Origin: Thermodesulfobacteriota bacterium
Lineage (GTDB): Bacteria > Desulfobacterota > Desulfobacteria > Desulfobacterales > JAUWMJ01
Assembly: GCA_034189135.1 (NCBI GenBank)
Contig: JAXHVO010000062.1
Location: 62,001 to 126,000, forward strand
Reading direction: 5' to 3'
DNA length: 64,000 nt
Positions 1 to 64,000 of this stretch are shown here, piece after piece. How positions within the stretch are numbered: the first letter of the stretch is position 1; the number at the start of each line of letters is the position of its first letter. Both the position numbers and the translations under genes were made by a program. Under the pieces are notes generated by a model. It had not been told where the DNA came from. It worked only from the letters and a program-made list of their open reading frames with translations, and made no database searches.

Positions 1-192
1 TAATGTACCTTTCCACCCAGTATCATCGCCTGCCATGATGGAGATAATAACGTTATCTTCCACACTGACTTCAAAAACAATCTCCTCTTCTCCAATCTTG
101 AATACGGCTTCTCCCCATCTTTCAGCGGGAAAGCCGATTGCTTCACAATCATAATCCGTACGAATTTCTCCGGTCATACGTATTTCACTCAT
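1..192 (-). CDS. hypothetical protein, 5' part only (cut by window edge)
   Basis: Leftward open frame running off the left edge; the first 64 residues are visible. It starts at ATG (complement of 190-192) preceded by a GGAGGA ribosome binding site, so the start is well supported. The visible part is acidic and beta-rich, beginning MSEIRMTGEIRTDYDCEAIG, with no signal peptide or membrane segment. I do not recognise the family. The 277 bases between it and the rightward MFS gene hold no further gene I can support and probably contain divergent promoters. Confidence 0.6.
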   Translation of the reverse strand, partial: MSEIRMTGEIRTDYDCEAIGFPAERWGEAVFKIGEEEIVFEVSVEDNVIISIMAGDDTGWKGTL

Positions 193-469
193 GGCGTTCC
201 TCCAATTATTGTTCAGTTTCCATGTCTTGTTGCGTAACGTTTTGCAAAAGCCTCAATCCATTATGCAATATGTATACTCTGTATCAGAGAAGAGATTGGA
301 TTTGCAACCATCTGTTTTTAAATAGCAACTTAATCCTTGACGCATTGCATTAAACCACATATGCTGCAAAATGTCTATGATGTTGAAATCACTTAATATC
401 ATTGCTATCTATGGACGGGCTTTTTGCAGAGGTCTCTAAATATTTCATAATTTTTTCCATTATAATATT

Positions 470-1894
470 GTGAAACATACTGCTATTACTAAAAAAAAGT
501 GGGTTATATTTTCACTTGTTGCTGTGGCGGTTTTTATGTCGACGCTTGATAGCAGCATTGTAAATATTGCTCTGCCTGCCATCATGAAAGATTTAAAGGT
601 TCCGCTTACAACCGTTGAATGGATACCCATGATTTATTTGTTAACTGTATCGTCACTGCTGCTTTCTTTCGGACGGCTAAGCGATATAAAGGGACGTAGA
701 TGGGTGTATTGCCGGGGTTTTTTTATTTTTTCCATTGCATCTTTATTATGTGGTGTATCACCGGATGCCAAATGGCTGATTGCTGCTCGAGCCTTGCAGG
801 GTATTGCTGCTGCAATGCTCATGGCTTGTTCCCCCGCGCTTGTCGTTGATGCCTTTCCGGCCTCTGAAAGGGGACGGGCACTGGGAATGGTGGGAACAGC
901 AGTTGCTGCAGGATTAACTGCCGGTCCGCTACTTGGCGGCCTGATTATTGAATTTTTTTCATGGCGGGCAATATTTTTTATTAATATTCCCATTGGTATC
1001 GTATCTGCGATTTTAGCTTTTCAAATTCTTAGAGGGACAAAAGGTGAAATTGTTAGAAGAGAACCTTTTGACTGGAAAGGCGCAGGATTGCTGGCGTTCG
1101 GATTTAGCCTGTTTATTTATGTAATATATAGGGCGTATGACTGGGGATTTGTTTCTGCACCAACAGTTTTACTTTTATTGGCTTCAATTATTTCTCTGGT
1201 GTGGTTTTTCAAGATTGAAAAAGAATCGAATTATCCTATATTTCAAACGTCTCTGTTAAGCATTCGTATCTTTATTTTGCCGGTTATCTCAGCGGCCGTA
1301 CTATTTATCAGTCTTTTTACTGTGGTCTTCCTGATGCCTTTTTATCTTGTTTATCCCTATGGGTTTTCTATTGATAAAGCAGGATATACCATGGTGATCC
1401 CTTTTGCATTTCTTTTTTTTATAAGTCCTTTGTCCGGTTACGTTTCAGACAGTATCGGATCACGCATACTTTGCACATTGGGGATGCTGCTGATGTCCAT
1501 CGCGATGTTTATGTTGTCTAATCTAACACCCTCACATGCATTTATTTCGGTTGCCTTGCCCCTTGCCTTGGTGGGTATCGGTACCGGAATTTTTATATCA
1601 CCAAACAATGCACTCATTATGAGTGCCACCGGTCAGGCTTACCGGGGGGTGGCATCCGGTAGTGTGGCCACATCGCGGAATATTGGTATGGTATTAGGAG
1701 TAGCGATGTCAGGGCTCATTTTTAACAGTATCTTTCATTCACTTAGCGGGGGACTTACCTTAAAGGTTTATAAACCGGAAATGGAAATGTTTTTTATGAC
1801 TGCCTTTAAATGGGCAATGCGTGCCGGAGGAATAGTTGCCGCAATGGGTGTGATTGTTGCCTTTTTACGCGGGCCTGGGACAGGGCATAACTAG
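470..1894 (+). CDS. MFS drug/efflux transporter, DHA2 (EmrB/QacA-like) family
   Basis: A 474-residue inner-membrane protein with many hydrophobic segments, fitting a 14-helix proton-driven exporter of toxic compounds. The first helix carries MSTLDSSIVNIALPAI, the typical DHA2 motif D1, and the loop after helix 2 has GRLSDIKGRR, the MFS motif A. The start is a GTG without a clear ribosome binding site, so the exact N terminus is uncertain. It stands 28-46 bases ahead of the sodium/calcium antiporter in the same direction, so the two may be co-transcribed. No regulator gene is adjacent. Substrate cannot be read from sequence. Confidence 0.85.
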   Translation: MKHTAITKKKWVIFSLVAVAVFMSTLDSSIVNIALPAIMKDLKVPLTTVEWIPMIYLLTVSSLLLSFGRLSDIKGRRWVYCRGFFIFSIASLLCGVSPDAKWLIAARALQGIAAAMLMACSPALVVDAFPASERGRALGMVGTAVAAGLTAGPLLGGLIIEFFSWRAIFFINIPIGIVSAILAFQILRGTKGEIVRREPFDWKGAGLLAFGFSLFIYVIYRAYDWGFVSAPTVLLLLASIISLVWFFKIEKESNYPIFQTSLLSIRIFILPVISAAVLFISLFTVVFLMPFYLVYPYGFSIDKAGYTMVIPFAFLFFISPLSGYVSDSIGSRILCTLGMLLMSIAMFMLSNLTPSHAFISVALPLALVGIGTGIFISPNNALIMSATGQAYRGVASGSVATSRNIGMVLGVAMSGLIFNSIFHSLSGGLTLKVYKPEMEMFFMTAFKWAMRAGGIVAAMGVIVAFLRGPGTGHN

Positions 1895-1939
1895 TATATG
1901 AGCTTTTCAAGTTGATTTTTCTTGAAGGATATATCGAAT

Positions 1940-2887
1940 ATGGTTTCTCATGTGATTTTTAACATCTTTATCTGTTTGTTGAGCATCGTTTTAATGTGGA
2001 GCGGTGCTAATTTTGTTGTAACCCATGCGTCGATTATCGCCCGGCGATTTAACATTTCGGAATTGGTTATCGGTCTGACAGTTGTGGCCATGGGGACTTC
2101 CGCTCCTGAACTTTTGGTAACCGCTACAGCTGCCTTTAAAGGTTACGCGGACATTGCAATGTCAAACATTGTAGGCTCCAACGTCTTTAATTTTGGGATT
2201 ATTCTGGGGCTGATGGCGGTTATTAAACCCCTGCCAACAAATAAAACCATAATCTTTAGAGACGGGTTGATTCTATTTGGCGTCATTGTTTTCATTTTTC
2301 TTCTTCTTGTTTGGATGGATCTTGCATTGAACCGTGCAGCCGGTGGCCTTCTTCTTTTAATACTTCTTTTGTATATCACCTTTCTTCTTTTTAAGAGGAA
2401 GTCTATACCACTGTACACGGAAGCGCCTAATGTGATAATAAACTCCGCTTTTAAAAATTATATTTTACTGTTGCTGGGATTTGTTTTTTTAGGCTTTGGC
2501 GGAAATTTCATGGTCGAGTCAGCCACCAGCCTGGCTAAGGCAGCAGGAGTGAGTTCCTGGGTGATCGGCATGACCATTGTTGCAGGTGGCACATCCTTTC
2601 CGGAGTTGGTCACCTGCCTGGCCGCTTCAATTAAAGGCAGAAATCATATGCTTCTTGGCAACCTTATCGGGAGCGATATGTTCAACTTTGCCGGAGTGTT
2701 GGGCATTACGTGCATCATGCGGCCCATTCACGTATCTCCTTTGGCTTTACCCAGTTTTTATGCGCTTATAGCCATGATGGCAACGGTTCTTATTTTCATG
2801 CGTACCCGATGGCAGATAGGCCGGGTGGAAGGATTTTGTCTTATCCTGTTTGGTTTTGCCAGATGGCTGATTGACTTCTGCGGTTAA
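1940..2887 (+). CDS. sodium/calcium antiporter, CaCA (YrbG-like) family
   Basis: An integral inner-membrane cation exchanger of about 315 residues with ten or so helices. Both alpha repeats are visible: GTSAPELLVT followed by GSNVFN in the first half, and GGTSFPELVT followed by GSDMFN in the second half; these form the ion-binding centre in this family. I chose the ATG at 1940 because GAAGGA lies ten bases upstream; an in-frame TTG at 1922 is possible. It follows the MFS exporter closely. Likely role is calcium or sodium homeostasis; the ion actually carried is not provable here. Confidence 0.88.
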   Translation: MVSHVIFNIFICLLSIVLMWSGANFVVTHASIIARRFNISELVIGLTVVAMGTSAPELLVTATAAFKGYADIAMSNIVGSNVFNFGIILGLMAVIKPLPTNKTIIFRDGLILFGVIVFIFLLLVWMDLALNRAAGGLLLLILLLYITFLLFKRKSIPLYTEAPNVIINSAFKNYILLLLGFVFLGFGGNFMVESATSLAKAAGVSSWVIGMTIVAGGTSFPELVTCLAASIKGRNHMLLGNLIGSDMFNFAGVLGITCIMRPIHVSPLALPSFYALIAMMATVLIFMRTRWQIGRVEGFCLILFGFARWLIDFCG

Positions 2888-3000
2888 AATTTTCGCTTTC
2901 CTCGATTAAGGTCAGGGACCTTCAACTTTAACTCAAACGGATAAGTGCAGACGTGGAAAATTATCATTTTTGGTTCTTCTCCAAATTAGTTGGAGAAGAG

Positions 3001-3437
3001 GGTTCCAGGATTCCAGGGGTCAAGGATTCAAGTGTTTGTTTTCTAAAGATTTTATCAGCGCTTTTAACATTCTTTCGATCTCTGCTATGTCTTTTTTTGC
3101 TGTATCCAATTCACCTTTATCAATGAAGCCTATATCTACTGTTAATCATATCTGGGTTTCCAGCTCACCAGCCGAACCATAAGAAATGTAAAGCAAACCA
3201 ATGTAATCAAGGGTTGTCTTTCTTCCATATCCTTCTGCAATATTAGAAGGAATAGATACATCGGATCTTCTTATCTGTGAAGTTAGACCATATCTTTCTT
3301 CATTGGGGAATTTTGCTGTTATTTGATATATCTTCAAACAAAGTTCCTATGACTTTTACCAGACATTCAATTCTTTGTAACGCTTTAGCATTTCACTCGA
3401 ACCCTGGAAGCCTTGGCCCCTTGAACCCTCTGGAACC
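3001..3437. repeat. inverted repeat framing the four-helix-bundle pseudogene (IVS-like element)
   Basis: The segment 3001-3034 (starting GGTTCCAGGATTCCAGG) reappears as an imperfect reverse complement at 3394-3437, so the enclosed gene sits at the tip of a long potential stem. Intervening sequences in bacterial 23S rRNA have this layout: paired ends around an S23/four-helix-bundle ORF. Here the element is intergenic, not in rRNA. The left arm overlaps the 3' end of the pseudogene. Confidence 0.6.
3020..3391 (-). pseudogene. four helix bundle protein (23S rRNA intervening-sequence protein, S23 family), decayed
   Basis: One continuous leftward frame of 124 codons, starting MLKRYKELNVW, encodes a recognisable S23-family protein (middle part: GLTSQIRRSDVSIPSNIAEG, then GRKTTLDYIGLLYISYGSAG). 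The frame is broken by three nonsense codons, TAA after NVW, TAG three codons later and TGA after GELETQI, with coding-like sequence on both sides of each. Because all three stop types occur, the TGA is not a selenocysteine codon; the gene is a point-mutated pseudogene. The family is a small all-alpha protein of unclear function, often spread by mobile intervening sequences. It is framed by inverted repeats. Confidence 0.75.
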
Positions 3438-3530
3438 ACACCGGTTCACTTGAAGATTATTCACATGCTTTGACTGAATTAACTACAACTAATCGGGAGA
3501 TGCTCCCCATTTTTCAACGGTCCGATTAAT

Positions 3531-3893
3531 TTAGCCCTTATCTTTATCTTCCGATTTATCCAATTCTCCAAGAACTTTAAACACAAACCGTGCGGGCCAT
3601 TCTGTCATAGCGCCACCCAAGGCGATTGCCACAGCGGTGGCTTCCTGAATCTCTTCTCTTGTTGCCCCCAGATCAGCAGCACTGCTGACGTGATATTCAA
3701 TTCAGCCGTAACAGCTGTTATGAATGCTTATCCCCAGTGCGATTAATTCTTTGTATTTTTGCTTAAGTGCACCACCTTGTAAAGCATTTGATTCAAGCTT
3801 TCCTATTTCGGTGAACGTTTTAATACCGATTTGACTCATCTGCCAGTTATACTTCTTCCTGGTCCTATTGATTTCATCGATGCTGGGAAACAT
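3531..3893 (-). CDS. AhpD-like (carboxymuconolactone decarboxylase family) selenoprotein, CxxU motif
   Basis: A 120-residue protein if the in-frame TGA at 3702-3704 is read as selenocysteine. The ATG at 3891-3893 follows a strong AAGGAG. The N-terminal half (KQKYKELIALGISIHNS) and C-terminal half (IEYHVSSAADLGATREEIQE) together match the AhpD/CMD fold without a gap or frame change. The redox motif reads C61-Y-G-U64-I-E-Y-H68, where the family has C-x-x-C-x-x-x-H, so the UGA replaces exactly the second cysteine, the peroxidatic one in AhpD, four residues before the histidine. A short hairpin with GU in its loop lies 19 bases after the UGA. tRNA-Sec and selB are in this window. Expected role: thiol/selenol peroxidase or disulfide reductase. 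A cysteine-to-stop mutation is the alternative, but no other lesion is present. Confidence 0.85.
3668..3704 (-). promoter_or_regulatory. putative bacterial SECIS element of the AhpD-like selenoprotein
   Basis: Reading leftward from the UGA (3702-3704), 19 bases are followed by a 6-bp perfect stem TCAGCA/TGCTGA (3683-3688 and 3673-3678) closing a GTGC tetraloop (3679-3682). Bacterial SECIS hairpins sit just downstream of the UGA inside the coding frame and usually show a GU in a small apical loop, as here. The assignment rests on position and shape only; the lower stem is weak. Confidence 0.55.
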
Positions 3894-3932
3894 GTTCTTC
3901 TCCTTTGAAAAAATAAGTTTGGGTTTTGAATA

Positions 3933-4175
3933 TTACCGAGGCCTTTTCCTGAACATTTTCGGTAGAACCGTTACATCTTTATTGGTGTTACCGTGATGTT
4001 CAATAACTTTCATCGGATCCCAAGGGGGTGAGAGCTTATCAAGTGCAACTGGTCGGGCACGCCATTTAAAAACATCTTCAACCGGTGCATTAATGAGCGA
4101 TTGTTTGCTATAGCTGGTTTTCTCATTTAAAACGGAATATATTTTTGTAGAAACAGTATAGTCGTTTTTACTATT
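3933..4175 (-). pseudogene. SRPBCC-type N-terminal fragment (like the cyclase/dehydrase domain of TIGR01777-type epimerases)
   Basis: A leftward frame of about 80 codons ending at TAA (3933-3935) contains YSKQSLINAPVEDVFKWRAR and LDKLSPPWDP, which resembles the start of the SRPBCC ligand-binding domain that precedes the sugar-epimerase domain in TIGR01777-type fusion proteins. There is no ATG or GTG start in this frame before it meets the methyltransferase 3' end, and the expected long C-terminal part is missing; the last residues (VTVLPKMFRKRPR) look unrelated. I read it as a gene remnant. Function of the ancestor is not inferable beyond hydrophobic ligand binding. Confidence 0.45.
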
Positions 4176-4182
4176 GATCGTT

Positions 4183-5058
4183 TTATTTTTCGCCTAATAT
4201 TAAAAACACTTTTCGTTTAAAAAAAAGATCTCCACCTTTTATGATAAAATATTTAGAAAGATCGGGATCGTTTAAACCTTTTTCTAACAAGTGGCTAATC
4301 TTTTTTTTGTTTTCTGACGATTGCTGGGCATGCCCGAGATATTCTTGAAGATGCAGCTCAATCTCAATCTCAAAGGTATTCTTAATTTTTATATTTCTTT
4401 GGTCATACAAGCTTTTAATGTATTCTTTTGGTAGTGTGATATGATGACTCACATCCACTGCTTTTTCGAATTCTTCAAAAAATCGATCGATCTTTTCATC
4501 TGAATGGGCGACAATATCTTGTATGCTGATACGCCCACCATTTTGGCAACACCGAGTCATTTCATCAAAAATTTTATCATATTCCTTAAAGTGATGAAAT
4601 GCGGATCGACAGATAACGATTGAGAACGATTTGTTTTTAAATGGAACTTGCTCAACTGGGTGGCATAAAAAGCTTATGTTATTGATATTTTTTTTATTAG
4701 CTTGTTTTTGTGCTATTGCTATCATTCCTGTTGAGATATCCACACCGTGAACATATTTAACTTTTGGTGCTGCAAAAATAGCATATTCACCTGTACCACA
4801 GGCAAAATCCAATAAAGTATCCTGAGAAGATATTTCGCAAAAATCGAAATAAGCTTTCTGATATTCAACATTTTTGGTGACTGACCAGTTGCTGAAATTC
4901 GTTGCCTGTTGGTCAAATTGTCTTTTTACAATTTCATGTATTTTCGACATTTCTAACAACCACTTTTTTTCACGTAGAAGTCCGGGGGTATGGTTAGACG
5001 CGTGGAAAACATTCTCATATTTTATGCACCCATAGTAATTCTCAAAAATATGTTTCAT
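4183..5058 (-). CDS. class I SAM-dependent methyltransferase
   Basis: Up to 291 residues; the conserved part starts at MSKIHEIVKRQFDQQA (residue 37, ATG at 4948-4950), which may be the true start since the first 36 residues have no family likeness. Motif I is LLDFACGTGEYAIFA, with an acidic end of strand 2 in VHGVDIS, and the post-I region ICRSAFHHF is like UbiE/COQ5-type methyltransferases. Cytoplasmic; substrate unknown. The gene and its surroundings are AT-rich compared with the catabolic cluster. Its 3' end touches the SRPBCC remnant, so the locus has probably been rearranged. No partner gene indicates a pathway. Confidence 0.75.
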   Translation of the reverse strand: MKHIFENYYGCIKYENVFHASNHTPGLLREKKWLLEMSKIHEIVKRQFDQQATNFSNWSVTKNVEYQKAYFDFCEISSQDTLLDFACGTGEYAIFAAPKVKYVHGVDISTGMIAIAQKQANKKNINNISFLCHPVEQVPFKNKSFSIVICRSAFHHFKEYDKIFDEMTRCCQNGGRISIQDIVAHSDEKIDRFFEEFEKAVDVSHHITLPKEYIKSLYDQRNIKIKNTFEIEIELHLQEYLGHAQQSSENKKKISHLLEKGLNDPDLSKYFIIKGGDLFFKRKVFLILGEK

Positions 5059-5256
5059 TTTGAATGAGAAAACTGTTTGAGTGTATTAGAAATCGTTAAC
5101 AAAGAACTATAATTGAATATGGTCAATTTACCACAATGGTTCTAATGCCAACATAAATTTTAATCCAGTCCGTTTGTGCTTTCTCTACCATCTGCTATCT
5201 GAGGCTGGCAAGTACGAGTTAGTTTTTCATCGCTTAAAATGGAATATACTCAATAG

Positions 5257-5362
5257 AAACAAACATTCGTTTTTCAATCTTTGTTCGGTTCGAACAGGGA
5301 ATCGCCTGACAAACCTTAGGTTTCATGAATCGTTGGGACCGGTCGGACATGAAAATTTTTAA
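5257..5362 (+). repeat. dispersed repeat, core-less copy of the 46.7 kb element
   Basis: The stretch CGTTTTTCAATCTT, the block GGGAATCGCCT and the block ACCTTAGGTTTCATG also occur in the same order at 46.69-47.00 kb. There the two halves are separated by inverted arms and a core of roughly 200 bp; here they are almost adjacent. This looks like an empty or collapsed version of the same element. Confidence 0.6.
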
Positions 5363-5425
5363 GAAACGGTATAATGTCTTTAAAGCTGCAGTTACATGAC
5401 AGCGGCAAGTTAATTGCTGCATAAT

Positions 5426-5453
5426 CGGCAGGGGTTGCCGTTTAATTTTTTTG
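5426..5453 (+). terminator. possible rho-independent terminator
   Basis: CGGCA and TGCCG (5426-5430, 5436-5440) form a short GC-rich stem followed by a T-rich run on the plus strand. No rightward gene ends just before it, so a role for the repeat upstream or for antisense transcription is possible; the stem is only 5 bp. Confidence 0.3.
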
Positions 5454-5456
5454 ATA

Positions 5457-5993
5457 TTATGGTGTGTTGGCAGAGAAATACTCTTCAGGAGAACGTTCAA
5501 GCAGGTCTATTTTTTCCTGATATTCTTTTATCTTGGACTTTTTCATTGCCAGAGAGAAATAATTGCTAATAGGCCGCCCTTTAACACTCCTGAAGCCAGT
5601 AGGCATCTGCTCAATCCGTTTGATTTCATTCTGAAGACGCTCTTTTTCTTTTTGTATTTTCTTATTTAATTTGTCTTGAGCCGTCTTCTTTTTTTCTTCT
5701 TCAATTTTTTTGTCTCTTTCTTCCCTTTCAATTTTTGCTGCTCTGTTTTCGGTTTCCAGTTCATCTATTATTCGTTCGAGTTCACTCTCGTTTTGTCCTG
5801 ATTTCTTATCGTCGTCCCGGGTGTGAGGAATTTCTTTGATGATTTGGACATCTTTTGCATCATTGCTTGGTTCGGTATTACTGTATCGCCTGACACCGTT
5901 TTCGTCTGTCCAGGAGTAAATTCTGTCAGCATGGAGATCGGGGATAAAGAACAGAACGATTCCGCATAATCCAAGTATCGGCAAATACCTCAT
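5457..5993 (-). CDS. DUF4124 domain-containing periplasmic protein with coiled coil
   Basis: A 178-residue protein with a signal peptide (residues 1-22, cleavage likely after HADR-type Ala), then the DUF4124 signature DRIYSWTDENGVRRYSNTEP. Residues about 70-145 are almost purely charged (EREERDKKIEEEKKK) and predict a long coiled coil. DUF4124 proteins are exported and common in Proteobacteria, but their function is not established. It is 32 bases downstream of the ADP-ribosylglycohydrolase gene in the same direction, so the two probably share a transcript. Confidence 0.8.
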   Translation of the reverse strand: MRYLPILGLCGIVLFFIPDLHADRIYSWTDENGVRRYSNTEPSNDAKDVQIIKEIPHTRDDDKKSGQNESELERIIDELETENRAAKIEREERDKKIEEEKKKTAQDKLNKKIQKEKERLQNEIKRIEQMPTGFRSVKGRPISNYFSLAMKKSKIKEYQEKIDLLERSPEEYFSANTP

Positions 5994-6025
5994 GCTTACC
6001 TCCTATCAAATTGAAAATCAGGGAG

Positions 6026-6937
6026 TTATCGATCATCGATCATATCAAGCAGTCGAATAATTTTATCTGCTTTATTTAACTCACCTATCCATGTTGCCGA
6101 AATGGCGTCATACCCCAAATGTGCGCCGAGAATCATACCAGCCAACATCCCCCTTGATGCGGAGTCACCGCCGGCCATAACATTTTCTATTAGAGAGGCA
6201 TTTAGATCATTTTCATATTTGGCAATCAAATGAATCGTCGAAGGAAGTGCCATATCGATTTCACACGCCTGGCCGAAGCTATCGATGGCGGATACGGTGT
6301 CCACACCGGTACTTTTTAGCCCTTCATCCACCCATTTAGCCAGGGTGTCTTCCTTCAAATCTTCCCTGCGCACACGTTCCAGGGCTTCTGTGGGTGTACT
6401 ACCCCTCAGTACATCCCAGATAACCCTGGCAAAAAATTCCGCACTTTCGACAACCAGCGGATTACGATGGCTCATCAATGTTTGTGACCTGGATGCAGTG
6501 ATCATGGTGTCCAGGTCTTCAGTGTACGTATATACAATCGGGGCGATACGGGCAGCACCGGCAAGGTCGGTGGAATCGGAGCCAGAGGAATCGGGACCAC
6601 TGCCTGCAGCAAAATTTTCGAGGGTTTCTTTGGTCGCTTTGTCGAAATACCCGTCGTAGCTTTTAAAAAGGCTTTTCCAGCTATGGGAAAAACGGGCAAG
6701 ATCAAATCCCGAACACTCTGCAATGGATTCCAGCAGTACCAGTGTCTGATCTCCGTAATGGGTGAAATCCCCCTCGTTTTTTATTCCGTGATACGATTTG
6801 CCAAGGGGTTTTTCCAGATGTTCAACCCTGCCGAATTTTCTTTCAATCACATGGGTATTATATACCCAGTGAGCACCGAGCGCCAGTGAGTCTGCTACAA
6901 AAGATGCCATAACCATGCCTTTTGCTTTTAGTTTCAT
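6026..6937 (-). CDS. ADP-ribosylglycohydrolase family protein
   Basis: A 303-residue cytoplasmic protein of the DraG/ARH fold. The N-terminal helix MVMASFVADSLALGAHWVYN and the C-terminal metal-site segment MAGGDSASRGMLAGMILGAH are typical of the family, which removes ADP-ribose from proteins or related conjugates with two Mg ions. The N-terminal metal-site acidic cluster is less obvious (DFTHYGDQTLVLLE). No DraT-like transferase or nitrogenase gene is nearby, so a link to nitrogenase control is not supported. It heads a two-gene unit with the DUF4124 gene. Confidence 0.8.
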   Translation of the reverse strand: MKLKAKGMVMASFVADSLALGAHWVYNTHVIERKFGRVEHLEKPLGKSYHGIKNEGDFTHYGDQTLVLLESIAECSGFDLARFSHSWKSLFKSYDGYFDKATKETLENFAAGSGPDSSGSDSTDLAGAARIAPIVYTYTEDLDTMITASRSQTLMSHRNPLVVESAEFFARVIWDVLRGSTPTEALERVRREDLKEDTLAKWVDEGLKSTGVDTVSAIDSFGQACEIDMALPSTIHLIAKYENDLNASLIENVMAGGDSASRGMLAGMILGAHLGYDAISATWIGELNKADKIIRLLDMIDDR

Positions 6938-7040
6938 CTTTTATTCCTTTCGCTCTATAAGCTTTTTCCTCTACGATCTCTTACTTGCAGGTAACCCTGA
7001 AGAATCTGATCCTTGAGTTGGATACCACTTCAAATGTACC

Positions 7041-7395
7041 ATTTAAACGAGGGGTCGGGGAGTTTTTCAATCTCTAATCAGCTTGTCCGGAGAAGTGCCC
7101 ATTTGCCCGTATCCCCCTTAACAAATAATTCCGGCACTCTTTACACGCCCCTATCTTCTCAGTGAAATCCATACAGGCAGAAACGATCAACGCTGCCGTG
7201 GAGTTCTGTTCCTTGGGGCTGGTTCAAATCGAATCTCAGCGAGATAGCTGCCGTACGCCAGTTTCTCAAAATGATTGTTAAGGTGGATACGGGCAAATGG
7301 GCACTTCTCCGGACGAACCGCTACCAATCATTAAAGCTCAAACCGTTTACCAAAAAGGCCATTGATAAGAAACTCCCCGATGCCTTCATTTAAAC
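7041..7395. repeat. outer inverted repeat of a nested element
   Basis: TTTAAACGAGGGGTCGGGG and what follows (7043-7069) is matched in reverse complement by 7363-7395. The inner palindromic element (7085-7314) lies inside, so a younger element appears to have entered an older one. A fragment of the same outer arm (GTCGGGGAGTTTTTCAAT) recurs at about 17391-17408. Confidence 0.55.
7085..7314. mobile_element. palindromic MITE-like element, core shared with 46.8 kb
   Basis: Forty-base near-perfect inverted arms (7085-7124 and 7275-7314, beginning GTCCGGAGAAGTGCCCATTT) enclose a core, 7141-7257, that aligns along its whole length with the reverse complement of 46783-46900 (about four of five bases identical by eye). 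The arms of the two elements are unrelated. It carries no transposase. No clear target-site duplication is visible. Confidence 0.65.
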
Positions 7396-7448
7396 ATAAA
7401 CGGCTGAACAGCAGCAATGATCCGCTACCTCCGATTTTGCTAAAATCA

Positions 7449-7952
7449 TCATTGTATGGTTTTAAATTTATCTTTCGGCGCCCCGCAGATCGGACATTCG
7501 TCCGGGATCTTTTTATCGGTGACATAGCCGCACACCTGGCATACATGATAGGCATTTGCGGTATCCTTGATCACATGATAGATGGCGCGTTCATATAGCT
7601 TCGCATGAAAGGATTCTGCATCTCGGGCATGGCTGAAAGCCAAAGCGGCCGCTTTTTCCCCTTCATCTTCGGCATCTTTCAAAAATTTCGGATATTCATT
7701 TTCACTGACGGATTTTTCCCGTTGAAAAGACATTTCCAGGTTGGTGTCCGTATCTTTAACGATCATGTCTTTCACCAGGTATAACTGGCGAGTGGCATGC
7801 ACCCGTTCCGCTTCTGCGATGGCCCGAAACAACAGTGCGATTTGCGGTACTTCTTCCTCGTCCGCCTTTTCCGCATAGGCCAACAGCCTGAAATACGCTT
7901 TTGCCTCACCGATAAATGATGTATAAATATTTTTTTTCGTTTTATCTTTCAT
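7449..7952 (-). CDS. rubrerythrin
   Basis: A 167-residue cytoplasmic peroxide-scavenging enzyme. A four-helix diiron domain shows the ligand motifs EAKAYFR, EAERVHA and later AESFHAKLYE; the C terminus carries a rubredoxin-like iron site, CQVCGY...CPICGAPKDKF. The enzyme reduces hydrogen peroxide with electrons from rubredoxin or NADH-linked partners and is common in anaerobes. A promoter-like repeat (copy 1, 8005-8046) faces it 53 bases upstream. The gene stands alone, between the nested repeat and the divergent P-type ATPase. Confidence 0.93.
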   Translation of the reverse strand: MKDKTKKNIYTSFIGEAKAYFRLLAYAEKADEEEVPQIALLFRAIAEAERVHATRQLYLVKDMIVKDTDTNLEMSFQREKSVSENEYPKFLKDAEDEGEKAAALAFSHARDAESFHAKLYERAIYHVIKDTANAYHVCQVCGYVTDKKIPDECPICGAPKDKFKTIQ

Positions 7953-8004
7953 AATACTGTACCTTTCTTACAAATACGCAGAGATGGTCCCATGACTCTG
8001 GAAG

Positions 8005-8046
8005 ATTATGGCAGAAATCGGAAAAAACGTAAAGAATATATTCAAG
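8005..8046 (-). promoter_or_regulatory. promoter-like repeat A, copy 1 (faces rubrerythrin)
   Basis: On the minus strand TTTACG (8028-8033) and CATAAT (8005-8010) are separated by 17 bases, as in a sigma-70 promoter, and the rubrerythrin start is about 50 bases further on. The spacer (TTTTTTCCGATTTCTGC) and the upstream TTGAATATATTC are nearly identical in the other copies at 17.45, 22.38 and 26.54 kb. Confidence 0.55.
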
Positions 8047-8205
8047 CGGATGATGATTAGTTGGTATGGGTGTCCCCACAGCAACCGGTGATGTCTCGGT
8101 AACCCCCCAGGTTGTTATACAAAATCGTTTTTGCTTGACTTTAAAAACCCTATATTGTTCCATAAACCAAAGCCGTCCAACAGATCATTTTAAAGGGAGA
8201 ACTGA

Positions 8206-10875
8206 ATGAAATTTCATCACCTCGCGTCTCAAGAAGTTCTAAAACATTTTTCCTCTGGAATAAGCGGTCTGGGTGAAAATGAAGCACAAAACAGACTTGC
8301 TCAATACGGCCCCAACGAAATCACACGCAGACGTAAAATATCTCCCATACGGATCTTTCTTTCTCAGTTCAACAGCTTTATCGTGTATATACTCATCGCT
8401 GCTGTTATCGTATCGTTCACACTTCACGAATTCATAGACAGCGGGGTGATCATCGCCATTCTTATTGTGAACGCGGTCCTCGGCTTTTTCCAGGAATACA
8501 GGGCGGAAAAGGCCATTGAGTCGCTCAAGAAAATGGCCGCCCTTCAGACAACAGTGATCAGGGGTGGTGAAAAAAGGAGGATCGACAGCAATAAACTGGT
8601 ACCCGGTGATGTGATTGCTTTCGAGTCAGGGGATCGGATACCCGCCGATGCCCGTATCGTCGAAGGATACCTGCTTGAAGTCATGGAGTCATCGCTGACC
8701 GGTGAAAGCCTGTCGGTAAAAAAGGATTCAGCACCTATCAATGATACCAGTACGCTTGGTGATATGAAGAACATGCTTTTCGCCGGTACCAATGTTACCA
8801 GCGGTTCCGGCAGGGCAGTGGTGGTGAGAACCGGCATGGGCACCGAGATGGGAAAAATTGCCGAATCGATTGAATCAGTTGAGGACGATGAAACGCCGCT
8901 GCAAAAGAGACTGGATAGGCTGGGGAGGAAGCTGGGGATTCTGACGCTCATTATCTGCGGAATCATCATCGTCTTCGGTATCTTCAAAGGTGGAAATATC
9001 CTTGAGATGGTCATGGTGGGTGTGAGTCTTGCTGTAGCAGCCGTACCGGAAGGCCTTCCAATTGTGGTGACCATTGCGCTGGCTTTGGGAGTCAAAAGGA
9101 TGGTTCGCCATCATGCCCTGGTTAAGCGTCTTCACAGTGTGGAGACGCTGGGATGTACCACGGTCATCTGCACGGACAAAACCGGGACGCTGACGCGCAA
9201 CGAAATGACGGTGACGAAATTGTACGTCAACGATAACATCATCGATATTACAGGAACCGGATACGGGACTTTTGGAGAGTTCTTTTCTTCAGGAGAAAAA
9301 ATTGACCCCTTATCTGCTGAACTTCTCCTGAGAATAGGCGTTTTAAACAATGATGCGGAATTATCGGGAGAGGAGGGGGTGGTCGGCGACCCCACCGAGG
9401 GATGTCTGATCGTCAGTGCGGCAAAAGCGGGGCTGAAAAAGTCGATTTTAAGCGATCATTTCCCCCGGGTGAATGAAATACCCTTTGATTCGGAGAGGAA
9501 AATGAAATCAACGGTGCATCGCACCGGAGAAGGTCTGTGGATGACCACCAAGGGAGCGCCGGACATGGTTATCAATCTCTGTACTAGTATTGATGTTGGC
9601 GGCAAGGTGTCGCCCCTTTCCGATGGAATGAAAAACAGAATCATGGAAACCAACCGTAAATTCGCATCGCAGGCGTTAAGGGTGCTTGCCTTTGCTTATA
9701 AACCCCTGGATTACGATGAGGATGTTGACCGGTCCGATGAGAACGAGCTTATCTTGGTGGGTCTTCAAGGCATGATCGATCCTCCCCGTGACCAGGTTCG
9801 CAGTGCCATTGAAAAGTGTAGAAAGGCAGGGATTCGATCCGTTATGATCACCGGTGATTATGCACTTACGGCACAAGCTATCGCGCATCAACTGGGAATT
9901 GAAGGTGATGCAGTCACCGGAGAAGAGCTTGAAAAAATCAACGATGAGGCTTTGAAAAAAACGGTAAAGGAAGTCTCGATTTTCTCAAGGGTAAACCCGG
10001 AGCACAAGATACGGATCGTGCGAGCCTTAAGAGAAACCGGAGAGGTGGTTGCCATGTCCGGGGATGGCGTAAACGATGCGCCGGCACTCAAGGAGGCTGA
10101 TATCGGCATTGCCATGGGCATTACCGGTACGGACGTGACCAAGGAAACGGCCGATATGGTACTCCTGGATGATAAGTATACCTCCATTGTCAATGCGGTG
10201 GAACAGGGAAGGGGCATCTACGAAAACATCAAGAAATTTGTCAATTACCTGCTTTCCAGCAATCTGGGTGAAGTGTTAATACTGTTTATCGCCATGATCA
10301 TTGGCTTTAAAGACCCATCCGGAGTCATGGTGATGCCGCTTCTGGCGACGCAGATCCTCTGGCTGAACCTCATTACTGACGGACTTCCCGCAGTTGCATT
10401 GGGTGTGGATCCCATACGAAAAGGCGTCATGGAAGTATCGCCGCGCAATTCCGCTGAACCGATTATAACAAAAAACATGGCGACAAACATTATCATCATA
10501 TCCGTCCTCATGGCAGCCGGAGTCCTCTTTCTCTTTAACCGGTTTCTTCCCGAAGGGGGGACCATCGCGCGAACAATTGCCTTTACTTCCATCGTCATGC
10601 TGGAGATGGTTCGGGTGACCATGATCCGTTCTCAATACAAGCTTCCATTCTTCTCAAACCTGTATCTGATCGGGGCAATCATTTTTTCTGTATTGCTCCA
10701 GGTGGCGGTCGTTTATGTACCGGTAATGAACATTATCTTTAAAACCACGGCACTCAGCCTTTACCACTGGGGCTATATGGGTGCGGTGATGGCAATTATT
10801 TTCGTTATAGGGGTGGTACTGACCCGGCTGATAAACCGAGAGGGAGATGGATGTTCAGGACACACTGATAGTTGA
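8206..10875 (+). CDS. cation-translocating P-type ATPase, calcium-type (P2)
   Basis: An 889-residue inner-membrane pump. Domains in order: N-terminal cation ATPase domain, actuator with SSLTGESLSV (about residue 165), membrane helix with the PEGLP motif (AAVPEGLPIVVT, about 285), phosphorylation site CTDKTGTLTRNEM (about 325), nucleotide domain, hinge MSGDGVNDAPALKEAD (about 615) and six C-terminal helices. PEGLP and the overall length fit the Ca-pumping PMCA/SERCA-like bacterial group rather than heavy-metal pumps; the ion is inferred. ATG is preceded by AAGGGAG. Transcribed away from rubrerythrin, alone. It ends in a hairpin (10874-10906) that may stop transcription. Confidence 0.9.
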   Translation: MKFHHLASQEVLKHFSSGISGLGENEAQNRLAQYGPNEITRRRKISPIRIFLSQFNSFIVYILIAAVIVSFTLHEFIDSGVIIAILIVNAVLGFFQEYRAEKAIESLKKMAALQTTVIRGGEKRRIDSNKLVPGDVIAFESGDRIPADARIVEGYLLEVMESSLTGESLSVKKDSAPINDTSTLGDMKNMLFAGTNVTSGSGRAVVVRTGMGTEMGKIAESIESVEDDETPLQKRLDRLGRKLGILTLIICGIIIVFGIFKGGNILEMVMVGVSLAVAAVPEGLPIVVTIALALGVKRMVRHHALVKRLHSVETLGCTTVICTDKTGTLTRNEMTVTKLYVNDNIIDITGTGYGTFGEFFSSGEKIDPLSAELLLRIGVLNNDAELSGEEGVVGDPTEGCLIVSAAKAGLKKSILSDHFPRVNEIPFDSERKMKSTVHRTGEGLWMTTKGAPDMVINLCTSIDVGGKVSPLSDGMKNRIMETNRKFASQALRVLAFAYKPLDYDEDVDRSDENELILVGLQGMIDPPRDQVRSAIEKCRKAGIRSVMITGDYALTAQAIAHQLGIEGDAVTGEELEKINDEALKKTVKEVSIFSRVNPEHKIRIVRALRETGEVVAMSGDGVNDAPALKEADIGIAMGITGTDVTKETADMVLLDDKYTSIVNAVEQGRGIYENIKKFVNYLLSSNLGEVLILFIAMIIGFKDPSGVMVMPLLATQILWLNLITDGLPAVALGVDPIRKGVMEVSPRNSAEPIITKNMATNIIIISVLMAAGVLFLFNRFLPEGGTIARTIAFTSIVMLEMVRVTMIRSQYKLPFFSNLYLIGAIIFSVLLQVAVVYVPVMNIIFKTTALSLYHWGYMGAVMAIIFVIGVVLTRLINREGDGCSGHTDS

Positions 10876-10906
10876 TTATTTTCATATCGTCTGGAAGAAA
10901 ATAATC
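10874..10906 (+). terminator. hairpin at the end of the P-type ATPase gene
   Basis: GATTATTTTC (10874-10883) pairs perfectly with GAAAATAATC (10897-10906). It overlaps the stop codon and is AT-rich without a T-run, so it may act as a transcript-end stabiliser rather than a classical terminator. Confidence 0.35.
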
Positions 10907-10997
10907 TAACCGGTTCGATTCATCCCTTCGATATAAATCAAATTTTGAGGAATTAAGGCTTTGCTTTAGATAAGGGGTGTGAAAGTTGAGTTAATCC

Positions 10998-13900
10998 TTA
11001 TTGTATCATTTTACCGGTTTTGCCTGAAGTTAAAGCGGCTGACTCGGTTCCAAGGATCAGTTTCCTTATATCGCTAATAATCATATAAAGTGAAGGAACG
11101 AGAATCAGGGTAATCACAGTGGCGAAAACAATACCGAAGCCGAGCGATATGGCCATGGGAATGAGAAATTTCGCCTGTCTGGATGTCTCAAATATCATAG
11201 GTGACAGCCCGCCAAAGGTAGTAAGTGTGGTGAGCATGATCGGTCTGAAACGCTGAATTCCTGCATGTTGAATCGCGTCGAGAATTCCAATTCCGGCACG
11301 TCTTTTTCTATTGGCAAAGTCTATCATGACCAGAGAGTCATTTATTACCACCCCGGATAAGGCGACCACACCGAACATGCTCATCACACTCAGGCTGTAT
11401 CCCATTAAAAGATGACCCAGTACCGCTCCAACAATACCGAATGGCACGCAGGCCATGACTATGATCGGCTGGATGTAGCTGTTAAAGGGGATGGCCAGCA
11501 TGGCGTAAATGGCGATTAGCGCCATCAAAAGCCCGTAAATAAGGCTCTCCATGCTTTCGCTCATATCGGCCTGTCGTCCCTCGAAACTGTAAGAGAGACC
11601 GGGATAGTCGACTTGCAGCTTGGGAAGCATGTCTGTCTTAAGAGAGTTTAAAACTTCTCCCGCCTTGCTCCTGGGCCGCACATCAGCCGAAACCGTCACC
11701 ACTCTTTGGGCGTTTCTTCTGTCAATGCTGGTGTACGATCTTCCCCGGTTGAACGTCACGGCTTGTCTTAAAGGGATTTCCTTTCCGGAAGGGGTTTTCA
11801 GTATCATTTCTTCCAGATGGTACTCTGAGAGTCTTTCTTCCAGGGGGAGTCGCACGATGACTTTAACCTCGTTTTTTCCCCTGAGCTGTCTCAAAGCCTC
11901 TGATCCGTAATATGCGTTTCGAATTTGTCCGGCTATTTCCCTTGAACTCAAGCCCAGACTCAAAGCTTCAGGCTTTACCCGAAAGTCGATCTGTTGTTTT
12001 CCAGGGGTAAAACCGTCATCAATATCCGATACCCTCGGAAAGTAGGACAGCGAGTCGGCCAGATCTGCGCTTGCCTTTTTTAAAACTTCGAGATTATGGT
12101 GTCGCAGTTCTAGGGTGATGGCAGAACCTCTGCCCGGGCCACCCACATCAGATTCAAATTTTATCGATTCAATCCCCACAAGTGTGCCCGCCTTTTTTCT
12201 CCAACGCCTGGTAAACTCGGCAGTTGAAATCGGTCTTATATCCGGATCGGTTAAATACACCCTGATTCGACTTTGGTTCTCAACAATCCTGGCAAATATT
12301 CCCTTTAGCAGTTGGTCGCCGCCGTTATTTTCCGCAACTTGCCTGGCAGCGTTCACCACTTTTTCTTGGATGTTTAAGGTCTTCTGGACTGCTGTCCCAT
12401 AGGGAAGGACGATGGTGGACTGAGAAAAATCAGATTCCACCTTTGGAAAGAGTTCAAACCCCATCCTGCCACTTTGTATAAAACCGATGGTAACAATGAG
12501 AATAGAGACACCCAAAAAAAGGGTAATATAGCGATTACTGAGCACAAATCTAAGAAAAGGACCGTAGCGCTCTCTGATGAACCTGGAAAAATGGGCGCTG
12601 AATTTGGTTTGCTTTTTTTGTATCCATCCAAACCAGCCTTCTGATTGCTTTTCTTTTTGATGGCCGAGGTGGGCCGGAAGTACAAAAAGGCTCTCTATTA
12701 GAGAGACGGCAAATACGCTGATCACCACAAAGGGGATGTGCTTGAATATTTTGCCCATGACACCCGGGATAAAAAGCATCGGCATAAAGGCCACCATGTT
12801 GGTTAGGACGCTGAAGGTCACGGGCATGGAAATTTCCCTCACACCGCGAATTGCCGATTTGAGCCACGGAAGGCCCTGTTGACGATAGTGGTATATGTTT
12901 TCGCCTGAGACAATCGCATCATCCACCACAATACCCAAGGCGATAATAAAGGCAAACATGGTAATCATGTTTATGCTGGCTCCCAGCGGAGAAAGTATAA
13001 GAAGAGAGCCAAGAAACGAGATGGGGATTCCCAGGCTGACCCAGAAGGCAAGACGTGCCTCAAGAAAGACGGCGAGCAGGATAAATACCAGACCTAATCC
13101 GATCAAACCGTTTCGTACCATAAGGTTCAGACGTTGTCGGTAGATGTCGGATCTGTCTCGTATGGTTTCGATGGACAGACCGGGAGCCAGATTCTGCCTG
13201 ATGGATGAGAGGCGATCTCTTACCGCGTTTGAAACGGTGATCGGCGTTTGATCTCCAACCCGATATACTTCAAGCATAATGGCAGGTTCGCCGTTAAAGG
13301 TTGCAAAGCGGTTGGTTTCTTCAAAGTCATCTTTTATTTTAGCGATATTTTCCAGCAGTACTTCGGTGCCGTCATTGGAGGTGATAATCGGAATTTTGGC
13401 AAATTCATTTCCGTGGTAGCGGCGTTCCTTCATGCGAACCAAAACATCGCCTCCGCCTGTTTTGATCGCCCCTCCCGGAAGTTCCACCGAGGCAGTGGCT
13501 ATCCTGTTGGCCGCCTCATCAAGGGTGAGATTATACGTTCGCAGAGTTTGTTGGGAAATTTCAATGCTGATTTCAAAATCGCGGATACCTTCAAGATCAA
13601 CCTGGGTAATTTCAGGGTCTAACAGCAGCTTGTCACGAATTTCCTCTGCGGTATGTCTTAATACCCAGTCACTCTGCCTTCCAAAGAGGGCAAGTGACAT
13701 CACCGCTCTTTTTCTCGCTGCGATTGCAACAGTGGGCGCTTCGGTCTCTTCCGGAAATGAGGTAATTCGGTCCACTTCATTTTTAATGTCCTGGGCAAAC
13801 CGGTTCAGGTTTCCGCCCTCAATCATTTCTATACGGATCGTACCTGATCCTTCGTTGGCGGTGGACTTGATTTCCTTGACACCCTCAAGACCTTCCACGG

Positions 13901-14141
13901 CCTCTTCTACCGCGAGTATGATGCCTCTTTCAACTTCTTCGGGACTGGCTCCGGGATAGGCCACGCTGACGTTGACCACATCGAGCTCAAATTCAGGAAA
14001 AATCTCCTGCTTGATCATGCTTCCCCATAAAAAACCGCCAACGAGCAAAACCAACATGAGCAGGTTTGCTGCAACGGCATGTTTTGCCATCCATGCCATG
14101 GCGCCCAGGTGGTTTTTATTTTCCGGTAAGGGGCTAGTCAT
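10998..14141 (-). CDS. RND-family efflux pump permease (AcrB/HAE1-like)
   Basis: A 1047-residue inner-membrane trimer subunit with the usual 12 helices and two large periplasmic loops. The proton-relay pair is present in helix 4 (IALGIVVDDAIV, near residue 408), as is the N-terminal VSVAYPGASPEEVE porter motif. It overlaps the adaptor gene by eight bases, so the two are translationally coupled. Together with the adaptor and outer-membrane factor it forms a complete tripartite pump for drugs or amphiphiles. Last gene of a four-gene leftward operon starting at 17306. Confidence 0.93.
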   Translation of the reverse strand: MTSPLPENKNHLGAMAWMAKHAVAANLLMLVLLVGGFLWGSMIKQEIFPEFELDVVNVSVAYPGASPEEVERGIILAVEEAVEGLEGVKEIKSTANEGSGTIRIEMIEGGNLNRFAQDIKNEVDRITSFPEETEAPTVAIAARKRAVMSLALFGRQSDWVLRHTAEEIRDKLLLDPEITQVDLEGIRDFEISIEISQQTLRTYNLTLDEAANRIATASVELPGGAIKTGGGDVLVRMKERRYHGNEFAKIPIITSNDGTEVLLENIAKIKDDFEETNRFATFNGEPAIMLEVYRVGDQTPITVSNAVRDRLSSIRQNLAPGLSIETIRDRSDIYRQRLNLMVRNGLIGLGLVFILLAVFLEARLAFWVSLGIPISFLGSLLILSPLGASINMITMFAFIIALGIVVDDAIVSGENIYHYRQQGLPWLKSAIRGVREISMPVTFSVLTNMVAFMPMLFIPGVMGKIFKHIPFVVISVFAVSLIESLFVLPAHLGHQKEKQSEGWFGWIQKKQTKFSAHFSRFIRERYGPFLRFVLSNRYITLFLGVSILIVTIGFIQSGRMGFELFPKVESDFSQSTIVLPYGTAVQKTLNIQEKVVNAARQVAENNGGDQLLKGIFARIVENQSRIRVYLTDPDIRPISTAEFTRRWRKKAGTLVGIESIKFESDVGGPGRGSAITLELRHHNLEVLKKASADLADSLSYFPRVSDIDDGFTPGKQQIDFRVKPEALSLGLSSREIAGQIRNAYYGSEALRQLRGKNEVKVIVRLPLEERLSEYHLEEMILKTPSGKEIPLRQAVTFNRGRSYTSIDRRNAQRVVTVSADVRPRSKAGEVLNSLKTDMLPKLQVDYPGLSYSFEGRQADMSESMESLIYGLLMALIAIYAMLAIPFNSYIQPIIVMACVPFGIVGAVLGHLLMGYSLSVMSMFGVVALSGVVINDSLVMIDFANRKRRAGIGILDAIQHAGIQRFRPIMLTTLTTFGGLSPMIFETSRQAKFLIPMAISLGFGIVFATVITLILVPSLYMIISDIRKLILGTESAALTSGKTGKMIQ

Positions 14142-15372
14142 TCTTTCTTGGCCCCCGTTTTGTGGAATCTGCTCCCTTTATCCGTATGGGCATTCCTTCT
14201 ACCGGTGCTGCGAGATCCGACGTAATAATTTTTTCCCCAGGTGAAAGTCCTTTTCCAATGATCACCACCGTTGTACCACGCCAGAGTGTTTCCACTGTTC
14301 GAATATGAAGGCGGTCGTTTTTTCCCCATACCCATACACGGGTGTCGTCTCTAAGCGCCGTTCTGGGTATTAAATAGACATTTTCGAGCTTGTCCCCTTC
14401 AATTTCAACCCGCACATATTCCCCGATGAGCATCTGGGGCTTGTGCCTGTTTTGCTGTTTCAAACCCATCGGGTCCTTGATTGAAATCAGCATCCGGGCC
14501 ATTCGCCCTTCACTTTCCAGATCGCTCAACAGTCTTACCACATTGCCTACACGGGTTGAACCTTCCCTGTAGTAAACCTTTGCCTTTGAAGCAGAGTCGT
14601 GGGAATTCTTGGGTATGGATATCCATTTGAGACGGTCTGCGGGAATCGATACCTCAACCCAGTATTCGTCGGTGCCTGCCAACTCGGCGAGTTGATCCTG
14701 AGTCGTTACCTGGGAGCCCAGTTCAACATTTTTCGAGCGAACTGTGGAATTAAAGGGGATTTTGATTCGGGTCCTTAAAAGATTATCCTTTGCCTGTTTT
14801 AAGCTGGCCTGGGCTGATTTAAGGCTTGCCTTTGCCTTTTCCAGATGGGGTTTTCTTAAGGCGAGTTCGGAGTCGAGCTCTTTGGAATCTTTCCCGTCGT
14901 TTAACAGCTCCCATTCCCTTTTGGCAATGTCCTGATGGCCCAGTTCTAATTTAAGGGAATACCTGGCTTCGGCAACCTGTGACTCTTTCTGAACGATATC
15001 GAGTTTGTAATCCGTTTGATCAATGCGGAGTATTTCTTTTCCCGCTTTAAAGATTCCTCCCTCGATAAATTCGGGATGGATCCAGGTGATTTCCCCTGAG
15101 ACCCTCGATTTGAGTGTCACCTGGCGCGCAGGCACAACGGAACCCATGACAGGCACTATGACTTGGTGTATCCCCGGGTGTACCTCCTTGACTTGAACCA
15201 GCGGTATCATTTTTTTTGGAGGTCTTTTTTTTGCTTTGGGTGCCGTGTTTTTAAAGTATGTGGCACCTGCGATACCTGCAACAAGCAATATCATGCAGAT
15301 AACTGCCCGGACTAAGATGGACAGAGACCGTCTGCTTCCTTTTTCGTGGGTTTCTATTTTATGTTTTTCCAT
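14134..15372 (-). CDS. RND efflux periplasmic adaptor subunit (MFP/HlyD-like)
   Basis: 412 residues, anchored by one N-terminal helix (about residues 18-36, ILVRAVICMILLVAGIAGAT). A barrel-sandwich half (LKSRVSGEITWIHPEFIEGG), a long alpha hairpin (residues about 125-200, rich in K/E/A) and a beta-barrel domain follow. It bridges the RND permease and the outer-membrane channel. Its 3' end overlaps the permease start. It lies 36 bases downstream of the outer-membrane factor gene. Confidence 0.92.
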   Translation of the reverse strand: MEKHKIETHEKGSRRSLSILVRAVICMILLVAGIAGATYFKNTAPKAKKRPPKKMIPLVQVKEVHPGIHQVIVPVMGSVVPARQVTLKSRVSGEITWIHPEFIEGGIFKAGKEILRIDQTDYKLDIVQKESQVAEARYSLKLELGHQDIAKREWELLNDGKDSKELDSELALRKPHLEKAKASLKSAQASLKQAKDNLLRTRIKIPFNSTVRSKNVELGSQVTTQDQLAELAGTDEYWVEVSIPADRLKWISIPKNSHDSASKAKVYYREGSTRVGNVVRLLSDLESEGRMARMLISIKDPMGLKQQNRHKPQMLIGEYVRVEIEGDKLENVYLIPRTALRDDTRVWVWGKNDRLHIRTVETLWRGTTVVIIGKGLSPGEKIITSDLAAPVEGMPIRIKGADSTKRGPRKND

Positions 15373-15408
15373 TTTTTGTTTATCCAGTGAGTTATGCTGT
15401 TATTAGCT

Positions 15409-16851
15409 TTATAATGTCTGTTCTATCTTTTTCATCCATGTCCCCCCGAGCGCGCGATGAAGGCTTATTCTGTCCAGTAAAAGCAGGGTTTTTTTCTGGA
15501 TAAGGTCTATCTCAAGATTTTGAACCGACAGTAGTTGAGTCAATACAGGTAAATATTCATTGAGGCCTTTTCTATACCTTTCCCTCGCTTCATTAAGGGC
15601 GCTTTTGGCGGCTTGTATTTCTCTTTTAAGGGCCTCTATGTGCTCTTTATGTTTTGACTCACTGATGAGTGCGTCTTCGACTTCTTTAATTGCGGTGAGG
15701 ACCGTTGAGCGGTAGGAGGCAAGTTTTTCATCCGCTAAAGCCATTTGGCGATCTACCTCCGCTTTTCTTCTATGACCATCAAAAATAGGTGCGGTCAAAT
15801 TACCGGCAAGACCGATCACCCAGTTATCCAGCAGCAGGTCAAGGCTATCTGAACTCAGGTTTAAAGAAGCGGTGAGATTAATGCTCGGGAGACGATCCGC
15901 CCTTACCGCAGCCACTTTCCAGTCAACCGCCCTCAATTTCAGGCCTGCAGAGCGAATGTCCGGTCTGTGTGAAAGAACATCGGCAGGTATTCCAATGGAG
16001 GGAAGTTCCTGCAAAGCCGGCAGATCGTTACGGCTAATTTTAATGTTTGCATCCGGTGCTTTCCCCAGTAACAGGGCAAGCTTGTGAAAAAAAAGCATCT
16101 CTTGCGCCTCTACCAGAGGTATCTGGGCCTTTACCTTTTCTACCACCTGTTTTTGCTGGTATACGTCAAGGGCTGAGACCATAGCCTTGGTAAACCGGAG
16201 CTTTACCAGCTCAAACTGTATCATATTTGTTTTTAACTGTTCTTTAAGCAGATGCTTTTGCATGCGCTGTGAAATGATGTTGATCCACTGTTCCGTCACT
16301 TCGGCAGCGAGAGTCATGGCCACCGTGTTAAAATCCTCACGGCTTGCGGATGCCTGAAATATGGCGGCTTCCTGCTCCGACCTTATCTTCCCCCACAGAT
16401 CCAGTTCGTAACTGCTCACCAGACCGAGCGAATACTCTTTAACAGTTTCTTTGGAAGTAATCGTATTTTTTCTTTTTTGCCTGGCACGGGAGGCTCCGGC
16501 CTTTCCGGTGAGGTTTGGAACGAGTGCTGCACCCGCCTGCACGGCAAGGGCCTTTGACTGCATCAGCCTGGACCACGCCTCTTTGAGTGACAGATTATTC
16601 GCAAGGCATATTTCCATGAGGTGGTTCAGGTCTTTGTCATTAAAGCTTTCCCACCACTTATCCGGTGGTTCAGGGCCCGGACTATAGAGTGAGAAGGTCT
16701 CCGGAATTTTTCCTTCAGGCATCTGCCTGAGTTCGGGATCGAAATAACTGCATGATCCACCGGTGAAAATAGCAATCAATAATACCAAGAGGCATTTAAA
16801 AATGAAAAATTTAAAATGAGTCATATTTATAATGGTCATTTTCTTTTCCAT
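15409..16851 (-). CDS. outer-membrane efflux channel lipoprotein (NodT/OprM-type)
   Basis: 480 residues. The N terminus is a lipoprotein signal with the lipobox TGGSC at about residue 33, followed by the OMF repeats (SLKEAWSRLMQSKALAVQAG and YRKGLNEYLPVLTQLLSVQN) that build a TolC-like trimeric tunnel. An ATG at 16837-16839 with GGAAAAG ahead is an alternative start. It completes the tripartite pump with the two genes downstream and is 23 bases from the thioesterase gene upstream. Confidence 0.9.
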   Translation of the reverse strand: MEKKMTIINMTHFKFFIFKCLLVLLIAIFTGGSCSYFDPELRQMPEGKIPETFSLYSPGPEPPDKWWESFNDKDLNHLMEICLANNLSLKEAWSRLMQSKALAVQAGAALVPNLTGKAGASRARQKRKNTITSKETVKEYSLGLVSSYELDLWGKIRSEQEAAIFQASASREDFNTVAMTLAAEVTEQWINIISQRMQKHLLKEQLKTNMIQFELVKLRFTKAMVSALDVYQQKQVVEKVKAQIPLVEAQEMLFFHKLALLLGKAPDANIKISRNDLPALQELPSIGIPADVLSHRPDIRSAGLKLRAVDWKVAAVRADRLPSINLTASLNLSSDSLDLLLDNWVIGLAGNLTAPIFDGHRRKAEVDRQMALADEKLASYRSTVLTAIKEVEDALISESKHKEHIEALKREIQAAKSALNEARERYRKGLNEYLPVLTQLLSVQNLEIDLIQKKTLLLLDRISLHRALGGTWMKKIEQTL

Positions 16852-16874
16852 ATGTCGATTAGGATTTGACCGTG

Positions 16875-17306
16875 TTAGACATCATGTATTGATAGATTGT
16901 CTATCAGGATATAATTCACTTGTGCCACAGCCACATGCTTTTTAGTTGCATCATACAGGTCAACTGAAACCGGGCACAACGTTGGACCTATCTTTATGAC
17001 TGTTGCCTTTGCAGTCACGTCGCTCAGGCATGGAGCCAGGAACCGTATATTCATATCAGTGGTGGTGAGCTTAACATATGGCCCCGTTTTAGTGAAAATG
17101 GCAAAGCAGGCCGTGCTGTCGGCAACGGTCATTAACAATCCACCATGGAATGATTTAAAGACACCGTCATAGCTTAACTTCCTGGGAACTTTGGTTTCAC
17201 AATATCCATCGGCAAGAGAAACGATTTGGATTTTTAGCGTATCCACTATGGGAATCTTATTTATCTCAGTACGGATATTATTTTTAAGTTCGGGTGATAG
17301 TTCCAT
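16875..17306 (-). CDS. PaaI-family acyl-CoA thioesterase (hotdog fold)
   Basis: A 143-residue cytoplasmic protein with the PaaI/YdiI-type core: FHGGLLMTVADSTACFAI around residues 54-71, where HGG and the following acidic residue build the active site, and a long central helix. It would hydrolyse an acyl- or aroyl-CoA; the substrate is unknown. It is the first gene of the efflux operon, which is unusual: a thioesterase may generate a free acid that the pump expels, but that is inference. Promoter repeat copy 2 lies upstream. Confidence 0.8.
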   Translation of the reverse strand: MELSPELKNNIRTEINKIPIVDTLKIQIVSLADGYCETKVPRKLSYDGVFKSFHGGLLMTVADSTACFAIFTKTGPYVKLTTTDMNIRFLAPCLSDVTAKATVIKIGPTLCPVSVDLYDATKKHVAVAQVNYILIDNLSIHDV

Positions 17307-17447
17307 AACTCTTATTATCTGTTAAAAATTTAAAGTTTCATTAGAATAATGCATGCTCCTTGTACAAGAAATATCAAATTAACTCAAGAGTCGGGGAGTT
17401 TTTCAATTAAATAAAAAATAATAGAAGTGCGCTCATGAGGCCAAAAG

Positions 17448-17492
17448 CTTATGCCAGAATTAAGAAAAACCATAAAGAACATATTAATCAAA
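17448..17492 (-). promoter_or_regulatory. promoter-like repeat A, copy 2 (faces the thioesterase-efflux operon)
   Basis: Minus-strand TTTATG (17471-17476), 17-base spacer, CATAAG (17448-17453), 142 bases before the thioesterase start. It is the most diverged of the four copies but keeps the spacing and the TTTGATTAATATGTTC upstream block. Confidence 0.45.
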
Positions 17493-17601
17493 CTGAATTG
17501 GCAATATTCTTTTTAATGGTATACTTCCCGCCACGATATGGGCAAACATGCCCGGCCAATCTGTTTATATTTTGCGCGGATTACCAGTCGGATACTATGC
17601 T

Positions 17602-18693
17602 TTAAACCTCCTTTACAAGAACAGCTTCAAGCTCTTTAAAAAACTTGTAATTGGCGGCGGGGAATGGATATTGAGTCATCTCATTCAGGCCGATCCATCG
17701 AATCGGCTGGCTCTGCCGGGCCTGGGGCGTTGAAGACGTCAACCGGCAGATAAAAATATTTAGCTCGATCTTAAAGTGGGTATAGGCATGTTTGACATTT
17801 TTCAGTTTTCCAATAATTTTTATGGAAACATCCAGCTCTTCGTGGCATTCCCGGGTGATCGCCTGCTCTGCCGACTCATCGGCTTTTATTTTGCCACCCG
17901 GAAATTCCCACATTCCGGCCAGATGACCGTTGGCGGGACGTTTCTGAATGAGGAATTTATTTTTTTTTAAGATAACGGCCAGGGCGACCTTATAAAGGGG
18001 TATCTTTTTTTTCCTGGGGCGAAAAGGCAGGGAATCGATGCTTTCTTTTTTTTTTGCCTGACAGGCTCTTTTCAATGGACAGGTTGAGCAGGTCGGATTC
18101 TTCGGGGCGCACACCAAAGCGCCCAATTCCATCACAGCCTGGTTGAAATCACCTGGATTGTTTTTTGGGATCAAATCCAGGAGCATTTGGTAAACGTTAT
18201 TTTTAGTGGCAGATTTGCTGATGTCATCCCACAACTCGATGTATCGGGTGACCACGCGAAGAACATTGCCATCCACGACGGGCAAAGCACGTTTGAAGGC
18301 AATGCTCATCACCGCCGAAAGAATATACGGTCCCACGCCCGGCAATTTCAAGAAAAGATCAGGATGATCCGGCACTCTGCCGTCATATTCGGCACAAACC
18401 CGTTTGGCAGCCTTTTGGAAATTATGGCAGCGATTATAATAGCCGAGTCCCTCCCATAATTTAAGAACCTCCTGCTCAGAAGCAGCTGCCAGGTCTTGGA
18501 TGGTTGGCAGTCTTTCGAGCCATCTCTGATAATATGGAATCATCGTCTTGACCTGGGTTTGTTGCAACATGACTTCAGAAAGCCATACTTTATAGGGATC
18601 TTTGGTTTTCCGCCAGGGCAAATCCCTTTTGTTTTTCTCATACCAGTTCAGAAGTGCCAGTGTGGGGAATTTTGTGATTTTGCTATGGCTCAT
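17602..18693 (-). CDS. mutY: A/G-specific adenine DNA glycosylase MutY
   Basis: 363 residues. The catalytic glutamate segment SEVMLQQTQVKTMIPYY is at about residue 40, the helix-hairpin-helix LPGVGPYILSAVMSIAF at about 115, and the Fe-S loop CAPKNPTCSTCPLKRAC (C-x6-C-x2-C-x5-C) at about 190-206. The C-terminal third is the NUDIX-like 8-oxoG recognition domain (AGMWEFPGGKIKADESAEQA). It removes adenine mispaired with 8-oxoguanine. It appears monocistronic, with about 300 bases on both sides. Confidence 0.95.
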   Translation of the reverse strand: MSHSKITKFPTLALLNWYEKNKRDLPWRKTKDPYKVWLSEVMLQQTQVKTMIPYYQRWLERLPTIQDLAAASEQEVLKLWEGLGYYNRCHNFQKAAKRVCAEYDGRVPDHPDLFLKLPGVGPYILSAVMSIAFKRALPVVDGNVLRVVTRYIELWDDISKSATKNNVYQMLLDLIPKNNPGDFNQAVMELGALVCAPKNPTCSTCPLKRACQAKKKESIDSLPFRPRKKKIPLYKVALAVILKKNKFLIQKRPANGHLAGMWEFPGGKIKADESAEQAITRECHEELDVSIKIIGKLKNVKHAYTHFKIELNIFICRLTSSTPQARQSQPIRWIGLNEMTQYPFPAANYKFFKELEAVLVKEV

Positions 18694-19000
18694 TAATGAT
18701 TAATGTAAGGAATTATTTCAAATATGCAAGGTCTGATTCGGTGGATAGATCGAATGCGAAAGACGGGTTAGGTTTGTGAAAAGGGAAATATCTTTCCCCA
18801 TAGCCGCATGAGGAGGGCATTCCGAAATCTTATGTTTATCCCTTACCGCCTATGTTGTTGAATAAACGAAAGGGTACGACACCTAAGCAAATGTATCAAG
18901 TGATATTGCACCATGCAAATCAACAATAGGTGCCGGCTAGATTTACAATATCTTTGATAAAATCTGAGCTAAAAGGCTATTTCCCGAAAAGCTCAAAGAC
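18694..19000. other. gene-free stretch between mutY and the nitroreductase gene
   Basis: About 300 bases with no supported gene. A partial copy of dispersed repeat B lies at 18917-18970. The rest should hold the mutY promoter on the minus strand, but I see no clear -35/-10 pair. Confidence 0.4.
18917..18970 (+). repeat. dispersed repeat B, partial copy
   Basis: AAATCAACAATAGGTGC and TTTGATAAAATCT match the beginnings and middle of the longer copies at 19708-19790 and 26685-26760, with the interior shortened. Confidence 0.4.
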
Positions 19001-19573
19001 TCAACGGATAAAAGTCGTTTTTTCTTTCACATCTTTTCTGGGCGTTTGGGGAGGCTCCCCATCTGCCTTGCCGATGCAAATCAATCCCAGGGGTGTTTTT
19101 TCGCTAACAACGCCGAGAATCTCTCTCATGGGTTTTTTGTCGAACAAGGTAAACCAAAGAGAGCCAAGGCCAAGAGCGTGGGCGGCAAGATGTATGTTCT
19201 GAATGGCCGCTGCACAGGCGTGTTGATACCCAACGTTTCCTTCTTCCAGAAACATGTCCAGCCCTGTCTTTTTGGGATCACCTATGACCGCAACGATTAC
19301 CGGGGCCGTTTTCAAAAAGTTCAACCGATACTTTTCCAGCCATTTCCATCCACTTTTTTCAAGCCCCCATTTTCGGCACCTATCAGCCTCGGAAAAGATT
19401 TTCTCTTTCATTTCCTTATTGGTTACCACCATAAATTCCCAGGGCTGAGTATTCAAAGGCGAAGGGGCCCAGGTGGCTGCTTCCAGAATTTTTTCGATTA
19501 CTTCTTCGCTTATCGATTCCGGCAAGAACTTGCGACAACTTCTCCTTTCCTTCATGGCTGTAAAAATATCCAT
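19001..19573 (-). CDS. nitroreductase family FMN-dependent oxidoreductase
   Basis: 190 residues. The N terminus MDIFTAMKERRSCRKF and the following WAPSPLNTQPWEFMVV are the FMN-binding signature of this family; the segment ACAAAIQNIHLAAHALGLGS is the conserved helix before the dimer-domain contact. It would reduce flavins, quinones or nitro compounds with NAD(P)H; true substrates are usually unknown in anaerobes. GGAGGAG precedes the ATG. It stands alone and codon use is like its neighbours. Confidence 0.88.
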   Translation of the reverse strand: MDIFTAMKERRSCRKFLPESISEEVIEKILEAATWAPSPLNTQPWEFMVVTNKEMKEKIFSEADRCRKWGLEKSGWKWLEKYRLNFLKTAPVIVAVIGDPKKTGLDMFLEEGNVGYQHACAAAIQNIHLAAHALGLGSLWFTLFDKKPMREILGVVSEKTPLGLICIGKADGEPPQTPRKDVKEKTTFIR

Positions 19574-19707
19574 TTCGCTCCTCCTTTTGGTTGATAAAGA
19601 TTCCTAAAGAACAGATGTTCTATTTCGACATTTTATGACCAGCTCAGCAATACCAATTATCCATTTCTAAGATTAGCTGAATGTAATATAAACTATTGGT
19701 ATAATAT

Positions 19708-19790
19708 AAATCAACAATAGATGCGCTGCACATTTTTTTACATCAATTTGTTTGATATTAATTTAAAGCGAAAAAACCCACCATTTACAA
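19708..19790 (+). repeat. dispersed repeat B, copy at 19.7 kb
   Basis: Aligns with 26685-26760 over about 75 bases; shared blocks include TCAATTTGTTTGATA and TTTAAANCGAAAAA. It is AT-rich, non-coding and lies upstream of the leftward nitroreductase gene. Confidence 0.55.
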
Positions 19791-19832
19791 CTCCAATGGG
19801 TAATAATTTCTTCCATGGTTCAATATAAGGCT

Positions 19833-20369
19833 TTACCCCATTACTTGTTCCATTTGTTCAATAATTTTTTCGCATACTTGCTCCTGAGACATTACATCAC
19901 ATTTGATGGAGATGTCTGCGTACTTAGTATATAGCCCCAGTCGCTCGTCAAACAGCTCAGCAAAGCTCTGGTTTGGTTGTTTGGCGATGCCTCGCGTGCT
20001 GCAATCACCAATCCTTGACTCCAGTGTAGCCAACTCCACATCAAGAAAGATCAGTATTCCGTCCGACTTGAGGTGGGTCATGGCCTGATGGCTGTAAACC
20101 GCGCTGCCACCAGTGGCAATGACATGGTTTTTCATGGAAAGGCCAACGATGACGTCTTCTTCAATTTTTCGCAACACAGCGCACCCGTGCGAATCCATAA
20201 TATCCTGCAATGTCCGCTTCTGTGAGGTCTGAATTAGAATATCTACATCTACGAAGCTGAGAGATGTTTTCTTCGCCAGGATTACACCGACGGTGCTTTT
20301 TCCTGATCCCGGCATTCCGATCAACACAATATTCGAGTGCGTTTTTTTCATCACCCTCAAAGCTCCCAT
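19833..20369 (-). CDS. aroK: shikimate kinase
   Basis: A 178-residue P-loop kinase of the aromatic amino-acid pathway, phosphorylating shikimate at O3. Walker A is IGMPGSGKST (about residues 17-26), the shikimate-binding DVD motif is in SFVDVDILIQ, and the ATGGSAVY loop corresponds to the conserved GGG/GGS region. The downstream sequence DCSTRGIAKQ has an arginine in the expected lid region. The start may be this ATG or the second one six codons later. It is not next to other aro genes. Confidence 0.85.
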   Translation of the reverse strand: MGALRVMKKTHSNIVLIGMPGSGKSTVGVILAKKTSLSFVDVDILIQTSQKRTLQDIMDSHGCAVLRKIEEDVIVGLSMKNHVIATGGSAVYSHQAMTHLKSDGILIFLDVELATLESRIGDCSTRGIAKQPNQSFAELFDERLGLYTKYADISIKCDVMSQEQVCEKIIEQMEQVMG

Positions 20370-20475
20370 TTAAGCTCATATTATAACTTTTTAAGTCAGG
20401 ACAGGCTTTCGAAACATTTATGCTTCATTCGCAACAAAATCCAAAGAAAAATCTATACCAATCTCTCTGGTTTTA

Positions 20476-21279
20476 CTACCCGGGTATATCTCTACGATTA
20501 AACTGGCAGATGCTTACCAATAGGCACACTATAATCAAGGAACACAATACCACAAAATGCAATAAAAAACTACGGTGACCCGTCATGAGGTCCTGGGGCT
20601 GGTAGTAGGTGAAGATATTAAACGGTTTGGTGAATCGGATCGCTTCCCATAATGAGCTCAAATAATGTAACAGGTAAAACACCAGGGTAATTCCTGCTAT
20701 TCGTATGCCGACCTTGTTTCCTTCTTTTTCAAATGAGGATAATGTCAATGTCAAACTCATTATGAATACAAACAGCAACCAAAGGTTGACGCCGATTTTA
20801 ACCAATTTAACCGATAAGTCAAATGTCAGTTGGTGCAGAATGCCAATGGACAATAATGAAGCACACAGGGCGCATAAAATAATGAGAAATAGGAAAACTA
20901 CCGCTGAAATAAAAAGATTAAAAAGAAGCTTAATCCTTTTTATTGGAAAGGATAATACCAGTTCCAGTGTTCCGGTTTCTGCTTCTCCGGCAATATGACG
21001 GCTTGGGATTGCAATGGCGCCGATGGACAGGATGACCAGGACCAAGGGGTGATTCAAGGCCAGAGCTGCGGCGCCTTCAACCGTCAGCATTGAAATAAAA
21101 TCATCGCCAAACATGGCCTGTACGTTTTCGGGAAGCTGATTCATAAAATACATGATGGTGGAATAATAATCGATGGTGGTGACCAACCTTAAGATTAGGA
21201 ACTGGAATAAAGAAATGAAGAACATGCTAAACAACAGGAAGCTGCGATGTGATTTCCAGAGAAAACAAAAATAGGACAT
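20476..21279 (-). CDS. ABC-2 type transporter permease
   Basis: 267 residues with six predicted membrane helices, the typical ABC-2 layout (large loop between helix 1 and 2, HIAGEAETGTLELVLSFPIK before helix 3). That loop motif, an E-x-x-x-G-T/S-LE-LS-P pattern, contacts the ATPase. It is three bases downstream of the ATP-binding protein gene and forms one exporter with it. Substrate unknown; such two-gene exporters serve antibiotics, lipids or ions such as sodium. Confidence 0.85.
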   Translation of the reverse strand: MSYFCFLWKSHRSFLLFSMFFISLFQFLILRLVTTIDYYSTIMYFMNQLPENVQAMFGDDFISMLTVEGAAALALNHPLVLVILSIGAIAIPSRHIAGEAETGTLELVLSFPIKRIKLLFNLFISAVVFLFLIILCALCASLLSIGILHQLTFDLSVKLVKIGVNLWLLFVFIMSLTLTLSSFEKEGNKVGIRIAGITLVFYLLHYLSSLWEAIRFTKPFNIFTYYQPQDLMTGHRSFLLHFVVLCSLIIVCLLVSICQFNRRDIPG

Positions 21280-21282
21280 ATC

Positions 21283-22182
21283 TTACTCTTTTTTGCGATA
21301 GTAGGCCATGAACACTTCTTCCAAATCCGGTTCCGGGAAGGTTAAATCTTCCATTGGTAAGGTGGACAGCTTCTGCAATAAAATTTGAAGATCCCCCTCA
21401 ACCAGGTACTCGTAACTTAAATCTTTTTGATTCACCAAATGAGCCCCCGGTAAATTTAAGCCCGGCACAGGCCGACTGAGGGTGAATTGCAATCGCTTCA
21501 ACTTTTTCTTTTTCAGCCCATCCAACGTTTCCAGCGCAACCAGTTCACCTTTTCGGATGATGGCGATTCGGTGGCACACTTTTTCGACTTCCGGGAGGTT
21601 GTGAGAGGAAAAGAAAACGGTTTTTCCTTCATTTTGCACTTTGCGCAAAAGCCGGTAAAATTCCTCCTGCATGAGGGGATCGAGTCCAATGGTTGGTTCA
21701 TCGAGAATAAGCAATTCCGGTTGATGAAAAAAGGCCTGGATAATCCCCAATTTTTGCAGCATTCCATGAGATAAGTGTTTTATTTTTAATGATAAAGCAT
21801 CCTGTGAAAGTTCGAACCGGTCGATCAATCTTTGCTGCATTCTGGGCTTCACCTTTCGCATGGACGCAACAAAACGTAAAAAATCAGCACCGGTCATATG
21901 GCTATAGGCAAAAAAATTACCGGGTAAATACCCGCACCGTTTTCGAATCTCCAGTGAATGGCTGTAAATATCATTGCCAAATATTTTTATTTCTCCGGAT
22001 GAAGGTCTCAACAAATCGAGAAGCAGTCGAATGGTGGTGGTTTTGCCCGCGCCGTTGGGGCCAAGAAAACCAAAAATCTCACCCTGGTTCACCGTAAAGT
22101 TGATATTTTGTATGCCGGGTGTTCTGCCGTAATATTTCGTTAAATGGTTAACAGAAATGGTGATAGGGGTATCCATGGCCAT
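21283..22182 (-). CDS. ABC transporter ATP-binding protein (ABC-2 exporter)
   Basis: 299 residues. Walker A GPNGAGKTTTIR (about residue 39), Q-loop GYLPGNFFAY, a slightly unusual signature LSHGMLQKLGI in place of LSGG, Walker B LLILDEPTIGLDP and the switch histidine in FFSSHNLPEVE. The C-terminal extension after residue 215 is usual for exporters of this class. Start may be the ATG of MDTP two codons later. Promoter repeat copy 3 lies about 200 bases upstream. Confidence 0.88.
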   Translation of the reverse strand: MAMDTPITISVNHLTKYYGRTPGIQNINFTVNQGEIFGFLGPNGAGKTTTIRLLLDLLRPSSGEIKIFGNDIYSHSLEIRKRCGYLPGNFFAYSHMTGADFLRFVASMRKVKPRMQQRLIDRFELSQDALSLKIKHLSHGMLQKLGIIQAFFHQPELLILDEPTIGLDPLMQEEFYRLLRKVQNEGKTVFFSSHNLPEVEKVCHRIAIIRKGELVALETLDGLKKKKLKRLQFTLSRPVPGLNLPGAHLVNQKDLSYEYLVEGDLQILLQKLSTLPMEDLTFPEPDLEEVFMAYYRKKE

Positions 22183-22217
22183 ATGAAATGATATACAGTT
22201 AAAAAGTAATTACAGGT

Positions 22218-22361
22218 TCAGTCGATTTTGGCACATTTGGTTATGAGTGTTCCTGATTTGTTAAAAGCCCAATAATCTTCTATTTCGATTGGACCTTCTC
22301 CGAGTTCGAAAACAGTATCTGAAGGAATTATTTCAAACCATGTTTTAAATTTGGTTGCAAA
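22218..22361 (-). pseudogene. unknown gene fragment
   Basis: A leftward frame ends at TGA (22218-22220) and reads FKTWFEIIPSDTVFELGEG then EIEDYWAFNKSGTLITKCAK, which has ordinary protein composition. A TAA lies just ahead of it and there is no start codon, so it looks like the 3' end of a lost gene. I do not recognise it. Confidence 0.3.
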
Positions 22362-22380
22362 TTAAATTTTTACAAATCCA

Positions 22381-22440
22381 ATTATGCCAGAAATCAGAAA
22401 AAACGTAAAGAATATAGTCATCAAAGCGGACTTTTCTTAG
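22381..22440 (-). promoter_or_regulatory. promoter-like repeat A, copy 3 (faces the ABC exporter)
   Basis: Minus-strand TTTACG (22404-22409), 17-base spacer TTTTTTCTGATTTCTGG, CATAAT (22381-22386). Similarity to copy 4 extends through the upstream TTTGATGA block to about 60 bases. The gene fragment and then the ABC ATPase gene lie downstream. Confidence 0.55.
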
Positions 22441-22544
22441 ATTAAGTGGATGTGAGCAAGGTAAAGCATGATACCGGTATAGGGGTAGGACAGGTTATTT
22501 TTAGAGTTAATACAGGGGAAAGTTTTTGATCATAAGTTGGCAGA

Positions 22545-22715
22545 GATGAAGATGCGATACGGAAGTATATCAAAGAGCAGGAAAAAGAAGATTGCAGATT
22601 CGATCAGCGAAATCGTTTTGATGAGCAGATTCCTTAATACCTTAAGGTAACGAATATTTTAATGCGCTTTGAGCGATTCACATTTCAAGCCACCGGTTTC
22701 ACCGGTGGTATATGA
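22545..22715 (+). pseudogene. C-terminal remnant of an IS200/IS605-like transposase
   Basis: The frame reads VGRDEDAIRKYIKEQEKED before several stops, resembling the C-terminal helix of Y1 (HUH) transposases, where a G-x-x-x-D-E-x-x-I-x-x-Y-I-x-x-Q pattern holds the catalytic tyrosine region. Upstream in the same frame there are stops (SF*S*), and the rest of the gene is missing. It is followed by a REP-like hairpin (22689-22709), which is the kind of subterminal structure these elements use. Short and decayed, so only moderately sure. Confidence 0.4.
22689..22709 (+). repeat. REP-like hairpin next to the transposase remnant
   Basis: GCCACCGGT-TTC-ACCGGTGGT forms an 8-9 bp stem with a 3-base loop. 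Hairpins of this kind mark the ends of IS200/IS605 and REP-associated transposase elements. Confidence 0.5.
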
Positions 22716-22865
22716 CTTAAACTACGATAAATATTTCTCTTGAATTTATCGATTATTTTAAATATTCTATCAACTTATAAACTTTTGTTATAAGTTTCAA
22801 CCATTATATCTAATCTCTCTGTAGCCTGCCTGACTTCTGGGTGCGGCTAATATTAGGAATAAAAA

Positions 22866-23918
22866 ATGAAAAAAGTATTAAAGATAATCTTATATCTTCT
22901 CATCGTTATCGTCTCAGTATTTGCAGGATTAATAATTACAGCAGTTATAACAGACTACAAACCTGCAGAAACAGTAGAAGTATATAAAGCAAAAAGTTCA
23001 ACCACCATTTCCGATACTTTGGAGTTCAATATTGTTAACTGGAACATTGGGTATTGTGGTTTGGATGCTTCTATGGATTTCTTTTATGATGGAGGTGCTC
23101 ATGTAAGACCACCTGAAGAAAATGTAATTGAAAACCTTAAATCGGTTATACGTTTTCTTAGTACTCAAAAAAATATAGATTTCTTTTTATTACAGGAAGT
23201 TGATAAAAAATCAAAAAGGAGCTACAAAATAAATCAGTACGACACCATACAAAATGCATTTTCAATTTACTATTCTTTTTTTGGTAAAAATTACGATGTG
23301 TTCTTTGTACCAACCCCGCCAACTGAGCCTTATGGCAAAGTGCTTTCCGGTTTGATGACTTTAAGTAAATTTAATCCTGTTGAAGTGGTGAGACATCAAT
23401 TTCCAGGAAATTATAATTTCCCCAAGGGGCTGTTTATGCTTGACAGGTGTTTTTTGGTTAGCAGAATTAATGTTTCAAATGGTAAACAATTATTGATAAT
23501 TAATACGCACAACTCAGCATATGATGATGGTACTCTAAAATCCGGTCAAATGACCTATTTAAAAGAGTTTTTGCTGAACGAATATGAAAAAGGAAATTAT
23601 ATTGTGGTTGGTGGCGATTGGAATCAATGCCCACCGGATGTTGAGACTTCGTTTGTCGGTTTTCGCTTTGATACAAAAAATTTCAGCCGCATTGACAAAG
23701 ACTATTTGCCATCTGATTGGCAATGGGTGTTTAGCAATAAAACGCCAACAAACAGAAGGGTAGCGTCACCTTATGATAAAAATACATCGGTTACAACAGT
23801 GATTGATTTTTTTTTAATTTCACCAAATATTGAAAATCTCCATATAGAAAATATCAACCTTGATTTCAAAAATTCAGATCATCAACCTGTTAAGGCAAGG
23901 TTTAGATTAAAAAAATAA
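22866..23918 (+). CDS. membrane-anchored endonuclease/exonuclease/phosphatase (EEP) family protein
   Basis: 350 residues. One N-terminal helix (residues 5-27) anchors or exports it; the rest is an EEP domain with NWNIGYCG (metal site), FFLLQEVDKKSKRSY (catalytic Glu), VVGGDWNQCP and the C-terminal SDHQPVKARF. EEP enzymes cleave phosphodiesters in DNA, lipids or inositides; the substrate is unknown. The gene is notably richer in A and T than its neighbours and follows a transposase remnant, which suggests acquisition by transfer, possibly from a Bacteroidota-like donor (inference from style only). Confidence 0.8.
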   Translation: MKKVLKIILYLLIVIVSVFAGLIITAVITDYKPAETVEVYKAKSSTTISDTLEFNIVNWNIGYCGLDASMDFFYDGGAHVRPPEENVIENLKSVIRFLSTQKNIDFFLLQEVDKKSKRSYKINQYDTIQNAFSIYYSFFGKNYDVFFVPTPPTEPYGKVLSGLMTLSKFNPVEVVRHQFPGNYNFPKGLFMLDRCFLVSRINVSNGKQLLIINTHNSAYDDGTLKSGQMTYLKEFLLNEYEKGNYIVVGGDWNQCPPDVETSFVGFRFDTKNFSRIDKDYLPSDWQWVFSNKTPTNRRVASPYDKNTSVTTVIDFFLISPNIENLHIENINLDFKNSDHQPVKARFRLKK

Positions 23919-24033
23919 AAGCATGGTTCCGCCTGCCAGCAAATTATTCTTTCGGTGTAAGAAACCGGAAGCGGCGATGATGCCATGCAATATTATAAAC
24001 CAGTTGAAAAGCAAGTAATAGGCATTTGAGCTT

Positions 24034-24687
24034 TTAATAAATATGGATGCCTTCAATACTGCCGCCACCAAACTCAGCTATGGTGTCGGCGGCCACAGTT
24101 AGCCCGTTTTTGAGATGGTCTGATTCAATGCCCGGAACAGCATAGGCATAGAAACAAACGTTGGTGGTGTGTTCCGTTACTCTAGTTTTGTCATCTGCAC
24201 CCTGGCAGAGGACGCAAACGATCTCCTTTTCATCACGCAGCACAATTTCCTCTTTTTGCATGACAAACTGCCGACCACCCATCCCCTTACAGGTTTCGCC
24301 TTCTTTGGCAACATCCAGGGTCAATCCGCCGTCGAATTTGTCGGCATCGGTCACCGCTACCAGGATGCCGGCACACATTTCGGCCATGAAGTGGGCATCC
24401 ACGAACAGGGAATACATGGGGAAACCGCTGTTGACGGTTCTTTTCAGATGCTTGGTGAGCGGGCAGGGATAGCCGAACCGGTCAAAAAACGTGTCGTAAA
24501 TCCTGATCCTTTCGGTGATCTGCGCCAGTGTCTCTCGTTTTCTCATTTTGCGAAGATGTTTTTTCTTATAGGGCGCAAACCCTTTGGGGCTGGCACTTTC
24601 TGTACAGTTGCTGATCAGCGTCAGGCCGAATCCGACGCCGGGATAGACCTCTTGATATTTTGCGGATAAACTGAATTCAGGAAACAT
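24034..24687 (-). CDS. B3/B4 tRNA-binding-domain protein (PheRS beta-like domain)
   Basis: 217 residues, cytoplasmic. The pattern SLFVDAHFMAEMCAGILVAV, then FDGGLTLDVAKEGE and KTRVTEHTTNVCFYAYAV matches stand-alone B3/B4-domain proteins, which share the editing-like domain of phenylalanyl-tRNA synthetase beta; their role is usually unproven and may be editing or binding of tRNA or amino acids. AGAGGTG precedes the ATG. It begins a series of small leftward genes. Confidence 0.7.
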   Translation of the reverse strand: MFPEFSLSAKYQEVYPGVGFGLTLISNCTESASPKGFAPYKKKHLRKMRKRETLAQITERIRIYDTFFDRFGYPCPLTKHLKRTVNSGFPMYSLFVDAHFMAEMCAGILVAVTDADKFDGGLTLDVAKEGETCKGMGGRQFVMQKEEIVLRDEKEIVCVLCQGADDKTRVTEHTTNVCFYAYAVPGIESDHLKNGLTVAADTIAEFGGGSIEGIHIY

Positions 24688-24816
24688 GTTTCACCTCTCA
24701 TCATCGTTGCGTCTTGCCATGCAGGTGCCTCGACACCTTAAAGTGCAAATTTATTTTTAAACGGACCTTTAACCATAATTGCTCGCAGTTTAACGGCTGT
24801 TGCATTTTGCGATCAA

Positions 24817-25083
24817 TCATTTGGTTATCTTCTTTTTCCATGGGAGTTCTCCGGGAGATGCTTTTGTCCATTCTTCAATGATTCTCTGCGCTTGGGCAAA
24901 ATCTGTCTCAGAAACCCGAATGACGCCCCAACCATATTGAGATTGGAACAGGCCGTCATAGGCAGTATCATGAAAGGATCTTATTTCTGCGTATATTCCA
25001 TGCTCCTGTAAAACCGATTTGATTACATTTGCTTCTGCTTCGTTTTCAGGTTTCATTAAATTTATCATGGTTTGATTTTCCAT
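24817..25083 (-). CDS. DUF2007-like small protein
   Basis: 88 residues. The layout, acidic start, NVIKSVLQEHGIYAEIR, a short variable loop, GWGVIRVSETDFAQAQRIIEE, fits the DUF2007 (putative signal transducing) ferredoxin-like fold that appears alone or fused to transporters. Function unknown. No strong ribosome binding site is visible before the ATG. Confidence 0.6.
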   Translation of the reverse strand: MENQTMINLMKPENEAEANVIKSVLQEHGIYAEIRSFHDTAYDGLFQSQYGWGVIRVSETDFAQAQRIIEEWTKASPGELPWKKKITK

Positions 25084-25201
25084 GCTTTATAAAGAAAAAC
25101 TCGTCCAATTTACTTACAGGGATTGAAGCCTCGTATAAAGGCTGAGGCTGCAACTTTTGTTAAAATAGAGAGTGCAGGTTGATGCAACACATTATAGCAG
25201 G

Positions 25202-25528
25202 CTATGCTTCGGTCTTTGGTTTGCAGGAAATTTGTACATTAAGTACCTGTGGGGTGCTTTCAAATGCCCCATAAACTGCGTTTTGAACAACCACTTCAAG
25301 CTCGGAAACTTTTTTATCACGTACTTCATCGGCAAAAAAGACTACAGTGACATGTTTGAGTACACCATTGTGCATATTCCAGCCAACCTGAGAATGCAGT
25401 CCATAGTTTTCTTTGATTGCTTCCTGAACCAAGCCCTGCTTAGCAAACATATCTTTCATGTCGCTGACGGCACCACATCCCAAAAAAAGAAGGGAGGACG
25501 AAACAACCAGAACAAAAATGAATCGCAT
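25202..25528 (-). CDS. small lipoprotein of unknown function
   Basis: About 108 residues. I chose the ATG of MRFIFVLVV because AAGGAGAAA precedes it at good spacing; an upstream ATG adds eight residues. The signal peptide ends in the lipobox LFLGC, so the mature protein is lipidated. The rest (QVGWNMHNGVLKHVTVVF then VSELEVVVQNAVYGAF) looks like a small alpha/beta domain. No family recognised. Confidence 0.7.
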   Translation of the reverse strand: MRFIFVLVVSSSLLFLGCGAVSDMKDMFAKQGLVQEAIKENYGLHSQVGWNMHNGVLKHVTVVFFADEVRDKKVSELEVVVQNAVYGAFESTPQVLNVQISCKPKTEA

Positions 25529-25570
25529 AGTTTCTCCTTTTCCTTTAGCCATGAATTCCCCGGTATCAGC

Positions 25571-25837
25571 TTATCTCAACTGACTGTCTTTGCTGCCACG
25601 TCGATTGATCCCGGTGAAAGCCGTCACTTTTTTTTCCAGTGCGGACTGGCAGCGGACGCATAGGCGAACTCCAGGGATTGCTTTGCGGCGTGCTTCTGGA
25701 ATAAGGCTTTCACATTTTTCACAGTGAGTTGAGCTCTCGCCATCAGGCATCCGACTCCTGGCCCGCTTTACAGCGTCTTCCACACTGGCGTCTATTTGAT
25801 CCTGCACAGCCTCATCACGGGCCCAACCAACAGCCAT
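25571..25837 (-). CDS. DksA/TraR C4-type zinc-finger protein
   Basis: 88 residues. It has a charged N-terminal helix (QDQIDASVEDAVKRARSRMP) and a four-cysteine finger CEKC...CVRC, like YbiI/TraR-type relatives of DksA that act on RNA polymerase. It lacks the long coiled coil of true DksA. AGGAGCAAG precedes the ATG. It lies 42 bases upstream of the lipoprotein gene. Confidence 0.75.
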   Translation of the reverse strand: MAVGWARDEAVQDQIDASVEDAVKRARSRMPDGESSTHCEKCESLIPEARRKAIPGVRLCVRCQSALEKKVTAFTGINRRGSKDSQLR

Positions 25838-26041
25838 TACTTGCTCCTACTTAAAATTATTCCGTTTATTGAAAGGTCAGATTATAGTTCAAAGTAAAAT
25901 CTGAATGTTTACGAACCTGAGATGAAATGAGAATATTTCGTTGCCGTTTCATTTTCATTGCAGATACACGCAAAATATACACAGCCATGCTCTCAGAAAC
26001 AAAAGAAAAACGGGCCTGGCAACCTTTAACTATCACCCTCC

Positions 26042-26419
26042 TTAAATTGGATTGTCCTCAATATCTTTATAAGCCTCATTGGAAAACCGAGGTGTGCAGA
26101 TAGCCAGAAAGACCAAATCTTCTGAGCCTATGTTGGTGATGCGCTGACGACACATCGGCGGAATGAGCACGATGTCACCAGGTTTTACTTCCTCTGGGGA
26201 TAGTTCCCCAACCTCTACACGACCCGTGCCATTGAGAATGTAGTAGCGCTCGACGGTTCCCTTAAGACGATGCCAGCGAGTTGTAGCTCCAGGCTTCACT
26301 TTTGCCCGCGCGATTGATACATCTGGGTCATCAGGCGTGTTGGATAATTCAGTAATGTAGCACCTCTCGAAGGTGTAGAACTCATGGCTAAGATTTTGGT
26401 GTTTAATGGCTTCTTTCAT
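26042..26419 (-). CDS. cupin domain-containing protein
   Basis: 125 residues. One small beta-barrel cupin with TTRWHRLKGTVERYYILNGTGRVEVG (first motif, here with an H-x6-E variant) and a second motif ending in PGDIVLIPPMCRQRITNIG. Metal-binding enzyme or sensor of unknown substrate. AGGAGGGTG precedes the ATG. Promoter repeat copy 4 lies about 120 bases upstream. Confidence 0.8.
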   Translation of the reverse strand: MKEAIKHQNLSHEFYTFERCYITELSNTPDDPDVSIARAKVKPGATTRWHRLKGTVERYYILNGTGRVEVGELSPEEVKPGDIVLIPPMCRQRITNIGSEDLVFLAICTPRFSNEAYKDIEDNPI

Positions 26420-26536
26420 GTCACCCTCCTATCCGGCCCATATAGGAGTTCAGATTGTATAATTTGTTAAGCCAAGGCACAGTTCCGATTGTAGATTTAT
26501 CAACGAAATTAAAAGGTATGTCCATCAAACTTAAAA

Positions 26537-26596
26537 ATTATGGCAGAAATCAGAAAAAACGTAAAGAATATATTCATCAAAGGCGGTTTTTCTTAG
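26537..26596 (-). promoter_or_regulatory. promoter-like repeat A, copy 4 (faces the cupin gene)
   Basis: Minus-strand TTTACG (26560-26565), 17-base spacer TTTTTTCTGATTTCTGC, CATAAT (26537-26542), then 117 bases to the cupin start. Almost identical to copy 3 over some 60 bases. Confidence 0.55.
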
Positions 26597-26684
26597 CTGG
26601 ATTGAAAGTATGCAAAGGATGATGCTTGAATGGAAACAATGGTAGGTGATTCCGAGACGCTTTTTAGGTTTAAGGTTTCCAAAT

Positions 26685-26760
26685 AAATCAAGAATAGATG
26701 CACAGCGTACTTTTCATTTCAATTTGTTTGATAAAATTTTAAATCGAAAAATCCAGAATT
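26685..26760 (+). repeat. dispersed repeat B, copy at 26.7 kb
   Basis: Matches 19708-19790 (TCAATTTGTTTGATA and a following TTTAAATCGAAAAATCC). Non-coding. Confidence 0.55.
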
Positions 26761-26871
26761 TATTATCCTTTCTCCAAAAGCCCATTAACCGTCACTTTGA
26801 AGCGTTTAAGACCTAATGCAATTCAAATAATTTCATCTTAAAATTTCATTAAAATTTGTAAATATTTTTTC

Positions 26872-26900
26872 TTGACTTAACTGCTTTGTAGCTGTATTGT
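26872..26900 (+). promoter_or_regulatory. sigma-70-type promoter of the ior cluster
   Basis: TTGACT (26872-26877), a 17-base spacer and TATTGT (26895-26900) lie about 135 bases before iorA. Two GTAGCTG copies flank the -10, which could be an operator. Confidence 0.5.
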
Positions 26901-27036
26901 AGCTGCGTTGTTGAGATAGTTGCAAAATGGCCTTTTATGTATGATTTCTGTATCGGATTCAAATATAAAATACCGTTTTTCAAAGGTCTCATGAACTCTC
27001 CCATAAAACCTAAAACCACTTTTCAAGGAAAATGCC

Positions 27037-28908
27037 ATGCATAAACTACTGACTGACAACCCCGGCGAAACGATGCTGCTTCTGGGCAATGAAGCCATTG
27101 CCAGGGGAGCCATTGAAGCGGGTGTTGCCTTTACCAGCACCTATCCAGGCACGCCATCTTCAGAAGCATCTTTAAACTTTTTTCAGATGTCCCAGGAAAG
27201 CGACCTTTATTTTGAATACAGTGTGAATGAGAAGGTTGCACTCGAGGTGGCGGCTGCTGCCGCCAACTCCGGTGTCCGTACCATGTGTATGATGAAACAT
27301 GTGGGGCTGAACGTGGCTGCGGATGCTCTTATGACCCTGGCCTATGTGGGTGTCAAGGGGGGGCTGGTGATTATGACCGCCGATGATCCGTTCATGTTTT
27401 CCAGCCAGAACGAACAGGATAACCGTTATTACGGTAAACTTTCAGGACTTCCCATTGTGGAGCCTTCGTCCGTGGAAGAAGCCAAAGATATGGTTGCCTA
27501 CGCCTTTGATCTCTCAGAAAAATTACAGGAACCGGTACTTTTCCGAACGACGACCCGAATCAACCATTCCACCGGAATGGTCACTTTGGGTGAGATAAAA
27601 CAGCGGGTAACAAAGGGTGATTTTGCCAAAGACCCGTTTAGCTATGTGACCGTTCCTGCGGTTTCCAGAAATCTGCATGTCAAGCTGCTTAAAAACATTG
27701 AAGCCGCCCAGGAAATTTCCGAAAAATCGGATTATAATTTTACCACCGGGTCGGGATCCTGGGGCATTATATGCAACGGGGTCAGTTATAACTATGCAAA
27801 GGATGCTTTAAACGATTTAAGCATCAAAGATAAGACACGTATACTTAGAATCGGTTTCTCGCACCCCATGCCCTCGAAGCTGATAACGGATTTCTTAAAA
27901 GGATGTGAAAAGGTTCTGGTGATCGAGGAAGGCGAGCCTTATATGGAAGAGGCGATCAAGGCCATTGCTCAGGAAGCAGGACTGACTCTTAGCATAAGGG
28001 GTAAAGGAAACGACCTTTTTTCCCGGCTGTATGAATTCAATCCGGCCCAGGTTCGCCAATGCATTGCCAAATATTTTGGCCTTGAATACACTCCGGTTGC
28101 TCTTGCTGATCTTTCCGATGTCCCGGAAATACCCCAGCGACCCCCCAACCTGTGTGCCGGGTGTTCCCACCGGGCGACCTATTATGCCGTTAAAAAGGCT
28201 GCTGCAGCTGAAGGCCTGGAGACCATTTATCCCACCGATATCGGATGTTATACCCTTGGCTTGCTGCCTCCCCTTTCCATGGCGGACTTTCTCATATGCA
28301 TGGGATCTTCCGTCGGCACAGCCTGCGGCTTTTCAAAAGCCACAGACAAAAAGGTGATATCTTTTATCGGTGATTCCACCTTTTTTCACTCAGGAATACC
28401 CGGCCTGGTTAATGCTGTTTTTAATAACCATAATTTCACCCTGGTTATTTTGGACAATGGGATTACAGCCATGACCGGACATCAGCCGAATCCGGGTGTG
28501 GATATGGAAAATTTCAATCTGAGCGGATATGGCAAAGTCTCCATAGAGAAAATAGTGGAAGCGGTCGGTGTTCAGCACATTGAGGTAATCCGGCCATACA
28601 GGGTTAAAAAGAGTATCGAGGCGGTGAGAAAGGCTTTAAATTTTAAGGGTGTTTCGGTCATTATTTCACAGGAGCTGTGTACCCTGTATGCCAAAAGCCT
28701 TAAGAAACTTAAAGGAAAACCATTTTATATCAGCGATAAATGTAAAAATCACAGAGACTGCATTAACGAGCTCGCCTGCCCGGCTTTTTTCCTAAAGGAT
28801 GACAGACCCAATATTGACCCTGAGCTGTGCGTGGGATGTGCCCTCTGTGCACAAATTTGTCCTGAAAATGCAATACTGCCCTTAAAGAGTAAAGGCAAAG
28901 CCGCATAA
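27037..28908 (+). CDS. iorA: indolepyruvate ferredoxin oxidoreductase, alpha subunit
   Basis: 623 residues, cytoplasmic. Oxidatively decarboxylates aryl pyruvates (from Trp, Phe, Tyr) to aryl-acetyl-CoA and reduces ferredoxin. Domains: pyrimidine-binding domain at the start (GNEAIARGAIEAGVAFTSTY), TPP-binding domain near residue 445 (FIGDSTFFHSGIPGLVNAV), and a C-terminal ferredoxin domain with CVGCALCAQICP plus a first cluster CKNHRDCINELAC. AAGGAAAA precedes the ATG. It is 36 bases ahead of iorB and opens the rightward catabolic cluster. Confidence 0.94.
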   Translation: MHKLLTDNPGETMLLLGNEAIARGAIEAGVAFTSTYPGTPSSEASLNFFQMSQESDLYFEYSVNEKVALEVAAAAANSGVRTMCMMKHVGLNVAADALMTLAYVGVKGGLVIMTADDPFMFSSQNEQDNRYYGKLSGLPIVEPSSVEEAKDMVAYAFDLSEKLQEPVLFRTTTRINHSTGMVTLGEIKQRVTKGDFAKDPFSYVTVPAVSRNLHVKLLKNIEAAQEISEKSDYNFTTGSGSWGIICNGVSYNYAKDALNDLSIKDKTRILRIGFSHPMPSKLITDFLKGCEKVLVIEEGEPYMEEAIKAIAQEAGLTLSIRGKGNDLFSRLYEFNPAQVRQCIAKYFGLEYTPVALADLSDVPEIPQRPPNLCAGCSHRATYYAVKKAAAAEGLETIYPTDIGCYTLGLLPPLSMADFLICMGSSVGTACGFSKATDKKVISFIGDSTFFHSGIPGLVNAVFNNHNFTLVILDNGITAMTGHQPNPGVDMENFNLSGYGKVSIEKIVEAVGVQHIEVIRPYRVKKSIEAVRKALNFKGVSVIISQELCTLYAKSLKKLKGKPFYISDKCKNHRDCINELACPAFFLKDDRPNIDPELCVGCALCAQICPENAILPLKSKGKAA

Positions 28909-28943
28909 ACTGATATTTTACCTGTAACGATAGGATAAAAAAA

Positions 28944-29546
28944 ATGAATACAACAAGATTAATAATAGTGGCTGTTGGCGGACAGGGAAACCTGCTGGCT
29001 TCAAGGGTTCTTGGGGAAGCGGCGCTTCTTTCCGATGTTCCGGTTCGAATGAGTGAAATACACGGTATGGCACAGCGAGGTGGAGTGGTTGAATCTGCTA
29101 TCGTATTCGGTGATTCTGATAGCACGATCATTTCAGATGGCGAGGCAGACGTACTTGTCGGGTTTGAGCCCTCTGAAACCACCCGGGCGTTAAACAAATG
29201 CAATGCAAAAACGGTGGTGATTACCAACCTTTCACCGCTGCCGCCGTTTACAGTGGCAATCGGGAAAGGGACCTACCCTGATCTTAAACAAGTTCAGGAT
29301 TTAATCCGGGCAAAAACAGCAAACCTGATTGCTTTCGACGCCGCCGAGCTTGCCAAAGAGGCCGGTAATGTCATGTCGGTGAATATGGTACTTCTTGGGG
29401 CCATGATCCAAACCGATATTCTTCCCCTGACCGCAGACAGCATCCAAGAGACCATAAAAACAAAGACAAAGAAAGCCTTCGTTGATATAAATCTGAAAGC
29501 GTTTGACCTTGGCTTTGCCACCGCAAAAGAAATAGGTTGCAGGTAG
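28944..29546 (+). CDS. iorB: indolepyruvate ferredoxin oxidoreductase, beta subunit
   Basis: 200 residues, the gamma-like catalytic domain of 2-oxoacid:ferredoxin oxidoreductases. The N-terminal VAVGGQGNLLASRVLGEAAL and MSEIHGMAQRGGVVESAIVF are the family signatures. Forms the enzyme with IorA. After it comes a 245-base purine-rich spacer before the next gene, so later genes may have their own start signals. Confidence 0.94.
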   Translation: MNTTRLIIVAVGGQGNLLASRVLGEAALLSDVPVRMSEIHGMAQRGGVVESAIVFGDSDSTIISDGEADVLVGFEPSETTRALNKCNAKTVVITNLSPLPPFTVAIGKGTYPDLKQVQDLIRAKTANLIAFDAAELAKEAGNVMSVNMVLLGAMIQTDILPLTADSIQETIKTKTKKAFVDINLKAFDLGFATAKEIGCR

Positions 29547-29790
29547 AAGGTAGAAGACAGGAGGGAAAAGAAAGGAAAAAGGCACAAAGGCAGAGGGTAG
29601 AAGCGTGGGGCATCTTTCGCAACTACGATTCATCTCTGATTGAACCAAATATTGTCGAAGAAGAGAAGGGCGTAAATAGTCTGATTCGAGCGTTAAGAGA
29701 CGGTTGAAATGCTTCAGCCTTCAGTCTTCGACCTAAATACCTGGATACTTATCCTTTTATTCTTCATAAAAAAACAGGGGAGGGTTACCA
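29547..29790 (+). other. purine-rich spacer of simple-sequence type
   Basis: Repeated AGAAGGTAGAAG-like runs and A/G tracts follow iorB. Open frames on the other strand here are compositional. No gene supported; GGGGAGGG at the end is the ribosome binding site of the next gene. Confidence 0.4.
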
Positions 29791-30735
29791 ATGAATGAAA
29801 AAGCCGTATTTAGCCCCCGGTCATTTGCAGTTATCGGGGCCGGCCCGGTGGGTTGTATTGTTGCAGCCTTTCTGGCAAAGGGGGGATTTGATGTTACCCT
29901 TTGTGATGTGATTGAAGATCTGGTCAAACCGGCCACAGATCCTGGAATTATTTTAGAAGGTGCGGAGAACTTTCAACAGCCTGTAGCTAAAACGATTACC
30001 AATATTGATGAGCTGGCAAAAAATCCTCCGGATGTTATCTTCATCACCGTTAAGGCCAATGCACTGCCGCTGATTGCCTCTGCAATCGAAGGCTTTTACA
30101 AAGAAGGCATGTATGTGGTCAGCTGGCAAAACGGTATTGATACCGAGCTTGAAATCGCCAAAACCTTGGGGAAAAAACCGTCCATGCGTGCGGTGGTGAA
30201 TTACGGTTGCGGGCTTAAAGGGCCGTGTCATGTGATTATGCCGTTTCATCATACACCTCATTTTATTCAGGAACTCGACACTGAATCAAAAGAAGCAGCG
30301 ATTGCCATCGCCCAATCCCTCAGCAAATGCGGCCTTACCACTGATCATACAGATCAGATTGTCTCTATGGTATGGCGCAAGAGCATCATGAATGCCAGTA
30401 TGAACCCGGTATGTGCGGTAACAGGGCTTACCATGGCTCAGGCAATGGGTGATCCCATTGTTTTTCAGATTGTCGATGCCCTGGTGAAAGAATGTGCAAT
30501 GGTGGCCAGGACCAATGAGATTGACCTTGGATGGGATTATTATCCAGGTGCCATTGAATACATGAAAAATGCGGGAAACCACAAGCCTTCCATGCTCATG
30601 GATATTGAGAATAATCGCCGGACTGAAATTGATTTTATTAATGGAAAATTTGTTGAATACGGAATCCGTGCAGGGGTAAACACACCTTACAACCTTACAT
30701 TACAGGCTTTGGTTAAAGGCCTGGAATCTAAGTAG
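29791..30735 (+). CDS. ketopantoate reductase (ApbA/PanE) family dehydrogenase
   Basis: 314 residues. An N-terminal Rossmann fold (FAVIGAGPVGCIVAAFLAKG) binds NAD(P)H, and the C-terminal helical domain (VWRKSIMNASMNPVCAVTG, SMLMDIENNRRTEIDFING) carries the lysine/asparagine and the E-I-D-x-I-N-G motif of 2-dehydropantoate 2-reductases. Between iorAB and a dehydratase it more likely reduces a 2-oxo acid to a 2-hydroxy acid, or oxidises one, than makes pantoate; this is inferred from context. Strong GGGGAGGG ribosome binding site. Confidence 0.85.
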   Translation: MNEKAVFSPRSFAVIGAGPVGCIVAAFLAKGGFDVTLCDVIEDLVKPATDPGIILEGAENFQQPVAKTITNIDELAKNPPDVIFITVKANALPLIASAIEGFYKEGMYVVSWQNGIDTELEIAKTLGKKPSMRAVVNYGCGLKGPCHVIMPFHHTPHFIQELDTESKEAAIAIAQSLSKCGLTTDHTDQIVSMVWRKSIMNASMNPVCAVTGLTMAQAMGDPIVFQIVDALVKECAMVARTNEIDLGWDYYPGAIEYMKNAGNHKPSMLMDIENNRRTEIDFINGKFVEYGIRAGVNTPYNLTLQALVKGLESK

Positions 30736-30860
30736 GACACAGATTTGCACAGATTCATACGGATCATAATGCTCTTACTTTTTCCTCATTAGTAAAAAAA
30801 ATTATATACACTATTTTAGCTTTGTTAAAAAAAAACAAATTAATCAGCATCTTTACAACC

Positions 30861-30986
30861 GCAGAATATCGAACAAGCAATAATGAATATCGAAGTAAGG
30901 TATTCTATCGTTTTGATAGTATAAAGAAAAGAATAAAACAATTTGACACTTCATCATTCGAAATTCCTTGTTCGATATTCGATATT
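30861..30986. repeat. palindromic repeat C, copy 1
   Basis: GCAGAATATCGAACAAGCAA and the following bases (30861-30894) are mirrored by a right arm ending CTTGTTCGATATTCGATATT. A close relative lies at 35424-35579. It sits directly upstream of the activase gene and fills most of the 306-base gap. Confidence 0.65.
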
Positions 30987-31041
30987 AATTAAAAAAATCA
31001 GCTGAATATTCAAAGAGCAAAATCATTATAACTAGTTAAAT

Positions 31042-31875
31042 ATGAAGGATAAACCAGAAACCCACAACTCACAACCCGCAACACACAACGCGAAACACGC
31101 AACTCCCATTTTCGTGGGTGTCGATGTCGGGGCATCAAGGACAAAAGTCGCGGTTCTTGATCCGGATAAAAATCTCATCGGTCATGCAATAGATAAATCC
31201 GGAACAGATTTTGCCGCAACAGCAGAAGAATGTCTATCCATATCACTTAAAATGGCAGGTGCAAAAAAGGAAGATGTGGTTAAAGCCATTTCAACCGGAT
31301 ATGGCAGAAAAAATGTTTCTTTTGCCCACGAAAGCAAAACCGAAATCGGCTGCCATGCAAAGGGATGCTATTTTTATTACCCTTTTTCCATTACGATTAT
31401 AGATATAGGCGGCCAGGACAATAAAGTGATCAAGCTTGGCGATGACGGGCAGCGAACCGGCTTTAAGATGAATCGCAAGTGTGCTGCCGGAACAGGGGCC
31501 TTTCTTGAAGAGATGGCTCCGAGGCTTAACATTGCTTTGGAAGAAATGAACGACCTGGCTGCTCAATCGACAGATATGATTAAGCTGGGCAGCTATTGTA
31601 CCGTGTTTTCAGGTACGGAAGTACTGGAAAATATAAGAAACGGTAAAAAGGTGCCGGATATTGTAAAGGGACTTTTCTTTTCGGTAATCAAAAGGATTGT
31701 GGAGATGGATTCCTTTACCAAAAAGGTGGTCATGACCGGAGGGGTGGTTGCCCATAACCCCTATCTGGTCGAAATGGCTAAAGAGCTGATCGGAAGAAAT
31801 ATATTGGTCCCGGAATATCCGCAGCTGACCGGTGCGGTTGGAGCGGCGCTTTACGCAATTGAAAATGCAAAATAG
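31042..31875 (+). CDS. acyl-CoA dehydratase activase (BadF/BadG/BcrA/BcrD ATPase family)
   Basis: 277 residues. ASKHA-fold ATPase that passes an electron to a 2-hydroxyacyl-CoA dehydratase or benzoyl-CoA reductase by ATP hydrolysis. Seen: VGVDVGASRTKVAVLD (phosphate 1), IDIGGQDNKVIKLG, cluster cysteines in NRKCAAGTGAFLEEM (about residue 146) and GSYCTVFSGTEV (about 184), TGGVVAHNP, and GAVGAALYAIE. The first 23 residues (PETHNSQPATHNAKHATP) have no family likeness and look like translated repeat DNA. No good ribosome binding site precedes the ATG. Partner: the next gene. Confidence 0.9.
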   Translation: MKDKPETHNSQPATHNAKHATPIFVGVDVGASRTKVAVLDPDKNLIGHAIDKSGTDFAATAEECLSISLKMAGAKKEDVVKAISTGYGRKNVSFAHESKTEIGCHAKGCYFYYPFSITIIDIGGQDNKVIKLGDDGQRTGFKMNRKCAAGTGAFLEEMAPRLNIALEEMNDLAAQSTDMIKLGSYCTVFSGTEVLENIRNGKKVPDIVKGLFFSVIKRIVEMDSFTKKVVMTGGVVAHNPYLVEMAKELIGRNILVPEYPQLTGAVGAALYAIENAK

Positions 31876-31890
31876 TTTTTTTCAAATGGG

Positions 31891-31990
31891 ACACGGATAA
31901 ACACAGATCACACCGATAAATTATTTTACTGATATGGGAAAAGCAAGAGTGTTAGCAACATACGTGAGAATTTACGTAGATCTGTGTTCT
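31891..31990. repeat. palindromic spacer repeat (ACACAGAT type)
   Basis: AACACAGATC (31900-31909) is mirrored perfectly by GATCTGTGTT (31979-31988). A half-like copy, GGACACAGATTTGCACAGAT, lies at about 30735. It fills the gap between activase and dehydratase genes. Confidence 0.45.
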
Positions 31991-32040
31991 GTTATCAACG
32001 AATTGACCTAGTATACTTTTTTCAATAATGGAGGAATTTT

Positions 32041-33288
32041 ATGACTGAAGAAAAAAAAATCGTCATCAAGCGGCTGAAAGCCGCCAGAGATTTAGGAAAA
32101 TTCATGGCAGATTACTATTATGAACTTGATGAGGCTGCAAAATCGGGAAAACAAAAGGTCGCGTGGGTGACCAGCGTGGGCCCTGCAGAAATATTAAGGG
32201 GGCTCGGTTTTCTGACATACTTTCCGGAAACACATTCCGCTATGCTGGGGACCACTCGAATGGCTACAGACTTAATCCCTGTTGCCAATGCACTGGGCTA
32301 TTCGCCTGAGATTTGCTCCTATCTTACCGCCGATATCGGCGCATTTGTTGAGGGCGTGACCCCTTTATCCAGGGCATTTAAGGGGATTGAAAGCGTACCG
32401 AAGCCTGACGTACTGGTTTTTAACACCAACCAATGCAGGGACGTTCAGGACTGGTTTGCCTGGTATGCGGAAAAGTTTGACGTTCCGCTAGTTGGTGTTC
32501 ACACCTATCGAGGGGTTAAGGATGTGACCGACTCTCATATTACTTCCATAACCAAACAGCTGGAAAATATTGTCGAACCGCTGGAAAAAGTCGCGGGGAG
32601 AAAATTCGATATGGACGAGTTCAAAAATGCAGTCAAGCTTTCCCGTGAGTGCTCGGACCTGTGGGAAAAATGTCTGGCCGCGGCATCGGCGACACCTTCT
32701 CCTTTGACGTTTTTTGACGGCACCACCCTTATGGGGCCGGCGGTGGTGGGAAGAGGAACCCCGCAGGCTATTGATGCATATAACCTGCTTTTAGAAGAGC
32801 TTGACGAAAGAGTGGCAAGCGGCGAGGGTGCCCTGGAAGACGAACGTTATAGAATTTACTGGGACGGCATGCCGGTCTGGGGCAGGTTGAGCATGCATTC
32901 CAAGCTGTTTGCCGGTCTGAATGCCAATGTGATTGCATCTACCTATTGCAGCAGCTGGATATTTTCCGCTTTAGACCCGGAGAACCCTTTTGAAAGCATG
33001 GCACGGGCATATACGGAGCTTTTTATCGTACGTTCCGATGAATATAAGGAAAAGTATATCAAAGAGAAACTTGACTTCTTTAAAATCGACGGGGTGGTCT
33101 ATCACGATGCCAGGACATGTCCCAACAACACAAACTGCCAGTACGGAATGCCCGAACGCCTGGAAAAGGAAACAGGCATACCCAGTTTAACCATTGACGG
33201 TGACCTAAACGACCTAAGGTGTCTTTCCGATGAACAGACCAAAACCAATGTCGAAGCCTTTATTGAACAGTTAGAGGAGAGAAAATAA
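32041..33288 (+). CDS. 2-hydroxyacyl-CoA dehydratase / benzoyl-CoA reductase subunit (HgdB/BcrB-C family)
   Basis: 415 residues, 4Fe-4S protein fold of three Rossmann-like subdomains. The start, GKQKVAWVTSVGPAEILRGL, the middle NTNQCRDVQDWFAWYAEKF and the end HDARTCPNNTNCQYGMPERL hold likely cluster or substrate-side residues. Expected to work with the activase upstream by ATP-driven one-electron chemistry, either dehydrating a 2-hydroxyacyl-CoA or reducing an aromatic CoA ester. Most such enzymes need two different subunits; only one is encoded here. GGAGG precedes the ATG; two bases separate it from the next gene. Confidence 0.88.
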   Translation: MTEEKKIVIKRLKAARDLGKFMADYYYELDEAAKSGKQKVAWVTSVGPAEILRGLGFLTYFPETHSAMLGTTRMATDLIPVANALGYSPEICSYLTADIGAFVEGVTPLSRAFKGIESVPKPDVLVFNTNQCRDVQDWFAWYAEKFDVPLVGVHTYRGVKDVTDSHITSITKQLENIVEPLEKVAGRKFDMDEFKNAVKLSRECSDLWEKCLAAASATPSPLTFFDGTTLMGPAVVGRGTPQAIDAYNLLLEELDERVASGEGALEDERYRIYWDGMPVWGRLSMHSKLFAGLNANVIASTYCSSWIFSALDPENPFESMARAYTELFIVRSDEYKEKYIKEKLDFFKIDGVVYHDARTCPNNTNCQYGMPERLEKETGIPSLTIDGDLNDLRCLSDEQTKTNVEAFIEQLEERK

Positions 33289-33289
33289 A

Positions 33290-35368
33290 ATGTTAGACTC
33301 TTTATTCAGACCCAAATCGGTTGCAATTATCGGAGCATCCACAAAAGAATTATCCATAGGAAACAGGGTGATTAAAAACCTGATCGATTTTGAGTTTAAG
33401 GGACCGGTTTATCCGATCAACCCCAAGGCAGACGAAGTCCGAGGGATTAAGGCCTACAAGTCGATCATGGACTGTCCGGACGGTATTGATGTGGTCCATA
33501 TGGTGATTCCGGCAAAATTTGTACCCCAGGCAGTAGAGGATTGCGGGAAAAAAGGGGTCAAAAATATCATTATCAATTCCGGTGGATTTTCTGAAATCGG
33601 TCCTGAGGGTGAAGCCATTGAAAAAGATTTTTTGTCAAAAGCAAAAAAATACGGCATCCGGATGTTCGGCCCCAACTGCCAGGGAATTATTAACTCCGAT
33701 CCGGATATCAGGGCATACTGCAACTTCACATTTACCAAGCCTGACGTCGGGTTTATATCCATCGTTGCATTAAGCGGCGGTGTGGCTGAAGTCATCCACC
33801 AGGGCTTTTCCGAAATGGGAATCGGAACACGGATTTATGCTTCCAATGGAAACGCCTGTGATGTTACCATTCCGGAAATCATACGGTACTTGGGTGAAGA
33901 TGAAGGCACCCGGGTCATCGTCACCTATGTGGAAGGACTCAGAGACCCTGAAACATTCATGAAAGTGGCCAAAGAAGTGGCAGCCAAAAAACCGGTTCTT
34001 GCCATGAAAGCCGGCCGTACCAAGGAAGGCGCCAAAGCGGCCGCCTCCCATACCGGCGGACTGGCCAAAGAAGATATTGCCACAGACCTAATCTTTAAGA
34101 AGGCAGGCATTCTGACTTTCCGGGACGAGGGAGAACTCATCCAGGCGGCGGCGGCTTTTGCCACCCAACCGATTCCAAAAGGAAAACGCGTGGGTATTAT
34201 AACCAATACCGGCGGCCCGGCTGTCATTGCCACCGATATTCTCGTTGCCGACGAATTGGAGCTGCCGCCGCTTTCGGAAAAAACGAAAGACCTTTTAAAG
34301 GAAAAATTATATCCCGAAGCAACGGTTAGCAATCCTGTTGATGTCCTGGCAACCGGCAATGCAGGGCATTACCGGGCATGCCTGGATGCCATGATGGATG
34401 ATGATAACTTTGACTGCGTGTTTGTCAACTTTGTCACCCCTTTCTTTGTAGATACGGACAGCATTGCCAAAGAAATTGTTGAGGTTAACAAACAGCAGCG
34501 AAAGCCTATGGTTTGTAATCTGATGACCGACAAACGCCAGTGGACGGAAACGGTTAAAATACTGCAGGAAGGCGGCGTCCCGTGTTTCAGCCTTCCCGGC
34601 GTTGCCGCACGGGCTTTAACTGCTCTTGTCAGATACAATAAAATTAGAAGCCGGGAGATAACAGAAGTCACCGCATTCGCAGATGTTGATAAAGCAAGGG
34701 GCAAAGCCATTATTGACAAAGCAAAACAGGCCGGGAAAAATAGCCTTTCGGCAACCGAGGTTTACGATATCCTTTCAGCGTATAAAATTCCAGTGGCAAA
34801 CTGGCGAATCGCCAGCAATGCCGAAGAGGCTGAGAAAAAAGCTTTGGAAATCGGTTTTCCTGTTGTGGTTAAAGCCGACTCCCAGACCGTGCTTCATAAG
34901 AGCGATATGGGCGGTGTAGCGGTTAATTTAAAAGACGGCGATACGGTTAAATCTGTGGTCAGGGAAATGGAAAAGAAACTATCGGCAGATGATCTTAAGT
35001 TCTTTATCCAAAAATATATGCCGGATGGACTGGAAGTCATTTTGGGTGCAAAAGCCGAAGAAGGGCTGGGTCACCTGATTATGTTCGGAATGGGTGGTAT
35101 TTATGTTGAAGTTTTCAAGGATGTCGTATTTGACATCACACCGGTTTCGCAAAGTGAAGCGCGTGACATGATATCTTCCATCAAGATGGCGCCTCTCCTT
35201 AAAGGGGTAAGGGGCCAAAAAGGTGTGGACCAAAAGGCCCTGATTGAAATAATTCAGCGCCTGTCCCAGTTGGTCACCGATCTGAATGACATTGAAGAAA
35301 TGGATTTAAATCCGGTTATTGCATATGAAGATGGCGTGTTTGTGGTTGATGCGAGAATCAGTATTTAA
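33290..35368 (+). CDS. acetate/acyl-CoA ligase (ADP-forming), fused alpha-beta
   Basis: 692 residues. The N-terminal half is the CoA-binding plus ligase-CoA domain (SVAIIGASTKELSIGNRVIK; phosphohistidine loop AAASHTGGLAKEDI at about residue 254), and the C-terminal part from about 470 is an ATP-grasp domain (VVVKADSQTVLHKSDMGGVA, IMFGMGGIYVEVFKDV). It makes ATP from an acyl-CoA and ADP plus phosphate, or activates an acid. With IOR upstream it could conserve energy from aryl-acetyl-CoA. Translation is coupled to the dehydratase gene. Confidence 0.92.
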   Translation: MLDSLFRPKSVAIIGASTKELSIGNRVIKNLIDFEFKGPVYPINPKADEVRGIKAYKSIMDCPDGIDVVHMVIPAKFVPQAVEDCGKKGVKNIIINSGGFSEIGPEGEAIEKDFLSKAKKYGIRMFGPNCQGIINSDPDIRAYCNFTFTKPDVGFISIVALSGGVAEVIHQGFSEMGIGTRIYASNGNACDVTIPEIIRYLGEDEGTRVIVTYVEGLRDPETFMKVAKEVAAKKPVLAMKAGRTKEGAKAAASHTGGLAKEDIATDLIFKKAGILTFRDEGELIQAAAAFATQPIPKGKRVGIITNTGGPAVIATDILVADELELPPLSEKTKDLLKEKLYPEATVSNPVDVLATGNAGHYRACLDAMMDDDNFDCVFVNFVTPFFVDTDSIAKEIVEVNKQQRKPMVCNLMTDKRQWTETVKILQEGGVPCFSLPGVAARALTALVRYNKIRSREITEVTAFADVDKARGKAIIDKAKQAGKNSLSATEVYDILSAYKIPVANWRIASNAEEAEKKALEIGFPVVVKADSQTVLHKSDMGGVAVNLKDGDTVKSVVREMEKKLSADDLKFFIQKYMPDGLEVILGAKAEEGLGHLIMFGMGGIYVEVFKDVVFDITPVSQSEARDMISSIKMAPLLKGVRGQKGVDQKALIEIIQRLSQLVTDLNDIEEMDLNPVIAYEDGVFVVDARISI

Positions 35369-35423
35369 AAAAGTTAACACGTTCACCTTTTAAGCAGATT
35401 AAATTTTTCCAAGTTTTTTTAAA

Positions 35424-35579
35424 ACGCAGAATATCGAATAAGGAATAATGAATATCGAAATCGGATATTCTGTCTTTTTCATATTACCAATAAAAAGACT
35501 CGTCCGCCGATATTGTGCCGGAATAAATCGATTCTACACTTCATGTTTAAAAATTCCTTGTTCGATATTTGATATTCAA
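35424..35579. repeat. palindromic repeat C, copy 2
   Basis: Left arm CGCAGAATATCGAATAAGGA with following bases and right arm ending CCTTGTTCGATATTTGATAT are inverted; both match copy 1 at 30.86 kb. The inner parts of the two copies differ. Confidence 0.65.
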
Positions 35580-35652
35580 CTAAAGGTTATTTGAAGCGGC
35601 TTTTTTAACATCACCCGAAACCTGAAACCCGCAACACGAAAGGAGTACATAT

Positions 35653-37194
35653 ATGGCCTGCTGGATGAATCTGGGTCAGAACTTTAAAGTCAACGCCAAG
35701 AAATTTCCCCATACCGTCGCACTGAAAGACAGTAAAAGAAGCTACACCTATCCTCAAGCGAATATTCGCGTGAACAAGCTGGCTCACAGTCTTATTTCTT
35801 TCGGCTTGCAAAAAGGTGATAAGGTTGCTGTGCTGATGGAAAACAGCATCGAAATTATCGAAATTTTTCTTGCTACTGCAAAAACCGGGCTTGTCATCGT
35901 ACCCATCAATTTTCGCCTGGTCAGCTCGGATGTTGAGTATATCGTAAACAACTCGGATGCCAAAGCGTTTGTGGTGCATGACCAGTTCGTAGGGACTGTT
36001 GATCCCATAAAAACAAAATTAAAGAATATTAAACCGGAAAATTATGTCGTTGTGGGTGAAGGAAAAGACGGATACCTAGAATATGAGACATTCATTGGCA
36101 ATTCCTCAGACAGTGAACCGGATGTTGTGGTAAACGCAGAAGACGCCTGGATTTTGATATATACATCGGGAACCACCGGTAAGCCGAAAGGGGTGGTACG
36201 TTCTCATGAGTCGCACATTTCATTTTATCTTATCAATGCGGTTGATTTCGGATTCAACGAGCATGATATATGCATGAATGTGATGCCCCTTTGTCATATC
36301 AACTCTACCTTTTTTACCTTTACGTTTACCTATATCGGTGCAACGGTCTATGTGCATCCGGCCCAATCCTTCCGGCCTGAAGAAATTCTTGAGATTGTAG
36401 AAAAAGAAAAAATTACCTTTATTTCCCTCATCCCGACCCATTACAACATTATTCTCAATGTCTCCGAAGAGGGGCGACAACGTGACGTCAGCTCTATCAA
36501 AAAGCTTCTCTGCTCATCTGCTCCGGTGAGAAAAGATATGAAACTGGCCATCATGGATTTTTTTCCCGGCGTCGAGCTCTACGAGGGATATGGCTCTACA
36601 GAAGCAGGCATTGTGACGGTGTTAAAACCTGAATACCAGATGAAAAAACTGGGCTCCATCGGTTTTGAAAATTTGGGTACGGATTTTGTTAAACTTTTTG
36701 ATATACATGGCAATGAAGTGGGCACAGGTGAAGTGGGAGAACTATATTCACGGGGACCCATGCTGTTTGACGAGTACTACAAGCTTCCGGAAAAAACCGC
36801 CAGCTCCTTTCGCGGAGAGTGGTTTTCTGCAGGGGATATGGCCAGACGTGATGAAGACGGTTTCTATCAGATTGTGGACAGAAAAGACAATATGATCATC
36901 ACCGGCGGTGAACACGTTTATCCGAGCGAAGTGGAAGAGGTGATCGGCAGTCATCCGGATGTGTTTGATGTTGCTGTCATTAGCCTGCCGGACGAAAAAT
37001 GGGGAGAAAAAGTCGTTGCGGTGGTGATACCCAATGGCGAACTTGATGAAAAAACGATCATGGACCATTGCAGAGAGAAGCTGGCCGGATACAAACGACC
37101 CAAAAAAGTGATATTCATCAAGCAGGACGAAATGCCCAGAACACCGACCGGTAAAATAGTTCACCGTGTATTAAGGGAAAATTTCGGAGAATAA
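35653..37194 (+). CDS. AMP-forming acyl-CoA synthetase (class I adenylate-forming enzyme)
   Basis: 513 residues. Motif A8 region YTSGTTGKPKGVVRSHES at about residue 169, ELYEGYGSTEAGIV at about 310, FSAGDMARRDEDGFYQIVDR at about 395 and the catalytic lysine in RTPTGKIVHRVL at the end. It activates a carboxylic acid to its CoA thioester through an acyl-AMP. Substrate unknown; the neighbours suggest aromatic, aryl-acetic or medium-chain acids. AAAGGAG precedes the ATG. Confidence 0.9.
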   Translation: MACWMNLGQNFKVNAKKFPHTVALKDSKRSYTYPQANIRVNKLAHSLISFGLQKGDKVAVLMENSIEIIEIFLATAKTGLVIVPINFRLVSSDVEYIVNNSDAKAFVVHDQFVGTVDPIKTKLKNIKPENYVVVGEGKDGYLEYETFIGNSSDSEPDVVVNAEDAWILIYTSGTTGKPKGVVRSHESHISFYLINAVDFGFNEHDICMNVMPLCHINSTFFTFTFTYIGATVYVHPAQSFRPEEILEIVEKEKITFISLIPTHYNIILNVSEEGRQRDVSSIKKLLCSSAPVRKDMKLAIMDFFPGVELYEGYGSTEAGIVTVLKPEYQMKKLGSIGFENLGTDFVKLFDIHGNEVGTGEVGELYSRGPMLFDEYYKLPEKTASSFRGEWFSAGDMARRDEDGFYQIVDRKDNMIITGGEHVYPSEVEEVIGSHPDVFDVAVISLPDEKWGEKVVAVVIPNGELDEKTIMDHCREKLAGYKRPKKVIFIKQDEMPRTPTGKIVHRVLRENFGE

Positions 37195-37198
37195 AATC

Positions 37199-37348
37199 GA
37201 CGGTTTGGTAAATTCCGCCTGGCGCGACGGTGTGGTGCCGCACTTTGTAATCATTCAACGCACCATGGGTAGTATAATAATAAAAATTATACACCTTTCT
37301 ATCCCGTTTCTTTTTAGCGGGGAAATTTGGACTTTTTACCAAACCGTC
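37199..37348. repeat. palindromic intergenic element
   Basis: GACGGTTTGGTAAA (37199-37212) and TTTACCAAACCGTC (37335-37348) are perfect inverted ends of a 150 bp element filling most of the gap before the thiolase gene; the arms extend imperfectly inward (AAATTCCGCC against GGGGAAATTT). No ORF inside. Confidence 0.6.
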
Positions 37349-37406
37349 TAAATCGAAAACATTATATATTAACCTAAAATACTTAAACTTAATGGAGATT
37401 AATCTT

Positions 37407-38597
37407 ATGTTAACAAAAGCTTTTATTCCGTACAAGGGCTATTACAGCACTCCCTTTGCCCGGTGGCAGGGAAGTCTGGCCAATGCCAATGCAATTGAAC
37501 TGGGTGCCAATACCGCTAAAAGATGGTTTGCCGAAAAAAACTGGGATGCAAAAATGTTTGACTTTCTCTACCTGGGAATTACCATCGGGCAGCCGTATGT
37601 GTTTTACGGCAGCACCTGGGCCGCTCATATGATGGGTGCCGGCCATATACCGGGGGTGACCCTGATGCAGGCATGCAGTACTTCTACTACCTGTATCTAT
37701 CAGGCCGCTGTTGGGGTAGAAACCGGTCTTTACCAAACCCCGTATTGCCTTATGGTGGACAGGTGCTCCAACGGTCCCCATACGATCTGGCCCAATCCCA
37801 TGGGGCCGGGAGCACAGGTTATATCGGAAAATTGGCTGATGGATCATTTTGGTAAAGATCCCTCAGTGGGCGGAGCCATGATCCAGACAGCGGAGAATGT
37901 TTCCAAGGAAGCCGGCATCACCAGAGAGGAATGCGATGCTGTTGCATTAAGGCGTTATGAGCAATATACCGATGCGCTGGCTGACAACCGCGCTTTTCAA
38001 AAGCGTTACATGTTTCCGGCGGAAATAAACGTTTCCAGAAAAAAGACCATCCTGGTGGAAGAAGATGAAGGGGTGACCCAAAGTACTAAAGAAGGGCTTG
38101 CCAAGCTGAGACCCGTTCTTCCAGACGGTGTCCATACTTTTGGTGCACAGACCCATCCTGCTGATGGAAACTGTGGGGTTATGGTCACCACCCGTGAAAA
38201 GGCCAAAGAACTGAGCGATGATTCCGGCATTGAGATCCAGGTGATCTCTTACGGTTTTGCCAGGGCAAAAAAAGGATTTATGGCTGCTGCCGTTGTTCCG
38301 GCAGCAAGAATGGCCCTTGAAAATGCCGGTATCGGCATCAATGACGTTAAGGCCATCAAAACCCATAACCCGTTTTCCGCCAATGATATCTATCTTGCCA
38401 ACGAGTTTAATATAGATGTGAATGGATTTAACAACTACGGATCTTCACTGGTATACGGGCACCCCCAGGGACCCACAGCCGGACGATGCATTATCGAAGG
38501 TATTGAAGAGGTGGCCATGGAAGGTGGTGGTTACCTGCTCTTTGGCGGCTGTGCGGCAGGTGACACCGCCGGTTCTATTGTATTAAAAGTTGGGTAA
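37407..38597 (+). CDS. thiolase family protein
   Basis: About 396 residues. The nucleophilic cysteine is probably in TLMQACSTSTTCIYQ (about residue 90), followed by THNPFSANDIYLANE in the NEAFA position, NNYGSSLVYGHPQGPTAGR (GHP motif) and GGCAAGDTAGSIVLKV with the second cysteine. It is a divergent thiolase and may cleave a 3-oxoacyl-CoA. I chose the ATG at 37407 because GGAGA precedes it; an ATG 15 bases upstream overlaps that site. It continues the catabolic cluster. Confidence 0.85.
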   Translation: MLTKAFIPYKGYYSTPFARWQGSLANANAIELGANTAKRWFAEKNWDAKMFDFLYLGITIGQPYVFYGSTWAAHMMGAGHIPGVTLMQACSTSTTCIYQAAVGVETGLYQTPYCLMVDRCSNGPHTIWPNPMGPGAQVISENWLMDHFGKDPSVGGAMIQTAENVSKEAGITREECDAVALRRYEQYTDALADNRAFQKRYMFPAEINVSRKKTILVEEDEGVTQSTKEGLAKLRPVLPDGVHTFGAQTHPADGNCGVMVTTREKAKELSDDSGIEIQVISYGFARAKKGFMAAAVVPAARMALENAGIGINDVKAIKTHNPFSANDIYLANEFNIDVNGFNNYGSSLVYGHPQGPTAGRCIIEGIEEVAMEGGGYLLFGGCAAGDTAGSIVLKVG

Positions 38598-38705
38598 ATA
38601 TTTTTTTGCCAAAGAACACTGAATATCACCGAAGATTCGCCCGAAACAGATGTTGAAATAATCAAGTAAACACTTTTTATTAATGAATAAGGGAGGAAAA
38701 TTGCA

Positions 38706-40286
38706 ATGAATTACGCCAGATACGCAACACTCCATGCTCGCCATTTGCCTGATAAAACATGTTTGATCGAAAGGACCCCTTCAAAGAACCAGAGAAGGAC
38801 GTTAACATGGCGGCAGTTTAACGATGAAATCAATAAAACGGCCAATTACCTTTCAAAAGAGCTGGGAGTTAAAGACGGCGACTTTGTCATGCATCTTCAG
38901 AACAACTCCCTTGAGTGGCTGATCACCTATTACGGAATTATCAAGATCGGTGCTGTGGTGGTGCCGCTGAATTTCAGATTCCTTGGCCCTGATATTCTTT
39001 ATGCGGCTAAAATTTGCAGTCCGAAAGTCTTTATTATAGGTTCGGAATTTCTTCCCGTGGTTCAACCTACCCAAAAAGACCTGGCCACCGTTGAAAAGTA
39101 TATCTGTGTGGGTGAACAGGTTCCTGATGATATGATCGATTATAAAACCATAGCGGCATCTGATGATGTTTCCGAAGCTATGGTGGATGTGGACGATCAG
39201 CATGACCTGGCCATGATGTTTACTTCCGGTACCACCGGTGATCCCAAGCCGGTGATGCATACCCATTATTCTCTTAACAATACGGCTATCGGAAATGGAA
39301 TGAGTTATTTTGTGGAAAAAAATGATAATTATGTCTTTTTCCTCCCGTTATATCACAGTGGAACCATGTTTCTGTGGGCTCCCTTTTATGCCACAGGCGC
39401 TGTGGGCACCATTCTAAGAGAGTTTACTGATCCAAAATGGATCATTGAGGCCATGAGTGAAGAGAAAGCTACGGATGTTCTCTTCGTGGTACCGATCGGC
39501 ATCGCCATTCTTAACGCTATTGAAAACGGTGATATAAAACTTTCCGATTATGATCTTTCAAGATGGAAGTATATGGATATAGGGGCACAACCGGTACCTT
39601 TCGATGTGATGCAGCGACTGGTAAAGGCCCTTCCCTGTGGTGTTTCCAATATTTATGGAATTACCGAAGGGGGCGGGGGCGGACTTTTTAATCTTTACCC
39701 TGACGAAGTGTTGCAAAAACCGGGATCCATCGGGAAACCTACTTTTGGGATAGAAGCTAAAATTGTAGATGTTGAAGGAAATGAACTTCCTCCTGGAGAA
39801 GTGGGTGAGCTTTTATTTAAAACCAACCGCATGATGAAAGGGTATTATAACAATCCGGAGATGACTGCTGAAACATTAAAAGACGGCTGGCTTTACACCG
39901 GTGATCTGCTTAAGACCGATGAAGAAGGATACTTTTATATTGTTGACCGTATGAAGGATATGGTGACCTCCGGGGGAGAAAATATTTTTCCGGTAGAAAT
40001 TGAAGACGCTTTGATGGATCATCCCAAAATTGATGATGTGGCCTGCATCGGATACCCTGACGAACGCCTGGTGGAAGTGGTTCTGGCCATTGTGCAGCTT
40101 AAAGAGGGAGAATCAATGACGGAAGAAGAGGTGATTGATTTTGCAAAAACGAAGTTGGCCATGTACAAGGTTCCCCGTAAGGTTCTTTTCGATCCGGTTA
40201 TGAGAAATCCGACAGGAAAACTTATGAAACCACAGATGAGAGTAAAATATACCGGGCGCAAGGAAGCATTTCAAAAACTCGATTAG
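38706..40286 (+). CDS. AMP-forming acyl-CoA synthetase
   Basis: 526 residues. The phosphate loop reads MFTSGTTGDPKPVMHTH (about residue 171), with D in place of the common K, then NIYGITEGGGGGLFNLYP, YTGDLLKTDEEGYFYIVDRM and the catalytic lysine in RNPTGKLMKPQM. Activates an acid to acyl-CoA. It is related to the next gene (tandem paralogues, 28 bases apart) and unlike the synthetase at 35.65 kb in its C terminus. GGGAGG precedes the ATG. Confidence 0.9.
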   Translation: MNYARYATLHARHLPDKTCLIERTPSKNQRRTLTWRQFNDEINKTANYLSKELGVKDGDFVMHLQNNSLEWLITYYGIIKIGAVVVPLNFRFLGPDILYAAKICSPKVFIIGSEFLPVVQPTQKDLATVEKYICVGEQVPDDMIDYKTIAASDDVSEAMVDVDDQHDLAMMFTSGTTGDPKPVMHTHYSLNNTAIGNGMSYFVEKNDNYVFFLPLYHSGTMFLWAPFYATGAVGTILREFTDPKWIIEAMSEEKATDVLFVVPIGIAILNAIENGDIKLSDYDLSRWKYMDIGAQPVPFDVMQRLVKALPCGVSNIYGITEGGGGGLFNLYPDEVLQKPGSIGKPTFGIEAKIVDVEGNELPPGEVGELLFKTNRMMKGYYNNPEMTAETLKDGWLYTGDLLKTDEEGYFYIVDRMKDMVTSGGENIFPVEIEDALMDHPKIDDVACIGYPDERLVEVVLAIVQLKEGESMTEEEVIDFAKTKLAMYKVPRKVLFDPVMRNPTGKLMKPQMRVKYTGRKEAFQKLD

Positions 40287-40314
40287 ATGAGTTAAGCATT
40301 GAAGGGAGCAAGTC

Positions 40315-41907
40315 ATGCTGATCACTGAAATATTAGCCAGAAATGCCAGGGTTTACCCAAAGGAAGTGGCCCTTATTGAAAGAGATCCTGGCAAAAAAAC
40401 CCGCAAAGAGATTACCTGGGAGGAATTTAACACGGAAGCCAACCGAGTTGCCAATGCCCTGATTGCAAAGGGAATAAAAAAAGGAGATAAGGTGGTTCAT
40501 TTGATGATGAACTGCATTGAATGGCTCCCTGCTTATTTCGGTATTTTGCGAACAGGGGCATGGGTGGTGCCGCTTAACTTCAGGTTTGCCGCAGATGATA
40601 TCAGACACTGCACCGAAATTTCAGCAGCAAAGGCTTTTCTGTTTGGCGAGGAATTTATTGACAGAGTCAATAGCATAAAAACAACTATTGATAAAACTGT
40701 TTCAAACTATATATTTGTCGGCCCCGAGGAGCTGATGCCCGATTATGCCCAGTCGTATGCTGATTTTTTGTCATCCGGCCAGGAAACAGAACCTAAAACC
40801 GAAGTTGACATAGGTGACAGTGCCGCACTGTACTTTACCTCCGGAACGACCGGTAAGCCAAAGGCTGTTCATTTGACACAGCGTAACCTTGAATTTTCCT
40901 GCTTTTTGGAAAACCGACATCACAACCAGACCCATGAAGACAACTTTCTGTGTATTCCGCCCCTGTACCACACCGGTGCTAAAATGCACTGGTTTGGCAA
41001 TTTTATTGTAGGGGCGAAAGCGGTTATATTAAAAGGGATACAGCCAAAAGATATTCTTGCTGCAGTTTCGGAAGAAAAATGCACGGTTGTTTGGCTTCTG
41101 GTCCCCTGGGCCCATGATATTCTGATTGCCATTGAAAATAACGAGATAAGCTTAGATGACTACGAACTATCCCAGTGGCGGTTAATGCACATTGGTGCCC
41201 AGCCTGTCCCGCCATCTTTAATTAGAAACTGGAAAAAGGTTTTTCCCCACCATGAGTATGACACCAATTACGGTTTAACCGAAACCACCGGCCCGGGTTG
41301 TGTCCATCTTGGAATAGAAAATGTGAACAAGGTGGGAGCAATCGGCGTTCCCGGATTTGACTGGGAGTGTATGATTTTCGACTGGGAAAGTTTGACCATG
41401 AGCAACGAAATGAAACCGGTCGCCCCGGGTGAAAGCGGTGAACTTGCCGTCAGGGGCCCTGGGGTGATGAAGGAATATTATAAAAACCCCGAAGCAACTG
41501 CTGCAACCATTGTCGATGGATGGCTGCTGACTGGAGATATTGCCCGCTATGATGAGGACGGATTTATCTGGCTGGTGGATCGTGCCAAAGACATTATTAT
41601 TACCGGTGGTGAAAACATATTTCCGGTGGAAATAGAAAGCTTCATTATGGATAATCACAAAGTGCAGGATGTGGGGGTGATTGGATATCCGGATGAGCGC
41701 TTGGGTGAAATTGTAACTGCCATAGTAAAGGTAAAGCCTTCCCAGGAGATGACCGAAGAAGAACTCATGAAATATTGCGAAGGGCTTCCCAGATACAAAC
41801 GTCCAAGAAAAATCATTTTTGCAGATGTTCCGAGAAATCCGACCGGCAAAATAGAAAAGCCGAAGTTAAGAAAAATGTATACCGGCCGTTCAGAAAAATT
41901 GGCCTAG
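40315..41907 (+). CDS. AMP-forming acyl-CoA synthetase
   Basis: 530 residues. YFTSGTTGKPKAVHLTQRN (about residue 171), TNYGLTETTGPGCVHLG, LTGDIARYDEDGFIWLVDR and RNPTGKIEKPKLRKMY with the catalytic lysine. Third acyl-CoA synthetase of the cluster and a tandem paralogue of the previous one. Three synthetases suggest several acids or isomers enter the pathway. GAAGGGAG precedes the ATG. Last certain gene of the catabolic cluster. Confidence 0.9.
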   Translation: MLITEILARNARVYPKEVALIERDPGKKTRKEITWEEFNTEANRVANALIAKGIKKGDKVVHLMMNCIEWLPAYFGILRTGAWVVPLNFRFAADDIRHCTEISAAKAFLFGEEFIDRVNSIKTTIDKTVSNYIFVGPEELMPDYAQSYADFLSSGQETEPKTEVDIGDSAALYFTSGTTGKPKAVHLTQRNLEFSCFLENRHHNQTHEDNFLCIPPLYHTGAKMHWFGNFIVGAKAVILKGIQPKDILAAVSEEKCTVVWLLVPWAHDILIAIENNEISLDDYELSQWRLMHIGAQPVPPSLIRNWKKVFPHHEYDTNYGLTETTGPGCVHLGIENVNKVGAIGVPGFDWECMIFDWESLTMSNEMKPVAPGESGELAVRGPGVMKEYYKNPEATAATIVDGWLLTGDIARYDEDGFIWLVDRAKDIIITGGENIFPVEIESFIMDNHKVQDVGVIGYPDERLGEIVTAIVKVKPSQEMTEEELMKYCEGLPRYKRPRKIIFADVPRNPTGKIEKPKLRKMYTGRSEKLA

Positions 41908-42018
41908 GTTAAAAACAAGATGGTGATGCGGGATAGAGCGACACTCTAAAAGGTAAATTTATTTTTTGAACGAATCCCACCATCTGGCGCTAAAAGTCTT
42001 TTTACGAGATCATCAAAA

Positions 42019-42477
42019 TTGGCCGAAGACAAATATAGTTATACGGTAAGATGTCGTACCTGCCGTACCATGTTCCAGGTACAGCTGTTTGAAAGCCACC
42101 AGAAAAATCTGTTTTTGGTAGATAAAAAGGACTGGTACTGTGATAAGTGTAAAAAAGAATACTTGAGTGAGCAGTCCAAAAAACTTGCCAAGGCACATCA
42201 GGCAATCGGATTTCCTGAACTTAAAGGATCCTGGAAAATGGTTTCATGGGCGGAAAAAATCAGGGCGGAGTTAATCGGCAAGGTCGATTATTTGAGAAAA
42301 AGCCTCAAGTTTGAAAATGATGATGAAAAAAAGCAGTCAGGCAAAGCGTTTGATATCTTTTTCCAGGAGTGGCAGCAAAAAACAGAGGCCAAATGGTGGA
42401 TAGATCACCGGAAAATGACTGTGAGAAATATTTCTCAAAGGGTAGCGGAACTATCTGAATCAATCAAAAATAGGTGA
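42019..42477 (+). CDS. zinc-ribbon-like protein of unknown function
   Basis: 152 residues, TTG start. The N terminus has two Cys pairs, VRCRTCRTMF and WYCDKCKKEYLS, that could bind zinc; the rest is highly charged and helical (FDIFFQEWQQKTEAKWWIDH). Not recognised. It is about 110 bases from the synthetase gene in the same direction and could be the last gene of the unit. The convergent CsgG-like gene ends eight bases further on. Confidence 0.6.
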   Translation: MAEDKYSYTVRCRTCRTMFQVQLFESHQKNLFLVDKKDWYCDKCKKEYLSEQSKKLAKAHQAIGFPELKGSWKMVSWAEKIRAELIGKVDYLRKSLKFENDDEKKQSGKAFDIFFQEWQQKTEAKWWIDHRKMTVRNISQRVAELSESIKNR

Positions 42478-42485
42478 TTCGTCCT

Positions 42486-43643
42486 TTATTGTGTTTGAAC
42501 CAATTTGCTGGCAAGTTTTTCCATGTGGTCAAGCAAAACTTCTTCCTTACCATTTTTACATCTTAAAGAGGATATGGCCATGGTGCTGTGTGTCTCGGTA
42601 TTGATCCGCTTGGCCTGAAGGAGCGAACTTTTTCCTATTGATCTAAGACTCCCTACAATGATCTGTTTCGCTGCCAATGCCTTTCCCGCCTGGACTGCCT
42701 GTTTTTCATCTATAAGCCCTGTTTGTCCAAGGGTGACCTCTTGCACCACCTGATTCATATTTTCACGGTTGACCAGAATGAAGTTACCCAAACGGAACAG
42801 TTCTTCTCTCAAGGCTTCAGAAAGAATAAGGGCCACTATCTTCAGATGTTTTGCAGCATCAAGATCGTAAACAGCAAGCTGGGCTCGGCCTTTGGCCGCA
42901 GACTTTTCCTCGAGGGTCTTGGCGATATCCACCTGTCGGCCCAGGGATGCAAGCGTTCGAGGTTTCTTTGAAGGTACAGGTGGTTTTTCAACCCGTTGAA
43001 TTGAAGCGGGTACTTTTTTGAGCGGTGGGGATTTATGCTCTAAATGCGGATCTTTCTTGCGGTTGCCGATACGGAGCGCAGTGACCATCAAATCCTTTTT
43101 TGCATCGCGGAATATTTCACGATAAGATGCTTTGATAACAGGACTGTATGCTCCCCGGGTGCCGACCTTTACATGAGAGAATACCGCAAATTGCTTACCT
43201 GTTTCAATATTGATCAATACCACACGCCAGTAAGGGGATGGCTCCCAACCGCGCTCAGCGATCATGGCATATTCGGCATACACTGACCGACCAACCTCTT
43301 TCGCCAGAGACCAGTCATTTCTTTCCCATCGCCAAACTGTTGAGATTTGTCTTCCTAAAACCGAGCGGACATCTTTTTTGGGGACCACCTCGTACATTCC
43401 CTGATCTGAAAGGGTTTTTCGTAGTGCTTGATACATTTTTTTTTCGAACTTTTTGTAAGGCGTGCGCCATCCACGTTTTGGCGCAGTACTTGAAGTGGGT
43501 TGGATAAAAATCCTGAGCTTGGCGCCCGGCGGTGGAGGGGGAATGGTGTTAAGCTGAACTTCAGCGCAGTGGGTGACCAGAAAAAATGTGGGTAAAGCTA
43601 ATAGTATCCATAATTTCTTAACTTTGGTGTTCCACCTTTTCAT
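42486..43643 (-). CDS. CsgG-like outer-membrane/periplasmic lipoprotein
   Basis: 385 residues. Lipoprotein signal with lipobox VTHC at about residue 26, then two related alpha/beta halves: IFIQPTSSTAPKRGWRTPYK with a YEVVPKKDVRSVLG element, and ILSEALREELFRLGNFILVN with a GKALAAKQIIVGSLRSIGKS element. This pattern (curli CsgG/DUF799-like) is typical of secretion-channel or assembly lipoproteins. Between the halves is a proline- and lysine-rich linker. No curli genes are nearby; function not inferable. Transcribed toward the catabolic cluster. Confidence 0.7.
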   Translation of the reverse strand: MKRWNTKVKKLWILLALPTFFLVTHCAEVQLNTIPPPPPGAKLRIFIQPTSSTAPKRGWRTPYKKFEKKMYQALRKTLSDQGMYEVVPKKDVRSVLGRQISTVWRWERNDWSLAKEVGRSVYAEYAMIAERGWEPSPYWRVVLINIETGKQFAVFSHVKVGTRGAYSPVIKASYREIFRDAKKDLMVTALRIGNRKKDPHLEHKSPPLKKVPASIQRVEKPPVPSKKPRTLASLGRQVDIAKTLEEKSAAKGRAQLAVYDLDAAKHLKIVALILSEALREELFRLGNFILVNRENMNQVVQEVTLGQTGLIDEKQAVQAGKALAAKQIIVGSLRSIGKSSLLQAKRINTETHSTMAISSLRCKNGKEEVLLDHMEKLASKLVQTQ

Positions 43644-44052
43644 AGTGCATCCTCCAATGACAGAAGATTATTTATAAAGTTTCGAGTTGGAAGTTAACAG
43701 ATTGTTCGACAGTGGTTGCTGGATTCACACTCCGGTTTTTTGACATACCCTATCTTTGCCCAGCATCTTTAACTCATATTTCAAATAATAACACAAAAAA
43801 CTTCGGGTATCAACAGGTTAAGCGTTTCACTGTTGAGCAATCGCATTGATGAAATAAAGAGATAGTAATTTTAATTTTACTTAAGCATGAGGATTATCAT
43901 TCTTAATGGAAGTGGACAAATTATTTAATATAGATTATATAAAGGGATAGTTTTAAAATGCATTTCGATAAATCGTGGTTTAACATCAAATAGATCTCGC
44001 CTTTGGCAGTGTCAGCACGCCGATATAATTTTTTGACGGAGGGATAGCTGGT
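43644..44052. other. intergenic region between CsgG-like and Mo-oxidoreductase genes
   Basis: About 410 AT-rich bases with no supported gene. It must hold the promoters of two divergent genes; a rightward promoter candidate is at 43913-43941. An open frame on the minus strand overlapping 43921-45141 is antisense to the oxidoreductase and is not real. Confidence 0.45.
43913..43941 (+). promoter_or_regulatory. possible sigma-70 promoter of the Mo-oxidoreductase operon
   Basis: TGGACA (43913-43918), 17 bases, TATATA (43936-43941); the TTG start is about 110 bases downstream. Confidence 0.4.
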
Positions 44053-46215
44053 TTGTCCGAGTTTACTTTTTCCAATGTACAAAGAGAAATGGAGGTTTAC
44101 GGATATGATTCCGTCACCCGAAGCCACTGTCGCATGTGTCACGGCGGATGCGGCGTTCTGGTTTATACCAAGAACGGAAAGGTGGTTAAAATCGCCGGTG
44201 ACCCGGACTGCCCCATCAATCACGGGACATTGTGCAGCAAGGGTATTGCATCCACACAACTGGCTTACCATCCGGACAGGCTGACTTATCCGGTTAAAAG
44301 AATCGGGCCCAAGGGAAGCGGAAGATGGAAACGAATTTCCTGGGATGAAGCCCTGGATACAATAGGAAACCACATTCTGAAATATAAAGAAAAATTCGGA
44401 ACTGAATCCATTGTGATGGGCTATGGTACCGGTCGCGAAAACGAGGCGGTCATTTACCGATTTGCCAACCTGCTTGGCACACCCAACGTGCTGACTGCAG
44501 GACACTTCTGTTACGGTCCCAGGATTGCGACGAGTATCATTACCTGTGGGACAAACCCGATTGTCGATTATGAGAATCATCCCAAGTGTATTATGGTGTG
44601 GGGGAATAATGTGGTAATCAGCAATCCTGACTGTTACAAAGGCGAACCTTTTAGCGTCAGTTTGAATAAAGGGGCCAAACTGATAGCTGTCGATCCGAGG
44701 CTTACGCGGATTGCCGCACGGGCGGACATATGGCTTCAACTCAGGCCGGGTACCGATACGGCACTGGCCCTGGGGATGCTTCATGTGATTGTTAACGAAG
44801 GACTGTATGACAGGGAGTTTGTGGAAAATTACGTTCACGGGTGGGAACCGTTTGTTAAACGGGTCAATGAGTATCCCCTTGATAAGGTGGCCAGAATTAC
44901 CTGGATTGCAAAGGAAAAAATTCGCCAAGCGGCACGAATGTTTGCCACCGTTAAACCGGCTGCGATTCAATGGGGTGTGGCTATTGAGCAACAGATCACC
45001 TGTGCGGACAACAATCGTGCCCTCATGGCCCTGATGGGAATTACCGGCAATATTGATATTCCAGGGGGACAGATGCTGTTCAAGTCGCCTGAAATCATAA
45101 ATGTGGGTCAATTCGGTGCCCATAGAATGCTTTCGGAACAACAGAAAGCGAAACGGTTGGGTGGAGACAGATTTCGTCTGGCAGGAAATTTTGCCATCAT
45201 CAATCCAAAATGTGTATGGGACGCCATCCTCGAAGAGAAACCCTATCCGGTGAAGATGCTGTTTTTTATCAGCTCCAATCCGCTCATGACCCGTGCCAAT
45301 GCAAAAGAGGTTTATCGTGCTCTTGAAAAAGTAGAGTTTATGGCTGTTTCCGACTTTTTTTTAACCCCGACTGCTGAACTGGCAGATATTGTTCTGCCTG
45401 CAGCCACCTGGCTTGAAATGAATTATGTGGGTGATTTCTGGAAACGCCACGGTTATATTCTGCCGAGACGCAAGGTAATACAGGTGGGTGAGTGCCGTTC
45501 CGATCATGAAATGCTCAATGAGCTTGCCCACCGGGTGGGGCAGGGGGATTACTGGTGGGACACCTTTGAAGAGGGCCTGGATTACATTCTTGAACCGCTG
45601 GGCATCACCTGGAAGGAGTTTAACAAAAAGGACTATATCAGAGGGGAAATCAGGTATCAGAAATATAAACAAAACGGGTTTTCCACGCCCACTCGAAAAT
45701 TTGAAATTTTTTCTACAGTTCTTGACAGCTGGGGAGTTGACCCCCTTCCGCAGTTTAAGGAGGCTTCCGAAAGCCCTTACAGCACTCCCGAATTATATAA
45801 AAAATATCCATATATCATTATCACCGGAAGGAGATTGCCCGGGTTTTTTCATACGGAAAACCGCCAGCTTCCCTGGATGAGGGAGCTTCACCGAGACCCG
45901 GTGGTTGAAATCCATCCGGATACGGCTGACAAAGAAGGTATCAGCGAAGGGGACTGGGTGGTCATCGAGTCTCCCCGTGGCAGCATCAGACAAAGAGCCA
46001 AGGTTTTCGCCGGTATCGATCCGAGAGTAGTCAGTGCGGAACACGGGTGGTGGTTTCCGGAAAAAAAAGATCCGGGTCATGGCTGGGATGAATCAAACAT
46101 CAATATATTGACGGATAATTCCTATGAGGGGTGTGATCCGGACATGGGCGCCACTCCTGTGCGAACTTTTTTGTGCAGAATTTATGCGGAGAAAAAACAA
46201 GCGGGCGCTAGATGA
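44053..46215 (+). CDS. molybdopterin (Mo/W-bis-MGD) oxidoreductase, catalytic subunit
   Basis: 720 residues of the DMSO-reductase superfamily. An N-terminal 4Fe-4S site (C26-x2-C29-x3-C33-x27-C61) is followed by the MGD-binding domains; a likely Mo ligand cysteine lies in AGHFCYGPRI. There is no Tat signal, so it is cytoplasmic. Start TTG is chosen because GGAGGG lies 10 bases upstream. It overlaps the Fe-S subunit gene by four bases. Reaction not assignable: it is not a selenocysteine formate dehydrogenase. Members of this group can be oxidoreductases, hydratases or transhydroxylases. Confidence 0.88.
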   Translation: MSEFTFSNVQREMEVYGYDSVTRSHCRMCHGGCGVLVYTKNGKVVKIAGDPDCPINHGTLCSKGIASTQLAYHPDRLTYPVKRIGPKGSGRWKRISWDEALDTIGNHILKYKEKFGTESIVMGYGTGRENEAVIYRFANLLGTPNVLTAGHFCYGPRIATSIITCGTNPIVDYENHPKCIMVWGNNVVISNPDCYKGEPFSVSLNKGAKLIAVDPRLTRIAARADIWLQLRPGTDTALALGMLHVIVNEGLYDREFVENYVHGWEPFVKRVNEYPLDKVARITWIAKEKIRQAARMFATVKPAAIQWGVAIEQQITCADNNRALMALMGITGNIDIPGGQMLFKSPEIINVGQFGAHRMLSEQQKAKRLGGDRFRLAGNFAIINPKCVWDAILEEKPYPVKMLFFISSNPLMTRANAKEVYRALEKVEFMAVSDFFLTPTAELADIVLPAATWLEMNYVGDFWKRHGYILPRRKVIQVGECRSDHEMLNELAHRVGQGDYWWDTFEEGLDYILEPLGITWKEFNKKDYIRGEIRYQKYKQNGFSTPTRKFEIFSTVLDSWGVDPLPQFKEASESPYSTPELYKKYPYIIITGRRLPGFFHTENRQLPWMRELHRDPVVEIHPDTADKEGISEGDWVVIESPRGSIRQRAKVFAGIDPRVVSAEHGWWFPEKKDPGHGWDESNINILTDNSYEGCDPDMGATPVRTFLCRIYAEKKQAGAR

Positions 46216-46661
46216 AAAAATATTACCTGACAATCGATCATGAACTATGCTGGGGATGCAAAGCTTGTGAGGTGGCGTGCAAACAGGAGAATAATTCGGC
46301 CGATGGCATTAAATTAATTACTGTGACAGAAAACGGGCCCAAGGAAATTAACGGCAAATTCGAATTTTCCTTTCATGTTCATATGTGCCGTCATTGCGAT
46401 GATCCTCCCTGCATGGATATCTGTCCGGAAGAGGCAATTACAAAAAGAGAAGATGGCATGGTTGTATTGGATTATGATTTATGTTCGGGTTGCCGGGCCT
46501 GCATGGATGTTTGCCCTTACGACGCCATTGCCTATGATGAAGATAAAGGCCTTGCCCAAAAGTGTAATCTCTGTCATCACAGGGTGGATCAAGGGCTCCT
46601 TCCCGCCTGCGCCGATAATGTGTGTTTGGCCCATTGTATTTTTTTTGAGATTAAAGAGTGA
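46212..46661 (+). CDS. 4Fe-4S electron-transfer subunit (DMSO reductase beta-like)
   Basis: 149 residues with four cysteine clusters: CWGCKACEVACKQ, CRHCDDPPCMDICP, CSGCRACMDVCP and CNLCHHRVDQGLLPACADNVC. It carries electrons to or from the catalytic subunit upstream. No membrane-anchor gene follows, so electrons probably come from or go to a soluble carrier. Translationally coupled (4-base overlap). Confidence 0.9.
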   Translation: MKKYYLTIDHELCWGCKACEVACKQENNSADGIKLITVTENGPKEINGKFEFSFHVHMCRHCDDPPCMDICPEEAITKREDGMVVLDYDLCSGCRACMDVCPYDAIAYDEDKGLAQKCNLCHHRVDQGLLPACADNVCLAHCIFFEIKE

Positions 46662-46687
46662 TTTGCGGATACAGAACATATTCAATA

Positions 46688-47003
46688 AAAAACAAACAGT
46701 CGTTTTTCAATCTTAGGTCGGTTCGACCGGAGAATCGCCTACTGGCCTGTGACAAGACTTAACAATCTTATCTAAAAATGAACGTACGGCAGCTATCCCG
46801 CTTCAATTAGATTTGAGTCAGCCCCGGAGGACAGAACCCCACGGCGGCGCTGATCGTCTCTGCCTGTATCGGTTTAACTGAGAAGATAGGGGGTGTGTAA
46901 CATGCCGATCTCATTAGTTAAGTCTTGTCACAGGCCAGTAGGCGATTCCCCGGTCGAACCTTAGGTTTCATGCTTCGTTGTGCCCAGTCGGGCATATAAA
47001 TTT
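46688..47003. mobile_element. palindromic element with core shared with 7.1 kb
   Basis: Perfect 23-base inverted arms (46741-46763 and 46917-46939, starting ACTGGCCTGTGACAAG) extend imperfectly outward to about 42 bases. The core 46783-46900 is the reverse complement of the core at 7141-7257. The outer flanks match the core-less copy at 5257-5362. It fills most of the gap between the Fe-S subunit and OmpLA genes. No transposase. Confidence 0.65.
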
Positions 47004-47049
47004 ATGTGTAAATAGAAGTCAGTGGTAAGTACGGCCGAAAGGATGTTCC

Positions 47050-48042
47050 ATGAAATATTTTAACGTTGAACCATGGAAATATTTATTAGAGGTTATGCTT
47101 GTTTTTTTGATTATCATCATGACAGCAAGCAATATAAGAGCAGAAGCCCCACAAAGTCTGTCTGACTGTTCCCAAATTGAAGATGATGAACAGCGGCTGA
47201 AATGCTATGATGAAACTGCCGGGTCTGACTCGGATGAAACCGGTAAAGCTTCCTATCTTACCAAACTGTGGGAACTGGATAAGGAAGTGTCGCGGGGTAA
47301 ATACTCTTTTATGCCCCATCGATCGAATTACATCCTGCCGTTTGCATATAATGATTCGCCCAATAAAGCCCCCATACAGGAAGCTTCACCGAACATGGAT
47401 GTGGAAAAGAACGAAGTCAAGTTTCAAATAAGCCTGAAAATCAAACTCTGGCAGGATATTTTCGGGCAGGAGATGGATCTGTGGTTTGGTTATACCCAGA
47501 AATCATTCTGGCAGCTTTATAACTTTGATGACTCTGCTCCATTTCGTGAGACCAATTATGAACCGGAGTTGCTGCTCAACTTTCGCACAAATTATAGGTT
47601 ACTTGGGCTCAATGGCCGTGTTATCAACTTAGGCTTTAATCATCAATCCAACGGAAGGTCTGAACCGCTTTCCAGGAGCTGGAACCGTATTGTGGGAAAC
47701 ATGGGTTTCGAGAGAGGTGATTTTACTCTGCTTTTGAAAGCCTGGTACCGGATTCCGGAAAACTCAGAAGACGATGATAATCCGGATATTACCGATTACA
47801 TGGGGCCTGGTGAGATCTGGGGCTATTATCTGTGGGAAAAGCACAGGTTCGGGATAATGCTGCGTAATAACTTTCAGGCCCATAAAAATCGAGGGGCATT
47901 GCAGCTTGAGTGGAGTATTCCTCTATCTGATAAAATCAGTGGTTATATCCAGTACTTCACCGGTTATGGAGAAAGCCTGTTGGATCACGACCACGATGTC
48001 AATCGGATTAGTATCGGTCTTATTCTGGTCGATTGGAATTGA
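47050..48042 (+). CDS. pldA: outer-membrane phospholipase A (OmpLA, PldA)
   Basis: 330 residues. A signal peptide (residues 10-32) precedes a short acidic region and a 12-strand barrel. The active-site signature is present: NLGFNHQSNGRSEPLSRSWN, with the catalytic His-Ser pair. It hydrolyses phospholipids of the outer leaflet when the membrane is disturbed. AAAGGATG precedes the ATG. The next gene starts 12 bases downstream. Confidence 0.92.
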   Translation: MKYFNVEPWKYLLEVMLVFLIIIMTASNIRAEAPQSLSDCSQIEDDEQRLKCYDETAGSDSDETGKASYLTKLWELDKEVSRGKYSFMPHRSNYILPFAYNDSPNKAPIQEASPNMDVEKNEVKFQISLKIKLWQDIFGQEMDLWFGYTQKSFWQLYNFDDSAPFRETNYEPELLLNFRTNYRLLGLNGRVINLGFNHQSNGRSEPLSRSWNRIVGNMGFERGDFTLLLKAWYRIPENSEDDDNPDITDYMGPGEIWGYYLWEKHRFGIMLRNNFQAHKNRGALQLEWSIPLSDKISGYIQYFTGYGESLLDHDHDVNRISIGLILVDWN

Positions 48043-48054
48043 CACTAAAGAGAT

Positions 48055-49407
48055 ATGGGTAAAAAAATCACCGGAATATTTCCCAAGTGGTGGAAGAATC
48101 CGGCGACAGAAGGGAAGGGAAGAAAATTGAATATTCTTAAAAAAGTTTTAAAACACGAGGTTTTTCCTGCATTGGGGTGCACCGAACCGATTGCGGTTGC
48201 ATACGCGGCCGGAATCGCTGCTAACGAGGTGGATGGAGATATTGAAGAAATAAGTATAACGGTTGACCCGGGAGTTTATAAAAATGGTTTTGCAGTAATC
48301 GTTCCCAATACGGACGGAGAAAAAGGCAATCTAATCGCCGGTGTTCTCGGCGCCTTAATCAAAAAGCCTGAATTGAAGATGGAAGTTTTAAAAGATGTAA
48401 AAGGGGAAATGATCGGTCGGGCAAAAACATTGATTCAAAATAAAAAGGCAAAAATATCTTACGACAGTTCAAAAACGGATCTATATATTGAAGTCTTTTT
48501 AAAAACGAAAAAAGATTCATCCCGGGCGGTGATTGAAAATTCCCATACCAACCTGGTTTACCTGGAAAAAAATAATCAGACACTGTTTAAAAAGGAGCGC
48601 AGGGAAAGCCGGTCTGCCGGAAAAGAGTATAAGGCGATTTTGAAGAAAATGAAAATATCCGAACTTATTGATTTAGTCCAACATATGGATGATGAGGATT
48701 ATGACTATATCAAACACGGCATTGAGATGAATCTGGAGATTTCCAAGGCCGGACAAAGGTTGGAAAAAGTCGGTTATTATATTTTTAATTCAGTGAATAG
48801 AGGGTGCCTCATAAATGATGTTTTTTTATCAAGCAAAATATTGACCGCTTCAGCCGCGGATGCCCGAATGGCGGGAATTGATTTGCCTGCGATGTCCAGC
48901 GGCGGCAGTGGAAACCAGGGAATTGTGTCTATTCTGGTTCCTTACAACGCCGGAAAAATTTTTAAAATCGAAGAAAAGATCATTCTTCAAAGTATTGCCC
49001 TGTCCCATTTGATTAACAGTTATATCAAATGTTTTACCGGTGATTTATCCCCCCTTTGCGGGTGCGCGACTGCGGCAGGAGTTTGTGCAACGGCAGCCGT
49101 GGTTTACCAGCAATGCGGGAATGATATGGAAAAGATTACTTTAGCCGTCAACAGTTTAATCAGTGATTTGGGAGGGATGCTGTGTGACGGCGCAAAAGGG
49201 GGATGCGCTTTAAAAGTCGCCAGCGCCACAGATTCGGCCATCCGTTCTGCCTTTATGGCTTTGGATAATTACGGTATTTCTAATTTAGAAGGTTTTGTGG
49301 GAAAAACCGCCGAAGAAACGATTCGCAATTTAAGTAAAATAAGCATTCTGGGCATGTCAAAGGTGGATGAAACAATTCTTGGCATCATGCTCGATAAAAG
49401 CGTATAA
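48055..49407 (+). CDS. L-cysteine desulfidase / UPF0597 family protein
   Basis: 450 residues with this ATG; the family usually begins at NILKKVLKHEVFPALGCTEP, so a TTG at 48127 with AAGGGA ahead may be the true start. The conserved parts are ALGCTEPIAVAYAAGIAA and the cysteine-rich GDLSPLCGCATAAGVCATAA, plus LGGMLCDGAKGGCALKVAS near the end, which hold the 4Fe-4S cluster ligands expected in this serine-dehydratase-alpha-like family. It may split cysteine to sulfide, ammonia and pyruvate. Cytoplasmic. Confidence 0.88.
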   Translation: MGKKITGIFPKWWKNPATEGKGRKLNILKKVLKHEVFPALGCTEPIAVAYAAGIAANEVDGDIEEISITVDPGVYKNGFAVIVPNTDGEKGNLIAGVLGALIKKPELKMEVLKDVKGEMIGRAKTLIQNKKAKISYDSSKTDLYIEVFLKTKKDSSRAVIENSHTNLVYLEKNNQTLFKKERRESRSAGKEYKAILKKMKISELIDLVQHMDDEDYDYIKHGIEMNLEISKAGQRLEKVGYYIFNSVNRGCLINDVFLSSKILTASAADARMAGIDLPAMSSGGSGNQGIVSILVPYNAGKIFKIEEKIILQSIALSHLINSYIKCFTGDLSPLCGCATAAGVCATAAVVYQQCGNDMEKITLAVNSLISDLGGMLCDGAKGGCALKVASATDSAIRSAFMALDNYGISNLEGFVGKTAEETIRNLSKISILGMSKVDETILGIMLDKSV

Positions 49408-49553
49408 TTTTTTTAAAACATTTTAGCTCTTTGAAAGGCTGCTCGGCATTCATTCGTCTGAGTGCCGGATTCAATTGATAATTTTTTAAAGGGCCGAAAT
49501 AATCAAAATTACTCCAATTGCCGCCAGGCCGTTACGCAAAAATAGGAAGAAAA

Positions 49554-50420
49554 TTGATCTCCCATAGAGAATTGAAGGTTAGAAGAAGAGGCTTGGGCGA
49601 AATCCATATCGCAGTGCTATTTTTTGGGCTTGCAGGTCTTTTTGGTAAACTGGTGGCTTTGCCGGCAACCATCATTGTGCTTGGCAGAGTTTTTTTTGCA
49701 ACGATTTTCTTATCTCTGGTCCTTATCTATCTAAAGCAGGGAATAAGGCTACGGCAAACGCAGGATTATTTCTTCATGACACTGATGGGGGGTATCCTGG
49801 CAGTTCACTGGGTGACCTTCTTTCAGGCCATTCAAGTGTCTACGGTAGCCATAGGGTTACTGACCTTTTCAACATTCCCGGTGTTCGTTACTTTCCTTGA
49901 ACCGATTTTTTTCAGAGAAAGATTGGAATTTAAGGATATTTTAATTGCATTCCTTGCAGTTGTGGGTGTTGCTCTTGTTATTGAAGAGTTCGAGATAAGA
50001 AACAGTATGACCCGGGGCGCGCTATGGGGGATCGCATCCGGTTTCACATTTGCTCTGCTGTCGATAATGAATCGGAAGTATGTCAAACACTACTCCAGTA
50101 TCATAGTGGCTTTTTATCAGGATTCCATTGCAACTGTGGTGCTTCTTCCTTTTCTATTTCTGGCGGTGCCTGTGTTCCGGCTGACTGATATACTGCTTCT
50201 ATCTTTACTGGGTGTGGTATTTACAGGGCTTGCTCACACCTTATTTATAAAAGGCCTGGCCAGTGTTAAAGCACAAACGGCAAGCATTATTGCCTGTCTT
50301 GAACCGGTATATGGTATTATCGCAGCGATCCTGTTATTAGGCGCGATACCAACTTTGAGGGTATTTTTAGGTGGTGTCATCATTTTAAGTGCGGCTTTCT
50401 ATGCAACGATAAAACAATGA
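49554..50420 (+). CDS. EamA/DMT-family transporter
   Basis: About 288 residues with ten helices in two EamA repeats, e.g. GLAGLFGKLVALPATIIVLGR at the start and VKAQTASIIACLEPVYGIIA near the end. Probably an exporter of amino acids or metabolites. Start choice is uncertain: a TTG at 49554 has AGGAAG ahead; a TTG at 49518 extends it by 12 residues. The stop codon overlaps a palindromic element. Confidence 0.85.
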   Translation: MISHRELKVRRRGLGEIHIAVLFFGLAGLFGKLVALPATIIVLGRVFFATIFLSLVLIYLKQGIRLRQTQDYFFMTLMGGILAVHWVTFFQAIQVSTVAIGLLTFSTFPVFVTFLEPIFFRERLEFKDILIAFLAVVGVALVIEEFEIRNSMTRGALWGIASGFTFALLSIMNRKYVKHYSSIIVAFYQDSIATVVLLPFLFLAVPVFRLTDILLLSLLGVVFTGLAHTLFIKGLASVKAQTASIIACLEPVYGIIAAILLLGAIPTLRVFLGGVIILSAAFYATIKQ

Positions 50421-50545
50421 TGGTGTCGTTCTAAGTCTCATCTACTGCGTTGTAGCGGTTTTTCAGGAACTCGACATACTCCATGTATAGTCTCGTTCCT
50501 GAAAAACCGCTACGCCTTGTATATGAACCTTGGAACGACACCATC
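50419..50545. repeat. large palindromic (REP/MITE-like) element
   Basis: Outer arms GATGGTGTCGTTC (50419-50431) and GAACGACACCATC (50533-50545) are perfect inverted copies; inner arms 50447-50470 and 50495-50515 pair again (GTAGCGGTTTTTCAGGAAC). The left end overlaps the EamA stop codon, so the element supplies the gene's last bases. It could act as a terminator or mRNA stabiliser. Confidence 0.7.
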
Positions 50546-50677
50546 CGGCTTATTTTTACAAATTCGTAAAACAATGACGGTCTCGTAAATCGGACTTTTC
50601 AGAAGTTCATCGAACTTAAATAGTAAATAAAAATTCACCAGGAATCGAACAATTATGAGACTGGCAATCCTGGCAAA

Positions 50678-52030
50678 TTGGCAACGATCGTGAAAATCTG
50701 TTTCATTAATCCCCCTATTGAAGACTTTTATTCAACATCCATTAGACGCCAACCACTAGGGATATTATATTTAATCAGCTCAATAAAATCCGCAGGGTAT
50801 CATGTTTCATTCATTAATGGTCATTCACCCAAAAAACATAAGCTTCCCATCCCTGCAGAATTTTCCTACCTGAATAAATATATTTCAAACAATAACCCTG
50901 CTCTTTCATTTCCCTTTAAAAATTACTATCATTTTGGATTAAGTTTTCAGGAAATAGAAAAACAAATTAAGTCAACGGATGCCGATATATATTTTATCTC
51001 GGCATTATTCACCCCTTACTATCAAGAAACCGATGAAATCATACATATCATTAAAAGGGTAAATCCTTTTTCCAAAATAGTTGTGGGAGGTTATCACGCC
51101 GCACTCTATCCCGAATATTATTTACAAAAGCTCGATGTTGATTTTGTAATCATCGGTGAAGGAGAGCAAAGCTCGGTGCAATTGCTGGACTCTCTGATAA
51201 ATGATAAAGATATACTTAAAGTACCGAACCTGGCATTCCGTAAAAAAGATGAAATGGTTAAGACAGAAAAAAAGTATATTCAAGATATTAATGCGATACC
51301 TTATCCTTCAAGAAAATTTCTTAAAGCACGCGATTTTAAAATGTATCGAGCTCGTGCTGTTTCAATGATCACCTCAAGAGGCTGCCCAAATAAATGTGAT
51401 TTCTGCACCGGAAAAATTATCTGGGGTAAACGTTACCGGGCCAGAAGTATTGAATCCGTTTTGTCGGAAATAGATCGGTGCATCCACCAGTATGAGATTA
51501 AGATCATCAATTTTGAGGATGATAATATTTTTGCCCACAAGTCAAGGGCGGTTGAATTATTAACCGAGCTGTATCATTTTCAAAGAATACATGATGTGAG
51601 TCTTGATTTTACCGCCATGAACGGTATTTCTATTGAACAACTTGATGAAGAGATATTAAATTTAATGAAACAGGCGGGTTTTAGAGAGTTAAATATTTCA
51701 TTGGTCAGCTATTCTGAGCAACTACAAAAGCGATATAACAGGCCTTTTGATACAAAAAAATTTGCTGATATTGCGAATATGGCAAGGACACTCGGGATGA
51801 ATGTAAGATCCTATTTTATACTTGGACTTCCAAATCAGACCAAAGAAGAGATAGAGGCTACCATCAATTTTCTAAAAAGTTTGCAGGTAAAAATATTTCC
51901 TTCCGTTTATTATGATGTGAATACTGCTGAAGGCCAGTGGAAGATGCAGCGATCATCGGCATTTTTTAACGAAACAGAACACCTTTGTAGAGATGATCTT
52001 TTTCATTTATATAACAGGATCAGGTATTAA
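50678..52030 (+). CDS. B12-binding-domain radical SAM protein
   Basis: 450 residues. Residues 1-165 form a cobalamin-binding-like Rossmann domain (ICFINPPIEDFYSTSIRRQP, ADIYFISALFTPYYQ, IVVGGYHAALYPEYY), and the radical SAM domain begins at ITSRGCPNKCDFCTGKIIW with C-x3-C-x2-C. B12 radical SAM enzymes methylate or rearrange carbon centres in lipids, peptides or natural products. Product unknown and no partner gene. Start TTG or a GTG four codons later. Confidence 0.85.
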   Translation: MATIVKICFINPPIEDFYSTSIRRQPLGILYLISSIKSAGYHVSFINGHSPKKHKLPIPAEFSYLNKYISNNNPALSFPFKNYYHFGLSFQEIEKQIKSTDADIYFISALFTPYYQETDEIIHIIKRVNPFSKIVVGGYHAALYPEYYLQKLDVDFVIIGEGEQSSVQLLDSLINDKDILKVPNLAFRKKDEMVKTEKKYIQDINAIPYPSRKFLKARDFKMYRARAVSMITSRGCPNKCDFCTGKIIWGKRYRARSIESVLSEIDRCIHQYEIKIINFEDDNIFAHKSRAVELLTELYHFQRIHDVSLDFTAMNGISIEQLDEEILNLMKQAGFRELNISLVSYSEQLQKRYNRPFDTKKFADIANMARTLGMNVRSYFILGLPNQTKEEIEATINFLKSLQVKIFPSVYYDVNTAEGQWKMQRSSAFFNETEHLCRDDLFHLYNRIRY

Positions 52031-52044
52031 AAGAGGTTAATTCA

Positions 52045-52095
52045 GACACCCTTAGAAAGTTTGTCAAATATGACACGCTTTAAAGAAAGGGTGTC
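52045..52095 (+). promoter_or_regulatory. palindromic regulatory hairpin upstream of the Old Yellow Enzyme gene
   Basis: GACACCCTT (52045-52053) and AAGGGTGTC (52087-52095) pair perfectly; within them TGTCA-AATA-TGACA (52062-52075) is a second palindrome of operator type. It lies 35 bases before the gene start. There is no T-run, so an operator or RNA structure is likelier than a terminator. Confidence 0.4.
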
Positions 52096-52129
52096 AAAAA
52101 TACATAATCACTAATCGGGGAGGTTTTAA

Positions 52130-53323
52130 ATGTCGATACTTTTTACTCCTGGGAAAATCGGAAAGGTTGAGATACCAAATAGATTTGTCAATTCAGCAAC
52201 ATATGAATGTATGGCCAAGGAAACCGGTGAGGTGAGAGATGAATTGATTAAAAGATACGTAAGACTGGCCAAAGGTGGCGTGGGATTGATCATCACCGGG
52301 ATGATGTGTGTTCATCCTTCCGGGCGCGGTTACAAACACCAGATAGGAATCCATCATGACAGTATGATACAGGGCTTAAAGAGATTGGTGGATGCCGTGC
52401 ATCACGTAGGTGGCAGGATCGCGTTTCAATTGGCCCATAGCGGAAGGCAAACCACCAAGGATATGATCGGTCGGACTCCTTTAGCACCGTCAAGCCGTGG
52501 TCGGGATCCGATAAACTTGGTAAAGCCCAAAGCAATGACCGAAGACGAAATTATCCAAGTCATTAAAGCTTTCGGGGCTGCTGCCAAACGGGCAGTGGAG
52601 GTTGGCGCAGACGGAATTCAACTCCATGGGGCTCACGGATATTTAATCAGCGAATTTTTATCTCCATTTTTTAATATCAGAACAGATTCATGGGGGGGCA
52701 GCGCTGAAAATCGATTTCGGTTTTTAAAGGAGGTATACCTGGAGGTCAAAGAAGTGGTGCCTGATGGTTTTCCTGTTTTACTGAAACTCAATACCAATGA
52801 CCACACTCCAAAAGAAGGAACGTACCCTTCGCTGGCAGCAAAATATTCCGGATGGATGGCGGAATTAGGAATTAATGCGGTGGAAGTAAGCTCCGGGACA
52901 ACAAACTATTCATACATGAATATGTGCCGGGGTGATGTGCCAACGGCCGAACTGGTCAAAGGTCTCTCTTGGTGGGAGAAACCCATCGGACGTTTCATGA
53001 TCGGCAGGTTGGAAGGAAAATATGACCTCGTAGAAGGCTATAACCTCGATGCTGCTAAGATCGTCAAACCGGTCATCGGAGATATTCCATTATTGCTGGT
53101 AGGAGGTATGCGCACCGTTTCCCACATGGAAGAAGTTTTAAAAAATAATGATGCAGATTTTATATCCATGTCGCGGCCATTCATAAGAGAACCTTTGCTG
53201 GTGAATAAGATAAAAGACAACAAGATGGACCGAGTCTCCTGTGTTTCCTGCAATCGCTGTCTGGCGGCTGCAGCAAATGAACTTCCGGTTTACTGTTATA
53301 ATAAAGGGTTTCCGAAGGGATGA
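52130..53323 (+). CDS. NADH:flavin oxidoreductase, Old Yellow Enzyme family
   Basis: 397 residues. TIM-barrel with VNSATYECMAKETGEV at the start, AFQLAHSGRQT, the active-site segment GIQLHGAHGYLISEFLSPF and DSWGGSAENRFRF. The C terminus has CVSCNRCLAAA...C, like the cysteine motif of the iron-sulfur or zinc site that links OYE to larger enoate reductases, but the long NAD domain of dienoyl-CoA reductases is absent. Reduces activated C=C bonds of an unknown substrate. GGGGAGG precedes the ATG. Confidence 0.88.
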   Translation: MSILFTPGKIGKVEIPNRFVNSATYECMAKETGEVRDELIKRYVRLAKGGVGLIITGMMCVHPSGRGYKHQIGIHHDSMIQGLKRLVDAVHHVGGRIAFQLAHSGRQTTKDMIGRTPLAPSSRGRDPINLVKPKAMTEDEIIQVIKAFGAAAKRAVEVGADGIQLHGAHGYLISEFLSPFFNIRTDSWGGSAENRFRFLKEVYLEVKEVVPDGFPVLLKLNTNDHTPKEGTYPSLAAKYSGWMAELGINAVEVSSGTTNYSYMNMCRGDVPTAELVKGLSWWEKPIGRFMIGRLEGKYDLVEGYNLDAAKIVKPVIGDIPLLLVGGMRTVSHMEEVLKNNDADFISMSRPFIREPLLVNKIKDNKMDRVSCVSCNRCLAAAANELPVYCYNKGFPKG

Positions 53324-53834
53324 TTCTGACAGGGATGTAACATAATCACATTTTATTTCAGTATGTGACATCCCTTGAAATCTTGTGGCAATTGAATTTT
53401 ATCAAAGTTAATTTATTACGTTTATTATTCTATATCAACCTTCAAATTTTTCAATACCATTCAATTTCAGCTGCTTTTTCTCACCATTCTTGCGATTCTT
53501 TTTTTGTTATTGGAGTACCACCGCAACTGGTTGACGCTGAGAGAATAAAGGATAAATCGGGTTTTTCGATATAAAGCCCTTTTGATTATCGGAAATTCCA
53601 GTTTGACAAATAGGTTTATTCTCTTTATTTATATCAATTATAATTCAGCAATCTTCATAAGGAGCTTGTCCATGCATAAATTTTTCGGATTTACCTGAGT
53701 GTGCTTTAAAAATTCTGCCCGGGTTCGGTAGGCACAGGGTTTGGCCGAAAAATCATATCTATTCTTTTTTATTTATCATCTTTTACATTCATAAATCGAT
53801 CAGACTCTGTCACATCCCATTTTGAAAAAATATA
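53324..53834. other. gene-free stretch before tRNA-Sec
   Basis: About 510 AT-rich bases. A hairpin AGGGATGT/ACATCCCT (53331-53338, 53368-53375) right after the OYE stop may end that transcript. The rest shows no convincing gene; a 69-codon frame at 53365-53574 lacks any ribosome binding site and looks accidental. Confidence 0.45.
53331..53375 (+). terminator. hairpin after the Old Yellow Enzyme gene
   Basis: Eight-base perfect stem AGGGATGT / ACATCCCT with a 29-base AT-rich loop, eight bases after the stop codon. It lacks a T-run. Confidence 0.3.
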
Positions 53835-53921
53835 GGGGCAATGGTGCTGGGCGCCCCGCGGTCTTCAAAACCGTTGGCCCCGTCTGAAAAACGGGGAGGA
53901 GGTTCGATTCCCCTTGCCCCT
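53835..53921 (+). tRNA. selC: tRNA-Sec (anticodon UCA)
   Basis: GGGGCAA at the 5' end pairs with TTGCCCC at the 3' end. The anticodon stem GCGGT/ACCGT closes a 7-base loop CTTCAAA that gives anticodon TCA, reading UGA. A long variable arm with a CCCCGT/ACGGGG stem, typical of selenocysteine tRNA, and a T-loop GGTTCGATTC follow. It directly precedes selB, a common bacterial arrangement. Confidence 0.92.
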
Positions 53922-53966
53922 TCCAGAACGGAAGTAACAGAAAATTAAAAGTTGTAAATTCAGGTA

Positions 53967-55880
53967 ATGGAAAAACACATCACAATAGGTGTGGCCGGTC
54001 ATGTGGACCATGGGAAATCCGCCCTTGTCCGGTGTATGACCGGTATCGACACGGATCGATTGCAGGAAGAAAAGGTACGTGGTCTGTCTATAGAGTCAGG
54101 GATTGCGCCCTTAAAGCTTCCTTCCGGCCAAAGGGTCTCTTTGATAGATGTTCCAGGCCATACGGACTTTCTAAAAAATACTATCAGGGGTTTGAATAGT
54201 GTAGATATGGCAATTCTTGTAGTGGCGGCTGACGACGGGGTAATGCCTCAAACCCTTGAGCATCTGGAAGTGCTCCAATTTTTCAAAGTCAAGGGTGGGT
54301 TTGTTGTATTAAGTAAGACGGATCTTGTGGATGAGGAGACCTTGGAAATCGGCAGGCTTGAAATCAAAGAGGCATTAACAGGCACCATTTTCGAGGGAAA
54401 ACCTGTCATTTCATTTTCCGCACCCGATCTAACGGGTCTTGATGATATCCTTTTTTGCATTGATGGGGAGATAAAAGATATACCCTGCAAGATGACGGAT
54501 ACCCCTATGCGTCTGTGGATAGATCAAATCAAAAGATTTACAGGTATTGGAACCGTTGTTAGCGGAACTGTTCTGTCCGGTACTCTCAAACAGGATGATT
54601 CCCTGCAACTTATGCCAACCGGTTTGATAACACGAGCCCGTTCAATGGAATCACACGGGAAAAAAATCTCCATAGCTGTTGCGGGCCAACGGGTTGGTGT
54701 TAATCTGCATAAAATTTCTGTCAAAGCAGTAAAGCGTGGAACGGCCTTGGCAGAGCAGGGAGTTGTGAAACCCGGTTATTTATTGAATGTGGAACTTCAA
54801 GTACTTAAAAGGTCAGGCCAAACGCTTAAAAACAGACAAAGAGTGAGGCTCTATCTTGGAACCTCGGTTACGAACGCTATGGCAGTTTTGATGGACAATA
54901 AAAAATTGTCGCCTGGTGATAAAGGACTGGTACAGTTCCGTTTAATGAAGCCGATTGCCGCCCTTCCAAGGGATCCGTTTGTAGTTTCACCTTTAAACCT
55001 GAATACAATCATTGCCGGTGGAACAGTTCTGGAAGTCCCTCAAGAAAAGTTCAGAGAAGCAAAGGCTTTAACAATGATTCCATGTCTTAAAGCACTCCAA
55101 CAGGGCGATATGAAAGAATTTGTGGATTGTTTTTTCAGCAGAAATCAAACCCGGTTTATCACGGCAGGGGAGCTTGCCCAGGCTACTGGCCTTCCCATAA
55201 CCTACTTTGAGGCAGAAATCAGTTCAAGGGTCAGCAAGGGTGAATTTATATATCTTAAAGGTGAGGGGGCCTTTAAAAAAGATCATTATAATTCAGGGAA
55301 AAAAGAGATTTTAAATACTATTGAAAGTGTAATCAGGAAAAATCCATTAAAAAAGAACTTAAATGCCGTAGAGATTACAAACAGACTGGATACAGCTTTT
55401 GACGAAATACTGCTTAAAAAAATGCTTTCGGAACTTTGTGATGAAGGAAGGCTGGTGAAGATAGACGGCGGATTTCAATTTCAGAATCTTAAAGGTAAAT
55501 TTACAAAACAGCAGGAGCATTTGCTTTCACTGCTTTTCAAATACGCACAAAAAACGGGTGTCGTTCCCTTCAGCGCTGATACAATATGGAAGTTGCATGA
55601 TAAAAAATTTGAAAAGGATGAAATACAGAACCTTCTTGATTATTTATATTTTCAGAAAAAATTGATTCGCTTGAGTGATAAACGATTCTTATCTCTCGAG
55701 GCCTTGGAAGAGATTAAGAAAAGTGTGAAAGAATTCATTTTGCACAAGAGAAGCATAACCCTTGCAGACAGTAAAGAGATTTTAGGATACGGAAGGTGGG
55801 GAGGAGTTCCTGTTTTAGATTATCTGGATAAAATTGGTTTTACTTCAAGAAAGGGTAATGAGCGCGTTTTAAAAAAATGA
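53967..55880 (+). CDS. selB: selenocysteine-specific translation elongation factor SelB
   Basis: 637 residues. GTPase domain with GHVDHGKS (residues 11-18), DVPGH (about 62) and SKTD in the guanine-specificity position; EF-Tu-like barrels follow, and the last 270 residues are four winged-helix domains that bind the SECIS hairpin. It delivers Sec-tRNA to UGA codons. It sits 46 bases after the tRNA-Sec gene. selA and selD are not in this window. Confidence 0.95.
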   Translation: MEKHITIGVAGHVDHGKSALVRCMTGIDTDRLQEEKVRGLSIESGIAPLKLPSGQRVSLIDVPGHTDFLKNTIRGLNSVDMAILVVAADDGVMPQTLEHLEVLQFFKVKGGFVVLSKTDLVDEETLEIGRLEIKEALTGTIFEGKPVISFSAPDLTGLDDILFCIDGEIKDIPCKMTDTPMRLWIDQIKRFTGIGTVVSGTVLSGTLKQDDSLQLMPTGLITRARSMESHGKKISIAVAGQRVGVNLHKISVKAVKRGTALAEQGVVKPGYLLNVELQVLKRSGQTLKNRQRVRLYLGTSVTNAMAVLMDNKKLSPGDKGLVQFRLMKPIAALPRDPFVVSPLNLNTIIAGGTVLEVPQEKFREAKALTMIPCLKALQQGDMKEFVDCFFSRNQTRFITAGELAQATGLPITYFEAEISSRVSKGEFIYLKGEGAFKKDHYNSGKKEILNTIESVIRKNPLKKNLNAVEITNRLDTAFDEILLKKMLSELCDEGRLVKIDGGFQFQNLKGKFTKQQEHLLSLLFKYAQKTGVVPFSADTIWKLHDKKFEKDEIQNLLDYLYFQKKLIRLSDKRFLSLEALEEIKKSVKEFILHKRSITLADSKEILGYGRWGGVPVLDYLDKIGFTSRKGNERVLKK

Positions 55881-55898
55881 ATGAAATAGGAGGAAAAA

Positions 55899-57176
55899 AT
55901 GGGCGAAGATTACAGAAGTATGTGGGAAAGTTTGGGTTTAGACCTCGATGCGCATGATGCACTGCTTGAAGTGCTCGGTAAAGGTTACCAGGATATCTAT
56001 CTGGCACAGAAAGATCGGCCCGAAGGAATGGGCTATTTCGATTTTGTAATGAGCGAAGTACACGGATTGCGCATTAAGGAACTGTTGGACGAAAAGGCTG
56101 CCGGTCGCAAGGTGATCGGATCATTCTGTGTATTTGTGCCGGAAGAGATAGTGCGGGCTGCTGATGCCACACTTGTGGGCCTTTGTACAGGGGCTGATTT
56201 TGCCATGGAAGAAGTGGAAAAGCTTCTTCCCCGTAATACATGCGCTCTTATAAAGTCGGCCTTTGGATTTAAGCTGGGGAAGGTTTGCCCTTACCTTGAA
56301 TCTTCAGACATGATTGTTGGGGAAAACACGTGTGATGGAAAAAAGAAGTCCTATGAGACATTAACTAATCTCGTTCCCAACCTGTATGTAATGGACATAC
56401 CACAGGTTAAATCTGCAGAAGGAAGAGCTCTTATGAAAGCGGAATATCTGCGCTTCAAGGAGGCCGTTGAAGAACTTACCGATGTAAATCTTGATGCCGA
56501 AAGGCTCAAGAAAGGCATTGAAATCGTCAATAATAAACGAAAAGCGATTTACAGGCTGTCAAATTTGCGAAAAAACGATCCTGCACCTATTTCCGGGCTG
56601 GATGCCTTGCTGGCCAATCAGGTCTTTTTTTATGATAATCCTGTACGGTTCACAGAATCGGTGAACAAGATGTGCGATGAACTGGAAAAACGGATCGAAA
56701 AGAAAGAAGGCGTATTCCCTGAAAAAACACCACGCATCCTGATATCAGGATGTCCCATGGCCGTTCCCAACTGGAAACTTCCCTGGATTATAGAAACATC
56801 CGGCGCAGTTATTGTGGGAGAGGAATCCTGTGTTGGGGAGCGGGGCACCCGCAATCTGACCGATGATAGCTGGGATACTGTAGAAGAACTAATGGAAGCC
56901 ATCGTGGACCGTTATTTCGAAGTGGACTGCGCTATATTCACACCCAATCCCGATCGTCTTAACCACATTGTTGAAATGACCGAGACTTACAAAGTAGACG
57001 GTGTGATTCACTACGGTCTGCAATTCTGTCAGCCATATCTCATGGAATCCATGCCAGTGGAAAAGGCCCTTGAGGCAAAGAATATTCCAACCCTTCGTAT
57101 TGATACTGATTACAGCATGGAGGATGTGGGACAGCTCAAGACTAGGGTGGAGGCGTTTGTGGAATTATTGAAATAG
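55899..57176 (+). CDS. double-cubane-cluster-type reductase (2-hydroxyacyl-CoA dehydratase family, YjiM-like)
   Basis: 425 residues of the HgdB superfamily. Cysteines are seen in VIGSFCVFVPEEIV, VGLCTGADFAMEEV, LGKVCPYLESSDMIVGENTC (about residues 127-145), ILISGCPMAVPNWKL and EESCVGERGTRNL; GENTCDGKKK is characteristic of the double-cubane-cluster protein branch, single-polypeptide ATP-dependent reductases of small molecules. It lies between selB and its own activase, 19 bases from each, so they probably share a transcript. Substrate unknown. GGAGG precedes the ATG. Confidence 0.85.
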   Translation: MGEDYRSMWESLGLDLDAHDALLEVLGKGYQDIYLAQKDRPEGMGYFDFVMSEVHGLRIKELLDEKAAGRKVIGSFCVFVPEEIVRAADATLVGLCTGADFAMEEVEKLLPRNTCALIKSAFGFKLGKVCPYLESSDMIVGENTCDGKKKSYETLTNLVPNLYVMDIPQVKSAEGRALMKAEYLRFKEAVEELTDVNLDAERLKKGIEIVNNKRKAIYRLSNLRKNDPAPISGLDALLANQVFFYDNPVRFTESVNKMCDELEKRIEKKEGVFPEKTPRILISGCPMAVPNWKLPWIIETSGAVIVGEESCVGERGTRNLTDDSWDTVEELMEAIVDRYFEVDCAIFTPNPDRLNHIVEMTETYKVDGVIHYGLQFCQPYLMESMPVEKALEAKNIPTLRIDTDYSMEDVGQLKTRVEAFVELLK

Positions 57177-57194
57177 TAAAGCAAAGGAAAGCAC

Positions 57195-57950
57195 ATGAAA
57201 TATGCAGGCATAGATATTGGTTCGCGTTCTATTGAACTGGTGATCCTGAAAGACGGGGATATCATCCATTCCGCTAAAACCGCGACCACCTTTGATCCGC
57301 TTACCCAGTGCAAGCGTTTGATGAACGGTATAGAGGCAACAAGAACCATTGCCACCGGCTACGGGCGAAAACTTTTCACTGATAACGGGAACAGTAATAA
57401 TGTCTCAGCCATCACGGAAATCCAGGCATATGCAATGGGAGCCGGTCGGGTATGGCCGGATGCCCGCACGGTTCTTGATATCGGGGGGCAGGATACCAAG
57501 GTGATCTCTCTCAACGCCGAAGGGAAGGTGGCAAAGTTCGAGATGAATGATCGTTGTGCCGCGGGGACCGGGAAGTTTCTCGAATTCATGGCTGTTGCTC
57601 TCCAGGTTCCCATTGAATCCTTCGGGGGTTTCGCATTAGAGGCTGATAAAAGGATTCATATAAACAGCATGTGTACGGTCTTTGCTGAAAGTGAGGCCAC
57701 CTCCCTTATGGCCCGTGGCGAGAAGCCTGAAAACATAGCAATGGGTTTGCATCAGGCCATTGTTGATCGAACTTTTTCAATGCTCAGTCGAGTTGACGGA
57801 AAGGGGCCTGTGCTTTTTGCCAGCGGAGTTGCCCACAATCCCTGCGTGAAATCGATTTTTGAGGAAAAACTTACTGACGCCATAGTTGTCCCGGATGATC
57901 CTGACATGGTAGGTGCGCTTGGTGCGGCTTTGTATGCGGAAAGGAAATAA
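57195..57950 (+). CDS. acyl-CoA dehydratase / DCCP activase (BadF/BcrA ATPase family, YjiL-like)
   Basis: 251 residues. YAGIDIGSRSIELVILKDG (phosphate 1), TVLDIGGQDTKVISLN, cluster cysteines in NDRCAAGTGKFLEFM (about residue 119) and NSMCTVFAESEA (about 158), FASGVAHNPCVK and MVGALGAALYAER. Gives low-potential electrons to the reductase encoded upstream by ATP hydrolysis. The start is the usual one for the family, and AAGGAAA precedes it. Confidence 0.92.
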   Translation: MKYAGIDIGSRSIELVILKDGDIIHSAKTATTFDPLTQCKRLMNGIEATRTIATGYGRKLFTDNGNSNNVSAITEIQAYAMGAGRVWPDARTVLDIGGQDTKVISLNAEGKVAKFEMNDRCAAGTGKFLEFMAVALQVPIESFGGFALEADKRIHINSMCTVFAESEATSLMARGEKPENIAMGLHQAIVDRTFSMLSRVDGKGPVLFASGVAHNPCVKSIFEEKLTDAIVVPDDPDMVGALGAALYAERK

Positions 57951-57999
57951 TTAAAAATTTTTATCGAGATCATGAGAGAAAGGAGAAAAAGGAGAGAGT

Positions 58000-58680
58000 A
58001 TGTTGAAAATACACAGTAAAGAAATGGGCGTATCGGCATTGTTTTGCACGGTTCTATTCTTTGGATTCACCATGGGCTCCAATGGCCTTTGCACTGAAAT
58101 CAATGAAGTTGAAACAGAAAGAATAGCTGTCAACTTAGGGTTCACACAAAAATAAGTTTACAATTTTAAGAATTGAGGCGCCCGCTTGGCAAGGCGCGAA
58201 AGTACAGGAAAATCAGGATATTCCGAGCTTTCGCAACGCAGCCAGACGGGATGCATCGGCGCTTAAAATGTAAAGTTATTTTTGCGTGAGCCCTTAGTAA
58301 GGGAGGTTCAAAAAGGTGGTTATGGAATTGTTCGTACTGATGAGCTTAAGCAATGGATGGATCAAAAAAAAGAAATGGTTATAGTCTTTACCGGTCCTGA
58401 GGCTGGTTTCAAAAAGGGGCATTACCCGGGGGCAGTTCAATTTAAACTTCCCATACCGGAACTGAAGGAAATGCCGGAAAAGAATAAATCGGCTTTTATC
58501 AAACTTTTGGGGTCGGATAAAAATCTGACATTAGTTTTTTATTGCGGATTTACAAAGTGTACCCGCTCCCACAATGGTGCCATGTGGGCCATGAAGTTGG
58601 GTTACAAAAATGCTTATCGGTGTCCCGGTGGGATAAAAGGGTGGCTACAGGCCGGCTTTCCTGTGGAAAAAGGCAGGTAG
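58000..58680 (+). pseudogene. exported rhodanese-like protein gene, interrupted by a palindromic element
   Basis: The 5' part (58000-58137; GGAG ahead of the ATG, hydrophobic signal-like segment, ending ETERIAVNL) and the 3' part (58297-58680; VREVQKGGYGIVRTDELKQW, rhodanese loop YCGFTKCTRSHNGAMWAMKL) are parts of one frame. Between them is a 156-base palindromic element plus a duplicated TTA, 159 bases in all, that brings an in-frame TAA. Without it a 173-residue protein with signal peptide and rhodanese domain would result. The 3' part could be translated from a TTG at 58282. It lies in the selenium-type locus; rhodaneses handle sulfur or selenium sulfane. Confidence 0.8.
58138..58293. mobile_element. 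MITE-like palindromic element with TTA target duplication
   Basis: Terminal inverted repeats: GGGTTCACACAAAAATAA at 58138 and, in reverse complement, GGGCTCACGCAAAAATAA ending at 58293. Inner parts pair again (GCGAAAG/CTTTCGC). TTA flanks both ends (58135-58137, 58294-58296). No ORF inside; it needs a transposase in trans. Confidence 0.8.
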
Positions 58681-58699
58681 AGAAACAAAGACAGGAGAA

Positions 58700-58888
58700 A
58701 TGTTAAAAAGGGTCTTTGTAAAAGAACCAATTCTTTTCGCTGGTGACGTGGCCGGAAATCTTTGCATGCACCATCTGTTGGAAAAAGCATTTGGCAAGGA
58801 TATCATGCTTCCTGAAATTTTGCAGATGGTCGGAGCTCTGGGAGCGGCGTTGCTCGCTGGTGAAAAGGGACGAATTTTATTTGTATAG
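58700..58888 (+). pseudogene. C-terminal fragment of a BadF/BcrA-type activase
   Basis: A 62-codon frame reads ILFAGDVAGNLCMHHLLEKA and PEILQMVGALGAALLAGEKG, clearly the last part of an activase like the one at 57195. The N-terminal ATPase core and cluster cysteines are absent, so it cannot be active. A ribosome binding site (AGGAG) precedes the ATG, so a peptide may still be made. It suggests a lost second activase copy. Confidence 0.65.
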
Positions 58889-58927
58889 GTAAAGTGACAT
58901 TATTTACATTAAAGAAGGAGGATAAAA

Positions 58928-59818
58928 ATGATTAGCAAAAAGGGATTTACACTGGTTTTATGCATTGCATTTATGTTCGTATCGTTGAGTACAGCTATGC
59001 CATCTTATGGCGAAAGTATTCTCAATAAGATAGAAAAGACAGGCAAGGTCAATATGGGATTTCGAGAAGGTTCAGTTCCCTTTGGTTTTATGAATAAAAA
59101 AGGAGAATGGGTGGGCTTTGGTCTGGATCTTGGAGAGGAAATCGTGAAGGCCCTGGAGCAGAAATTTGGAAAAAATATTAAACTGGTCAAGAAACCGATC
59201 AACCCCAAGACCCGAATTCCCCTGGTTGTAAACGGAACGGTTTACATCGGCATCGGCTCAACAACCATTACTCTTGCCAGGGAAGAGGTGGTCGACTTCA
59301 GCCTCCCATATTTTCTCACAGGGACCAGGATTCTGGTTACAAAGGACAGTCCCATCAAGGATTTTCCAGCCCTGGCCGGCAAGCGGGTCGGTATGGGTAG
59401 CGGGTCCACTGCTAATATTAAAGGGATAGACAGGGCAGTTGCATCGGGTCTTATCAAACCAGCCTGTAAGAAGGTCCTCTTTGAAGAGCACAACAAGGGG
59501 TTTCTGGCTCTGCAACAGGGTAAAATACATGCCTATTTTACGGATGCCAGCATATTGGCCGGCATGAAGGCAAAAGCCCGGAAGACAAGCGATTGGAAAA
59601 TCGTCGGCAGATACCTGACATATGAACCCTATGGAATCATTCTTCCTGAAAATCAGGGTGAATGGCGTGATTTCGTGAACGCCACGCTTATTAAAATGAT
59701 TAAAAGCGGCAAGTTTGAAGAAATTTACGATAAATGGTTCGGTCCGAACGGTGAGGTTCCGCTGCCCATGAGCAAAGAATACAAAACTCTGCTTAAAGCA
59801 TTGAGCTATCCGGACTAA
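58928..59818 (+). CDS. polar amino-acid-type ABC transporter, substrate-binding protein (SBP family 3)
   Basis: 296 residues. Signal peptide (residues 1-29), then two lobes with GFREGSVPFGFMNKKGEWVG, the central IGIGSTTITLAREEVVDFS and LAGKRVGMGSGSTANIKGID. Periplasmic receptor of the importer encoded by the next three genes. Family 3 proteins bind glutamate, glutamine, cystine and similar amino acids; the ligand cannot be told. AAGGAGG precedes the ATG. Confidence 0.9.
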   Translation: MISKKGFTLVLCIAFMFVSLSTAMPSYGESILNKIEKTGKVNMGFREGSVPFGFMNKKGEWVGFGLDLGEEIVKALEQKFGKNIKLVKKPINPKTRIPLVVNGTVYIGIGSTTITLAREEVVDFSLPYFLTGTRILVTKDSPIKDFPALAGKRVGMGSGSTANIKGIDRAVASGLIKPACKKVLFEEHNKGFLALQQGKIHAYFTDASILAGMKAKARKTSDWKIVGRYLTYEPYGIILPENQGEWRDFVNATLIKMIKSGKFEEIYDKWFGPNGEVPLPMSKEYKTLLKALSYPD

Positions 59819-59958
59819 GTCGTATTCCTTTAAGGCAAAGGCCTCTTATTAGAATTCGGGCATTATTTTGAGAAACGAATAATAAAGGGGGCCTTGCCCT
59901 TAGCTTTTAAAAATGATTGCCAACAATTATCAATAGATTCTCCAGTGCCGGATCGGTT

Positions 59959-60687
59959 ATGGGCTTTTTTAATTATACGTTTGATTGGAGTGTTCTCTGG
60001 CGGCATCCTTATGGCGGTTTGTTAATCAACGGTATTTTAACCACCCTCTATTTATCAATACTGGCCTGGATGATCGCTGTTTGTTTTGGTATAACAATCG
60101 GTGTTTTCAGGGTTTTGCCTTTTGGGTTGGCCCGTTTTGCAGGAAGCGCGTATGTGCAGATCTTCCGCAACACGCCTTTTCTTGTGCAACTTTTTTTCTG
60201 GTATTTTGCAGCGCCTTTATTGCTGCCCAAACCGGCGCAGGTGTGGTTGTACGATAATGTACCCAATTATTCTTATTTGGCCGGAGTTACCGCTCTGGGA
60301 ACATATACAGCCTCGCGGGTGGCAGAGCAGTTTCGTTCAGGTCTTTTATCCATATCTCATGATCAATACCGCGCTGCATATTCAACCGGCCTAACAACCT
60401 TGCAAACCTATCGATACGTAATTCTTCCATACGCATTCCGAATAATCATACCGGCTTTTACAACTGAATTTCTGACCTGTTTTAAAAATTCGGCGCTGAC
60501 CATGACCATAGGCGTAATGGAGATTACACATACTGCGTATTATATTGATTCATTTACCTGGCACGGACTGGAGACGACCACGGCAGCCAGCATGGTTTAT
60601 TTATGCATCGCGCTATGCGTTGTGCTCTTTATGTCGTTTATAGAAAAAAGAATTCATATTCCAGGTATGATTGCCAGGGAACAATGA
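59959..60687 (+). CDS. amino-acid ABC transporter permease (HisM/GltJ-like)
   Basis: About 242 residues. Start MGFFNYTFDWSVLWRHPYGG is chosen for its likeness to GltJ-type permeases and the GGATCGG ahead; a TTG at 59917 is possible. The EAA-loop that contacts the ATPase is SISHDQYRAAYSTGLTTLQT. Pairs with the next permease, three bases downstream, to form the heterodimeric channel. Confidence 0.9.
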   Translation: MGFFNYTFDWSVLWRHPYGGLLINGILTTLYLSILAWMIAVCFGITIGVFRVLPFGLARFAGSAYVQIFRNTPFLVQLFFWYFAAPLLLPKPAQVWLYDNVPNYSYLAGVTALGTYTASRVAEQFRSGLLSISHDQYRAAYSTGLTTLQTYRYVILPYAFRIIIPAFTTEFLTCFKNSALTMTIGVMEITHTAYYIDSFTWHGLETTTAASMVYLCIALCVVLFMSFIEKRIHIPGMIAREQ

Positions 60688-60690
60688 GCT

Positions 60691-61347
60691 ATGGACCTGA
60701 GCGTCATTTCAATAAACTTTAAATTCATGATAGGAGGTCTTGCTCTAACTTTTGAGTTAGCCCTGATGACGATGGGAGGCGGTTTGCTGATCGGTATTAT
60801 TCTGGCGATGGCCAGACTTTCACCCAGACCTTGGTTATATTATCCAGCCACCGTTTACATCCATTTTTTTCGCGGGCTGCCTCTGATCCTGGTAATTTTC
60901 TGGATATACTTTCTGTCACCCGTTATTACAGGAAAATCTCTGGAAGCGTTTCCTGCTGCTGTAATTTCTTTTATTGTATTTGAATCTGCTTATTTTGCTG
61001 AAATTATTCGTGCCGGGGTGCAGTCCATTTCCCGTGGACAGACAATGGCGGCTTACGCCGGCGGTTTAACTGCCTATCAAACTGCGCGTTATGTGATCCT
61101 GCCGCAGGCACTACGTAATATGGTTCCGTCACTGGTCACTCAGGCCGTAATTATCTTTCAGGATACATCCCTGGCCTATGTTATCGGACTGAGAGAATTC
61201 CTGCGCCGGGTCAATTTGGTTGACGCACGCGAGGCGCGGTCCGTTGAACTCTATCTCTTCGCCGGCCTGGTCTATTTTGCAATCTGTTCCGCGGGTTCTC
61301 TGGCAAGCCATCGGATCGAAAAGCAGCGTGAAAGGAGTTATCATTGA
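60691..61347 (+). CDS. amino-acid ABC transporter permease (GltK/HisQ-like)
   Basis: 218 residues with five helices. EAA-loop [20 protein letters not shown]. Its stop overlaps the TTG start of the ATPase gene by four bases, so they are translationally coupled. Confidence 0.9.
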
Positions 61348-62072
61348 TTAAAATCAAAGGACTTAGCTTATGGTATAATAAAGGGTTTAAAGCACTTGAT
61401 AATGTCACAGAAACAATAGAAACAGGCAGAACAGTTGTTATATGCGGCCCCAGTGGTTCAGGTAAGAGTTCTTTGCTCAGGTGTATAAATGGCCTTGAGC
61501 ATTTCCAGGAAGGTGAGATCTTTGTCGATGGGATATCCGTGCAGGATCCTGAAACAGATATTCATAAATTTCGCTCTGATATCGGTATGGTATTCCAACA
61601 TTTTGAGCTCTATCCTCACATGACGGCAATGCAGAATATAACCCTGGCACCTATCCGGGTTCGTAAAAAATCAAAAAGAGAGGCTGAGAAAAACGCCATG
61701 GAGCTACTCAAAAGGGTAGAGATCCCGGAACAAGCTCGTAAATACCCGGCGGAACTTTCCGGTGGACAGAAGCAGCGGGTGGCCATCGCCAGAGCTCTGG
61801 CCATGGAACCTAAAATTATGCTTTTTGATGAGCCCACCTCGGCCCTGGATCCCGAAATGATAAAAGAGGTTCTCGAAGTCATGATTAACCTGGCCAGGGG
61901 AGGGATGACAATGATTGTTGTAACTCATGAAATGGGATTTGCCGGGAAAGTGGCAGATGAGATCATTTTTATGAGTAATGGATGTATTATTGAAAAAGGA
62001 ACTAACCGAAGCTTTTTTGATAATCCTAAAAATGAAAGAACCCGTCAGTTCTTAAGTCGTATCCTGATATAA
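61344..62072 (+). CDS. amino-acid ABC transporter ATP-binding protein (GlnQ-like)
   Basis: 242 residues. Walker [18 protein letters not shown]-loop [14 protein letters not shown], signature [17 protein letters not shown], Walker [16 protein letters not shown] and switch histidine in VVTHEMGFA. Powers the importer. TTG start, coupled to the permease gene. All four transporter genes are close together and follow the rhodanese/activase remnants. Confidence 0.93.
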
Positions 62073-62104
62073 AATGATGAGAGGCAAAATAGGGGGTGTA
62101 TTAA

Positions 62105-62932
62105 ATGAAAAAAAGTGTCAAAATTTCCATATTATGTGAGGATCAGGCCAAAATGGGATACATGGACAAAATATTTCTGGCCCAGCATGGGTTTTCTGCT
62201 TTTATACAGGCCGGAGAAAACATCCTGTTTGATACGGGCGCCACGGATGTTTTTATTTCTAATGCAGCTTTGCTCGGAATTGATTTGAATGCCACAGACT
62301 TGATTGTATTAAGCCATGGGCATTGGGATCATACCAATGGGCTGAAATCACTCCATATGGAAGGAATGAAAAAGAAACTGCTCGCTCACCCCGACATATT
62401 TACCGACAGACATAAGGCAACAGGTGAATACAACGGCATGCCTTACAATCAGAAAAAAACAGCAGAAAAATTTAATCTGGTTTTATCAAGAAAACCGCTT
62501 GAAGTTTCAGAAAATATTTTTTTTTTAGGGGAAATCCCCAGAGTCAATGGATTTGAAGCTCGAAAAACCACATTTTTCTACATGGATAAAGGGGAAAAGG
62601 TTAAGGATTTTATTATGGATGATACGGCTCTTGCCATAAGAACTGAAAAGGGATTGGTGATTGTTACCGGATGTTCACATGCAGGTATTTGCAATATTGT
62701 TGAGTATGCTAAAAAAGTGACCGATCAAGAAAAAATATATACAGTGATGGGTGGTTTTCATTTATTAGGCGATCAGGTTCAACTACAAAAAACGATTGAC
62801 TATTTTCAGAAAAACAAGGTGAACCATTTATATCCCATGCATTGCACTGATTTGAAATCTTTATCTAAATTCCATGAAACATTTGGAATAAAAAAATTGT
62901 GTGCAGGGGATATAATTGAAATCAATCCCTAA
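62105..62932 (+). CDS. MBL-fold metal-dependent hydrolase (dihydropterin-phosphate-synthase-like subgroup)
   Basis: 275 residues. SILCEDQAKMGYMDKIFL at the start, then the zinc motif VLSHGHWDHTNGLKSL and VIVTGCSHAGICNIVEYA with a second histidine, plus GGFHLLG and YPMHCTD near the end. This is the subgroup near 7,8-dihydropterin-6-methyl-4-aminobenzene ribofuranosyl phosphate synthase, but bacterial members have unknown substrates. It follows the importer by about 30 bases. Confidence 0.85.
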   Translation: MKKSVKISILCEDQAKMGYMDKIFLAQHGFSAFIQAGENILFDTGATDVFISNAALLGIDLNATDLIVLSHGHWDHTNGLKSLHMEGMKKKLLAHPDIFTDRHKATGEYNGMPYNQKKTAEKFNLVLSRKPLEVSENIFFLGEIPRVNGFEARKTTFFYMDKGEKVKDFIMDDTALAIRTEKGLVIVTGCSHAGICNIVEYAKKVTDQEKIYTVMGGFHLLGDQVQLQKTIDYFQKNKVNHLYPMHCTDLKSLSKFHETFGIKKLCAGDIIEINP

Positions 62933-63072
62933 ATCTTTTTGACGACGTAATTTTGGCGTTCTCCTATGGCTGCAAATCGATTTGTCCGATTTAAACGGGG
63001 AAGGATGCTCAAATTTTTAGTATCCACTTTAGAAAAACAGGTAAAGCAGAAATTTTAAGGAATCATAAAATC

Positions 63073-64000
63073 ATGTCACAAATTACACAACCGATTTATT
63101 TGGATTATAATGGAACAACACCCATGGATACTCACGTAATAGAGGCCGTTCGGCCGTTTTTGGAAACAGAGTTTGGTAACCCTTCAAGCAGTCACTGGTA
63201 CGGTATTATTCCAAAAAAGGCGGTTAAAACCGCACGCAGACAAGTCGCAGAACTTCTAGATTGCAGCCCCGGTGAGATTATTTTTACAAGTGGCGGCACA
63301 GAATCTAATAACCATGTGATTATGGGAATTGCCTATGCTTTTCGTGCAAAGGGAAACCACATCATTACAAGCTCAATTGAGCACCCGGCAGTTCTTGAAG
63401 TATGCCGGTTTCTGGAAGGTTTTGGATTTAAAACATCCTATCTGCCGGTTGATGAACAGGGCCTTGTGAGCGAGTCGGATGTTGAAAAATTCATCAGACC
63501 CGAGACAGTTCTGATTTCCATTATGCATGCCAATAACGAGGTGGGAACCATTCAACCAATTGAAAAAATTTCCAGGATAGCGAAAGAACATGGTATTGTC
63601 ATGCACACCGATGCAGCTCAATCCATCGGTAAAATACCAACGAACGTGAGCAAGCTTGGCGTTGATCTTCTGTCTATCGCAGGACATAAAGTATATGCTC
63701 CCAAAGGTATTGGTGCCCTTTATATCCGTCAATCCATAACGCCGGAAAAATTTTGCCACGGCGCAGACCAGGAGATGGGTTTTCGTGCAGGCACTGAAAA
63801 CGTATTTGGAATTGTCGGCCTGGGAAAGGCATGTGAAATTGCCGCCCGTAATTTGAAAAAGAGCATGGAACATATGAAAATGTTGCGAGATCGGCTGCAT
63901 GATGGATTATTTTGTGAGCTTGGACAGATAAAACCAAACGGGCATCCGGATAAACGGCTGCCCAACACCCTGAGTCTTTCGTTTAAAGGTCTTGAGGCCA
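63073..64000 (+). CDS. cysteine desulfurase (NifS/IscS-like), 5' part only
   Basis: The first 309 residues are visible; the gene runs off the right edge. Fold-type I PLP enzyme: YLDYNGTTPMDTHVIEAVRP, FTSGGTESNNHVIMGIA, IEHPAV, HTDAAQSIGKIP and the PLP lysine in SIAGHKVYAPKGIG (about residue 200), then FCHGADQEMGFRAGTENVFG, an altered version of the usual GGGQERG loop. It frees sulfur from cysteine, or selenium from selenocysteine. AAGGAA precedes the ATG. Its position after selB and the importer fits selenium or sulfur supply. Confidence 0.9.
   Translation, partial: MSQITQPIYLDYNGTTPMDTHVIEAVRPFLETEFGNPSSSHWYGIIPKKAVKTARRQVAELLDCSPGEIIFTSGGTESNNHVIMGIAYAFRAKGNHIITSSIEHPAVLEVCRFLEGFGFKTSYLPVDEQGLVSESDVEKFIRPETVLISIMHANNEVGTIQPIEKISRIAKEHGIVMHTDAAQSIGKIPTNVSKLGVDLLSIAGHKVYAPKGIGALYIRQSITPEKFCHGADQEMGFRAGTENVFGIVGLGKACEIAARNLKKSMEHMKMLRDRLHDGLFCELGQIKPNGHPDKRLPNTLSLSFKGLEA

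Follow-up and report, generated by a model that had tools for sequence, protein, structure and literature searches.

A conserved in-frame UGA in a probable selenoprotein gene of the AhpD-like type and two UGA-reading systems in a Desulfobacterales genome

Introduction

A UGA codon inside an otherwise intact reading frame raises the questions of whether it is read as an amino acid and, if so, by which tRNA. Both arise for a small AhpD-like gene in a 64,000-nucleotide stretch of DNA from a Thermodesulfobacteriota bacterium of the Desulfobacterales (hereafter the window, meaning the whole stretch analyzed). An initial annotation made from this DNA alone proposed that the UGA encodes selenocysteine (Sec), and cited a tRNA-Sec and a selB gene in the same window as support.

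Results

Gene Layout and Predicted Fold

The initial annotation placed the gene correctly (3531–3893) without stating its strand, which is minus: the gene runs from an ATG at 3893 to a TAA stop at 3533–3531 (Table 1). Translation from 3893 to 3531 with TGA read as U gives MFPS...NSCYGUIEYHVSSAADLG...DKG and then the stop, a product of 120 residues with U at position 64 in the motif C61-Y-G-U64-I-E-Y-H68. The two halves are thus in one frame, as had been claimed, and the CMD domain is complete only with the C-terminal half. The ribosome binding site that had been described is likewise present, AAGGAG lying 6–7 nt ahead of the ATG. In this gene and its relatives alike, ordinary gene calling would drop the half with the active site.

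Table 1. Features of the window discussed in the text
Feature	Position	Strand	Basis
AhpD-like (CMD, PF02627) selenoprotein gene, 120 codons, Sec codon 64	3534..3893	minus	translation, profile match, relatives
In-frame UGA, codon 64, second position of C61-x-x-U64-x-x-x-H68	3702..3704	minus	translation, relatives
Shine-Dalgarno AAGGAG	3900..3905	minus	sequence
SECIS-like hairpin GUCAGCA-GUGC-UGCUGAU	3672..3689	minus	folding and 17-orthologue codon comparison
selC*-type tRNA-Cys(UCA)	53834..53925	plus	ARAGORN and Rfam say tRNA-Sec; Cys identity marks
selB*, second divergent SelB	53967..55880	plus	sequence clade, pocket residue

The product belongs to the CMD superfamily (PF02627 profile, 6e-15, 55.4 bits against a curated cut-off of 23) and contains the AhpD core domain (TIGR00778, 49.7 bits against a cut-off of 27.8). 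It falls far under the cut-off of the AhpD equivalog TIGR00777 (18.1 versus 191.95 bits) and under those of the GSU3128 family NF041047 (35.5 versus 110 bits) and the NF041537 fusion (51.8 versus 510 bits), the last being its best NCBIfam match by E-value. An AlphaFold2 model (pLDDT 79) predicts an all-helical fold of the CMD type for a protein of roughly 13 kDa, with 1vke and 5dik as the top PDB matches. In a PDB search the CxxC motifs of 5dik and 1vke align with C61/U64, which places the UGA at the site of the second Cys of the AhpD/CMD motif, where it had been proposed to lie. E49, C61, U64, and H68 are unchanged in all six aligned orthologues, and they are spaced exactly as Glu118/Cys130/Cys133/His137 in the relay of mycobacterial AhpD.

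A CxxU motif with Sec at its second position, set in an AhpD/CMD fold, implies catalysis by thiol/selenol redox chemistry. The product would carry C61-Y-G-U64-I-E-Y-H68, and its E49 and H68 match the AhpD proton relay in spacing; U64 would attack the substrate and C61 would resolve the selenenyl-sulfide formed at U64, the protein most likely being a selenol-dependent peroxidase or disulfide reductase. The “peroxidase” label follows from fold and motif and, like any assignment of enzymatic role and reductant, is putative.

No conserved neighbors of the gene were found across 19 loci, so no partner is inferred for the protein. Upstream lies a methyltransferase gene (4183–5058, minus) with a weak match (52.7 bits) to the methyltransferase part of NF041537, while the remaining part of this fused ArsM/AhpD selenoprotein is the one matched by the AhpD-like protein; the adjacency of the two genes is not conserved in relatives. 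The gene is adjoined by an open reading frame for a four-helix-bundle protein (TIGR02436, PF05635; 3023–3337, minus) that has an in-frame TGA of its own (ETQI-U-LTVD), probably a nonsense mutation and not a Sec codon. Of the further candidates for UGA readthrough in the window, this frame alone was taken on and matched to a family, and its site is unlikely to be Sec.

Conservation of the UGA

Among 194 related genomes, all five relatives with 58%–80% identity have an in-frame TGA at codon 64; two of them also show a TAA or TAG, the ordinary stop that closes the matched stretch. A scan of genome contigs yielded 19 subfamily loci, these five included, with TGA at codon 64 in 18 and TGT in one. 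A search of homologues for Cys or UGA at position 64, proposed at the outset as a check, therefore gave one or the other at every locus, the sole Cys member being L108 (Syntrophobacterales). Of the two patterns used in the scan, CYGCIEYH matches Cys versions only, and the rarity of Cys members is therefore meaningful. The 18 TGA loci come from Desulfobacterota plus one Latescibacterota record, and one of these copies (L114) looks degenerate. The phylogeny of the U and Cys members, with L108 on a long branch, has too little resolution for dating a Cys-to-Sec change. The UGA is aligned to the conserved Cys of homologues, conservation continues downstream of it, and substitutions among orthologues show a third-position excess on both of its sides. 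The UGA, the frame, and their conservation are confirmed far beyond chance.

A SECIS-like Hairpin

The initial annotation had also reported a GU-loop hairpin 19 bases past the UGA. A GUGC apical loop does start 19 nt past the UGA, on a 7-bp stem that starts at 12 nt. Codons +5 to +8 (GTC AGC AGT GCT), which supply the 5′ arm and the loop, are nearly fixed across 17 orthologues: +5 to +7 each appear as a single codon in 16–17 sequences, whereas the remaining invariant residues that have synonymous codons are encoded by 2–6 of them each. Across six orthologues the 3′ arm varies only by pairing-preserving changes (G-C/G-U or U-A/U-G), with a pair broken in 0/6 and two-sided compensatory changes found in none. 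The Cys-bearing L108 has GTCACCAAGGCC at this site, and the hairpin is lost. RNA folding, which had been suggested as a check, bears out the presence of the hairpin but not its stability: for the single sequence, the folding energy is not significantly lower than that of shuffles (z = −0.41). Because stability alone is unremarkable, support for the hairpin is comparative. With its position just 3′ of the UGA, a G in the apical loop, and its conservation, the hairpin is of the bSECIS type, though weak on folding energy alone.

Canonical Sec Machinery Outside the Window

The source genome (95.5% complete) encodes one SelA and two SelB proteins, along with two tRNAs accepted by the tRNA-Sec model. 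SelA, a canonical SelB, and a canonical tRNA-Sec are all present, on contigs C37, C140, and C30, all outside the window; the tRNA on C30 scores 75 bits and has G73 before CCA. SelA was found in 17 of the 19 carrier genomes. Two near-complete UGA-bearing genomes, G057 and G112, each have one canonical tRNA-Sec, one canonical SelB, and SelA, and no selB*-like match or selC*-scoring tRNA was found in either; a third UGA-bearing genome, G142 (85% complete), also has the canonical machinery, with no selB*/selC* found. Of 14 further carrier genomes, 5 gave no tRNA-Sec at E <= 1e-7; gaps in draft assemblies are the likely explanation, since four of the five carry SelA.

The Window Pair Is a selC* tRNA-Cys with selB*

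The tRNA in the window scores 53 bits on the tRNA-Sec model. Its acceptor is an 8-bp stem (AGGGGCAA/TTGCCCCT) followed by T-CCA, giving A1:U72, U73, and an encoded CCA, and it has a 4-bp T stem with a bulged A (an 8/4 arm) and the anticodon UCA. These features, with a selB* directly downstream, are those of selC* tRNA-Cys. The selC* tRNA-Cys and SelB* come from Mukai et al. (2017), as relayed in PMC7609411, PMC9437257, and PMC11415595; in Desulfobacterales, selC* tRNA-Cys has A1:U72 and UCA, with a second selB after it (PMC7609411), and according to the reviews pairs of this type insert Cys at Sec UGA codons (PMC7609411, PMC9437257, PMC11415595).

The SelB of the window falls in a clade with 37%–58% identity within the order, versus about 30%–35% to canonical SelB. 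A selC*-type tRNA lies just upstream in 26 of the 29 other loci of the selB* clade that were fetched, and T precedes CCA in all clade-locus tRNAs whose end is present. An Arg in the Sec pocket is a feature of bacterial SelB (PMC5059743); in the window selB*, Gln replaces one such Arg. That the window tRNA and SelB form a canonical Sec pair is ruled out by A1:U72, U73, and the divergent SelB. The tRNA and selB of the window can thus no longer serve as the support for Sec that they had been taken to be: the initial annotation treated the UGA readers of the window as a single Sec system, whereas the genome holds two, the canonical pair being on other contigs. For Desulfobacterales this carries a warning, that a “tRNA-Sec” call beside selB is no proof of selenocysteine.

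No CysRS* without the anticodon-binding domain was found in the source genome (95.5% complete), and the selC*/selB*/cysS* set is to that extent not matched. Two CysRS genes were found there, one canonical and the other a CysK-CysRS fusion, in which cysteine synthase is joined to the second cysteinyl-tRNA synthetase (761 aa; L045 1486–3771, contig C27). The CysRS part of the fusion has near-full CysRS length and aligns to near the C terminus of the canonical enzyme; in this genome, the fusion is a candidate for charging the selC* tRNA. Elsewhere in the clade, a CysRS gene follows selB* in L122, L127, and L135, and L119 (G214) has two tandem selC*-selB* copies, with two tRNAs and two SelB* matches in 4.9 kb.

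Within 53834–57950 of the window, the genes that come after selC*-selB* are a double-cubane-cluster reductase (NF040772, 472 versus 350 bits) and its activase (TIGR00241). A gene sharing the N terminus of the reductase follows selB* in L117, L121, and L123, and the association looks conserved. Downstream of the selC*/selB* cluster lies a polar amino-acid ABC transporter (58928–62072), and L125 has a similar substrate-binding protein after selB*; a role of the transporter in cystine or amino-acid supply is conceivable.

Discussion

Which Machinery Reads the UGA

The evidence argues, with high confidence, for a joint explanation in which the UGA at codon 64 is read as Sec through the canonical machinery, in a redox-active CMD/AhpD-like protein. 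The canonical SelB, tRNA-Sec (G73), and SelA, encoded on contigs other than that of the gene, would recognize the hairpin just past the UGA and deliver Sec at codon 64. The proposal of Sec in an AhpD-like CxxU motif therefore stands, on other grounds than the window pair: the homologues, the conserved hairpin, the hairpin-less Cys version, and SelA, canonical SelB, and tRNA-Sec elsewhere in the genome. Some genomes with UGA orthologues yielded only the canonical pair, indicating that Sec is the ancestral reading of this UGA, and the canonical-only state of G057, G112, and G142 indicates that UGA reads as Sec in the subfamily. We infer actual Sec insertion at codon 64, and the built-in UGA is almost certainly read as selenocysteine.

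In the source genome, and there alone, SelB*/selC* may compete by bringing Cys to the UGA. A dual reading, with Sec inserted when selenium is available and Cys supplied through selC*/SelB* when it is scarce, is possible, if doubtful; were it true, Sec and Cys forms from one gene would constitute a selenium-sparing switch. That the UGA is here read wholly or mainly as Cys, giving an ordinary CxxC AhpD-like protein, is quite unlikely. The Cys identity marks and UCA anticodon of the window tRNA, the divergent SelB that follows it, the Gln at a pocket Arg position, the second CysRS of the genome, and the Cys reported at Sec UGA codons in the reviews (PMC7609411, PMC9437257, PMC11415595) would all fit such a reading. 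However, the orthologues in G057, G112, and G142 keep the UGA with canonical machinery and no selC*/selB* found, no other UGA orthologue occurs among the selB*-bearing genomes sampled, and the second CysRS is the CysK fusion reaching near the canonical C terminus and not the domain-less CysRS*.

A genuine stop or nonsense mutation, leaving a pseudogene or a 63-residue peptide, is very improbable: the genome is an assembled environmental one and the adjacent four-helix-bundle gene also has an in-frame TGA, at a site not known as Cys, but here the codon is kept across Desulfobacterota and a Latescibacterota record (18/19 loci), the third-position excess persists past it, and the C-terminal half is needed for a complete CMD domain. 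Readthrough as another amino acid, e.g. Trp, has nothing specific in its favor and is extremely unlikely, as homologues carry Cys at the site, window genes end normally at UGA, and SelA, tRNA-Sec, and SelB are present. Cys insertion at Sec codons by SelB* is a published, little-tested idea, and this gene, as a 13-kDa reporter, makes direct testing possible.

Comparison with Known Systems

The Sargasso Sea and GOS surveys (PMC1088965, PMC2398784, PMC13188914 table) reported CMD-like (PF02627, CxxU) and AhpD-like 1/2 (COG2128/pfam02627, CxxU) selenoproteins, in line with the remark in the initial annotation that such proteins had been reported from environmental surveys, and a 2026 review lists AhpD-like and CMD-like CxxU selenoproteins. 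The gene described here shares with them the CMD/AhpD fold, CxxU, a downstream SECIS, and widespread Cys homologues, their representatives (e.g. MBW1767730.1) being compared by description only. It is a genuine selenoprotein gene of the CxxU AhpD/CMD-like type already reported from marine surveys. Its subfamily has a WPARFVFK tail, is mostly from Desulfobacterota, and passes no dedicated NCBIfam equivalog. The arsenite methyltransferase/AhpD-domain selenoprotein NF041537 and GSU3128 (NF041047) likewise have CxxU in the AhpD domain, but scores against them are under cut-off and the gene here is stand-alone. TM1620 (1vke/1p8c) and lpg0406 (5dik) have the fold and the CxxC position in common with it at roughly 30% identity, with Cys where it has UGA/Sec.

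The window pair agrees with published selC*/SelB* in U73, A1:U72, UCA, the 8/4 arm with bulged A, selB directly downstream, and occurrence in Desulfobacterales, and differs from published selC*/selB*/cysS* in having no cysS* directly downstream. The source genome combines a well-conserved UGA gene with two SelB proteins and two UGA-reading tRNAs, and this coexistence in one genome of two UGA-reading systems of different amino-acid identity is the more interesting point.
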